From a bacterium (GTDB lineage: Bacteria; Fibrobacterota; Fibrobacteria; UBA11236), in NCBI GenBank assembly GCA_900299345.1, contig OMJM01000077.1, positions 1-40,155 on the forward strand: 40,155 bases of DNA, given 5' to 3'. The number at the start of each line of letters is the position of its first letter. Position 1 is the stretch's first letter. This document shows positions 1 to 40,155 of the stretch, one piece after another. Both the position numbers and the translations under genes were made by a program. The notes beneath the pieces were generated by a model. The model was given only the letters and a program-made list of their open reading frames with translations. It was not told where the DNA came from and did no database searches.

Positions 1-1
1 A

Positions 2-46
2 ATTCACGAGAAGTACCCTGTGGATAAAGGCCACAAGAAAGTCTAG
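2..46 (+). CDS. 3' end of an unidentified gene (partial)
   Basis: The reading frame entering from the left edge gives IHEKYPVDKGHKKV and stops with TAG at 44-46. The next gene starts 9 bases later on the same strand, so the two were probably co-transcribed. Fourteen residues are too few to assign a family. The only visible property is a basic, lysine-rich tail. It is called a gene because the frame is open to the edge and sits just ahead of a plausible small gene, but it could be chance. Confidence 0.35.
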   Translation: MHEKYPVDKGHKKV

Positions 47-55
47 GCGAAAACC

Positions 56-313
56 ATGATTACGAAGAAAACAACTGCCGAGAAAATAGAAGCCTACCTC
101 CACCATGAAACGACCCTTGCTCAATTGGTGGAATGGTCTGAGAACGCCATGCAGGAAGGGGATTTTGACCTGAAGGATGCGACTGCCATTTCCTCCGTGA
201 TCTCGCGGCTCGGCGTTGCAGACGTGAAAACATTCGGCTTGAGTTGGGATGAATGCGAAGCGCTATTGCATCAACTCGGGTATTCGGCTCACGTCGAGGT
301 TACCGCAACCTGA
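56..313 (+). CDS. small hypothetical protein, 85 aa
   Basis: A soluble, acidic, mostly helical protein with no signal peptide or membrane segment. Typical helical stretches are AEKIEAYLHHETTLAQLVEW and SSVISRLGVADVKTFGLSWD. The C-terminal half, around LGVADVKTFGLSWDECEALLHQLGY, resembles short hypothetical proteins I have seen in many bacteria, but I cannot attach a function. It lies 9 bp behind an incomplete upstream gene. That two-gene arrangement would fit a toxin-antitoxin or immunity pair, which is only a guess. The ribosome site is weak (AGGCG about 10 bases before the ATG). Confidence 0.65.
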   Translation: MITKKTTAEKIEAYLHHETTLAQLVEWSENAMQEGDFDLKDATAISSVISRLGVADVKTFGLSWDECEALLHQLGYSAHVEVTAT

Positions 314-320
314 TCAAAGT

Positions 321-337
321 GGATGCTTTAAGCATCC
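321..337. terminator. possible hairpin between convergent genes
   Basis: GGATGC-TTTAA-GCATCC forms a perfect 6-bp stem, extendable to 8 bp by pairing AA/TT across a one-base loop. It lies in the 34 bp between the stop of the plus-strand small gene and the stop of the minus-strand propeller lipoprotein. There is no run of T on either side, so a terminator role is only suggested by position. Confidence 0.3.
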
Positions 338-347
338 TCCGCAACCA

Positions 348-1328
348 TTACGGTGCCGTCAGGATGACCCCGTCATACCCCACGGCAACCAGTTGCGAAC
401 CCGTCCATGCCACGGAATACAGAACGGGATGAGAAGCGATCGTATGATCTGTCCAGTCGCTTCCATCCGATGAGGTCCACACTGCACCGTCATGCCCCAC
501 CGTAACAAAACGGGTACCGGACCAGATCACGGAATACAACACCGCCGTGACGCGTTGATGCTGGATCCATGTCACGCCATCCGGCGAGGTCAGAACATCT
601 CCGTTATTCCCCACGGCAACGAGTTGATGCCCATTCCAAACGACAGATGACAGGGAGTGCGTTGTGCCCGAAGTTTGTTCTTTCCACACCACACCATCAG
701 TGGATGTAAGAACACCTCCGTAGTATCCCACCGCTACAAGCTTGCCGGTTCCTGAGCCCGCCGAAGGGCCGATCCAGACTACGGAATACAAATCGTCCCC
801 TCCCAGCCAACCATCCCTTCCGCCATTGACTGAATCCTTTCGACCCAGTACGGGGAGCCGCTCCGTCCATGTAACGCCTTCAGGTGACGTTGCGATGAAA
901 CCATCCCATCCCACGACCACCAATTGCTGGCCTGTCCAAGCCAGTGAATTCAGAATGGCTGAAGTGCCTGAGGAATGTTCTGTCCAGGTGACACCATCGG
1001 GGGATGTCAAGATCGTGCCTCCACCCCCTGCGGCAACAAACATGGAGCCGGTCCAGATGACGGTGTTCAAGGCCTGAAAAGTACCGGAGGTTCGTGACGT
1101 CCACACAATGCCATCAGGCGAAGTAAGGATGGTTCCTTCCGAACCCACCGCGACAAATTGAGAGCGTGTCCATATCACCGCATTCAGAGATGCCGTGGTT
1201 CCGGAGGTGCGTCGAACCCATTCCGTTCCTTGAGGAACAACGTCAGGAGCATCGGTGGGAATTCCCTTACAGTTCCAGACGAACGCCGCCAGCACCATGG
1301 CCAAGACCAGTAATTTCCTGGAAATCAC
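348..1328 (-). CDS. secreted or lipid-anchored seven-repeat beta-propeller protein
   Basis: 326 aa. The N-terminus has a basic start, a hydrophobic stretch at about 6-18 and Cys20, so it is exported; the box before the Cys (FVWNC) is a poor lipobox, so lipidation is uncertain. From residue 42 the protein is seven tandem repeats of about 40 residues with the core LNxVxWxGxxFVAVGxxGxIxTSxDGxxWT. Seven copies suggest one closed seven-bladed propeller of the YCF48/sialidase-like type. An insertion of about 19 residues (around VLGRKDSVNGGRDGWLGG) lies between repeats 3 and 4. The only in-frame start before an upstream stop is GTG at 1328, with no clear ribosome site. It is last in a run of four minus-strand genes, about 50 bp after the previous one. 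Ligand or role is unknown; envelope assembly or binding is a guess. Confidence 0.85.
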   Translation of the reverse strand: MISRKLLVLAMVLAAFVWNCKGIPTDAPDVVPQGTEWVRRTSGTTASLNAVIWTRSQFVAVGSEGTILTSPDGIVWTSRTSGTFQALNTVIWTGSMFVAAGGGGTILTSPDGVTWTEHSSGTSAILNSLAWTGQQLVVVGWDGFIATSPEGVTWTERLPVLGRKDSVNGGRDGWLGGDDLYSVVWIGPSAGSGTGKLVAVGYYGGVLTSTDGVVWKEQTSGTTHSLSSVVWNGHQLVAVGNNGDVLTSPDGVTWIQHQRVTAVLYSVIWSGTRFVTVGHDGAVWTSSDGSDWTDHTIASHPVLYSVAWTGSQLVAVGYDGVILTAP

Positions 1329-1359
1329 AGTGTAAAGAATATCGATTTAACGGACGGAA

Positions 1360-1373
1360 AGGGCGACCGCCCT
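1360..1373. repeat. short inverted repeat AGGGCG-AC-CGCCCT
   Basis: A perfect 6-bp palindromic stem around two bases, in the 50-bp gap between two minus-strand genes. It has no T-tract. It could be a remnant of an intergenic palindromic element, a weak attenuator or chance. Confidence 0.25.
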
Positions 1374-1378
1374 GAACG

Positions 1379-2302
1379 TCATTTTTTCGCCATCATGGCT
1401 TCGATGATTTCCAGTGGAACGTTATTGTCCTGTAACGACTTCAGTCCCGCGTTGGAAAGATCGAACTTCGCGGGGCTGGTTTTGATCTTCAAAAGGACGA
1501 TGTCCTTGGAAAGACCCTGCTTCAGCATTTCCACCAACGCCGCGTTGGTCAACGCATTAGACAGCGACGCCGCTCCGTTCTTTAGCTGCTGTCCTGTTTG
1601 CGTCGCTTCGTCCTTGATGGCATTGACGTCGCTTTTCAATTCATCGACCTTCTCCCCCGCGATCCGCTCGGCGCGATTGACCTGACGGTTGGCTTCGCGT
1701 TTGGCCATGCGTGTACCGACACCCGTGGCAAAAGCAAAGAGGCTGGTTTCGCCATTATGAGCCAGGAAGGGGGCGGGTTCCATTTCCGGCAGAGGCGGCC
1801 GAGCATCGGCCACAATCACGGCGCTGTCAAACTCCGCCTTGGTCAGAACCGCCTTGGAAGCGCGCGGCACGCCCATGGCCTTGAACTTGTCTTCCAGCAA
1901 AGCCACGATGTTGTCGGCCCATTTCTGCTTGGTAAAACTTTTGATGCCCACGGGAGAACAAGCCGGAGCGTTGGCGTAGGGTTTCTCGTCGCAGGGGAAC
2001 TCATAAAGCTGGATGGCGCTTTCCGGAATCCACGTGTTCAAATAATCGCTGCCCCCGTAATAGTTGTTGTTGAAAACGTGAATCTTGATGAGGCCGTTCT
2101 CGCTCGTGGGATGGCTCCAGAACATCATCCCCTGGATGAAGGCGCAGATGGTTCCATCGGCGATGTACGATTCGGGCTCGGTCGTGTCGGAGCTCGCATA
2201 GGATCGGGTCGGCTCCCGGACGATGCCGACGTAATAGTGATACTCTTCCGCACCCGCAAGTGAAATCAACAAAGTCAGGAGGACCAGCAATCGACGCAAC
2301 AT
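1379..2302 (-). CDS. secreted protein with SH3-like N-half and helical C-terminal motif
   Basis: 307 aa. The signal peptide MLRRLLVLLTLLISLAGA with likely cleavage before EEYHYY places it in the periplasm or outside. Residues of about 22-105 are aromatic-rich and beta-like, ending in a WIPESAIQLYE stretch reminiscent of bacterial SH3 domains; this is a weak inference. About 185-245 is a charged helical region (RMAKREANRQVNRAERIAGE) that may be coiled coil. The last 50 residues (TNAALVEMLKQGLSKDIVLL, then KTSPAKFDLS, then NVPLEIIEAMMAKK) form a short helical motif I have seen at the ends of other exported bacterial proteins. An AGGGG ribosome site lies about 7 bases before the ATG. Function unknown; it probably shares a transcript with the hydrolase 22 bp upstream. 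Confidence 0.8.
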   Translation of the reverse strand: MLRRLLVLLTLLISLAGAEEYHYYVGIVREPTRSYASSDTTEPESYIADGTICAFIQGMMFWSHPTSENGLIKIHVFNNNYYGGSDYLNTWIPESAIQLYEFPCDEKPYANAPACSPVGIKSFTKQKWADNIVALLEDKFKAMGVPRASKAVLTKAEFDSAVIVADARPPLPEMEPAPFLAHNGETSLFAFATGVGTRMAKREANRQVNRAERIAGEKVDELKSDVNAIKDEATQTGQQLKNGAASLSNALTNAALVEMLKQGLSKDIVLLKIKTSPAKFDLSNAGLKSLQDNNVPLEIIEAMMAKK

Positions 2303-2324
2303 GCAACGCCCCTTGTTTGAATGG

Positions 2325-3122
2325 CTAATTCAATTTCTCCAAAAACTCTTCGACGATTTCTGCGAACATCTCGGGTGTTTCCAGAAACACCATGTGGGCG
2401 TTGTTCTGAATATTCTCCTGACGGCAACCACCCGGAATTTTCGAGATGAATTCCTTCACAGAATCCGGCGGCGCATAGGAATCCTCCGTACCCGCGATGG
2501 CCATACAGGGAACCTTCACCGTGGGCACGATGGAGGTCACGTCCGCCCCCAGCAGAACTTCGATTGAACGGATATAGGACGAAGGCTCCTGCGCCTCAAA
2601 CAGCCGTTCGAATATTGAAACCATTTCCGGTTGTTCCTGAAACGTGTTCTTGGAAAAAACACCGGCGGACATTTTCGAACCCCAGCCGCCGATGCCGTTC
2701 TTCGCAATGTCTGCGGCGCGCAAGGAAAGCCGCTCATGGACGTTGGGCCTTACCTTGGGAAGCCCACAGGTAAACACAATGGCGCGGATCCACTCCGGCC
2801 ATTGCTGCCACGCCTTGAGTGCGAGAATGGTTCCGAAGGAATGGCCGATGAGCACCACAGGTTGACCGATCTTGTCGCGCACAAGATCGCCGATATCCTC
2901 GACATTGCTTTCCAGCGTGAATGGCTTGACGGAGGAAACACTGTTCCCGGTGCCGGGATTGTCCAGCGTGATGAAACGATGACGGGAGGATAGGCGCTTC
3001 GCAGCCCCCCCAAAAAAATAAGCCCCCCCGCCTATCCCATGAAGGGCAAGGACGGGAGGGCCGGAGCCGTTGTCTTCAACGTACAGGGAACTACCGCTGC
3101 GCGTGGAAAACCTGTAGGCCAT
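2325..3122 (-). CDS. alpha/beta hydrolase
   Basis: 265 aa, a full-length single-domain alpha/beta-hydrolase. The oxyanion region is LALHGIGGGAY near residue 30. The nucleophile elbow is GHSFG near residue 95, the acid lies in IAGTEDSYAPP near 215, and the catalytic His is in NNAHMVFLETPE near 243. This order and spacing are those of small esterases, lactonases and C-C bond hydrolases such as the MhpC/BphD-like group. No signal peptide, so cytoplasmic. It starts 9 bp after the DJ-1/PfpI gene and the two are probably co-transcribed. Substrate cannot be inferred. Confidence 0.9.
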   Translation of the reverse strand: MAYRFSTRSGSSLYVEDNGSGPPVLALHGIGGGAYFFGGAAKRLSSRHRFITLDNPGTGNSVSSVKPFTLESNVEDIGDLVRDKIGQPVVLIGHSFGTILALKAWQQWPEWIRAIVFTCGLPKVRPNVHERLSLRAADIAKNGIGGWGSKMSAGVFSKNTFQEQPEMVSIFERLFEAQEPSSYIRSIEVLLGADVTSIVPTVKVPCMAIAGTEDSYAPPDSVKEFISKIPGGCRQENIQNNAHMVFLETPEMFAEIVEEFLEKLN

Positions 3123-3131
3123 GGAGAAGAC

Positions 3132-3698
3132 TTATTTCTTCTTCTTCTCGTTCAGGCACTGGAACACGAGCTGGTAGAACTCGGGGTGCGAATTCCACGT
3201 CTGACCGGAGACGATCAAGCCGTCGCGGACAGCTTCTTGCTTCTGATAGAAGGCGCCGTCGGCGTCCACCTCGTGACGGATGTTCTCGTAGCAGGTCACC
3301 TTCTTGCCCTTGGTGATGCCGGCCGCGGCGGAAAGCTGCAGGCCGTGGCAGATGGAGAAGTGCCACAAGCCGAGCTTGTAACCCTCTTTGATCAGCGCCA
3401 TGCATTTTTTGTCATTGCGGAGATATTCGGGAGCACGACCGCCGATGCACAACACCGCGACGTAGTCCTTAATCTTGACCTTGTCGAAAGTCGTGTCGGA
3501 GACGACCTCGTACCCCGGACGTTCCTTGTACGTGTCCCAACCGGGTTCGAAGTCGTGAATCACCAGGTGCATCCGCTTCTTGGTCGGTCCCGCAATGACG
3601 GGCTCATAACCGGCTTCCATGAAACGGTGCTTGGCGAAAAGGGTTTCGTACGTCTCGCCGCCGTCGCCGGTGATGATGAGGATTTTTTTCTTGGCCAT
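3132..3698 (-). CDS. DJ-1/PfpI family protein
   Basis: 188 aa with the start at MAKKKILIITGDG. That ATG has GGAGAG 6 bases upstream, whereas an upstream in-frame ATG at 3743 adds 15 residues unlike the family. The class I glutamine-amidotransferase-like fold is clear: Glu15 in GDGGETYE, then the nucleophile elbow HFSICHGLQLSAAAG with Cys117-His118. DJ-1/PfpI proteins act as glyoxalases/deglycases, chaperones or peptidases, and the sequence does not choose among these. Lys-rich C-terminus (NEKKKK). First gene of the minus-strand run; its promoter must lie in the 235-bp divergent gap before the aldehyde dehydrogenase. Confidence 0.9.
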   Translation of the reverse strand: MAKKKILIITGDGGETYETLFAKHRFMEAGYEPVIAGPTKKRMHLVIHDFEPGWDTYKERPGYEVVSDTTFDKVKIKDYVAVLCIGGRAPEYLRNDKKCMALIKEGYKLGLWHFSICHGLQLSAAAGITKGKKVTCYENIRHEVDADGAFYQKQEAVRDGLIVSGQTWNSHPEFYQLVFQCLNEKKKK

Positions 3699-3933
3699 TG
3701 CGCTCTCCAGGGTTGAAAAAAGTAGCCCGGTTAAATTACTCAACCCGGCCGCGAAATCAAAGCAGAACGCGCAAAAGCAGCGGGGAATTTCCTTGGAGAT
3801 TTTGTTCAGGCGAAATCGCTGGTATTAAAGATCGACGCAACCGATAATATGCTCCAATTCCCTATTTTTAGCGGGTCAAATTGATGTCCGTTCCCTTGCC
3901 CCGGCTTTTTCCGGTTGGTAAGTTTGCGCCACT

Positions 3934-5385
3934 ATGACGACTTCAACCTTTTCTCCCCCGACCAAACTTTTCATCGCCGGACAATGGGTCGACGGACCCA
4001 ACAAGGTCACGGTCCGCAACAAGTACACGGGCGAGATCGCCCATGAACTTTCCGGCGCCGGACCGGACGAGGTCAACCGCGCCGTGGCCGCCGCCAAGGC
4101 CGCTTTTCCGCTCATGGCCTCCATGCCGATTTACAAGCGCGCCGACATCCTGCGCAAGACCTCGGAGTTGCTGGCGCAGAACCGCGCCGAGATCGCCAAG
4201 TGCGTGGCACGCGAAGTCGGCAAGGCCGTCAAGTACGCGGGCTTTGAAGTCGATCGCGCCGTGGACACCTTCCGCCTCGCCGCGGAAGAGGCCGCGCAGA
4301 TTCACGGTGAAACCATTCCCATCGACGCCGTCAAATCCGGCGAGGGACTGTTCGGATTCTGGCATCGCAAACCGCTCGGTGTGGTCGGCGCCATCACGCC
4401 TTTCAACTTTCCCCTGAACCTCGCGGCGCATAAAATCGCTCCGGCGCTGGCGGCGGGCAACACGCTCGTGCTCAAGCCCGCCGAAGCCACATCGCTCACC
4501 GGCGCGTGGATCGTGGCGCTGCTGGAACAGGCCGGACTGCCTCCCGGCGCCATCAACATGGTGCACGGCAAAGGCTCGGTGCTCGGTGACGTCCTCGTCA
4601 AGCATCCGGATGTCGCCAAGATCACATTCACGGGAAGCCTCGAAGTCGGTCTGCACATTCTCGCCAATGCGGGCATGAAGAAAGTGACGCTCGAGCTCGG
4701 CAACAGCTCTCCGGTGATCATCGCAGAAGACGCCGACTTGAAGGCCGCCGCCGCCAAGGTCGCCATCGGCGCGAACTATTGCTCCGGTCAGGTGTGCATC
4801 TCCACCCAGCGTGTATATGTGGCTTCCGCGATTTACGAGCCGTTCAAGAAACTGTTGCTCGAAGAAGTCGCCAAGCTCAAAGTCGGCGACCCGCTGGATC
4901 CGGAAACGGACGTCGGCCCGCTGATCTTCGAGAAGGATGCCATTCGCGTCGAAGAATGGATCAAGGAAGCTGTGGCGCAAGGCGCGACGCTGCTCACCGG
5001 TGGCCAGCGCAAGGCCGGATTGCTCCAGCCCGCCGTGCTGGAAAACACCAAGCCGACCATGAAGGTCATCTCGCAGGAAGTGTTCGGACCGGCTTGCTCA
5101 CTGATCAAGTGCGACACCTTTGACGACGCATTGCGTCAGGCGGACGATACCAACTACGGCCTGCAGGCCGCAGTGTTCACCCGCGACATCGAGCGTGTGT
5201 TCCAGGCCATCAAGGGCCTGAACTTCGGTGGCGTGGTGATCAACGACGCCCCGCACCTGCGCCCCGACATGATTCCCTACGGTGGCAACCGCCAAAGCGG
5301 CATGGGCCGCGAAGGCCTGCGCTTCGCCATCGAGGAAATGACCTCCATCCAGACCGTGATGTTCCGCACCGGACATTCCCGGTAA
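3934..5385 (+). CDS. NAD(P)-dependent aldehyde dehydrogenase
   Basis: 483 aa, usual ALDH length. All catalytic features are visible: Asn158 in ITPFNFP, Lys181 in VLKPAEAT, the TFTGS loop at 231-235, general base Glu254 in LELGNSSP, nucleophile Cys288 in SGQVCIS, and EVFGP at 382-386 for cofactor contact. It oxidises an aldehyde to an acid. The C-terminal INDAPHLRPDMIPYGGNRQSG resembles the lactaldehyde/glyceraldehyde-3-phosphate and succinate-semialdehyde branch rather than classical betaine ALDH, from memory. A beta-hydroxyacid dehydrogenase follows after 34 bp, so the pair may oxidise and reduce one semialdehyde in the same pathway. The ATG lacks a clear ribosome site. Substrate undetermined. 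Confidence 0.93.
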   Translation: MTTSTFSPPTKLFIAGQWVDGPNKVTVRNKYTGEIAHELSGAGPDEVNRAVAAAKAAFPLMASMPIYKRADILRKTSELLAQNRAEIAKCVAREVGKAVKYAGFEVDRAVDTFRLAAEEAAQIHGETIPIDAVKSGEGLFGFWHRKPLGVVGAITPFNFPLNLAAHKIAPALAAGNTLVLKPAEATSLTGAWIVALLEQAGLPPGAINMVHGKGSVLGDVLVKHPDVAKITFTGSLEVGLHILANAGMKKVTLELGNSSPVIIAEDADLKAAAAKVAIGANYCSGQVCISTQRVYVASAIYEPFKKLLLEEVAKLKVGDPLDPETDVGPLIFEKDAIRVEEWIKEAVAQGATLLTGGQRKAGLLQPAVLENTKPTMKVISQEVFGPACSLIKCDTFDDALRQADDTNYGLQAAVFTRDIERVFQAIKGLNFGGVVINDAPHLRPDMIPYGGNRQSGMGREGLRFAIEEMTSIQTVMFRTGHSR

Positions 5386-5419
5386 CGCAAAAACCTCAGA
5401 CTTACCGGGAGATCTGGCG

Positions 5420-6283
5420 ATGAAGATTGGCATGGTGGGCATTGGCCTGATGGGCCACGGCATTGCGACGAACCTGCAAAAGCACGGGCATTCGCTCGCG
5501 TTGTTCGCGCATCCCGGGAACCAGCCCTTGGACGCCCTTTTGTCCGGTGGTGCGAAAACCTATTCCGCATTGCCGGAATTGGCCGCCAATTCGGAAATCA
5601 TCATTACGGTGCTGACGGGCTCGCCCCAAGTGGAAGCCGTCGTCACGGGTCCCGGTGGATTGCTGGAAGGCATCAAGCCCGGAACCATATTGATCGATTG
5701 CTCCACCTCCCTGCCGGAATCCACCAAAGTCGTGGCGCAAAAAGTGGTGGCGGCCAAGGGCCGTTGGCTCGATGCACCCATGACGCGCACACCCAAGGAA
5801 GCCGCTGAAGGGCGCCTGAACTTGTTGGTGGGAGGCGATGCGGCGCTGCTTGAAGAAGTGCGGCCCGTGTTGAAATGCTTTGCCGAAAATATTCTGCATG
5901 CCGGCGCGGTGAGTGCAGGCCATAGCATGAAGCTGTTGCACAATTATGTCTCCATGGGAATGGTCGCCCTTTTGGCCGAAGCCGCGGCCTGTTCAACGCG
6001 CAGCGGCGTGGCGCCGGAAGTCTTTGTCGATGTGCTCGCCAAGGGCGGAGGCGGGGGCATCGCCCTTGAACGCATCAAGCCCTTCCTGTTGGCCGGTGAT
6101 GTTTCTGGCTTGCGCTTTTCCATTGCCAATGCCCGCAAAGATCTCGGATACTATGGTGAAATGGCGACCCAAGCCCATGCGGCGCATGCCTTGGCCGATG
6201 CAGTCACCGCAACGCTTGAATTTGGATTGAAGGCCAAACCCGAAGGTTTGATGCCGGAGCTGGCCGCCTTGTTGGCGAAGTAA
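5420..6283 (+). CDS. beta-hydroxyacid dehydrogenase (3-hydroxyisobutyrate dehydrogenase family)
   Basis: 287 aa. N-terminal Rossmann motif GMVGIGLMGHGIA at residues 4-16, the DCSTS substrate loop at 93-97, and catalytic Lys171 with Asn175 in GHSMKLLHNY. These define the 3-HIBADH / glyoxylate-succinic semialdehyde reductase family, which reduces semialdehydes or oxidises beta-hydroxyacids with NAD(P). The usual DAPVSGG substrate segment is replaced by DAPMTRTPKEAAEG, so it may not act on 3-hydroxyisobutyrate; a TRT/GRT-type segment recalls sulfolactaldehyde-reductase-like relatives, which is inference. GGGAG lies 8 bases before the ATG. Probably co-transcribed with the aldehyde dehydrogenase 34 bp upstream. 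Confidence 0.92.
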   Translation: MKIGMVGIGLMGHGIATNLQKHGHSLALFAHPGNQPLDALLSGGAKTYSALPELAANSEIIITVLTGSPQVEAVVTGPGGLLEGIKPGTILIDCSTSLPESTKVVAQKVVAAKGRWLDAPMTRTPKEAAEGRLNLLVGGDAALLEEVRPVLKCFAENILHAGAVSAGHSMKLLHNYVSMGMVALLAEAAACSTRSGVAPEVFVDVLAKGGGGGIALERIKPFLLAGDVSGLRFSIANARKDLGYYGEMATQAHAAHALADAVTATLEFGLKAKPEGLMPELAALLAK

Positions 6284-6367
6284 GCAGTTGCTGACGTTCT
6301 TCAAGTAAAACAAAAAGGCATACTTTCTCATATCTCCCCCCATTTTGGGAAGAGGGATTTTATAGTC

Positions 6368-6844
6368 ATGGGAAGTGCTATGCCGGAAAATCAAAATGAT
6401 TTTGCAAAGCTAAGCAACCAGTTTTTCCAAGTCTTTTCTAGAACCGAATACGCTTTAAAAGCCACTGGCTTCCACAAAGGAAAAGGCGACGCAAAGGCTA
6501 ATTGGGAGATGTTTGCGGATGAAATTGAAGACCGGATTAATGATTGTTTGGACAGCGATTTCAAACAAGCAATCAAATATCTATCCGACAGGCCTCCCAA
6601 AAAGCAAATCATCGACGACAATGATCGACTTCGCTGGTAACCAGAATCTCCATCCACAGATCTGAAAGCGCGGCAGATTTTCGTCTACATCCGGCGCATT
6701 CGGAACAACCTGTTCCACGGAGGGAAAATGCCAGAATTCCTGTTAGATCAGGGCCGTGATGAATTGCTGCTGAAACACAGTTTGATAATTCTTGAAAGAT
6801 GCCTAAGATTTGTCGAGTCCGTTGATACGGCTTATCACGGATAA
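6368..6844 (+). pseudogene. HEPN-like hypothetical protein interrupted by an in-frame stop
   Basis: The frame from ATG 6368 (or ATG 6380, which has GGAAG 5 bases ahead) reads ALKATGFHKGKGDAKANWEM and ends at TAA 6638-6640 after DRPPKKQIIDDNDRLRW. The same frame then continues without a further stop to TAA 6842-6844 and includes RRIRNNLFHGGKMPE. I recall one family in which these two halves form a single protein of about 155 residues, with RLxW followed later by RRVRNNLFHGGKF. RNNLFH (6701-6718) is an Rx4H motif as in HEPN ribonuclease-like domains. A single base change, for example CAA to TAA, would explain the break. Alternatives are a sequencing error or a functional short product. Confidence 0.7.
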
Positions 6845-6880
6845 CACAAAAGACGAAGGCACTATTCAAGGAGTTTTTCC

Positions 6881-7063
6881 ATGGCCGACTATATCACCGG
6901 CATTGTAATAGTTGGCATAGTTTTCCTTTTTTTTGTTTTCCGAGAACTGATCACTTGGTACTGGAAACTCAACAAAATTGTCGAATTGCTCGAGAGCATA
7001 AATAAAAAGCTTGAAGGCGCTGCTCCAAAACAGAATTCGCAACCTGAACAAACAAAAAATTGA
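6881..7063 (+). CDS. small single-pass membrane protein, 60 aa
   Basis: MADYITGIVIVGIVFLFFVF starts a single transmembrane helix at about 5-27. It is followed by an amphipathic helix with leucine/isoleucine spacing (KLNKIVELLESINKKLEG) suited to coiled-coil contact, and a polar Gln/Asn-rich tail. AAGGAG lies 7 bases before the ATG, which strongly supports translation. Base composition is AT-rich compared with the flanking genes, like the broken HEPN-like gene just upstream. Function unknown; such proteins often help larger membrane complexes, but no partner is visible here. Confidence 0.75.
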   Translation: MADYITGIVIVGIVFLFFVFRELITWYWKLNKIVELLESINKKLEGAAPKQNSQPEQTKN

Positions 7064-7071
7064 ATGGTCAA

Positions 7072-7110
7072 TCCGGTCGAGGCGGCTTTTAGCTGACACC
7101 TCGAACCGGA
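7072..7110. terminator. inverted repeat between convergent genes
   Basis: TCCGGT-CGAGG at 7072-7082 pairs with CCTCG-A-ACCGGA at 7099-7110, an 11-bp stem with one bulged A and a 16-base loop. It lies exactly between the stops of the small membrane protein and the peroxiredoxin, so a bidirectional terminator is plausible, although a T-run is missing. Confidence 0.4.
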
Positions 7111-7121
7111 GTGGAGTTCTC

Positions 7122-7763
7122 TTACTTATTCGGCTGCGGCGTCATCCGCAAATACGGCCGGACGACCTTGAATCCTTTCGGGAACCGTGTCTTGAGTTCT
7201 TCGGGATCCTGCAAGGCCGGGACGATCACCACGTCCTCGCCGTCCTTCCAGTTCACCGGTGTGGCAACTTTATAACCGTCTGTGAGCTGCAGAGAGTCGA
7301 TCACGCGCAGGATTTCATCGAAGTTGCGGCCCGTGGAAGCGGGATAGGTGATCATGGCGCGCACCTTCTTGTTCGGATCAATGAAGAACACCGAGCGCAC
7401 GGTCATCTTGTCGCTGGCGGTGAGCTGCATCATGCCATACAGGTTGGCGACGGACTTATTCTCGTCCGCTATGATGGGATAGTCCACCACGCAGTTCTGC
7501 GTTTCATTGATGTCCGGAATCCACTTCTTGTGGGATTCCTCACTGTCCACGGAAAGCGCCAGCACCTTGCAATTGCGCTTCTCGAATTCCTTGCGCAGCT
7601 TGGCCGTCATGCCGAGCTCGGTGGTGCACACCGGCGTGAAGTCGGCAGGGTGCGAGAAGAAGATGCACCACATGCCTTCGATGTAGTCGTAGAAATGCAG
7701 TTTGCCCGTGCTGGAGTTCTGCGTGAAGTCCGGGGCGATGGATCCGAGTTGAAGGGAAGACAT
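7122..7763 (-). CDS. 1-Cys peroxiredoxin (Prx6 type)
   Basis: 213 aa from MSSLQLGSIAPDF; this ATG has AGGAG 6 bases upstream, so the in-frame ATG at 7787 is rejected. The peroxidatic motif is HPADFTPVCTTE with Cys46 and Thr43. The C-terminal extension beyond the thioredoxin-like core (VATPVNWKDGEDVVIVPALQ to YLRMTPQP) is that of the Prx6/AhpC-TSA 1-Cys group, which reduces H2O2 and organic peroxides in the cytoplasm. A second Cys at NCVVDYP is not in the usual resolving position. It stands alone between a convergent small gene and ftsK, whose start lies far upstream, and has only 35 bp of its own leader after the ftsK stop. Confidence 0.95.
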   Translation of the reverse strand: MSSLQLGSIAPDFTQNSSTGKLHFYDYIEGMWCIFFSHPADFTPVCTTELGMTAKLRKEFEKRNCKVLALSVDSEESHKKWIPDINETQNCVVDYPIIADENKSVANLYGMMQLTASDKMTVRSVFFIDPNKKVRAMITYPASTGRNFDEILRVIDSLQLTDGYKVATPVNWKDGEDVVIVPALQDPEELKTRFPKGFKVVRPYLRMTPQPNK

Positions 7764-7798
7764 GTTGACTCCTTTTTGAGGGGCCAACTAAGATACAA

Positions 7799-10690
7799 TC
7801 AAGCGTTGTCCGTGGCGTCGTTGGAGTTGAGGAAACTCCGCAGTTCCTCCTCCCCCATCAACACTTCGCGGGGCTTGCTGCCGCGCTCGCGACCCACGAT
7901 GCCAGCGCGTTCCAGCTGATCCACCAAACGGCCGGAACGGGCGTAGCCGAGGCCGAGGCGGCGCTGCAATAGTGACACCGAAGCCTGCTTGAGCTGCACC
8001 ACCAGTTCCGCCGCATCGCGGAACTTGGCATCGCGCTCCTCTTCGAAACTATCCCCCGCTTCGGCTTCTTCTTCGAGATTGAACGACTTCACCTGCGGGT
8101 AGTTCACGAACTGACCGGAACAGGCTCCGGCGATCTTCTCACACTGCTCGTCGTCGATGAAGCAGCCGTGCAGACGCACCGGCTCCGGGAATTCGATGGG
8201 ACGGTACAGCATGTCGCCACGCCCCAGCAATTTCTCAGCACCCTGCCGGTCGAGAATGGTGCGCGCATCGATCTGGCTGGCGACCTGGAACGCGATACGC
8301 GTCGGCAGATTGGCCTTGATCGTACCTGTGATGACGTTGGTTGAGGGACGCTGGGTAGCAAGTATAAGGTGAATGCCCACCGCACGCGCCTTCTGGGCAA
8401 TACGGGCGATATTGGTTTCCACTTCCTTACCCGCCACCATCATCAAGTCGGCCAGCTCGTCAATGACAATGACAATGAAGGGCATGATGGTGGCGCCGGG
8501 CGCCGTGGCTTCCGGTCCCACCGAGTTTCCGAATTCGATGTGCTTGTTGTACTGCACCGATTCCGGCAACGTGCCTTCGCGCACCTTCTGATTGAAACCG
8601 CGAATGTTGCGCACACCGCACTGGGCCAGGATCTCGTAGCGCTCGTCCATCTTCACTGTGGCCCACTTGAGCGCCTGCACCGCGACATCGGGTTGTGTAA
8701 TCACGGGATGCAACAGATGCGGAATGGAATCGTAGGGTTTTAGCTCCACGACCTTCGGGTCGACAAGGATCATGCGCAATTCGTCGGGCGATTTGCTTGC
8801 CAGCAACGAGGCCATGATGCTGTTGATGCACACCGACTTGCCGGATCCAGTCTGGCCCGCGATGAGCAAATGCGGCGCACGGGCCAGATCGGCGACATAG
8901 GGATCGCCCGCGATGGTCTTGCCTACACAGATTTTGAGGGTATCCGGTTCGGTATGAAAATCCTGCGAGGCTAGGATTTCCTTGATGTACACGATCTGCG
9001 CCTTGCGGTTGGGCACTTCGATGCCGACCAGCGACTTGCCTGGAATCGGGGCCAGGATACGGATGCTCTTTGCGCGTAGCGCGAGCGCAAGATCATCGGA
9101 GAGACTGCTGATCCTGTTCACCTTTTCGCCGGGTGCCAGCTCGACCTCGTAGCGGGTGATTACCGGTCCCGGATGTATCCCGCTGACCTTGCCGCGCACC
9201 TTAAAGTTGTTGAGTTGATCCTCGAGCAACTTGGATTGCTCGTGCAACTCCTCCTCAGTGAATTCCAGAGGTTGTTGCGGCGGTTCCGGGAAGATGGCAT
9301 CCAGTTCTGGCAATGCATACGGGTCGTATTTGACGGAGGGAGCAGGAGCAGGCTGTTCCTTGGCAACCGTTTGCAACTGTTCTTCTGATTCTTCACCGAC
9401 ATCGCTTTGTGCAATCTCAGATGCTTGCTCGAATTCTTCGCCGTCTTCCAAGTCCGTGGCAATCTCGGACTCCGGCAGTTCCGAAGTTTTCAATTCCAAC
9501 GCGACAGGCTCAAGTTCCAGCTCCGGATCGGGTTCGGACTTCTTTGAGGATTTCTTTTTGCTGCGAGGGGTGGGAACAGTTGGCTCCTCGAATTCGTCTT
9601 GAGAGGCAATCTCCGAAACACCCGTGTCTTCATCCGCGAACAAATCCGGCGCAACGCCCTCCGCTTTGACTTTCGAAGCTTTCTTCGGCTTCTCTTTCTT
9701 ATCCTCTTCCCCATCCTCTTTCTTGCCCAGCAAGCCACCGATTTCCGGAGCGCGGTTCTTGGTTTCCCATTCGTTCAACTCAACAACACGTTTGCGCTCC
9801 AATTGCAGATCGCGCAACTTGCGGATGGTGAGTGGATCGAGACCTTCGAGATCGCCACTTTCGAGCAGGGCCTCCAGCTTGGCCTGCTCCTCTTCGGGCG
9901 TGTCTCCTTCGGTCGGCAATGCGCGTTCGTCGCGTTTGCGTAAGGCTTTGGTGGGCTTGGGATCCGCAACGAGGGCGGATTTTACCCGGGCCGATTTGGA
10001 CTTGGCGACTTCCTCAAGTTCTTCTTCTTCGTCCAGATCTTCATTGTCCTCATCATCTTCCTGTCCCTTGCGCCATCCCTCAGCCACGGTCTTGCCCATG
10101 GCTCCGGCCACAGAGGCTGTGTGCGACAGCATGGCGGCCACGCTGAGTTGGAAACCCCAGACAACGACGAAGAACAGCGACAGACAGGTGACGATATAGG
10201 CGCCGAATTTTCCTCCGGTTCCGAACACGGGCAGGAAAATGCTTTGGGTGATGAAATTGCCGATCCAGCCGCCGTAATAGCTGGACATGGAGATTTCTTT
10301 GCCGAGATCCTGCACGCTCAAGATCAATGCCAGCAGGAAACCAATCAAAGATGCGATCAGGATTTGTCGCCACCAACTTTTTCCAAGGAAGATCTGCGTT
10401 CCCAGAATGCCGATGGCCGCGAGATAAAACAACACGGGAAGACTTCCAGCGATGCTGTTCAAGGCGTGCGCGTACGCCGTGCCCAGATAAGGACCCAAAG
10501 CATGACTTCCGGCGCGCTCGGTGATCAAGGCGATAAGGCTGACCAACACAAAGGCGAGAATCGCCAGACCGGGAAGTTCGCGGCGCTCCGACGAGGCTTC
10601 TTCTTCGCCTTTGCGTCCCTTCTTGGTCTTTTCTTTTTGCATCGCCTTTTTGGCCGCCATGTCCGTCCCTGTTTTCAAACGCAACTTCAT
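7799..10690 (-). CDS. ftsK: FtsK/SpoIIIE-type DNA translocase
   Basis: 963 aa. Four N-terminal membrane helices at about 42-58, 80-100, 109-126 and 163-186 anchor it at the septum. A highly charged linker at about 200-450 (runs of Glu/Asp and Lys) is followed by the motor: alpha domain about 470-600, Walker A AGQTGSGKS at 611-619, Walker B IVIVIDELADLM at about 739-750, and the C-terminal gamma winged helix at about 890-945 (LLQRRLGLGYARSGRLVDQL), which reads KOPS-like polar DNA sequences. It pumps chromosome DNA during division and activates dimer resolution. The start overlaps the gcvT stop as ATGA. A second ATG at 10660 (MAAKKAMQ) with AGGGA 6 bases ahead is an equally likely start. Confidence 0.96.
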   Translation of the reverse strand: MKLRLKTGTDMAAKKAMQKEKTKKGRKGEEEASSERRELPGLAILAFVLVSLIALITERAGSHALGPYLGTAYAHALNSIAGSLPVLFYLAAIGILGTQIFLGKSWWRQILIASLIGFLLALILSVQDLGKEISMSSYYGGWIGNFITQSIFLPVFGTGGKFGAYIVTCLSLFFVVVWGFQLSVAAMLSHTASVAGAMGKTVAEGWRKGQEDDEDNEDLDEEEELEEVAKSKSARVKSALVADPKPTKALRKRDERALPTEGDTPEEEQAKLEALLESGDLEGLDPLTIRKLRDLQLERKRVVELNEWETKNRAPEIGGLLGKKEDGEEDKKEKPKKASKVKAEGVAPDLFADEDTGVSEIASQDEFEEPTVPTPRSKKKSSKKSEPDPELELEPVALELKTSELPESEIATDLEDGEEFEQASEIAQSDVGEESEEQLQTVAKEQPAPAPSVKYDPYALPELDAIFPEPPQQPLEFTEEELHEQSKLLEDQLNNFKVRGKVSGIHPGPVITRYEVELAPGEKVNRISSLSDDLALALRAKSIRILAPIPGKSLVGIEVPNRKAQIVYIKEILASQDFHTEPDTLKICVGKTIAGDPYVADLARAPHLLIAGQTGSGKSVCINSIMASLLASKSPDELRMILVDPKVVELKPYDSIPHLLHPVITQPDVAVQALKWATVKMDERYEILAQCGVRNIRGFNQKVREGTLPESVQYNKHIEFGNSVGPEATAPGATIMPFIVIVIDELADLMMVAGKEVETNIARIAQKARAVGIHLILATQRPSTNVITGTIKANLPTRIAFQVASQIDARTILDRQGAEKLLGRGDMLYRPIEFPEPVRLHGCFIDDEQCEKIAGACSGQFVNYPQVKSFNLEEEAEAGDSFEEERDAKFRDAAELVVQLKQASVSLLQRRLGLGYARSGRLVDQLERAGIVGRERGSKPREVLMGEEELRSFLNSNDATDNA

Positions 10691-11793
10691 GCTGCCACCG
10701 CCTTCGGACGTTTGTAGAACGCACGATTCACCGCGCGGCCCGGTTTCGCGACACCCCGGATTTCAATCTCCAGGGTTGTGCCACGTTCAGCCGCCGCAGG
10801 CTCCACCAAAGCTAACGCAATCCCCTTGCCCAAGGTTGGGGATAATGTTCCCGAGGTCACGGCGCCGACCGCTTTTCCGTTGTGCAACACCGCGCAGCCT
10901 TCGCGGGGAATGGCGAGTTCGTTCATCTCAATGCCCGTCATCTTGCGTTTCAATCCTTCAGTCCGGATTTTCAGCAATGCCTCGCTCCCGATGAAATCGC
11001 CCTTGTCCAAATCCGTGATCCAACTTAACCCGGCTTCGAGCGGATTGATGCTATCGGAAAGTTCGTGTCCGTACAGCGAATAGCCTGCTTCCAGCCGCAG
11101 CGTGTCACGCGCGCCAAGCCCGACAGGTTCGAGTCCGTCTACTGCGCCAGCTTCCAGCAAGGCCTGCCACAGCGCTTCCGCTTTGCCCGACTCCGGAAAG
11201 AATTCGAAACCATCCTCTCCCGTGTAACCAGTCCGGGCAAACCACATATCGATGCCCGCGATGTGGGCACGGGAGCATTTGTAGGTCCCCAAATTCTCCA
11301 GCGGAGCCGGCGTGAGTTTGCGCAGAATATCTTCGGCCTTGGGACCTTGCAGGGAGATGATGGCCAATTCCGAGCTGCGGTTCTCCAAAGTAATGGACGC
11401 ACCATTGCGATGTTCCTGAAACCAGTTCCAATCCTTCTCGATGTTGGAAGCGTTGACTACCACCATGTAGGATTCCGGTTCCAGCGCATACACAAGGATG
11501 TCATCAATGACGCCGCCTGTGGGAAGACACAACGCGGAGTATTGCACATCGCCGGGCTGAAGTTTGGCCACATTATTCGTGGTCAGGTTTTGGAGATAGG
11601 ACAAGGCTCCGCTTCCGCGCACAAAGAAGTTGCCCATGTGGGAAACGTCGAACAGTCCGGCGCGGCGGCGCACGGCCTCGTGTTCCTGACGGATACCCGC
11701 GTATTGAATTGGCATGGAGAAACCCGCGAACGGTACCATGCGTGCGCCGAGTTGCACATGCTGGCGATACAAGGGAGTCTGTCTAGCGTCCAA
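10687..11793 (-). CDS. gcvT: aminomethyltransferase, glycine cleavage T protein
   Basis: 368 aa, full length. It begins with TTG, giving MDARQTPLYRQHVQLGARMV, which matches the usual TPLYxxHVxxGAKMVPFAG start; no ATG is available there, and AGGTG lies 5 bases upstream. Family motifs follow: FDVSHMG near 50, ARTGYTGEDGFEFF near 205, GLGARDTLRLEAGYSLYGHEL near 235, and the C-terminal beta-barrel region to AVNRAFYKR. With the P, H and L proteins it transfers the glycine methylene carbon to tetrahydrofolate. No other glycine-cleavage gene is in the window. Its stop overlaps the ftsK start, so ftsK translation is probably coupled to it. Confidence 0.96.
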   Translation of the reverse strand: MDARQTPLYRQHVQLGARMVPFAGFSMPIQYAGIRQEHEAVRRRAGLFDVSHMGNFFVRGSGALSYLQNLTTNNVAKLQPGDVQYSALCLPTGGVIDDILVYALEPESYMVVVNASNIEKDWNWFQEHRNGASITLENRSSELAIISLQGPKAEDILRKLTPAPLENLGTYKCSRAHIAGIDMWFARTGYTGEDGFEFFPESGKAEALWQALLEAGAVDGLEPVGLGARDTLRLEAGYSLYGHELSDSINPLEAGLSWITDLDKGDFIGSEALLKIRTEGLKRKMTGIEMNELAIPREGCAVLHNGKAVGAVTSGTLSPTLGKGIALALVEPAAAERGTTLEIEIRGVAKPGRAVNRAFYKRPKAVAA

Positions 11794-11819
11794 CAGGCAC
11801 CTGAACTAACTTTGACAAT

Positions 11820-12209
11820 ATGCTTGAGGAAACATCCGGAGATAAAAATAGCCTTCCTGGCGTGATTCTGCTGGCGCATGGCAGTCCGGACCCGGAAGCT
11901 GCACAAGAGACACATGAACTCCGCGATGCGCTGTCTGCGTTGCGACCGGATTGGCGTTTCGACGTGGCCTTCTTGAATCACGAACCCAAACTGGATCATG
12001 CCGTAGAGTCATTAATGACAATGGGTTGCACTCATATCCGGATTCTGCCTTTACTGGTGTTCAAGGGTAAACATCTTCGTGAAGACATTCCCGCGTTAGT
12101 CTCGACACTGCGGTCGCGTCTCCCCAAACTTCAGCTCGAACTGCAACCTCATTTGTCCCAGCTTCCGGGTTTCAGGGAAATCCTTTTGCGGACTTTGGAG
12201 AATTCATGA
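11820..12209 (+). CDS. single-domain CbiX/SirB-like chelatase
   Basis: 129 aa, half the length of two-domain SirB/CbiX enzymes and like the short CbiX(S) type that dimerises. Metal-binding His20 in ILLAHGS and His85 in FKGKHLREDI, with Asp89, are in the family positions. Such enzymes insert cobalt or iron into sirohydrochlorin for cobalamin or siroheme. No other tetrapyrrole gene is nearby, so the role here is uncertain. No Shine-Dalgarno lies before the ATG, and only 26 bp separate it from the divergent gcvT start, so translation may be leaderless or the transcript may start inside gcvT. Its stop overlaps the next start as ATGA. Confidence 0.85.
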   Translation: MLEETSGDKNSLPGVILLAHGSPDPEAAQETHELRDALSALRPDWRFDVAFLNHEPKLDHAVESLMTMGCTHIRILPLLVFKGKHLREDIPALVSTLRSRLPKLQLELQPHLSQLPGFREILLRTLENS

Positions 12210-13654
12210 ACCAACGGCGTCCCTTTAAAAAGCCTTTTGCACAAGAGAAATCACGAAATCCCGAGCGAGATTTTTCTCCACGCAAGCACAACGGCGAGGA
12301 AACAACCGATCTGGGTTCGGAAAAATTTTCCTCGTTGATGCGCGAAGTCGCCGGTGAAATGGGCTTGAAGGATCAACTGGATCTGGAACCCGCCCCACTG
12401 GCAACGCTGGACTACGAAAAAGAGCTGGAGCTTAAAAACGCAACCCTTCGGAAATTCTGGGAGTTACACAATCTTCCGGACAAGCCCTCGCTCGTCGTTC
12501 CCTCTCCCCTTCCACGCCATTACCGTTCGACTTCCAAGCGGCGCTTGTATCGCAAGGGCCCCAGCTGGAAATGGGAAGAGCGCGTGGGCGGCGGCAAGTC
12601 GCGAGAGGATGCCGGCATTTTGGAACCGGCGGAACACGCGGCCATTTACAAACAGGCTCTGGAGAAACTGAACGAGGAGCCATATCGCAATCTGGCGAAC
12701 AGCCTCAACTTTTTAATCCTTCGCGGCGCGCCGGAACTGATGGTGATCTTCAACGTGTTCCGCCTGAACGCCGATGTGGTGCGCAAGGCAAAACTGTTGA
12801 CGGAGCATCTGGCGCAACGGTCGGAGAACAAGGTTGCGGCCGCACATCTGTTTTACGACGCCACCCGCTCTTCCTATTACATCGAAGCGCGGGTCTCACC
12901 CGGGCCGTTCCGAGTCAAACGTTTGTTCGGTCCTGAATTTCTTCCCATCGAAGTGGAAGGCATACGCTACTTCCTCCACCCCACCGGATTTTTCCAGGTC
13001 AATCCCTCCATCCTTCCGCGTGTACTGGAAGAGGTTCAGAATGCGCTGAAGCCGCAAAAAGGAGATCGCTTTCTCGATCTGTTCTGCGGTTGCGGGTTGT
13101 TCACCGTTCCGGTGGCACGCTTTTGCCAGACGGCGTGGGGCGTGGAAGGAAGTTCGGTTGCCTGCGATTCCGCACGTCAATCCGCCGGGCTTCAGAAAAT
13201 CCGGAACACACACTTTGTGGCGGGCAAACTGGAAGCCAAGCATTTGCCCAAGCTTCTACCACGACAGGATGGGAATCCGGAAATCCTGCTGCTGGATCCT
13301 CCGCGTCAAGGAACCGAGATCGGGCTCATCAATGCGCTGGCGGAACGCAAACCACGCCGCATCGTGCAGCTGTTCTGCGGCATGGACGTCATGCCGATGG
13401 AAATCGGACGCTGGCGCAAACAAGGTTACATGGTCGCCAAGGTGTTGCCGTTCGATATGTTTCCGGGTACAGCGAATCTTGAAGTGATGGTGGTGCTGTT
13501 GCCGGACAAATACGGCCTGCTCAATCGCAAGCCGCCGGGAAGATCTATCTCTGAAAACGATCAGGGCCCTTTATTCAGGCCGATGCAATCCAGCAGTCCA
13601 GGCAAAGGCTTCCTGAGACGGCAGGCTATGAAGAAAAACCAGCGCCGACGTTAG
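12206..13654 (+). CDS. RumA/TrmA-family RNA (uracil-5-)methyltransferase
   Basis: 482 aa. The first 60 residues are basic and disordered, without the CxxxCxxC iron-sulfur pattern of RumA and without a recognisable TRAM domain. The catalytic half has GFFQVNP at 261-267, the SAM motif DLFCGCGLFTVPVA at 291-304, LLLDPPRQG at 361-369, candidate nucleophile Cys391 in VQLFCGMD and general base Glu426 in DMFPGTANLEVMVVL. In most relatives the last motif has a His (FPxTxHvE), here Asn424. It should make m5U in rRNA or tRNA, but the target cannot be read from the sequence. The C-terminal tail is basic (RRQAMKKNQRRR). Coupled by a 4-bp overlap to the chelatase gene. Confidence 0.88.
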   Translation: MNQRRPFKKPFAQEKSRNPERDFSPRKHNGEETTDLGSEKFSSLMREVAGEMGLKDQLDLEPAPLATLDYEKELELKNATLRKFWELHNLPDKPSLVVPSPLPRHYRSTSKRRLYRKGPSWKWEERVGGGKSREDAGILEPAEHAAIYKQALEKLNEEPYRNLANSLNFLILRGAPELMVIFNVFRLNADVVRKAKLLTEHLAQRSENKVAAAHLFYDATRSSYYIEARVSPGPFRVKRLFGPEFLPIEVEGIRYFLHPTGFFQVNPSILPRVLEEVQNALKPQKGDRFLDLFCGCGLFTVPVARFCQTAWGVEGSSVACDSARQSAGLQKIRNTHFVAGKLEAKHLPKLLPRQDGNPEILLLDPPRQGTEIGLINALAERKPRRIVQLFCGMDVMPMEIGRWRKQGYMVAKVLPFDMFPGTANLEVMVVLLPDKYGLLNRKPPGRSISENDQGPLFRPMQSSSPGKGFLRRQAMKKNQRRR

Positions 13655-13691
13655 AGGTATATTTGATTCCCGCGTTGTTGGAGAATTTGTC

Positions 13692-15335
13692 ATGTTGAAA
13701 TCCCTGTCCAAACCCATTTCCTACCCTGGCCCCATCGTCACCATCGTCATGGACGGCGTGGGTATCACTCCCCGTGTTGAAGGCAACGCCGTGGCGCAGG
13801 CTAACACTCCGACCTTGGCACGGCTATTCAAGGAATACCCGAATTGCCTGCTCAAGGCGCATGGCAAGGCCGTCGGACTTCCCAGCGACGAGGACATGGG
13901 AAATTCCGAAGTGGGGCACAACGCCATCGGTTCCGGACAAATCGTCGAGCAGGGTGCTTCCCTGGTCAACCAAGCCATCGCCAGCGGAAAGTTGTTCCAG
14001 CGAGACGCGTGGAAGGAAATCGTAGGCAATACCAAGGATCGCAATTCCACGTTGCATTTTCTCGGCCTGTTCTCCGACGGCAATGTTCACTCGCACATCG
14101 ATCACCTCAAGGCTTTGATTCAACGAGCCAAACAGGAAGGCGTCAAAAACGTTCGGATCCATATCCTGCTGGATGGCCGCGATGTGGGAGAAATCTCAGC
14201 TCTCGATTACGTCCTTCCCTTTGAAAAATTCCTCTCCGAAATCCGTTCTTCCGATTTCGATGCAAAGATCGCCAGCGGTGGCGGGCGGATGAATATCACC
14301 ATGGATCGCTACGAGGCTGACTGGAGCATGGTGGAGCGCGGCTGGAAAATCCACGTGCACGGCGAAGGGCGGCAGTTCGCCTCCGCCGAACAAGCCGTCA
14401 CCACCTACCGGAGCGAGCAACCTGTCATCGATCAGAATCTTCCGGGTTTTGTCATCGCGGAAAACGGGAAACCCGTGGGCGCGATTCAGGACGGCGACAG
14501 CGTGGTGTTCTTCAACTTCCGCGGCGATCGCGCCATCGAAATCAGCCGGGCCTTCGAAGAGGCCGATCTCAAAGCCTTCGATCGCGGACGATGCCCCAAA
14601 GTTTGCTATGCGGGCATGTTGGAATACGACGGCGATCTCCATATCCCACCCCGCTATTTGGTTCCCCCACCGGAAATCAAGAACACGATGGGTGAATTCC
14701 TTACGGCATCCGGCATCAGCCAGCTTGCCATCAGCGAGACCCAGAAGTACGGACACGTGACCTACTTTTGGAATGGAAATCGCAGCGGGAAATTCAGCGA
14801 TTCGCTGGAGACCTATCTCGAAATCCCCTCCGATCGGGTTTCCTTTGATGAGCGCCCGTGGATGAAGGCCGCGGAAATCACCGACGCCTTGATCGCGGAA
14901 CTGCGCACCGGGAAGTATCGAACCGCCCGCGTCAATTATGCCAACGGCGACATGGTCGGACATACCGGTAATCTCCGTGCGGCAACCATCGCCATGGAAG
15001 CCCTGGATTTGTGCCTGACGCGCCTGCTCCCTGTCATCGATTCTCTCGGCGGCATGGCCATCATCACCGCGGATCACGGCAACGCCGATGAGATGTACGA
15101 GATTGATAAAAAGACCGACCAGCCCGCGAAGAGCAAGGACGGCAAAATCAAGGCCAAGACCAGTCACACCTTGAATCCCGTCCCCTGCATCTTCTACGAC
15201 AACCAGCACAAAGACGCTTATCAGTTGGCCGATCTGCCGGAACGCGGACTTGCCAACCTCGCCTCAACCACGGTGAATTTGCTGGGATTTGAAGCTCCCG
15301 GTATCTGGCATCCTTCCCTCATCCGTTTTCGCTGA
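13692..15335 (+). CDS. gpmI: 2,3-bisphosphoglycerate-independent phosphoglycerate mutase
   Basis: 547 aa, normal length for the two-domain alkaline-phosphatase superfamily enzyme. Metal ligand Asp21 in VMDGVG, the phosphoserine nucleophile Ser72 in DMGNSEVGHNAIGSG, the phosphotransferase-domain inserts HSHIDHL and ILLDGRDV, and the C-terminal metal site ITADHGNADEM are all present. It interconverts 3- and 2-phosphoglycerate in glycolysis, using Mn2+. GGAG lies about 8 bases before the ATG. It is 37 bp from the methyltransferase gene, so read-through from upstream is possible. The segment after ADHGNADEM carries a lysine-rich stretch (DKKTDQPAKSKDGKIKAKTS) before SHTLNPVP, as in eukaryote- and FCB-type enzymes. 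Confidence 0.97.
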   Translation: MLKSLSKPISYPGPIVTIVMDGVGITPRVEGNAVAQANTPTLARLFKEYPNCLLKAHGKAVGLPSDEDMGNSEVGHNAIGSGQIVEQGASLVNQAIASGKLFQRDAWKEIVGNTKDRNSTLHFLGLFSDGNVHSHIDHLKALIQRAKQEGVKNVRIHILLDGRDVGEISALDYVLPFEKFLSEIRSSDFDAKIASGGGRMNITMDRYEADWSMVERGWKIHVHGEGRQFASAEQAVTTYRSEQPVIDQNLPGFVIAENGKPVGAIQDGDSVVFFNFRGDRAIEISRAFEEADLKAFDRGRCPKVCYAGMLEYDGDLHIPPRYLVPPPEIKNTMGEFLTASGISQLAISETQKYGHVTYFWNGNRSGKFSDSLETYLEIPSDRVSFDERPWMKAAEITDALIAELRTGKYRTARVNYANGDMVGHTGNLRAATIAMEALDLCLTRLLPVIDSLGGMAIITADHGNADEMYEIDKKTDQPAKSKDGKIKAKTSHTLNPVPCIFYDNQHKDAYQLADLPERGLANLASTTVNLLGFEAPGIWHPSLIRFR

Positions 15336-15364
15336 AAATGCAGGCGCTTCCGCAGAAAACTCAT

Positions 15365-15381
15365 AGCGACCCGCTTTTTTT
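15365..15381 (+). terminator. weak terminator-like hairpin after gpmI
   Basis: AGCG-ACC-CGCT makes a 4-bp stem followed by seven T (15375-15381), 30 bases after the gpmI stop. The T-run is good but the stem is short. An alternative pairing, ATAGCG with CGCTAT 15 bases apart, competes with it. Confidence 0.3.
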
Positions 15382-15432
15382 GGCGCTATTTTGGAAACCG
15401 AAACCTCTTCATTTCCGGCAGGAGTAACGCGT

Positions 15433-16653
15433 ATGTCCTTTAACTTTCTGAAACAAACCCCCTTTGCGATGGCCATCGCGACTATCGCGTTGACTTCACA
15501 CGCTCAAAAGGTGATGCCGACGCTCATCTCAACCAAGTACACGCTCACCATGGGAAACATGACGTTTCAGGCCACCGCCAAGAACAGCGGGCGTATCCAA
15601 TCGGTGAAACATTCGGGAACGGAAGTTCTGCATCAAGACACCAACAGCGCCACCCAATATGGGTCCACCTTCTGGCCCAGCCCTCAAGCCGTTTGGAACT
15701 GGCCGCCACCAGCCGCCATTGACGCAAACACTTTTACCGCCTCGATCGATCCGGATTCCACCATCAGCTTTTACAATTCCGGAACGGTGGACAACACCAC
15801 AAAAATCCGCGTGCATAAGACTTATTGGGCCAATATTTCGGATTCCTCTTTCAACATGCGCTACACCATGATCAACACGGGAACGGCCCGCGCATGGGCT
15901 CCATGGGAAGATACCCGCATCGACACCGGCGGCATCTATCTGTTTCCCAAGGGAACGGATGCGATCACGGGAGCCATCGGAACTTACACCTCGACGGATT
16001 CCAGCGGCATGGTGTGGTATCAGCACAACAACAACAACCTTCCCGGGAGCGGCACCAACAAGTTCTACGCCGACGGTTCCCAAGGATGGTTCGCACACGT
16101 TTACCCCAACCGACTCGTTCTCATCAAGAAGTTCAAGGACTCCCCCGCTTCCAAGAAAGCACCGAGTCCTGAAGACGAGATCGAGTTTTATTCCACCAAC
16201 AAACCGCTCACGGCCGCTTCGTTTATTGAAATGGAAGTGCAAGGCTCCTATGACACCATCAGGGCCAATGACTCCGTGAGCTGGGACATGAAATGGCTTG
16301 TCCGCAAACTCCCCGACAGCATTTCCGTGACGGTGGGCAACAAAGCCATCGTGAATTACGTCAAGCAAATCGTGGGAACGGCAACCGCCATTTGGCCGCA
16401 ATCCTCCTCCACCACTTCATTTTCCTTGCAGGCCTCTGGCAACCGCGTAAGCCTCAACATGTCCAATAAAGGCGTTGTGTCACTCTCTCTGGTAAATTCC
16501 CGCGGACAAACCATCCGTCAAATCCACTCCGGTCAATTGTCCGAAGGACGTCATGATTTCTCGCTTGCGCAAGATGTGCCCAAGGGGGTTTACTGGTTGG
16601 TGTTGAAAAACACCGTGCAAATCCTGAAAACGCAAATGTGGGTCCGGTTTTAA
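15433..16653 (+). CDS. secreted DUF4380-like beta-sandwich protein with sorting-type C-terminus (copy 1)
   Basis: 406 aa from MSFNFLKQTPF, whose ATG has AGGAG 8 bases upstream; an in-frame ATG at 15391 lacks this. The signal peptide is at about 1-24, cut near THAQ. The body (about 25-325) begins with a mutarotase-like module (SGRIQSVKHSGTEVL, then YGSTFWPSPQAVWNWPPP), includes WAPWEDTRID, and ends with ANDSVSWDMKWLVRKLP; I place this in or near DUF4380, from memory. The last 65 residues (VVSLSLVNSRGQTIRQIHSG to PKGVYWLVLKN) look like the beta-sandwich sorting domain of type IX secretion cargo. Probably a surface or secreted carbohydrate-related protein. Its paralogue follows after 15 bp. Confidence 0.8.
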   Translation: MSFNFLKQTPFAMAIATIALTSHAQKVMPTLISTKYTLTMGNMTFQATAKNSGRIQSVKHSGTEVLHQDTNSATQYGSTFWPSPQAVWNWPPPAAIDANTFTASIDPDSTISFYNSGTVDNTTKIRVHKTYWANISDSSFNMRYTMINTGTARAWAPWEDTRIDTGGIYLFPKGTDAITGAIGTYTSTDSSGMVWYQHNNNNLPGSGTNKFYADGSQGWFAHVYPNRLVLIKKFKDSPASKKAPSPEDEIEFYSTNKPLTAASFIEMEVQGSYDTIRANDSVSWDMKWLVRKLPDSISVTVGNKAIVNYVKQIVGTATAIWPQSSSTTSFSLQASGNRVSLNMSNKGVVSLSLVNSRGQTIRQIHSGQLSEGRHDFSLAQDVPKGVYWLVLKNTVQILKTQMWVRF

Positions 16654-16668
16654 CAAGGAGTCTGCGTC

Positions 16669-17946
16669 ATGAATGCAAGAGTGCTTAAAGGTTTGCTCAC
16701 TCTCTTCCTCATGACAACAGGCGTGGAACAGATCCACGCCCAAAAATCCACCCCCGTGGCCAGTGGCACCAACTTCAACATCAGTTCGGGATCCACGACT
16801 GTTCAGGTTGGTCCCGCATCCGGCGCGCGGATTCGCTCTCTCAAATACGGAGCGACCGAGCTTTTATTCACAGCCACCACGGGTAATTGGGGTTCGACCT
16901 TCTGGCCCAGCCCGCAAGCGTATTGGACCACCGCATGCCGGAATACGAATCCTCCCAACAACGGTTGCTGGCCACCACCTGCGAATCTCGATGCCGACAA
17001 CACCACCTATACAGGGGGATTGGTTGCGTCGGATACCTCGGTGAATTATGCCGGAACCGCTGACAACAGCACGCATCTGCGCTTCCGGAAGATTTTCTGG
17101 AGCAACTCGCAGGATTCGACGCTCACGAATCGCTACTTCATGATCAATGCCACCACAACTCCCATCGCTTTTGCACCGTGGGAAATCACCCGCTTTCCCG
17201 GAGGAGGCATCACCTTCTACCCCAAAGGCACAGACACGCTCCAAGGCACCCAAGCGTTGATCAACATGGTCCGAGACTCACTCGGTGTGCGCTGGTTCGT
17301 CTACGACAGTGCCACGATTCCCGCCAGCGGAACCCCCAAGATTTGGGGAGATGGCGGCGCACCCGGATGGTACGCGCATGTGGACAAGAACCGCGTCCTG
17401 TTCCTCAAGAAATTCAGGGATACTCCCCGCGCCAAGAATGCTCCGGCCATCACCAAGGAGGCGGAATGCGAATTGTACACCGCGAACGCGAAGAACTATC
17501 AGGAAATGGAATTGCAGGGTTCCTTTGACACCATTCCTGCCAATGATTCTGTGAGCTGGGATGTGCGCTGGGTTGTGCGCAAACTTCCGGACAGCGTGGC
17601 TGTGCGCGTTGGCGCCTCGCTTCTCAACTTCGTCAATCAAACTGTGTCAGGACTTTCCACTCCGACCGCCCTGCAAACACGCGACGAGGTCTCGGACGGA
17701 TACGCCCTCGATTATTCCGGCAACCACATCGCTCTCAACCTGACCAATGCCGCAAACGTGTCTCTATCCCTTGTCGATCCCAAGGGCCGGGAAGTCAGCA
17801 GGCTCCATTCCGGCAAGCTTTCATCAGGAAGTCATTCGTTCTCCCTCAATGCCCATGTTTCCGCCTCTGGGGTTTACTGGCTGATTTTAAGCGGTCCTTC
17901 CGGAGAGCCCCTTTCCCGCAAGGCGATTATCCGGTTCCGCGAATAG
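16669..17946 (+). CDS. secreted DUF4380-like protein with sorting-type C-terminus (copy 2)
   Basis: 425 aa, tandem paralogue of the preceding gene. Signal peptide MNARVLKGLLTLFLMTTGVE to HAQ. Shared landmarks: GARIRSLKYGATELL, WGSTFWPSPQAYW, FAPWEITRFPGG, GWYAHVDKNRVLFLKKFRDTP, ANDSVSWDVRWVVRKLPDS and a C-terminal VSLSLVDPKGREV to GVYWLILSG domain. It differs by an insertion after WPSPQAYW with two Cys (TACRNTNPPNNGCWPPP) that could form a disulfide. AAGGAG lies 8 bases before the ATG, so both copies are probably expressed together. The C-terminal domain suggests type-IX-like export to the cell surface. Ligand or enzymatic activity is unknown. Confidence 0.8.
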   Translation: MNARVLKGLLTLFLMTTGVEQIHAQKSTPVASGTNFNISSGSTTVQVGPASGARIRSLKYGATELLFTATTGNWGSTFWPSPQAYWTTACRNTNPPNNGCWPPPANLDADNTTYTGGLVASDTSVNYAGTADNSTHLRFRKIFWSNSQDSTLTNRYFMINATTTPIAFAPWEITRFPGGGITFYPKGTDTLQGTQALINMVRDSLGVRWFVYDSATIPASGTPKIWGDGGAPGWYAHVDKNRVLFLKKFRDTPRAKNAPAITKEAECELYTANAKNYQEMELQGSFDTIPANDSVSWDVRWVVRKLPDSVAVRVGASLLNFVNQTVSGLSTPTALQTRDEVSDGYALDYSGNHIALNLTNAANVSLSLVDPKGREVSRLHSGKLSSGSHSFSLNAHVSASGVYWLILSGPSGEPLSRKAIIRFRE

Positions 17947-17968
17947 CCCGATTTTTACATTCTTTTCG

Positions 17969-17990
17969 CCGTTCGGTCCCTTTCGGACGG
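17969..17990 (+). other. hairpin just ahead of the small membrane gene
   Basis: CCGTTCGG and TCGGACGG can pair over 7-8 bp including G-T pairs, with a 6-base loop, ending 7 bases before the ATG at 17998. It could be a terminator of the paralogue pair without a T-run, or could mask the ribosome site of the next gene. Either reading is tentative. Confidence 0.25.
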
Positions 17991-17997
17991 TGAAAAC

Positions 17998-18240
17998 ATG
18001 CTCCCGACTTTCAGATTCATCTCATGGCTGTACCGGGGCCTGATCAATCCCCGGACATTGGAGCCCCGCCGCGGGGTTTTCGGTGCGTTGTACTATGGAA
18101 TCGGCGGTTTTGCCGCGTTCATCGTCATCGCCATGTTCCTGATTTGTCTGGAAGCATATAATCTGAATTTCGCAAGAGACTTCCTGTATCACCGTCTGGG
18201 GGAGCCGTTGCTTGCTTCGCTGGAGTCGCTGCTTTTTTGA
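17998..18240 (+). CDS. small membrane protein, 80 aa, upstream of sensor kinase
   Basis: One clear transmembrane helix at about 29-52 (GALYYGIGGFAAFIVIAMFL), a basic N-terminal segment (LYRGLINPRTLEPRRG) that should stay inside, and a C-terminal part (NFARDFLYHRLGEPLLASLE) that should lie in the periplasm. It ends 27 bp before the histidine kinase start, so it probably belongs to the same operon. A kinase-associated accessory role is inferred from position only. I do not recognise the family. Confidence 0.65.
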   Translation: MLPTFRFISWLYRGLINPRTLEPRRGVFGALYYGIGGFAAFIVIAMFLICLEAYNLNFARDFLYHRLGEPLLASLESLLF

Positions 18241-18267
18241 GCTCTGGATGGCGGAAGCGTTTACACC

Positions 18268-20217
18268 TTGAAAACATCACGCCGATTGCTCCTGCTCTTC
18301 GCCGTTTCGGTGCTGCTCCCGGGCCTGATTCTGGCCTATCTGAGCTTCCGTTCCGTCAAGGACGAAAACCTGCTGATCGAAAAATCCATGGACACTCGTT
18401 ACCAGTCCTTCGCGGATGCGGTTTCCCAGACGCTGCGCAAAACCCGGCAACTGCATTTCGAGGAACTCTCCCAGAAAATGCGCGACGGCGGATCGGCGGA
18501 AACGCCCGAGGGCGCCTGGTCACTGGCCGCGCACCTGCTTGAAAATCCCATGGTGCAATCGCTCGCCGTATTTCACGGAGACACCGCGGTGTTTCCGCGG
18601 ACTCCGGAATCCGCGCCTCCCACCGTGCGGGACATGAACGAATACCCCTCCGATCTCGTCGCCACAGTGCGGCAGGAATGGCGCACACAGCATTATGCCG
18701 CATGTCTCCGCGCCGTGCGATTATTGCTGCACGGACCGGACAGCCTGACGCACACCCAGACACGATTCGGGTTCCGCCTGCTGGAATTGAAATGCCTGAT
18801 CAATCTCAATGAAACCGGTGAAGCAGTGACGGCGGCGCATCATTTCACACGCGACTTGCTCGAGACGCGGGAGATCGAAACTCCGCATCTCACCGGATTT
18901 TACCTGAACGAAACGGTCGGCCTCATGACCTCGCTGGAGAAACTGCCGCGTGATGCGCGCGAGGAGTTTTTCTCCCTGCATCAGCACTTGCCGCTGTTTC
19001 TTGCCAACGCCGATCGGGTGGCGCGTGAATGGCCTTCGACACCTGAGGATCTGCTCTCCGGGCAAGCCGACATCTCCGACGATTCCCTGCGCGTATCGTA
19101 TCAAGAAGGAATTCCCTATCTGCGCATCGGTTATCCGTGGGTGTCGCGCGGAACCCAGGTTTTGCTGCGGTTGAACGAAGGCGTGTTCGTCGAGGCATTG
19201 CGCTCTGAAATCACCCCGGACAAGCGTTCGGCATGGAGAGACGTCGATTTCGCCTTGCTCAACCTGCATGACGAGCCGGTGTTCTCCTCGGAAGGTCCTT
19301 CGGATCGCGAAGCCGCGTTGGAACGTTCCTACGAGGAGGAATTCCCGGCGTGGCGCTTGATCGTCTACAAAAAACCCGCCAGCGAATTGATGTCCATCGG
19401 ACGCCGCCGCGCCGCGCTGCAATACATTCTGCTGGGCTTCTCCTTGCTGGCCCTGCTGGTGGGAACCTTCACCTTGTTCGGGGGGCTGAACAAGGAACGC
19501 CACACCGTGAAAATGAAATCCAACTTTCTTTCCGCAGTGTCGCATGAATTGAAAACCCCACTCACCGCCATTCGCATGTTCGCAGAAATGTTGGCGACGG
19601 GACGGCAGGCGCAGGAGGAAAAGCGCCAGCAATATGCGCACCGCATCGGCGAGGAAGCCGAACGGCTGCAGGGAATGATCGAAGGCATCCTGAATTACAC
19701 CCGGCTGGAGGAAAAACCGGATGCGTTGCGTTTCCGGGACGTCGATCTCTCCACAGTCGCAGGTGAAACCGCCACCTTGTTGAGCGGAGCCTTCGCGCAG
19801 GCGGGAATCCGATTGACCGTGCAACTGGCACCCACGGCTCCGTTGCGCGCCGATTACGATGCACTGCGTTCCGTTGCGCAGAACCTGCTGGAGAATGCGC
19901 TCAAGTATTCCCGCCCCCACACGGAAGTGACGCTTGAAGTTTTGGATTTTCCCAGGGAGGCCGTCCTGCGCGTGGCGGATCAAGGCATCGGCATTCCCAC
20001 CTCGGAACAGAAGCGCATTTTCGAGCGTTTCTACCGGGCCGGGGACGAGATGACCCGCAAGGCGCGCGGCAGCGGACTGGGTCTCGCGCTGGTGAAAAAA
20101 ATCGTGGACGCCCATCGCGGCGCCATCAAGGTGAACAGCAAGGTGAACGAAGGAACCGAAATGATCATCACTTTCCCGAAGGAGACTGCAGCGCATGCAC
20201 CGGATACTCGTGGTTGA
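18268..20217 (+). CDS. membrane sensor histidine kinase
   Basis: 649 aa, starting at TTG 18268, the only usual start after an in-frame stop at 18238. TM1 is at about 7-27 and TM2 at about 384-406, enclosing a large extracytoplasmic sensor region of about 355 residues without recognisable PAS or HAMP. The kinase core follows directly: HisKA with phosphoacceptor His426 in AVSHELKTPLTA, N-box NLLENALKYS, G1 VADQGIGIP, F-box ERFYRAG, and G2 GSGLGLALVKK. The large sensor domain has helical repeats rich in Leu/Arg (RAVRLLLHGPDS, FGFRLLELKCLINL). It phosphorylates the response regulator whose gene overlaps its 3' end by 23 bp. The absence of HAMP between TM2 and HisKA is notable. Confidence 0.93.
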   Translation: MKTSRRLLLLFAVSVLLPGLILAYLSFRSVKDENLLIEKSMDTRYQSFADAVSQTLRKTRQLHFEELSQKMRDGGSAETPEGAWSLAAHLLENPMVQSLAVFHGDTAVFPRTPESAPPTVRDMNEYPSDLVATVRQEWRTQHYAACLRAVRLLLHGPDSLTHTQTRFGFRLLELKCLINLNETGEAVTAAHHFTRDLLETREIETPHLTGFYLNETVGLMTSLEKLPRDAREEFFSLHQHLPLFLANADRVAREWPSTPEDLLSGQADISDDSLRVSYQEGIPYLRIGYPWVSRGTQVLLRLNEGVFVEALRSEITPDKRSAWRDVDFALLNLHDEPVFSSEGPSDREAALERSYEEEFPAWRLIVYKKPASELMSIGRRRAALQYILLGFSLLALLVGTFTLFGGLNKERHTVKMKSNFLSAVSHELKTPLTAIRMFAEMLATGRQAQEEKRQQYAHRIGEEAERLQGMIEGILNYTRLEEKPDALRFRDVDLSTVAGETATLLSGAFAQAGIRLTVQLAPTAPLRADYDALRSVAQNLLENALKYSRPHTEVTLEVLDFPREAVLRVADQGIGIPTSEQKRIFERFYRAGDEMTRKARGSGLGLALVKKIVDAHRGAIKVNSKVNEGTEMIITFPKETAAHAPDTRG

Positions 20218-20911
20218 AGACGAGGAAGCCATCCGCGCGGGGTTGATGGATCTCCTCGACATCGAGGGCTACGATACCGCTTCCGCCTCGGACGGGCAGG
20301 AGGCCATGGACAAGGTGAAGCAATGGAAGCCGCACCTCGTCCTGCTGGACGTGATGCTGCCCAAGGCCAGCGGTTTCGAAGTGTGCCGCTACATCCGTAA
20401 ACAACAACCGGATGTGTTCGTGCTCATGCTGACGGCCAAGAACGAGGAGCTGTCGAAGATCGCAGGACTGGAAATGGGCGCCGACGATTACATCACCAAA
20501 CCCTTCAGCGTCTCGGAATTGCTGGCGCGCATCAAGACCCATCTGCGCCGGGTGGGCACGCCTTCATCTTCCACAGTGGCGGAGCCGGACACGCTGGAGT
20601 TCGGCGGCGCGCGCGTGGACTTCCGCCGTTACGAAGCTTCGCGCGGTGGACATCACCTCGATCTCTCCGCCAAGGAGTTCCAGATCCTCCGCTACCTCGC
20701 CGGGCGCCCTGGAGAAGTGGTCACGCGTGAGGATTTACTGCAGGCCATCTGGGGTTATTCCCCGGACAACATGCCCACCACGCGCACCGTGGATAACCAA
20801 ATCCTGAAGCTGCGTCAGAAGTTCGAGAAGGATGCAGCGAATCCGGTCTGGATCAAAAGTGTGCGCGGCGTAGGTTACAAGTTCGACCCCGAAGGTTCTC
20901 CGGAGGATTAA
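20195..20911 (+). CDS. OmpR/PhoB-family response regulator
   Basis: 238 aa. The receiver domain (1-120) has the acidic pocket Glu8-Asp9, phosphorylatable Asp52 in LLDVMLP, Thr80 and Lys102 in TKPFS. The C-terminal winged helix (about 135-232) has LSAKEFQILRYLAGRPGEVV, the recognition-helix region TRTVDNQILKLRQKF and the closing IKSVRGVGYKF. It binds direct repeats in DNA as a dimer after phosphorylation. The gene starts inside the kinase gene, which implies translational coupling and a matched pair. Its target is unknown; the secreted propeller gene 5 bp downstream is the obvious functional partner. Confidence 0.95.
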   Translation: MHRILVVEDEEAIRAGLMDLLDIEGYDTASASDGQEAMDKVKQWKPHLVLLDVMLPKASGFEVCRYIRKQQPDVFVLMLTAKNEELSKIAGLEMGADDYITKPFSVSELLARIKTHLRRVGTPSSSTVAEPDTLEFGGARVDFRRYEASRGGHHLDLSAKEFQILRYLAGRPGEVVTREDLLQAIWGYSPDNMPTTRTVDNQILKLRQKFEKDAANPVWIKSVRGVGYKFDPEGSPED

Positions 20912-20916
20912 TCGCC

Positions 20917-23490
20917 ATGAAGCGCGTCTGGAAATCACTCATCCTCGCCTCCGCCCTGCTGGCGGCGGGCGCAATGCGTGCCAACGCGGAAACTGAACAC
21001 GGATCGGATCATTTCTCCGAGCAGATGTCGCTGGAATCGGCCCGCTATCTCAACGACATCGAAGGCGACTCGGCCACGGCGCACGCGCTTCTAGAAAAAC
21101 TCCAGAACTCCCAGTTCGAGGAAATCCGAACCCAGGCGCATTACCTGCGGGGACGTTTTCTCGAACAGGAAAACCACGGTGAAGAAGCGGTCAAAGCGTA
21201 TACCAAGGCATTGAACGGACAAGGCCTTTCCGGACCGGAGAAGCGCGGCCTTATCACGCGGTTGATGCAGTTGAATCCCGTCGCCATCCAGCCCATGCTG
21301 TCCGCAGGCAAGACCAAAGGCCTGCCCGCCAAGGTGTTCTCCTCAGCTGAAGGCACGACAACCCGGTATGTGCTCGTCGAGGACACCGAAAACGCCGAGA
21401 CACATCCGCCACGCCTGACATGGCAGGATCCCGAGGGCATGCTGCATCCCATCAATGTGGCGCTGGCTCAGGGCGAAGAAGTGCTGGACGCGACGCCGGA
21501 AGCCGTGCTTGGATTGCTCCGCAACAAACAGCAGATCGTGCTGCGCAAAGGCCCGACCTTTTCCCCATCCATCCTTCCGGAAAAATTCACCGCCGAGGAA
21601 GGTGTCCTGTTTTCCGGCGAAGCCGAGGAGTTTCTCGTCATCGGGACACAAGGTTTGCGCCTTGCGCGTCGCGGCCAGACGGTGTTCTCACATTCGCTTC
21701 CGGGACCCGGCTGTTCGTATCGCCCCTCTTCCCCGCGTTCGCGGCAGGGCGTGGTGTTCTGTCCCGGGCATGGCGTGTATCGCGCGGATTTCAGCCATCG
21801 TTCCTTCAGCCCATTGTCTCTGGGAGGCGGCATACCCACCGAAGTCATGCTCGATGGCGACTATCTCGCTTTGCGTTATGCCGACCGCTTTGAAATCCGG
21901 CGCGGCCCCACGTTCGACTCCTTCCTGTGGGGTCTTCCCTGCGGCCCGCAGGATCAATTGACGCTCGGCCGTGAGCATGCGTTCCTCGTAGTGGGCGATG
22001 GACTGTTGCGGGCGTTGGATCTGCGGACCGGCCAACTCGACTGGCAGCGCGACGAAGACATTGCCGAGGTGCTTCCGACCGGTGGTGAGGTGTTTGCCTT
22101 GACTCACGGGCAAACCTGTCTGGCCTTGGATGAAAAGGGACAATTGCTTTTTACTTACGAGGCAGGTTGGGGAGCAGACCCGCTGCTGTTGCCCACGCAA
22201 AAATGGCTGGTGGTGCAGCAAGCCGATGGACGGCGGGTGCGACTGAATCGTGAGCTGTTGCGTTTGACCGGTGGCGATCGGGGCTATTTGATCCACGGTG
22301 CGGAAACCAATCTGGAATGGAGCAATCCTTACGCTGCGCTCGGTGTGCTCAACAACATCCTGCAACTGGAACCCGGCAACGGAATCGTGTGGCGCGCCAA
22401 GGCGGAGATCCTTCACACGCTCGGAGCCTCCCGCAAAGACCAAACTTTGGCATGGCTGCAAGCCAGCCGTTCCGCGGCCACACCGGGGTGGAGCGACGAT
22501 GTATCCTTGCGTGAACTTGCGCACTCACTCGATGCCTCATGGGTGTGGAAGCGCCATCTGGGACCGCGCTTCTTTCCCGTGCTTACGGCGGGAACACGTT
22601 TCTCCTTTTATGTGGAGAACGACAACCAGACCTTGGTCTTGTTGGACAACGAAACCGGAAAGCTGCTGGACAACTTTCATTTCCCCGAGGCGCTGGATCT
22701 GAAAGCTTCGTTCTGGATGGGAGATACCTTGGCCGTGTCGAGTCCCGAACGCGTGTATCTACTTGCGCCCGCGCGCGGCCCGGGCCTGCTTGCGCAAATG
22801 ACGTTGAAGAATCCCATCTGTCAGGCATTACCTGTTCCCGGCGGCATCCTCTACAGCGACTGGAGCGGCATGGTCCGTTTGCTGGAACTGCCGTCGCGAC
22901 GCATCCGTTGGGAAACTCATTTGGGTCGCAGCGGCATCTTCCTGGCGAAGGGACGCAACCCGGAACAGATCGACGCCTTTGAAATCGAGGGCGGCTATCA
23001 CTCGCTGCATCTTCCCTCGGGTCGTGAACTGCAACACGTCGCATTGCCACCCGGCACGGTGACGGAATGCCATGCGGGCCGTGACTTTGCCTATGCGGGA
23101 TACAACGAAGGATTGCTCGTTGCGATTGAACGCAACCGCGGCGCGGTGGCATGGCAAAAGGACATGGGCGAACAGATCTTTAGCCTCGCGGGAAAAGGCG
23201 ACGCGCTGTTGATCGGCACGGCGTCGAAACGGTTGCTCTTCATTCAGGGAGGCACAGGGGTGATCCTGTCGCAAACCCGCCTGCCCACTTATCTGTTCAA
23301 TCGTCCGTTGATGGTGGACGATGGTTATTGGGTGGGCACCACGGAACCCGCGTTGGAGAAACGGACTTTGACACATTCCTTGCTGCGCAAGTTGCCACTG
23401 ACCGAAATGCCCGGAACACCCTCGCTGGTGGGCGGGGGTATTGCCATTTCAACGTTGGATCATTTCATTATCCGGTTTCCGGAACGGTGA
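20917..23490 (+). CDS. large secreted protein with helical repeats and PQQ/WD-like propeller
   Basis: 857 aa with signal peptide MKRVWKSLILASALLAAGAM to ANAE. Residues of about 30-110 are TPR-like (SATAHALLEKLQNSQFEEI, HYLRGRFLEQENHGEEAVKA). From about 150 the protein is beta-rich with recurring blade-like units: LRALDLRTGQLDWQRDED, LLDNETGKLLDNF, RLLELPSRRIRWETHLG, VAIERNRGAVAWQKDMG and IGTASKRLLFIQGGTG, the pattern of PQQ-type propellers. A second helical stretch at about 470-545 separates two propeller parts. GGAGG lies 9 bases before the ATG. It is in the same operon as the kinase and regulator, suggesting a periplasmic sensing or output role for the two-component system. Confidence 0.85.
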   Translation: MKRVWKSLILASALLAAGAMRANAETEHGSDHFSEQMSLESARYLNDIEGDSATAHALLEKLQNSQFEEIRTQAHYLRGRFLEQENHGEEAVKAYTKALNGQGLSGPEKRGLITRLMQLNPVAIQPMLSAGKTKGLPAKVFSSAEGTTTRYVLVEDTENAETHPPRLTWQDPEGMLHPINVALAQGEEVLDATPEAVLGLLRNKQQIVLRKGPTFSPSILPEKFTAEEGVLFSGEAEEFLVIGTQGLRLARRGQTVFSHSLPGPGCSYRPSSPRSRQGVVFCPGHGVYRADFSHRSFSPLSLGGGIPTEVMLDGDYLALRYADRFEIRRGPTFDSFLWGLPCGPQDQLTLGREHAFLVVGDGLLRALDLRTGQLDWQRDEDIAEVLPTGGEVFALTHGQTCLALDEKGQLLFTYEAGWGADPLLLPTQKWLVVQQADGRRVRLNRELLRLTGGDRGYLIHGAETNLEWSNPYAALGVLNNILQLEPGNGIVWRAKAEILHTLGASRKDQTLAWLQASRSAATPGWSDDVSLRELAHSLDASWVWKRHLGPRFFPVLTAGTRFSFYVENDNQTLVLLDNETGKLLDNFHFPEALDLKASFWMGDTLAVSSPERVYLLAPARGPGLLAQMTLKNPICQALPVPGGILYSDWSGMVRLLELPSRRIRWETHLGRSGIFLAKGRNPEQIDAFEIEGGYHSLHLPSGRELQHVALPPGTVTECHAGRDFAYAGYNEGLLVAIERNRGAVAWQKDMGEQIFSLAGKGDALLIGTASKRLLFIQGGTGVILSQTRLPTYLFNRPLMVDDGYWVGTTEPALEKRTLTHSLLRKLPLTEMPGTPSLVGGGIAISTLDHFIIRFPER

Positions 23491-23542
23491 TCCCGGGTTT
23501 AGCTAACTTTTCCCCTCAGCATCCGATTAGGGAGCGCCCCTC

Positions 23543-24361
23543 GTGGTCCACAAAAAATTCATCGTACCCAACCTGTTCACCGGGTTGAATTTTCTCCTCG
23601 GCATCTACGCCATCCTGCTCATGACGGACACGTTCCGTGAAGCGATGACGGGAGACGCTTCACCCGGCCGGCCGGCCATCATTCTGGCCGCGTGGCTGAT
23701 CGTCTGGTCCAACCTGCTGGACAAGCTCGACGGATTCGCCGCCAAGCTGCTCAAGGCCTCTTCCGAGTTCGGCGCACAATTCGACAGCCTCGCCGATCTC
23801 ACCGCCTTCGGCATCGCGCCGGGGTTCCTGGTGTACTTCTACCTGCAATGGGCGGATTACAACTGGTTCGCAGCGCACCGGCCTTTGGTCATCGTGTCCG
23901 CCGCGTTTTACATGCTCTGCGCGGCCCTCCGTCTCGCCCGTTTCAATGCCATTGATGTCGGCGAATTGAAGGAATACTTCCACGGCCTGCCCACAACCTT
24001 CGCGGGCGGGTTCACGGCTCTGAGCGTCATCCTGCACTGGAAGTACAACGTGGCCTCCAACATTTCACCGAGCATTCCCATTCTCCCGCTGATACTGGTG
24101 TTGATGGGATTGCTGATGGTCAGTCCGTTGTACCTGCCCAAGCTCATGCGCCGGAAAAACCCTTTGTTCAACATGTTCCAGATCGGAAATCTGATCGCAG
24201 CCTATCTGTGCGGCTTCGGCATGACGTTCCCTGAATACCTCTACACGATTGGGACTATTTATGGTGTGGTCGGCTTCATCTACGGTGCGTTTCAACGCGA
24301 CCGCATTGAACCCGATGACGAAAATCCCGCCCCCTTCAGTTCCGCTCACGGGGCGGGATAA
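23543..24361 (+). CDS. pssA: CDP-diacylglycerol-serine O-phosphatidyltransferase
   Basis: 272 aa. It starts at GTG with GGGAG 8 bases upstream; no ATG fits. The N-terminus FIVPNLFTGLNFLLGIYAIL is typical of PssA. The CDP-alcohol phosphotransferase motif reads LDKLDGFAAKLLKASSEFGAQFDSLAD (about 55-81) with the metal-binding Asp residues DG..AK........G...D...D; the usual Arg of the motif is Lys. About seven membrane helices follow. The segment ALRLARFN and the later GLPTTFAGG are also characteristic. It makes phosphatidylserine, the precursor of phosphatidylethanolamine, in the inner membrane. A decarboxylase gene is not in the window. Confidence 0.93.
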   Translation: MVHKKFIVPNLFTGLNFLLGIYAILLMTDTFREAMTGDASPGRPAIILAAWLIVWSNLLDKLDGFAAKLLKASSEFGAQFDSLADLTAFGIAPGFLVYFYLQWADYNWFAAHRPLVIVSAAFYMLCAALRLARFNAIDVGELKEYFHGLPTTFAGGFTALSVILHWKYNVASNISPSIPILPLILVLMGLLMVSPLYLPKLMRRKNPLFNMFQIGNLIAAYLCGFGMTFPEYLYTIGTIYGVVGFIYGAFQRDRIEPDDENPAPFSSAHGAG

Positions 24362-24372
24362 TCGAACGCGCC

Positions 24373-24400
24373 CTTCGACTTAGCTCAGGGAACGTCGAAG
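24373..24400. repeat. REP-like palindromic element
   Basis: CTTCGAC at 24373-24379 and GTCGAAG at 24394-24400 are a perfect 7-bp inverted repeat around TTAGCTCAGGGAAC. The phrase CTTCGAC..AGCTCAGG is the core of a repeat I know from intergenic regions of many bacteria (from memory). It lies in the 45 bp between the convergent stops of pssA and the lamin-tail lipoprotein gene, the usual place for REP elements, and a RAYT transposase is encoded at 37251-37802. It might also work as a weak bidirectional terminator. Confidence 0.5.
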
Positions 24401-24406
24401 AATCCA

Positions 24407-25717
24407 TTATTCCGGACAGCCGTTCTCAAGAATGCCGGGTGTGGGATGGCCCTCGCTGGGCACGGCAGGATGCGAAGGCACCGAGCACCAGCCGCGCGGA
24501 TCGGTGCGGCGATCGACCCAATCCGGACGCAACTGCGAAATCTTCCCAGACACCGTTTGCACTGCGAGTGAATCCGAAACGGTCGCACTGTAGGTGATCG
24601 TGTCCAGCTTCAAAGCTCCGGACTTGCAGGTGAAATCCACGTGCGAGAGTCCTGTGCCAAAAGAAAAGCTGGAGAAGCGCACGTTGGCGTAAGGATACGC
24701 CGCACGACCCACAACCAACGCCTTACCCGGAGCCACGAGCGTCGCCGACGGGAGAATGGCCTGCTTCGAGGTCGAACCGCCACCGTCACGTGCGATTTTG
24801 CATCCTGAAATATCCAGCGTGTCCGAGGTACGGTTGTAGAGTTCAATCCACTGCCCTTGGCTGCTGGAGTCGATGCTGGTCGGTGACAGGAAAACTTCCG
24901 AGAATACCATCTCACCGAACGCTGCGGGCACGCGCTTACCGGCCGGGAAAGCGAAGGACATGTTGGTCTGCTGCGGATCTTCCGCCACCATGGTCATCTG
25001 CAATTGCGAGAAAGTGGTGACCAGCGGGAGGTTCAGTGAAACGCTCTGCCCCATCGCCACCCACAAGGTATCCTTGACGGACTTCGCGGATACGGCTCCG
25101 GTGTCGTCCCACAATTGCAGGAGCAGCTTGTAATTATGATCGCCCGGAACTTCCTCGAGATGGAAATTCAGGAACTCTCCGGGTTGGCTCACGCTTTCCG
25201 TCACCGTGTCCACCTCGTTCCACAACTTCAACTCGGCCTTGGACACATGCCGCGGGAAATCCAATGGAATGTGTACGCCCGCCGACACCCGGGAGAACTT
25301 GGGAATGCAATGCAGGAACACACTGTTCTTGCGATCGGTGTACAACGTCGTCTCTGCGCTGCCGGCATACAGCAGGCGACCCTGCCGGTACAGATTCACG
25401 GCAAAGCGGCGCTTGGCGCCGGGCGTCAATTCGGGAAGCGAAAACAGCTCCGTACCATTCCCGAATCGGAACTCTCGTGCGTCCATATCCGGCGCGCTGA
25501 CTGTGATGCTGGCGGAATCCGTGGGACGCGCAATGGCTGCCCCCTTGGCCAACGCGACGGAACGGAGCTTCAACTCGACCGTGACATTTCCTTGCGATGA
25601 TTTCTGCTCGGGCATGGCCGCTGGCGGCTCGAACTGGCATGCGGTTAATACGGTGGCCGACACCAGTCCGGCGCGGAAGAACAGGGACAGGATTCGATGT
25701 TGCAGGGATTGAAACAT
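24407..25717 (-). CDS. lipoprotein with lamin-tail domain
   Basis: 436 aa. The signal peptide ends in the lipobox LTAC with Cys27, so it should be lipid-anchored in the envelope. Residues of about 45-235 form a beta-rich region with carboxypeptidase/invasin-like character (NVTVELKLRSVALAKG, GAKRRFAVNLYRQGRLLYAG). A lamin-tail (LTD) Ig-like domain spans about 267-378 with the signature QWIELYNRTSDTLDISGCKI. The last 35 residues (RGWCSVPSHPAVPSEGHPTP to ENGCP) are the usual end of such LTD proteins, with two Cys. AAAGGAG lies 7 bases before the ATG. Role in the envelope is unknown. Confidence 0.85.
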   Translation of the reverse strand: MFQSLQHRILSLFFRAGLVSATVLTACQFEPPAAMPEQKSSQGNVTVELKLRSVALAKGAAIARPTDSASITVSAPDMDAREFRFGNGTELFSLPELTPGAKRRFAVNLYRQGRLLYAGSAETTLYTDRKNSVFLHCIPKFSRVSAGVHIPLDFPRHVSKAELKLWNEVDTVTESVSQPGEFLNFHLEEVPGDHNYKLLLQLWDDTGAVSAKSVKDTLWVAMGQSVSLNLPLVTTFSQLQMTMVAEDPQQTNMSFAFPAGKRVPAAFGEMVFSEVFLSPTSIDSSSQGQWIELYNRTSDTLDISGCKIARDGGGSTSKQAILPSATLVAPGKALVVGRAAYPYANVRFSSFSFGTGLSHVDFTCKSGALKLDTITYSATVSDSLAVQTVSGKISQLRPDWVDRRTDPRGWCSVPSHPAVPSEGHPTPGILENGCPE

Positions 25718-25743
25718 GGGTCACTCCTTTGGTTTTGTTTGCA

Positions 25744-25757
25744 CTCCGACATCGGAG
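25744..25757. promoter_or_regulatory. palindrome CTCCGA-CA-TCGGAG in divergent intergenic region
   Basis: A perfect 6-bp inverted repeat with a 2-base centre, 27 bp upstream of the lamin-tail lipoprotein start on the minus strand and about 80 bp upstream of the metallo-hydrolase. Position and symmetry suit an operator for a dimeric regulator, but it could be a hairpin in the lipoprotein leader. Confidence 0.3.
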
Positions 25758-25794
25758 CACGCGGATCAACCTAGGCGGCGAAAATTCCCCACGG

Positions 25795-25810
25795 CGTGAC
25801 AGCGGTCACT
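25795..25810. promoter_or_regulatory. CRP/FNR-like site, GTGA-N6-TCAC
   Basis: CGTGA-CAGCGG-TCACT matches the CRP consensus TGTGA-N6-TCACA at 8 of 10 half-site positions, with both inner GTGA/TCAC blocks perfect. It lies 26-41 bases before the metallo-hydrolase ATG and about 80-95 bases from the divergent lipoprotein start. The presence of a CRP-family regulator in this genome cannot be seen from the window. Confidence 0.35.
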
Positions 25811-25835
25811 CCGACCGGCAATTATTTTTCGGGAC

Positions 25836-26600
25836 ATGAAAGCGGCGTTTCTCGGTACAGGTACTTCCCACGGAATTCCGGTCATCGGATGCCGCTGCGC
25901 CGTGTGTACGTCTCAGGATCCCCGCAACAAACGCAACCGCACCGGGGTGTGGCTTCACGACGACACCCGTTCGGTGGTGATCGACGTTTCCACCGACTTC
26001 CGCGCCGGGGCTTTGCGCCACGGCATGCGCCATTTAGACGCGGCGTTGCTGACCCACGCCCATGCGGATCACATTTCCGGCCTCGACGATCTGCGCATCT
26101 TTTCCCAGGTGAGCGGCAAGGCCGTTCCGCTCTACAGTTCTGTGGGAACTTTGGATGATATCCGGAAACGCTTCGCCTATGCCTTTGCCCCGCCCAAGGC
26201 TTATGGCGGTGGCGCACCGCAATACGATCTGCGAGAGGCCGCGGAGCCTTTCGATGTCGCGGGATGGCAAGTCACTCCCCTGCCCGTGATGCACGGCCCG
26301 GAGCCAATCCTCGGCTGGCGCGTGAATGACTTTGCGCTGATTACGGACGTGACGGAAATTCCGGAGTCAACCTTGGCGCTGATGCACGGCCTGAAGGTTC
26401 TGGCGCTGGATTGTCTGCGCGAGAAACCGCACTCCACACATCTGGGGTTTCAGCAGGCGGTGGATTATGCAAAGCGCATCGGGGCTGAGATGACTTATTT
26501 CATCCACATGTGCCATGAGTTGGAGCACGTGGCGACCGAAGCTCGGCTACCGTCGGAAATTCGGTTGGGATATGATGGGCTGGAATTAGACAGGCTGTAG
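25836..26600 (+). CDS. PhnP-like metallo-beta-lactamase-fold phosphodiesterase
   Basis: 254 aa. The catalytic metal motif is THAHADH with His74, His76, Asp78 and His79; further ligands lie in VMHGPEP, LITDVTE and the C-terminal IHMCHE. The extra GCRCAVC cluster (Cys19, 21, 24) followed by DPRNKRNRTG is the structural zinc site of PhnP-type enzymes, which hydrolyse cyclic phosphate intermediates; E. coli PhnP has about the same length. No phosphonate (C-P lyase) genes are present here, so the substrate may be another cyclic or linear phosphodiester. No strong ribosome site. Divergent from the lipoprotein gene across a 118-bp gap with two palindromes. Confidence 0.9.
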   Translation: MKAAFLGTGTSHGIPVIGCRCAVCTSQDPRNKRNRTGVWLHDDTRSVVIDVSTDFRAGALRHGMRHLDAALLTHAHADHISGLDDLRIFSQVSGKAVPLYSSVGTLDDIRKRFAYAFAPPKAYGGGAPQYDLREAAEPFDVAGWQVTPLPVMHGPEPILGWRVNDFALITDVTEIPESTLALMHGLKVLALDCLREKPHSTHLGFQQAVDYAKRIGAEMTYFIHMCHELEHVATEARLPSEIRLGYDGLELDRL

Positions 26601-26611
26601 AATGCAAATAT

Positions 26612-27211
26612 TCACACAATACCCATTCTTTTCCGGTTCAATTTAAGCAACCAGAAAAGCAATAGATAAAACACCACAGATACCAACAACAACACCAATA
26701 TCTCTCCAACTTCCTCAAGTGCGTACCCCCAACCCATGTTACCCATATTTTTAATCTCATTGATAATTCCAGAATTAAAATGACCAACCACAATTGAACT
26801 AACAAGATCAGCATAAACCAATCCAAAGAGTGGAGTTATAATTCCGAAAGTGACGGCGAGTTTAAATAAATTTTCGTTTCTTCTTACTGCAGACAAGATC
26901 AAAACAACAAGAAAATACAGCACAAAAACATGAAACATATTTGCCAACATTGCGCGAAATGAAAAGAAATCCAACATCAACTGATCTGGATCGATACCGG
27001 AAATTTCGACGACTTTAATAACATGAGAATAAAATTCCGGTACACCCACATTGAACTCAACCAATTCGGTACCCCAGTTCAACCCATCTCTAAAAACGTG
27101 AACCTCTCCGCCATTGAGAAACAAAAAGAGGCTGATTAACAGCAATGATACGACAGCAGAAATCGTCCGGATTCTTTTTCTCGCTTTATTTTCGAGCTTT
27201 GAATCGACCAT
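26612..27211 (-). CDS. AT-rich orphan membrane protein, 199 aa
   Basis: Start taken at ATG 27211 (MVDSKLENKARKRIRTISAV), 10 bp after the rmlC stop; the frame is open further upstream only as an out-of-frame shadow of rmlC. Four likely membrane helices lie at about 15-33, 88-110, 117-142 and 166-190. A soluble loop of about 55 residues between the first two contains FYSHVIKVVEISGIDPDQ, and both ends are basic (RKRIR, LKLNRKRMG). Base composition is visibly more AT-rich than all neighbours, suggesting recent acquisition. I do not recognise the family. It could be co-transcribed with rmlC, or separate. Confidence 0.7.
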   Translation of the reverse strand: MVDSKLENKARKRIRTISAVVSLLLISLFLFLNGGEVHVFRDGLNWGTELVEFNVGVPEFYSHVIKVVEISGIDPDQLMLDFFSFRAMLANMFHVFVLYFLVVLILSAVRRNENLFKLAVTFGIITPLFGLVYADLVSSIVVGHFNSGIINEIKNMGNMGWGYALEEVGEILVLLLVSVVFYLLLFWLLKLNRKRMGIV

Positions 27212-27221
27212 TGGATCGAAC

Positions 27222-27773
27222 CTAATAAGTCTTCTTCCACTCCGCAAAAGTCTGGTTTCCCTTATCCCGATCCGACAACAACGGCTCAATGCCGTTGAGC
27301 GGCCATTGCACCGCCAGATCGGGATCGTTCCACATGATTCCCGCCTCGGTCTTGGGATTATAGACCGCACTGCATTTGTACTGCACCTCCGCAAACTCCG
27401 ACAGCACCACAAAACCGTGCGCAAAGCCCACGGGTACGAAGAGCATCGTCCCGTCCTCGGGACGCAGCTCAATGCCGAAGTGCTTGCCGAATGTCGAACT
27501 GCCGGGGCGGATGTCCACGGCCACATCCCAGATGGCGCCGAGAGTACAGCGCACCAGCTTGGCCTGACCTGGCGAAGTCTGGAAGTGGAGGCCGCGCAGC
27601 GTGCCTTGCGAGGAACGGCTGTGGTTGTCCTGCACAAAGGGAATGTCGATGCCCGCCGCCACAAAGGCGTCGCGGTTGTAGCTCTCGAAGAAAAACCCCC
27701 GGGCATCCTTGAAGACGCGGGGCCGCACGATCAGCAATCCTTCCAACGGCGTTTTCTCAACTGCAATACTCAT
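27222..27773 (-). CDS. rfbC: dTDP-4-dehydrorhamnose 3,5-epimerase
   Basis: 183 aa, standard RmlC cupin length. GVXXXD-type start GLLIVRPRVFKDARGFFFES, catalytic base His63 in TLRGLHFQ, with IWDVAVDIR and the conserved PVGFAHGF (His119) and Tyr132/Tyr138 region VQYKCSAVY. It epimerises C3 and C5 of dTDP-4-keto-6-deoxyglucose on the way to dTDP-L-rhamnose for surface polysaccharide. The other rml genes (A, B, D) are not in the window, which is unusual. The ATG overlaps the stop of the methyltransferase gene (ATGA), with AGGTGG just ahead, so it is translated with that gene. Confidence 0.95.
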   Translation of the reverse strand: MSIAVEKTPLEGLLIVRPRVFKDARGFFFESYNRDAFVAAGIDIPFVQDNHSRSSQGTLRGLHFQTSPGQAKLVRCTLGAIWDVAVDIRPGSSTFGKHFGIELRPEDGTMLFVPVGFAHGFVVLSEFAEVQYKCSAVYNPKTEAGIMWNDPDLAVQWPLNGIEPLLSDRDKGNQTFAEWKKTY

Positions 27774-28492
27774 GGTTCCACCTTTTTAATCAGGGAATGA
27801 AGCGCGCCTGACAGAAAGTTCAGCTCCCCACGCGTGGGATGCAAGCGTTGCCACAAGATCCGGAATTTTTTCCGCTTGGAGATTTCCTTTTTCCCGCGTG
27901 CCAGAAAACCGCTGCGATCCATGGTGTCCAGAATCTCGGTCAACGCTGCTTGGGATTCCTCAATCGTGACACGATCCTGACGGGAAACTTCGTCTTCTTC
28001 AGTTTCATTTTTCTTGGGTGCATTGACCAGCGCATACAGCGCTATCGCCACGGCATGAGAAAGATTCAGGCTCGATTCTGAATGCGTGGGAGGAATGCGC
28101 GCCAGATGTGTCATCTGCAGAATTTCCCATTCGGTCAACCCCTGCGACTCGCACCCGAACACCAAAGCCGTTCGGGTATTTTCGAATTGCGCGGCCAGGT
28201 CGGGAAGATCGTACAGCTTCTGCTCCTTGTTCCGTGAGCGGCGGGTGAACCCGAACGCTTGATTGCAATCCGCGATGGCCTCGCGCACGTCCGCGAAATA
28301 CTTCACGGATTTGAGAATCGGTTCGCCACTGCGCGCGGTGATGAGAGCCCGGCTATCTTCGGTCAGCGGCTTGATGCCCACGAGCCGCAGTTCCTGGATT
28401 CCAAATACAACCATGCAACGGGCCACGGACCCGATGTTCTCGGCGATTTCAGGATGCGATAGGACTACGACAAAATTGGAGTTAAGGTTCAA
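27770..28492 (-). CDS. SPOUT tRNA/rRNA methyltransferase, TrmJ-like
   Basis: 240 aa. SPOUT knot motifs: ENIGSVARC (Asn19, Arg25), LVFGCESQGL at 110-119 and SSLNLSHAVAIALYA (Asn143, Ser145). The C-terminal helical extension (ILDTMDRSGFLARGKK to HPTRGELNFLSGALHSL) is that of TrmJ, which makes Cm32/Um32 in tRNA; a TrmH-like role is the alternative. It starts with TTG at 28492, overlapping the ispG stop by 11 bp, and no ATG is available before the NIGSVAR motif. It lies between ispG and rfbC in a coupled minus-strand operon. Confidence 0.9.
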   Translation of the reverse strand: MNLNSNFVVVLSHPEIAENIGSVARCMVVFGIQELRLVGIKPLTEDSRALITARSGEPILKSVKYFADVREAIADCNQAFGFTRRSRNKEQKLYDLPDLAAQFENTRTALVFGCESQGLTEWEILQMTHLARIPPTHSESSLNLSHAVAIALYALVNAPKKNETEEDEVSRQDRVTIEESQAALTEILDTMDRSGFLARGKKEISKRKKFRILWQRLHPTRGELNFLSGALHSLIKKVEP

Positions 28493-30302
28493 TCCAGCGT
28501 CCGTGTGATTTAATCAAAGAGATCAAGGCTTCCGGAGCTTCGTCCTCGGGAATGTTCTTCTGCACACATTCACGACCCACGTACAGGCTGACCTTGCCGG
28601 GCGCACCGCCGACATAGCCAAAGTCGGCATCCGCCATTTCACCGGGACCATTCACGATGCAGCCCATTACCGCAATGGCGATGTTCTTGAGGTGTGCGGT
28701 CTTGCCGCGGATCCGTTGCGTGGTGCTTTGCAGATCGAACAAGGTGCGACCGCAGCCGGGACAGGCCACATACTCCGGCTTGCTGCGCCGAACACCCGCA
28801 GCCTGCAACACATCATAGGCAAGATTCAAGGCGGCTTTGGTTCCGGCTCCGCTTTCCAAGGCAATCAAATCACCCAAGCCATCGGCCAGCAATGCGCCCA
28901 TGCGCACCGCCAGACCCATATTGCCTTCGGGCGTTCCATCGGTAGTATCGCGCAACACGATCAGATCATGACGGCCTTGTTGCTCCAACCAGCCAGCGAG
29001 ATGACGGTATGCGCCGACAAGATTGAGCAATGATGGATTGCAAGACCATAGGAGGGGCGTACGGCCGTAAGCCTCCAATGTGGTTGCTACCTGTTGCAGA
29101 TCCTTCAGATCATCGATCTGGATTTCACAGGGTTTTTTCTGTATGGGCGGACGACCATCCGCACCCACTGAAATCAAAGGCCACGATTCCTCGGAGACCC
29201 ATTCCACCTTGCGTTCACCCTGCGGCATCGCCTCGGAACCGGGATTGGAGACACCCACGGCAATGGGCGCGCGCGGTTCATTTGCGCCAAGTTCGAGCGC
29301 CCCAATTTTGACGTGCGACGATTCGCGGCGATGGTAATCGTAATACGCGATGCGTTCCTGGATTGAAGGAACTGCCGGATAGCGGGAAAGATCACAGAGT
29401 TTGACCAAAGCCTTGGCCACGGGAATTTCCTGCACCGGATCTTCGGTCAAAGAGACTCGGATCGTGTCGCCCAGCCCATCGAGCAACAAGGCGCCAATAC
29501 CCACGGAAGATTTCAGACGACCATCTTCCCCGTCACCGGCTTCGGTCACACCGACATGGAACGGATAGGCTTTGTGTCCCATGGAGAGACGCTGGGCCAG
29601 CAGGCGATAGGCTTGAACCGCCACGCGCGGTGTGCTGCTCTTCATGCTGAAGATGATCTGATCAAAATTCTCCGATTCGCAAACCTTGAGATACTCGAGA
29701 GCCGACTCGACCATGCCCTCGACGGTGTCACCGTATTTCCACAGAATCCGGTCCGACAACGAACCGTGGTTGGTACCAATGCGCAATGCCACACCGCGTT
29801 CCTTGGCTTCGAGCACCAACGGCACAAAAGCGTCGTAAACCTTCTGTACCCCGCTTTCGAATGAGGCATCGTCATAATCCCGCATCGCGGCAGATTTCGA
29901 GTCCACGAAATTTCCGGGATTGATGCGCACCTTCTCCACCCACTTCACTGCTTCATAGGCCGCCCGGGGCTGGAAGTGGATGTCAGCCGAAATGGGCACA
30001 TCGCAGCCCGCATCGCGGACCTTTTTCACGATGTCGCGCAGGCATTCCGCGTCTTTCTGTGTGGGGGCAGTGATGCGCACCAGTTCGCAACCCGCTTTCC
30101 ATAACTCCAAGGTTTGAAAGGCGGTTGCGTCCACGTCCTTGGTGTTGGTCGTGGTCATGGACTGGACCAGAATCGGAGCATCCCCGCCGACAATGCGGTT
30201 CCCAACGCGCACGGGCAAGGTCTTGCGTCGGATAGGAGCAAAGCGGTTGGCGACGTAGGGTGGATTGCCGGGCAAGGCCGCACCGGCGGTTTTCTGAATC
30301 AT
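28482..30302 (-). CDS. ispG: 4-hydroxy-3-methylbut-2-enyl-diphosphate synthase, long form
   Basis: 606 aa against about 370 for the common bacterial enzyme. It has the TIM-barrel half (VQSMTTTNTKDVDATAFQTL, ELVRITAPT, ADIHFQPRAA, INPGNF, RIGTNHGSL), a middle insertion of about 230 residues, and the reductase-like [4Fe-4S] half with Cys514 and Cys517 in CPGCGRT, Cys548 and Glu555 in GCIVNGPGE. The three-part form is known from plants, Chlamydia and Bacteroidetes. It catalyses the penultimate step of the MEP isoprenoid pathway. AAGGA lies 8 bases before the ATG. It heads a coupled operon with trmJ-like and rfbC, and is divergent from the TetR gene over 87 bp. Confidence 0.97.
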   Translation of the reverse strand: MIQKTAGAALPGNPPYVANRFAPIRRKTLPVRVGNRIVGGDAPILVQSMTTTNTKDVDATAFQTLELWKAGCELVRITAPTQKDAECLRDIVKKVRDAGCDVPISADIHFQPRAAYEAVKWVEKVRINPGNFVDSKSAAMRDYDDASFESGVQKVYDAFVPLVLEAKERGVALRIGTNHGSLSDRILWKYGDTVEGMVESALEYLKVCESENFDQIIFSMKSSTPRVAVQAYRLLAQRLSMGHKAYPFHVGVTEAGDGEDGRLKSSVGIGALLLDGLGDTIRVSLTEDPVQEIPVAKALVKLCDLSRYPAVPSIQERIAYYDYHRRESSHVKIGALELGANEPRAPIAVGVSNPGSEAMPQGERKVEWVSEESWPLISVGADGRPPIQKKPCEIQIDDLKDLQQVATTLEAYGRTPLLWSCNPSLLNLVGAYRHLAGWLEQQGRHDLIVLRDTTDGTPEGNMGLAVRMGALLADGLGDLIALESGAGTKAALNLAYDVLQAAGVRRSKPEYVACPGCGRTLFDLQSTTQRIRGKTAHLKNIAIAVMGCIVNGPGEMADADFGYVGGAPGKVSLYVGRECVQKNIPEDEAPEALISLIKSHGRWIEP

Positions 30303-30339
30303 GAAAAATTCCTTCCGGCAAAAAATACCTAAAAAGCCC

Positions 30340-30368
30340 TTGACGTGCTTCTCCTGATGAGATAGTTT
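30340..30368 (+). promoter_or_regulatory. candidate promoter of the efflux operon
   Basis: TTGACG at 30340-30345 is a good -35; 17 bases later TAGTTT (30363-30368) is a weak -10 with the T-A...T pattern. Transcription would then begin near 30375, inside the palindrome described next, giving a leader of about 15 bases. The -10 assignment is uncertain. Confidence 0.4.
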
Positions 30369-30385
30369 TTAACAAACCTGTTAAA
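30368..30385. promoter_or_regulatory. palindromic operator for the TetR-family repressor
   Basis: TTTAACA-AACC-TGTTAAA is a perfect inverted repeat with 7-bp arms and a 4-base centre. It ends 4 bases before the ATG of the TetR gene and covers the expected transcription start. TetR repressors commonly bind such palindromes next to their own gene. The inference is that the encoded repressor shuts off itself and the six transport genes behind it. Confidence 0.65.
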
Positions 30386-30389
30386 CAAT

Positions 30390-31049
30390 ATGACTAAGAA
30401 AAGCACCCCTCCCGAATCTGAAGTCTCCGCACAGGAAAAAATCCTGGACGCGGCGCGCGCGGAATTCATTGCAAAGGGTTTCAAAAGTGCCCGCATGCAG
30501 GCCATCGCCAAAAGCGCGGGCGTCAACCATGCGCTGCTGCATTACTACTTCCGCTCCAAGGAAAAGCTCTACGATGCCGCAGTGCGCGAAACCGTCCGCA
30601 CCGTCTGGAGTGGATTGCAACGCGAATTGCAAAGCGTGCCAACCGAGAGCGATTTCGAAACTTTGATCCTGACATTGCTGAAAACCCACGCCAGGATTCT
30701 CTCACGTCACCCGGACTTTCCCCTGTTCTTCATCCGCGGCATTCTCGAGGATGGTGGCAAATCCTTCCCCGCCGCTTTGGCTGAGATCCTCGAATCCTTT
30801 GGGGAGGTTCCCCGCCGCGTGAATCAAGCCTTGATTGCGGAGATCAAAGCCGGTCGTTTGCGGCCCATCGAACCCGTGCATTTCTGGCTCAATCTTGTGG
30901 GCATGGTCATTTCGGGATTCATGGCTTCCAACTTCGCAAAGCGACTCGGCCCTGCATCGCCGCTGGCTCGTATAAAATTCACGGAAAAATTCTTTCTCGA
31001 ACGGGCTGAAATGGCGACTACGACGCTGCTGCGGAGCCTGCGCCCATGA
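30390..31049 (+). CDS. TetR/AcrR-family repressor of the efflux operon (CecR-like)
   Basis: 219 aa. The N-terminal helix-turn-helix at about 17-65 has the family pattern ILDAARAEFIAKGFKSARMQ, GVNHALLHYYFRSKEKLYDA. The C-terminal domain (70-219) is all helical and should bind an inducer; it includes NLVGMVISGFMASNFAK. Gene order repressor-channel-adaptor-ATPases-permeases is that of the cecR/ybhGFSR locus of enteric bacteria, except for the added channel gene. There is no Shine-Dalgarno, because the operator fills that space. The stop lies 11 bases before the next start. Inducer unknown; the E. coli relative is linked to antibiotic sensitivity. Confidence 0.92.
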   Translation: MTKKSTPPESEVSAQEKILDAARAEFIAKGFKSARMQAIAKSAGVNHALLHYYFRSKEKLYDAAVRETVRTVWSGLQRELQSVPTESDFETLILTLLKTHARILSRHPDFPLFFIRGILEDGGKSFPAALAEILESFGEVPRRVNQALIAEIKAGRLRPIEPVHFWLNLVGMVISGFMASNFAKRLGPASPLARIKFTEKFFLERAEMATTTLLRSLRP

Positions 31050-31060
31050 AAGGAAAAAAC

Positions 31061-32356
31061 ATGAAATCCGTTGTTGGATTCCTCGCGGGAATTTCACTGA
31101 GTTCGATTACGATGGCGGAAACGTTGACCTTGCAGGCGGCGCAAGAAAAACTGCTCGCAGCCAATCCCGATCTCCGCATCCAAAGGGAAGAACAGGACAA
31201 AGCCGAAGCACAGCTTTCCGAAGCACGTGCGGCCTATTGGCCATCTCTCGATGCTTCAGCATCCTATCAAGCCTTTTCCAAGGCTACGGAAATCAACATC
31301 GACATGCCCGCCCCCATCGGCGGGATTCACAAAACTCTGGGCGACAAGGATCGAGAGGAATATGGGATCGATCTTACCTATCCCCTGTTTCTCGGCGGCG
31401 GACGTGGCCAACAAATAAAGGCGCGACGTTCTTCAGTGGAAGCGCAAGGTGAACGGGTACGAGCGGCAGAGAATCAGACTTCGCTGCGTCTGGCGGCGCT
31501 GTATTACGCATGGAATCAGGCTGAAGCAGCGCGTCAATCCCAGGAGTCCGTGGCGGGATTTCATCGCGAGTACGCGGATCGCATTGCCAAGCTGGTAAAA
31601 GGGGGAGCTGCCCTTCCCTCCAGAGAAGCCGCAGCCAAAGCAAAACTTCTCGGAGCGGAACTGGATCTTCGAACCGCGATGGATTTACGAGACTCCATCG
31701 GAAGAGCCTCCGCATTGTTGCTCGGCATCCCACCAGAGTCTCCGTTTGCGTTTGCCGTGGACAACGGCACGTCGAATCCATCGCAAGGCACTGCGGAGAA
31801 AAGGCACGAACTGTCCTATCTGGAAAAAACGTCCACCAGTCTCGAGCATCAGGAAAAGGCCATCTTCTCGCAAAAGTTTCCCACGGTGGTCGCACTGGCG
31901 GGATACCGGCTCGCGAATCCCGGACTCAGTCAAGGCGCAAACTCCTACATGGATTATGGACTGGTGGGTGTTCAGGTCAAATGGAATCTCTTCGACGGAT
32001 TCAAAAATCAGGCACAACGCGCCCAGACGCGGATTCAACGCGACGAAATCCGGACGGAGTTACAACGGCAAACATCCTCCTTCGAAGAAGCGGAAGTGTC
32101 GGCTCAAAAAACTTTGGATCGCCTGAAGCAATCACAGGAAGTCGCGCAAGCCGCATGGGATGCCGCCAAGCTGGCGCTTTCCGAAACACAGGCGCAGCAT
32201 ACGCACGGCACCGCCACGGATCTGGAATTGCTGGATGCGCAGGTGCTGGAGGCGAAGTCGGCCTTGCTGGTCCGCCAACTGGCACTGCAACAACGACTGG
32301 CAACATGGCAATGGCGTTATGTGCGCGGTGAAACCTTGAAGTTTGCGGGAGAATGA
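31061..32356 (+). CDS. TolC-family outer-membrane channel protein
   Basis: 431 aa from ATG 31061, which has AAAGGA 6 bases upstream and opens a signal peptide (MKSVVGFLAGISLSSITMA). An ATG 15 bases earlier overlaps the repressor stop but lacks these. The two OEP repeats are visible: LTLQAAQEKLLAANPDLRIQ with long helices near 40-75 and 120-190, and the second from about 245 (KRHELSYLEKTSTSLEHQEK, WNLFDGFKNQAQRAQTRIQR), with the usual LFxGxRxxxQ-type turns. It forms a trimeric channel across the outer membrane and periplasm, completing the export path for the adaptor and permeases encoded downstream. Confidence 0.93.
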   Translation: MKSVVGFLAGISLSSITMAETLTLQAAQEKLLAANPDLRIQREEQDKAEAQLSEARAAYWPSLDASASYQAFSKATEINIDMPAPIGGIHKTLGDKDREEYGIDLTYPLFLGGGRGQQIKARRSSVEAQGERVRAAENQTSLRLAALYYAWNQAEAARQSQESVAGFHREYADRIAKLVKGGAALPSREAAAKAKLLGAELDLRTAMDLRDSIGRASALLLGIPPESPFAFAVDNGTSNPSQGTAEKRHELSYLEKTSTSLEHQEKAIFSQKFPTVVALAGYRLANPGLSQGANSYMDYGLVGVQVKWNLFDGFKNQAQRAQTRIQRDEIRTELQRQTSSFEEAEVSAQKTLDRLKQSQEVAQAAWDAAKLALSETQAQHTHGTATDLELLDAQVLEAKSALLVRQLALQQRLATWQWRYVRGETLKFAGE

Positions 32357-32357
32357 C

Positions 32358-33257
32358 ATGAAAAATTCAATCTGGATCACGACCTTCTTCCTCGTTGCCG
32401 GGACTTTGCTGACCGGTTGCGAAAAGTCCGAGAAGGGAACCTTTCTCGGTTCAGCCGTCGTCGAAGTCACGACCTATCAAGTCCCGGCCCTGGTGCAAGG
32501 ACCATTGTCGTTGGTGCTTCACAACGAAGGCGACAGCGTGATTGGCGGAGAGCTCATCGCGTTGGTGGACACCCTCCCCTATGCGTTGCAATACTCCGAA
32601 GCGTCGGCGGGCGTGGAACAATTGAACGCCAGCCTCGCCGCCCAGTCCAGCCAGATCTCCTCGATACAGGCTGAGACGCGCGGACTCGAACAAGAGGCCA
32701 ATCGCATCACTCCTTTGTCCCAACAAGGGGCTGCCACACAACAACAAGCGGACAAGATCAGTTCCAGCAAAGACGCAGCCAGCTTCCGACTGGACGCAGC
32801 GCGCCGTTCCGTGAAAGGACTGGATGCCCAACGACAGGCACTCCAATACCGCATCGAACTTCTGAACACACAATTGCAACGTTGCCGTATCTTGTCGCCG
32901 GCTTCTGGCGTCGTGCTGACCCGCTATCGCAATCCCGGCGAAGCCGTGGCTCCGGGGCAATCCGTGTATGAAATCGGCCGCGCCGATTCTGTGCATGCGG
33001 ACTTCTTCGTGCCGCAGGGCACTCTGTCCTCTCTGCGGCTCGGCGACGAAGTACGCATCCGCGTCGAGGGCGAAAAACCCTCCGACGCCAAACACGTTAC
33101 TGCGAAGGTTTCCTTCATCTCCTCCGAAGCCGAGTTCACCCCCAAGAACATTCAGACGCGCGAAAGCCGTTCGGAACTGGTGTTTCGGGTCCGCGCTGCA
33201 GCGTCTTCGGAAAACGGATTACTGAAGCGCGGGTTGCCCGTGGAGATCTGGAAGTGA
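32358..33257 (+). CDS. lipoprotein HlyD-type membrane-fusion adaptor (YbhG-like)
   Basis: 299 aa from ATG 32358, one base after the channel stop, with GGGAG 7 bases upstream. A lipobox LLTGC (Cys21) predicts anchoring in the inner membrane from the periplasmic side. The first half-lipoyl segment (VPALVQGPLSLVLHNEGDSV) is followed by an alpha-helical hairpin at about 75-165 that is Gln/Ala-rich (QLNASLAAQSSQISSIQ, TQQQADKISSSKDAASF). The second half-lipoyl piece is RILSPASGVVLTRYRNPGEA, then a beta-barrel domain. It should link the permease pair to the TolC-like channel. The gene overlaps the next start as GTGA. Confidence 0.92.
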   Translation: MKNSIWITTFFLVAGTLLTGCEKSEKGTFLGSAVVEVTTYQVPALVQGPLSLVLHNEGDSVIGGELIALVDTLPYALQYSEASAGVEQLNASLAAQSSQISSIQAETRGLEQEANRITPLSQQGAATQQQADKISSSKDAASFRLDAARRSVKGLDAQRQALQYRIELLNTQLQRCRILSPASGVVLTRYRNPGEAVAPGQSVYEIGRADSVHADFFVPQGTLSSLRLGDEVRIRVEGEKPSDAKHVTAKVSFISSEAEFTPKNIQTRESRSELVFRVRAAASSENGLLKRGLPVEIWK

Positions 33258-34186
33258 CCACTTCCGCATTAAACGTCCGGAATCTGGCAAAGGATTATGC
33301 CGGAGAAAAGGCGTTGAAGGGAGTTTCCTTTGAAGTTCCACGCGGTGCCTTGTTTGGCGTCATCGGCGCGGACGGCGCAGGTAAATCTTCATTGCTCACC
33401 ATACTCGCCACGTTGCTCGACGCCGACTCCGGCGAAGCGGACGTGTTGGGCTTGAACCTGAAGAACGACTTTAAAACTTTGCGCCAACGCATCGCCTTCA
33501 TGCCGCAACGATTTTCCCTGTATCCCGATTTGAGCGTGGCGGAAAATCTCCACTTCTTCGCGGACCTCTACGATTTCGAAACGGCAGAGAAAGAAAAACG
33601 CATGGCAGACCTGCTGCGTTTCTCGGCGCTGGAACCGTTTCAAAAACGGCGCGCAGGTCTGCTCTCCGGCGGCATGAAGCAAAAGCTGGCGTTGTGCTGT
33701 TGCCTGTTGCACAGTCCTTCGTTGATCTTTCTGGACGAACCCACCGTGGGTGTCGATCCGGTGGCGCGACGCGATTTCTGGAAACTCCTGAAATCTTTGA
33801 AATCACAAGGCATAACTCTTGTTGTTTCCACGCCTTACATGGATGAGGCGAAGTTGTGCGACACCTTGTTGTTACTCCATCAAGGCTATGTGCTATCACA
33901 GGGAAGTCCCGAAGAAATGCTGGCCCAATATCCCTATGCGTTGCATCGCATTCACGGTTCCAAGCCGTTGCACTTTTCCGCGCGTCAAACCCCTCCGCAA
34001 GGTGTGGCTTTAGTCTATCCCGCCGGAGGCGAATTACGCGCAGCCACAGCGAAGGATGTTCCCGACAACGATCTCTGGAAACAGTTTCCCGGTGCGGAGT
34101 CTTCTGGACATGTGCCGCCCGACATCGAAGATTTGCTGTTCGCCTTGCTGAGCCGCGAATCCACCAACGCCGGACAAACGGCTTGA
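33254..34186 (+). CDS. ABC transporter ATPase 1 (YbhF N-half-like), lacking the switch histidine
   Basis: 310 aa. GTG start overlapping the adaptor stop. Walker A GADGAGKS at 38-45, Q-loop Gln85 in FMPQRFSLYPD, signature LSGGM at 137-141, Walker B LIFLDEP with Glu162, and D-loop VGVDP. The H-loop reads STPYMDEA, so Pro194 replaces the histidine that normally contacts the gamma-phosphate. Residues 230-310 are an extension found in drug-export ATPases of the DrrA type. In E. coli YbhF two such ATPases are fused; here they are separate neighbouring genes. This subunit should pair with the next one, supplying the intact signature. Confidence 0.95.
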   Translation: MTTSALNVRNLAKDYAGEKALKGVSFEVPRGALFGVIGADGAGKSSLLTILATLLDADSGEADVLGLNLKNDFKTLRQRIAFMPQRFSLYPDLSVAENLHFFADLYDFETAEKEKRMADLLRFSALEPFQKRRAGLLSGGMKQKLALCCCLLHSPSLIFLDEPTVGVDPVARRDFWKLLKSLKSQGITLVVSTPYMDEAKLCDTLLLLHQGYVLSQGSPEEMLAQYPYALHRIHGSKPLHFSARQTPPQGVALVYPAGGELRAATAKDVPDNDLWKQFPGAESSGHVPPDIEDLLFALLSRESTNAGQTA

Positions 34187-34192
34187 GATCCG

Positions 34193-34939
34193 ATGGAAAC
34201 TTCGATTGAAACCCGCGATCTGACCCGGCGCTTCGGCGACTTCGTTGCCGTGGATCGGCTCACATTACGCGTGGAACGCGGCGAAGTATTCGGATTTCTC
34301 GGCGCCAACGGTGCGGGTAAAACCACTGCCATTCGTATGCTGTGCGGTTTGCTGCAACCTTCTTCAGGCTCCGGAAAAGTGGCTGGATGCGACATCCAAA
34401 CCGAAACCGATCGCATCCGTTCGCGAATCGGGTACATGCCGCAAAAATTCGCGCTGTATCCTGACTTCAGTGTGGAAATGAATCTTCAGCTTTACGGCGG
34501 ATTGTATGGATTGCAGGGAGACGTCTTGCGGACACGGATGGAAACCGTCGGCAAGCTGCTGAGTTTGGAACCTTTGCTTTCCCGCCGCACAGACTCGATT
34601 CCATGGGGATGGCAGCAACGCCTGAATCTGGCTTGCGCCATTTTACATCAACCTGAAATCGTGTTTCTCGACGAACCCACCGCTTCTGTGGATCCCGTGA
34701 GCCGCCGACAATTCTGGGACATCATTGCCGAACTCGCCGCATCCGGTACCACAATCTTCGTCACCTCACATTACATGGACGAAGTCGAATACTGCGGCCG
34801 TGTCGCCATTCTGGTTCAAGGCGGTTTGGCCGCACTCGACTCCCCCGCCGGTCTCAAGAAAACGTATGGCCACACTTCGCTGGGCGACGTGTTTCTCGAC
34901 GTGGTGGAACGGGCCCAGACCAGGGGCACCGCGGCATGA
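34193..34939 (+). CDS. ABC transporter ATPase 2 (YbhF C-half-like), with degenerate signature
   Basis: 248 aa, 6 bp after ATPase 1. Walker A GANGAGKT at 37-44, Q-loop YMPQKFALYPD, Walker B IVFLDEP with Glu161, D-loop ASVDP and an intact H-loop His193 in TSHYMDEV. The LSGGQ signature is replaced by SIPWGWQQR at 135-143. From memory, LPLGW-type signatures are common in the second half of YbhF/DrrA-like proteins, so this is probably inherited rather than a mutation. It couples to the first permease gene through an ATGA overlap. Confidence 0.95.
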   Translation: METSIETRDLTRRFGDFVAVDRLTLRVERGEVFGFLGANGAGKTTAIRMLCGLLQPSSGSGKVAGCDIQTETDRIRSRIGYMPQKFALYPDFSVEMNLQLYGGLYGLQGDVLRTRMETVGKLLSLEPLLSRRTDSIPWGWQQRLNLACAILHQPEIVFLDEPTASVDPVSRRQFWDIIAELAASGTTIFVTSHYMDEVEYCGRVAILVQGGLAALDSPAGLKKTYGHTSLGDVFLDVVERAQTRGTAA

Positions 34940-36048
34940 ATGCCTCGCTTCGTCGGATTGCCGTGGCTGCACGCAAGGAATTCCTGCACATTATCCGGGA
35001 TCCACAAAGCCTATTCATCGTCATCATGTTGCCGGTCGTCATGATGTTCCTGTACGGCTACGCGTTGAATGCGGACATCCACAACGCCGAACTCGTGATC
35101 GAGCAACCCGTTCCCTCCCCTGCCGCACGCGTTCTTGAATCGCGGCTGGACGGCTCACCTTTCTTCGCGGTGACGCAAATCCTTCCGCCATCTTCTGATC
35201 CCACGCAAGTGTTTCGGGCTCGCCACACCCGGGCCCTGCTGCGTCTTCCTCCTGATCTCGATGCCGGATTACGGCGACCCGGGGCCGCGTCCATGCAGGT
35301 GGTGGTGGACGGATCCGACCCCAATGTCGGCGCGCAAATGCGTGCAGCCGTGGAAGGCGCGACGCAGAAAATCCTGCTCGACCACCTCAACATGAAGCCG
35401 CCTAAGATTCTCGATCAGCGCACGGTGGTGCTGTACAACCCCCAGCAGCGCAGTGCCTTGTTCTTCGTCCCGGGCTTGATGGCCATCATACTGCTGATGA
35501 TCTCGGCCCTGCTAACCTCCATCGCCATCACCAAAGAAAAAGAGACCGGAACCTTGAGCCAGCTGCTCATCACCCCGCTGCGGCCGCGCGAGATCATCGC
35601 GGGCAAACTGCTTCCCTATGTGGCGCTCGCCAGCCTCGACGGAATCCTGATTCTTACGGTCGGTTATCTCGTGTTCGGCGTGCGCGTGGCCGGAAGCGTC
35701 ACCTTTCTTGCGTTATGCAGCCTCGCCTATATCTTCACGGCCCTTAGCATCGGCCTGCTCATCAGCACCCTGGCGAAACGCCAGCTTCACGCCATGATGA
35801 TGACCCAACTCGCGACCATGCTTCCCACGGTGATGCTGTCCGGATTCATCTTTCCCGTGTCCAGCATGCCGATGGTTCTGCGTGGAATTTCACATATCGT
35901 ACCCGCAACCTATTACCTGCAAATCGTACGCGGCATCATCCTGAAAGGTGTGGGCCTGCACGAACTGTGGATTCCGTTGCTGGTGCTGTGCGCGCAAGGA
36001 ATACTGCTGTTCATGATTTCCGTTTTCAAATTCCGGGTCAAGCTGTGA
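34936..36048 (+). CDS. ABC-2 type permease 1 (YbhS-like)
   Basis: 370 aa. Layout of the ABC-2 export permeases: a cytoplasmic amphipathic start RRIAVAARKEFLHIIRDPQS, TM1 at about 25-45 (LFIVIMLPVVMMFLYGYALN), a periplasmic domain of about 130 residues, then five helices from about 175 including FVPGLMAIILLMISALLTSI, the coupling segment ITKEKETGTLSQLLITPLRP that touches the ATPases, and a final LVLCAQGILLFMISVFKF. The sequence after TM1 (LNADIHNAELVI) matches the YbhS/YhhJ group. It forms the transmembrane pore with the next gene product. The stop overlaps the following GTG start. Confidence 0.94.
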   Translation: MNASLRRIAVAARKEFLHIIRDPQSLFIVIMLPVVMMFLYGYALNADIHNAELVIEQPVPSPAARVLESRLDGSPFFAVTQILPPSSDPTQVFRARHTRALLRLPPDLDAGLRRPGAASMQVVVDGSDPNVGAQMRAAVEGATQKILLDHLNMKPPKILDQRTVVLYNPQQRSALFFVPGLMAIILLMISALLTSIAITKEKETGTLSQLLITPLRPREIIAGKLLPYVALASLDGILILTVGYLVFGVRVAGSVTFLALCSLAYIFTALSIGLLISTLAKRQLHAMMMTQLATMLPTVMLSGFIFPVSSMPMVLRGISHIVPATYYLQIVRGIILKGVGLHELWIPLLVLCAQGILLFMISVFKFRVKL

Positions 36049-37205
36049 AATTGCTGTGGCTCATCATCTGGAAGGAATTCCAGCACCTGCGGCGCGATCC
36101 CGGATCGATCCGGCTATTGATCGGTCCGCCTCTCATCCAGCTTTTCATTCTGGGCTATGCGATGAACACGGAGGTCAAGAACACCCCCTATGCCGTGCTG
36201 GATCGCTGCGCATGTCCCGCATCCGCTTCGTTGCTTGCCTCCACCGCCTCCTCTCCGTTGTTCAAGTTCAAGGGTTTCGCGCGATCCGAAACCGAACTGC
36301 GCGAGTGGATGGATCAGGGAAGGATTCGTGCGGCCTTGCTCATTCCTCCGGATTTCTCCCGCCGCGTGGAGGAACGCCTGCAACTCACTCCCACAGGATT
36401 TCCCGATGGTGAGGGAGCGCCCATCGGCATCTGGGTGGATGGCCAGGATGCCTCGTCTTCCGGCGTGGCGCGCGGGTACCTCACTTCCATCCTCAACCAA
36501 TGGTCGCAGGAACGGCTGACGCAAAAGCTGCGCGCGCAGGGCCGCAACCTGCGCGACCTCATGCCGCTCCACGTGGATACGCGCATCGCCTTCAACCCGT
36601 TGTTGGAATCAAGCTGGTACATGGTGCCGGGCATTGCGGTCATCCTCATCACCATGATCACCTGCATGATGACTGCATTTTCCATCGTCCGTGAGAAGGA
36701 AAGCGGGACTTTGGAACAGCTTTTGGTGACTCCCATAAAGCCCATCCATATTGTGCTGGGCAAGGCTCTTCCCTTTTTCATCATCGGCATTTTTCAGCTC
36801 TCGTTTGCATTGACCGTGGCGCGGCTGTGGTTCGGCATTCCCTTTCTCGGCAGCTATTGGGAATTGGGACTCTTCTGCGCCGCCTACATGCTTTCATCGC
36901 TGGGCATCGGCATCCTGATTTCCACCGTGGCCAAAACCCTGCAGCAAGCGTTGTTCATCACCTGGTTCTTCCTGCTTTTCTTCATGCTATTGTCCGGGTT
37001 TTTCCTGCCGGTGGAAAACATGCCGGGGTGGGTGCAGATCATCACCCGGGCCAATCCGGTGCGTTACTTCATGTTCGTGCTGCGCAGCATCCTGCTCAAG
37101 GGATCAGGATTCATGGATCTCTGGCGCGAGGGTGTTTCAATGCTGGCCATCGGCGCGGTGGTGTTCACCGGCGCGGTGGCCTTGTTTCACAGGAAGAGCG
37201 GGTGA
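36045..37205 (+). CDS. ABC-2 type permease 2 (YbhR-like)
   Basis: 386 aa, starting at GTG 36045 in a GTGA overlap with permease 1; the frame is open upstream, but the protein should begin MKLLWLIIWKEFQHLRRDPG, the usual first line of this family. TM1 at about 23-43 (LLIGPPLIQLFILGYAMN), a periplasmic domain of about 150 residues, five C-terminal helices and the coupling segment VREKESGTLEQLLVTPIKP. The motif SGFFLPVENMPGWVQ between the last helices is typical. Together with permease 1 it completes the exporter. It is the last gene of the operon; no clear terminator follows before the transposase gene. Confidence 0.94.
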   Translation: MKLLWLIIWKEFQHLRRDPGSIRLLIGPPLIQLFILGYAMNTEVKNTPYAVLDRCACPASASLLASTASSPLFKFKGFARSETELREWMDQGRIRAALLIPPDFSRRVEERLQLTPTGFPDGEGAPIGIWVDGQDASSSGVARGYLTSILNQWSQERLTQKLRAQGRNLRDLMPLHVDTRIAFNPLLESSWYMVPGIAVILITMITCMMTAFSIVREKESGTLEQLLVTPIKPIHIVLGKALPFFIIGIFQLSFALTVARLWFGIPFLGSYWELGLFCAAYMLSSLGIGILISTVAKTLQQALFITWFFLLFFMLLSGFFLPVENMPGWVQIITRANPVRYFMFVLRSILLKGSGFMDLWREGVSMLAIGAVVFTGAVALFHRKSG

Positions 37206-37250
37206 CAACCGTCACGCTGGTGGCCATGTCCGGTTTTCATATTTGCGGGC

Positions 37251-37802
37251 ATGTCATATGACCCGAACAAGCATCATCGTCAAACCACACGGCTAAGAGG
37301 ATACGATTATGCTTCTCCCGGAACCTATTTCGTCACCTTGAATGCCCAGAACAGGTTGCATCTATTCGGCGAGATCGTCAATGGGAGCGTGCAGCTCAAC
37401 ATGTATGGCAAGCTCGCCTTTGATTGCTGGGAACAAATTCCAACCCATTTCCCTTATGTTCATCTGGATGAATTCATCATCATGCCAAATCATGTGCATG
37501 GAATTCTTCAAATCTTGAAAGACCCCATCGAGTCTGTGGGGACACGGCATGCCGTGTCCCGACGAGACCCAAAAGAATTATTTGGAAATCCCATCTCCGG
37601 AGCATTGTCCACTATTATCCGTTCTTTCAAATCCGAGACAACCCGAAAGATCAACCTCTTGCGCGGCAGCCCGGGCGAAATCGTGTGGCAGAGGCGTTTT
37701 CATGACCACATCATCCGCAACGACACGGCTTTGAATAACATTCGCGAATACATTTTGAAGAATCCCGCCAAATGGCAATGGGATCGGGAAAATTCAGAAT
37801 AG
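37251..37802 (+). CDS. REP-associated tyrosine transposase (RAYT, Y1_Tnp family)
   Basis: 183 aa. The opening RLRGYDYASPGTYFVTLNAQ, the HUH motif His81-Val-His83 in IMPNHVHGIL and the catalytic Tyr167 candidate in NIREYILKNPAKW are all present, so it may be active. This single-strand nuclease family processes REP palindromes and is related to IS200/IS605 transposases, but usually stays as a single domesticated copy. Residues 97-103 (GTRHAVS) are encoded by a 22-nt palindrome that looks like a REP inserted in frame. The 3' end overlaps the convergent ubiD-like gene by 9 bp. There is no clear ribosome site. Confidence 0.9.
   Translation: MSYDPNKHHRQTTRLRGYDYASPGTYFVTLNAQNRLHLFGEIVNGSVQLNMYGKLAFDCWEQIPTHFPYVHLDEFIIMPNHVHGILQILKDPIESVGTRHAVSRRDPKELFGNPISGALSTIIRSFKSETTRKINLLRGSPGEIVWQRRFHDHIIRNDTALNNIREYILKNPAKWQWDRENSE
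37539..37560. repeat. 22-nt perfect palindrome inside the RAYT gene
   Basis: GGGACACGGCA followed directly by its reverse complement TGCCGTGTCCC. It is read in frame as Gly-Thr-Arg-His-Ala-Val-Ser in a variable loop after the HUH motif. A palindrome of this length within coding sequence is very unlikely by chance and has the size of a REP hairpin arm. I find no second copy in this window by eye. Confidence 0.75.
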
Positions 37803-39659
37803 TCCGTGCAACGGCCGACCTGGAGCGGCCAGTGCTTCGACCCGCTTCACGACATCCGGATCGGATTCCAGCGGTGGTGCGTGATGCGGCTTGATGCGCG
37901 CATCGATGACCAGCGGCCCGCGACAGCCCCAATGCTTCCGCTCGGTGAAGGCAAAGATTCCATGCACATCCCGTGCCGGATCGGAACGGGTGAACGTGAC
38001 CCACAGGAAATTATCCAGCGACTTGGCAACAAATCCCGGTTCATCCGCCATCACCCATAATGGGAAACCGTTCAACAATTCTTCGGCCTGACCCGATTCC
38101 CGCAACCGTCTGGAAAATCCTTCCAGCTCCTCGTCCAATACTTCGGGCTCCGCGCCCTTGCCCCCGGATGAGGAACCGCTGAAGGTGAGCACACCGGGCA
38201 ACACGAGTTTCGGTGCGGACCAATTATCGGGCCACAGTTTCAACAGAGCCTGAGGAATCTCTTCGGCGAGCGTGCGGCGCGGCGAACCGGAAACCGCAAG
38301 CAACAGCTTGGAGCCCTCATTGAGTCCGGCTCCACTGTAATCCAACGTGTCCATGGTGGTGCGGGTGATGAAGTGCAAATCCCTTTCCCACGAAACCCGC
38401 CGCAGCACGTGACGGAAGAACGCAGACACGTCGCGGATGTCCGGCATCGAATCGCTTTCGCGCGCCGTCAGCCAGAGATATTTGGCCAGCGAAAGCTGCC
38501 CATAACCGAGCAAGGCATGACCGATGGTATGCAACTCGCGCGGCTTGTGCTCCTCATAAGGAGCATAGCGATCGCTGGCAATGGCCAGCAATAATGGATG
38601 AACGCCCGCGGCTTCCACGGCATGTACCGCATGCAATCCGGGAATTTCCTTGGGCAAGGCATCACCCGCGATTTCATGAATCAGTTCCGCCAGCGTCGCA
38701 TCCTCCTGAGGAGGGCGGCCCACCACGGTGAACGGCCAGATGGCGCCGCTCCGGTGATATACCTTCTTCACGGTCAACACTGGAAAGGGGTGCGCCAGAC
38801 TGTAGTACCCAAGGTGATCACCGAACGGCCCTTCGGGCAAGGTGCGCAACGGGTCGATGGTACCAGTGATGCAAAAATCTGCATCGGCGGAAAGCAGATG
38901 ACCATTCTGTCTCGTATAACGAAAGCCGCGGCCCCCGAGAATTCCGGCGAACAGCACTTCGGCAATTCCTTCCGGCAGCGGCATCACCGCCGCCAGCATG
39001 TGCGCGGGAGATCCCCCGACAAAGATGGAAACCTTGAGCCTCTCGCCTCGCCGGATGGCTGCATGGTGATGCACGCCGATTCCGCGATGGATCTGATAAT
39101 GCAGACCGGCTTCACGATCCGCCTGGAATTCTCCGCCCGCCAATTGAATCCGGTACATCCCCAAATTGGAATTCCAGACTCCAGGCATGTCAGGATGTTC
39201 GGTGTAAACCAATGGCAGGGTGATGAACGGCCCGCCATCCTTCGGCCAACTGGTGATTTGTGGCAACGCCGACAATCGAGTTTCATGCGCCGCCACGGCG
39301 GGACTGGACACCGATCGTGGCAAAGCATGAAGCGCACCAAATCCGGAACGCAGGGAATCGAACGGATGCCGTAACGCTTCCACCGGATCAGAACGAAGTT
39401 TCAAAAGTTTTCGCGCGCGCTCAACCCCCTCGCCGAAAAGCATCCAGGCCCGTTCACGGGTTCCGAAAAGATTGGAGACGCAGGGAAATTCCGTTCCCTT
39501 GACGCGTGTGAACAAAAGCGCGGGGCCTCCAGCAGCATAAACACGCCGCTGGATTTCCGCCATCTCCAGATGGGGATCGATTTCCTCCTTTACCCGGCGG
39601 AGCTGCCCTTTGCGCTCGAGATATTCGACGCTCTCACGCAAGTTTTTGAAAGCGCTCAT
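37794..39659 (-). CDS. UbiD-family decarboxylase, long form
   Basis: 621 aa against about 490 for E. coli UbiD. The prenylated-flavin and substrate site residues are present: NSNLGMYRIQ with Asn165 and Arg170, and the catalytic EGPFGDHLGYYS with Glu276 and Asp281. The long form resembles the menaquinone-associated decarboxylases of the futalosine-pathway group in FCB bacteria and actinobacteria, from memory; a role in aromatic acid or quinone decarboxylation follows from the family. The enzyme needs a UbiX partner, not in this window. It starts 9 bp after the ridA stop, with no strong ribosome site. Its stop overlaps the end of the RAYT gene on the other strand. Confidence 0.92.
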   Translation of the reverse strand: MSAFKNLRESVEYLERKGQLRRVKEEIDPHLEMAEIQRRVYAAGGPALLFTRVKGTEFPCVSNLFGTRERAWMLFGEGVERARKLLKLRSDPVEALRHPFDSLRSGFGALHALPRSVSSPAVAAHETRLSALPQITSWPKDGGPFITLPLVYTEHPDMPGVWNSNLGMYRIQLAGGEFQADREAGLHYQIHRGIGVHHHAAIRRGERLKVSIFVGGSPAHMLAAVMPLPEGIAEVLFAGILGGRGFRYTRQNGHLLSADADFCITGTIDPLRTLPEGPFGDHLGYYSLAHPFPVLTVKKVYHRSGAIWPFTVVGRPPQEDATLAELIHEIAGDALPKEIPGLHAVHAVEAAGVHPLLLAIASDRYAPYEEHKPRELHTIGHALLGYGQLSLAKYLWLTARESDSMPDIRDVSAFFRHVLRRVSWERDLHFITRTTMDTLDYSGAGLNEGSKLLLAVSGSPRRTLAEEIPQALLKLWPDNWSAPKLVLPGVLTFSGSSSGGKGAEPEVLDEELEGFSRRLRESGQAEELLNGFPLWVMADEPGFVAKSLDNFLWVTFTRSDPARDVHGIFAFTERKHWGCRGPLVIDARIKPHHAPPLESDPDVVKRVEALAAPGRPLHGLF

Positions 39660-39668
39660 GAACGAATT

Positions 39669-40055
39669 TTAGCCGGTGATGACGGCGTCCATCTCGATTT
39701 CCACCTTCATGGCGGAATCGATCAGGCGGCTGACCTCGACCAAGGTCATGGCCGGACGAATCTCACCGAAGATTTCGCCGTGAATCTTCCCCACTATTTC
39801 CCACTCCGAGGCGTCGGTCATGAACACCCGTGTACGCACCACGTCCTTCGCTGAAGCTCCCGCCTTCCCCAAGGCCCCCAGAATCACCTCCAATGCCCGA
39901 CGCGTTTGATCGCCTGTGCTGGAAAGAACTTTTCCATCGGCATCGGTTCCTCCGGTCGTCCCGGAGACAAACACCATCTGTCCCACCTTCACGGCGCGGG
40001 AGTAACCGAGAACCGGTTCCCATTTGGATCCCGAGGAAATATTTTCACGCTTCAT
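39669..40055 (-). CDS. RidA/YjgF-family enamine/imine deaminase
   Basis: 128 aa from MKRENISSGSKWEPVLGYSR, chosen because AGGAG lies 7 bases before this ATG; an upstream in-frame ATG at 40085 adds ten unlikely residues. The fold motifs are VKVGQMVFVSGTTG, the conserved Arg in VVRTRVFMTDASEWE, and VEIEMDAVI with the C-terminal Glu. Such proteins hydrolyse reactive 2-aminoacrylate-type intermediates as trimers in the cytoplasm. The residues around EIRPAMTLVEVSRL are closer to a Rid subfamily than to archetypal RidA, so the exact substrate is uncertain. It leads the ubiD-like gene in a two-gene unit. Confidence 0.93.
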   Translation of the reverse strand: MKRENISSGSKWEPVLGYSRAVKVGQMVFVSGTTGGTDADGKVLSSTGDQTRRALEVILGALGKAGASAKDVVRTRVFMTDASEWEIVGKIHGEIFGEIRPAMTLVEVSRLIDSAMKVEIEMDAVITG

Positions 40056-40094
40056 TTGCTTTCTCCTGATTTGAAATCGAGGCAAAGGTACAGA

Positions 40095-40125
40095 AAAAAA
40101 AGGCCTCCCGCCAAGCGGGAGGCCG
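40095..40125 (-). terminator. strong intrinsic terminator on the minus strand
   Basis: GGCCTCCCGC-CAA-GCGGGAGGCC is a perfect 10-bp GC-rich stem with a 3-base loop at 40103-40125, next to eight A at 40095-40102. Read on the minus strand it is a stem followed by eight T. It should end a minus-strand transcript from beyond the right edge, so ridA needs its own promoter in the about 40 bp that remain. Confidence 0.85.
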
Positions 40126-40155
40126 ATGTGAAAGAAGAAACCAAACTTTAACTAC

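Follow-up and report, generated by a model that had tools for sequence, protein, structure and literature searches.

The host gene is a RAYT

The window, which here means the whole stretch of DNA that was analysed (40,155 nucleotides), contains a 183-codon open reading frame whose product has the motifs and fold of a REP-associated tyrosine enzyme of the RAYT (TnpAREP) family. The features of the locus, in order of position, are as follows.

37202..37243, + strand: upstream palindrome GTGACAACCGTCAC with an N23-ATATT box; centre 42 nt ahead of the start codon; found only at RAYTs in the source genome
37251..37802, + strand: RAYT (TnpAREP, subclass-2.4 type) gene, 183 aa, from profile match, alignment and fold
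37491..37499, + strand: HUH motif H81-V-H83, with histidines invariant among aligned relatives
37532..37568, no strand assigned: possible outer stem GTCT (37532-37535) / AGAC (37565-37568), from RNA folding
37536..37563, no strand assigned: double-foot REP of 28 nt with one foot mismatch, from its pairing, with feet as in PMC6006769
37539..37560, no strand assigned: perfect 22-nt palindrome, from the window search and shuffle test
37605..37664, + strand: helix 119-138 (G117 just ahead), counterpart of the REP-contact helix, with residues that co-vary with the internal stem
37749..37751, + strand: catalytic Tyr167 (YILKNP), invariant among aligned relatives

The initial annotation had called this gene a RAYT transposase, and that identity holds. 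The only matches of the reading frame, both below cut-off, were to Y1_Tnp (Pfam) and to REP_Tyr_transpos (NCBIfam NF047646), the latter at 64.8 bits against a cut-off of 80, in two stretches that lie on either side of the insert. REP_Tyr_transpos is also matched by all 40 aligned relatives, and the two HUH histidines, the WQ and Tyr167 are invariant in the alignment with 39 relatives. An AlphaFold model of the window protein (pLDDT 86.5) gave as its best match among solved folds 4ER8, a structure of the E. coli RAYT in complex with a REP hairpin (E 2.7e-07). The sole segment of the model with pLDDT below 50, residues 97-106, lies between strand 81-88 and helix 119-138 and holds the residues encoded by the palindrome.

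TnpAREP subclass 2.4, as defined by Quentin, Siguier, Chandler and Fichant in their 2018 text (PMC6006769), has the window gene's enzyme type, HuH-Y loop, in-frame insert and double-foot REP. Set against the subclass motifs (NH[IFV]H, WQ and YIxNNP), the window protein has NHVH and WQ, and its Tyr motif, YILKNP, is one residue off; the long HuH-Y distance of the subclass (median 88 aa) compares with 86 aa from H81 to Y167. The window gene differs in its 3' foot (CGAC) and in its surroundings, where a search that covered double-foot REPs found none flanking the gene. Since flanking REPs are given in the 2018 text for the large majority, not all, of subclass 2.4, we treated them as typical rather than obligatory.

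A second palindromic feature precedes the gene. The arrangement GTGAC-N4-GTCAC followed by N23-ATATT is found before both RAYT genes of the source genome, G000 (window 37202-37243; G000:C84:6708-6749), and upstream of all four RAYTs of a sister species, G002 (contigs C1, C7 and C10), with its centre about 42 nt from the start codon. Occurrences of the combined motif lie at RAYTs in 2 of 2 cases in G000 and 4 of 5 in G002. The arrangement resembles a CRP/FNR-type site belonging to a leaderless promoter. RAYTs of other phyla did not have it upstream, and since it was seen only in the window's genus it was rejected as a family-wide feature.

The palindrome is the core of a double-foot REP with one imperfect foot

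The perfect 22-nt palindrome GGGACACGGCATGCCGTGTCCC lies exactly at 37539-37560, in frame within the gene, as the initial annotation had stated. Its placement between the HUH histidines (H81, H83) and Tyr167 was likewise given correctly; it encodes G97-T-R-H-A-V-S103. No other perfect palindrome of at least 16 nt occurs in the 40-kb window, and a palindrome of 22 nt or longer appeared in only 3 of 20,000 mononucleotide shuffles of the window gene.

The full unit is larger than was noted at first. It spans 28 nt (37536-37563), forms 13 of 14 pairs, encodes V96-R104 and is laid out as GTGG GGACACGGCA / TGCCGTGTCC CGAC. Its single mismatch is in the foot (GTGG...CGAC versus GTAG...CTAC): under the double-foot definition (5' GT[AG]G, 3' C[TC]AC) the 5' GTGG fits and the 3' CGAC deviates, as a degenerate 3' foot. 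We read the 28 nt as a slightly degenerate 'double-foot' REP with the palindrome at its core. A Rickettsia-type palindromic element, with a CGTC foot and no RAYT association, was considered and rejected, as the unit has a GTGG/GTAG foot and sits in a RAYT. RNA folding also predicts an outer stem, GTCT/AGAC with a bulge, around the 28-nt unit, which is short and may be due to chance. A hairpin is predicted in the mRNA of the window gene (z -2.5) and of its paralogue L004 (z -5.6); Rfam gave no matches in 36900-38100.

Other REP copies in the genome

The source genome comprises 2.24 Mb in 91 contigs, and the genome-wide statements made here rest on pattern searches. The search for further copies that the initial annotation had proposed returned one other site with three or fewer mismatches to the palindrome, so that the refuting condition named there, the absence of any second copy, does not apply. 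This site, GTAGGGACACGGCATGCCGTGTCCCTAC, is a perfect copy, has both feet intact and lies between two convergent genes. That the window stem has only this one other genome copy weighs against reading it as the enzyme's own cognate REP, as do the degenerate 3' foot of the window copy and the failure to find a double-foot REP flanking the gene. The broader pattern GTAGGGN{10,22}CCCTAC had 24 matches in the genome and its reversed control 5. On C84, the other RAYT of this genome carries a different REP, GTAGGGGCGGATTTTAAATCCGCCCCTAC, in the same loop, with three more copies in the genome. In-frame REPs are also present in the linker of a fused glycyl-tRNA synthetase alpha-beta gene (glyQS) and in a family-9 glycosyltransferase (G000 L018 1501-1528 and L011 1501-1528, respectively).

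At 13 of 16 GTAG..CTAC elements of this genome, extragenic and other (L002, L006, L007, L009-L017 and L019), locus-specific inverted repeats of 6-10 bp extend the stem. This could be read in two ways: either an inverted copy of the flank is made on insertion, or REPs enter the centres of existing hairpins. Extended flanks were rejected as a general insertion signature; they are strong in G000 and absent from most copies elsewhere, and the signature is therefore not claimed for the family. A further element, GTAGGGGCGGGACAATCCCGCCCCTAC (G000:C63:12770-12796), had no matching RAYT that we could find in G000; an identical element lies within a RAYT of the sister species (L040, G002:C7).

The DNA, not the peptide, recurs across the family

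We assembled 247 distinct RAYT genes from 193 genomes, drawn from one GTDB genome scan (80 loci, many phyla) and from the window's own phylum, Bacteroidota (the phylum of Fluviicola), Cyanobacteria (the phylum of Hyella) and named genomes. In this sample, for which the search profile came mostly from insert-bearing genes, a palindrome with an arm of at least 11 was present in 141 of the 247 genes, compared with 3-5 after synonymous codon shuffling, and about 43% of the genes carried no intact copy. Taking the HUH-WQ interval as 0 to 1, 144 of 153 palindromes fall in this loop, from 0.1 to 0.6. Both feet were present in 109 of 136 loop elements.

Translation takes the foot in frame 0 in 89 genes and in frame 1 in 31; no gene uses frame 2, in which TAG would be read. 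The use of the two TAG-free frames and never of the third identifies the DNA, and not the peptide, as the conserved unit. In the window gene the stem yields VGTRHAVS, and nearly the same stem, in another frame, yields RGTACRAPT in Nitrosomonas halophila (L048) and a member of the Bacteroidota (L197), so that here too it is the DNA that is shared. These two genes also answer the objection, raised in the initial annotation, that all homologues might have the same residues with non-palindromic codons. Odd loop peptides such as GTRHAVS, GAGLKPAPT and VGATRRVAPT are thereby explained as read-through of a DNA element.

Filled and empty loops can be compared directly in L209 and L215, which have nearly the same loop and differ by a 60-nt in-frame insert with a REP. 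Decayed loop copies were seen in L222 and L313, and empty loops are common.

Several further arrangements were observed. L110 and L206 have tandem units of 21-24 nt between HUH and WQ, in which a 5' half-REP is repeated before one complete REP, and comparable peptide repeats occur in the HUH-WQ loop of L095 and L116. The centre of the palindrome is flipped (C/G; GCC/GGC) between the near-identical RAYT genes L252/L198 and L254/L206, suggestive of an inverted hairpin tip. L046 and L044, from the window genome's class, are RAYT-like reading frames with a REP-like peptide, AGQPRRAAPT, which stands before the HUH and FDFPTFG strand and not after the HUH.

The internal stem follows the enzyme

Where a locus has both an internal and a nearby REP, the two stems are the same in 30 of 42 cases, as against 4.7% when internal REPs are swapped between loci; within the family sample, 36 of 47 matching copies lie no more than 700 nt from the internal REP. 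For 21 pairs of same-genome RAYT paralogues with different stems, the pairing of stem and enzyme was predicted from the three nearest proteins of other genomes with the loop masked, giving 17 right, 1 wrong and 3 ties. Both RAYTs of the window genome were among those correctly paired.

When overall protein similarity was removed, 7 of the top 10 stem-predictive residues among 126 columns fell on one helix. The foremost, in window numbering, are S125, S128, G117, T121, E129 and R124, and the clustering persists when only pairs with a different frame or placement are used. Over 68 pairs, each gene being used once, helix identity was 0.78 for the same stem versus 0.49 for different stems (p=2e-5), and identity over the rest of the protein was 0.68 versus 0.59; the helix-face columns were chosen from data that also score them, and the whole-helix comparison is the fairer number. 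As the helix adjoins the loop, linked exchange could mimic such co-variation, and the shuffling of columns leaves some phylogeny in the test.

The positional counterpart of helix 119-138 in the E. coli enzyme is the DNA-binding helix alpha3 (PMC8266576). Given that the stems follow the protein and that the predictive residues lie on the counterpart of the REP-contact helix, the internal REP is most likely the enzyme's own substrate, and we predict that G117, T121, R124, S125, S128 and E129 set stem specificity. The original suggestion of a REP sitting in its own mobiliser with the frame kept agrees with everything found here, including the perfect extragenic copy, the sharing of DNA rather than peptide, and the co-variation of stem and enzyme.

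Discussion

In-frame REPs in this loop of RAYTs have been known since 2018, and the window gene is a new member of the group. The 2018 text describes it as a unique feature of subclass 2.4 that REPs, including the 'double foot' form (GT[AG]G, C[TC]AC), are inserted in tnpAREP, generally between HuH and Y and with the frame intact, and judges the insert region to be peripheral with little impact on activity, which is a passive reading; its main text does not appear to include the match between stem and helix (PMC6006769). The REPtrons of groups 2 and 3 (E. coli, S. maltophilia and Marinomonas; Corneloup et al. 2021, PMC8266576) similarly combine a RAYT with a cognate, co-evolving GTAG hairpin, but there the REPs flank the gene, and those tested were one-footed and recognised on one strand. 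Intragenic GTAG/CGTC REPs, including the Rickettsia palindromic elements (Di Nocera et al. 2013, PMC3733652), are palindromic repeats in frame within protein genes, as in the window; they differ in that their hosts are mostly unrelated to the repeat and the CGTC elements are without a known transposase. Our search, largely of open-access papers, found no later paper than 2018 on internal copies, and searching with raw REP strings returned unrelated papers only. What appears to be new here is that the internal REP would label the specificity of the enzyme, with a hairpin that matches the recognition helix across many bacterial phyla.

In our judgement the palindrome is probably a copy of the REP that is cognate to this RAYT, held in frame within the disordered loop that separates the HUH strand from the REP-contact helix of a subclass-2.4-type TnpAREP. 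RAYTs cut and rejoin single-stranded REPs (PMC8266576), and the enzyme could therefore insert a REP, or a copy of one, at the locus that encodes it. Single-strand cleavage with strand transfer, or hairpin-templated copying, would have put the REP into the enzyme's own gene, and the survivors would be those copies that open one of the two stop-free frames in a tolerant loop. Thereafter the loop copies would turn over through re-insertion, tandem half-copies and decay. The tandem 5' half-REPs of L110 and L206, together with the flipped centres of L252/L198 and L254/L206, point to hairpin-associated copying. A benefit from a substrate linked in cis, or from a hairpin carried by the gene or its mRNA, might account for the excess over other genes.

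Recurrent insertion with tolerance is our base case, and functional retention is possible. The version of this explanation that denies any function, in which REPs land widely, the loop is simply a harmless in-frame site and there is no selection to keep them, is one to which we would give even chances. It accords with the disorder of the loop (pLDDT below 50 at 97-106), with the decayed copies, tandem half-copies and empty loops, and with the tolerance by the same genome of in-frame REPs in the glyQS linker and the family-9 glycosyltransferase. However, REP elements occur at 0.76 per kb in RAYT genes and at 0.009 per kb in other long reading frames (7 in 816 kb, at least one of them in another RAYT), a difference of about 90-fold, and even intergenic DNA has only 0.47 per kb within 1 kb of a RAYT and 0.08 elsewhere. 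Moreover, among copies without extended flanks, those in the loop are perfect more often than those elsewhere (73 of 91 versus 68 of 111, p=0.004), which also speaks against a purely passive insert.

The high prevalence of loop copies, their excess over the DNA nearby and their more frequent perfection favour a functional self-target, whereby the RAYT would bind the hairpin of its gene or mRNA and so limit its own expression, or the internal REP would serve as a protected master copy for REP spread. The hairpin would form in the mRNA also, leaving room for autoregulation, and the predicted mRNA hairpin is strong, above all in paralogue L004. Against this stand the large share of sampled genes that have no intact copy and the loss of the copy in close relatives; in addition, RAYTs bind single-stranded DNA, and we know of no case of RNA binding by them. 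We regard a self-target as a rather doubtful proposition.

The idea that a conserved peptide, GTRHAVS, gives rise to the palindrome as a side effect has in its favour the recurrence of similar peptides in relatives, but we regard it as highly improbable and rejected it: synonymous shuffles abolish the palindrome in nearly all genes, one stem encodes different peptides in two frames, and a perfect copy is extragenic. A chance palindrome, for which nothing speaks beyond its a priori possibility, can be dismissed as more improbable still, given the shuffles of the window gene, the exact second copy in the genome and the recurrence across the RAYT family.

To our knowledge, few RAYT-REP pairs of enzyme and substrate have been tested so far. 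If the preferred reading is right, so that each gene contains the substrate of its enzyme, the target of any sequenced member could be read from the gene, and 136 genes with an internal stem are at hand here. The match between stem and helix would supply many testable enzyme-target pairs, bearing on how RAYTs choose and spread REPs, and orphan REPs may be assignable to lost enzymes through the REPs inside relatives' RAYTs. More tentatively, the internal REP may be a maintained functional part of the RAYT gene, serving either as an autoregulatory self-target or as a master copy that is protected. The family may then amount to a naturally occurring library of enzymes labelled with their own hairpins, in which the code by which HUH enzymes recognise single-stranded hairpins could be read.
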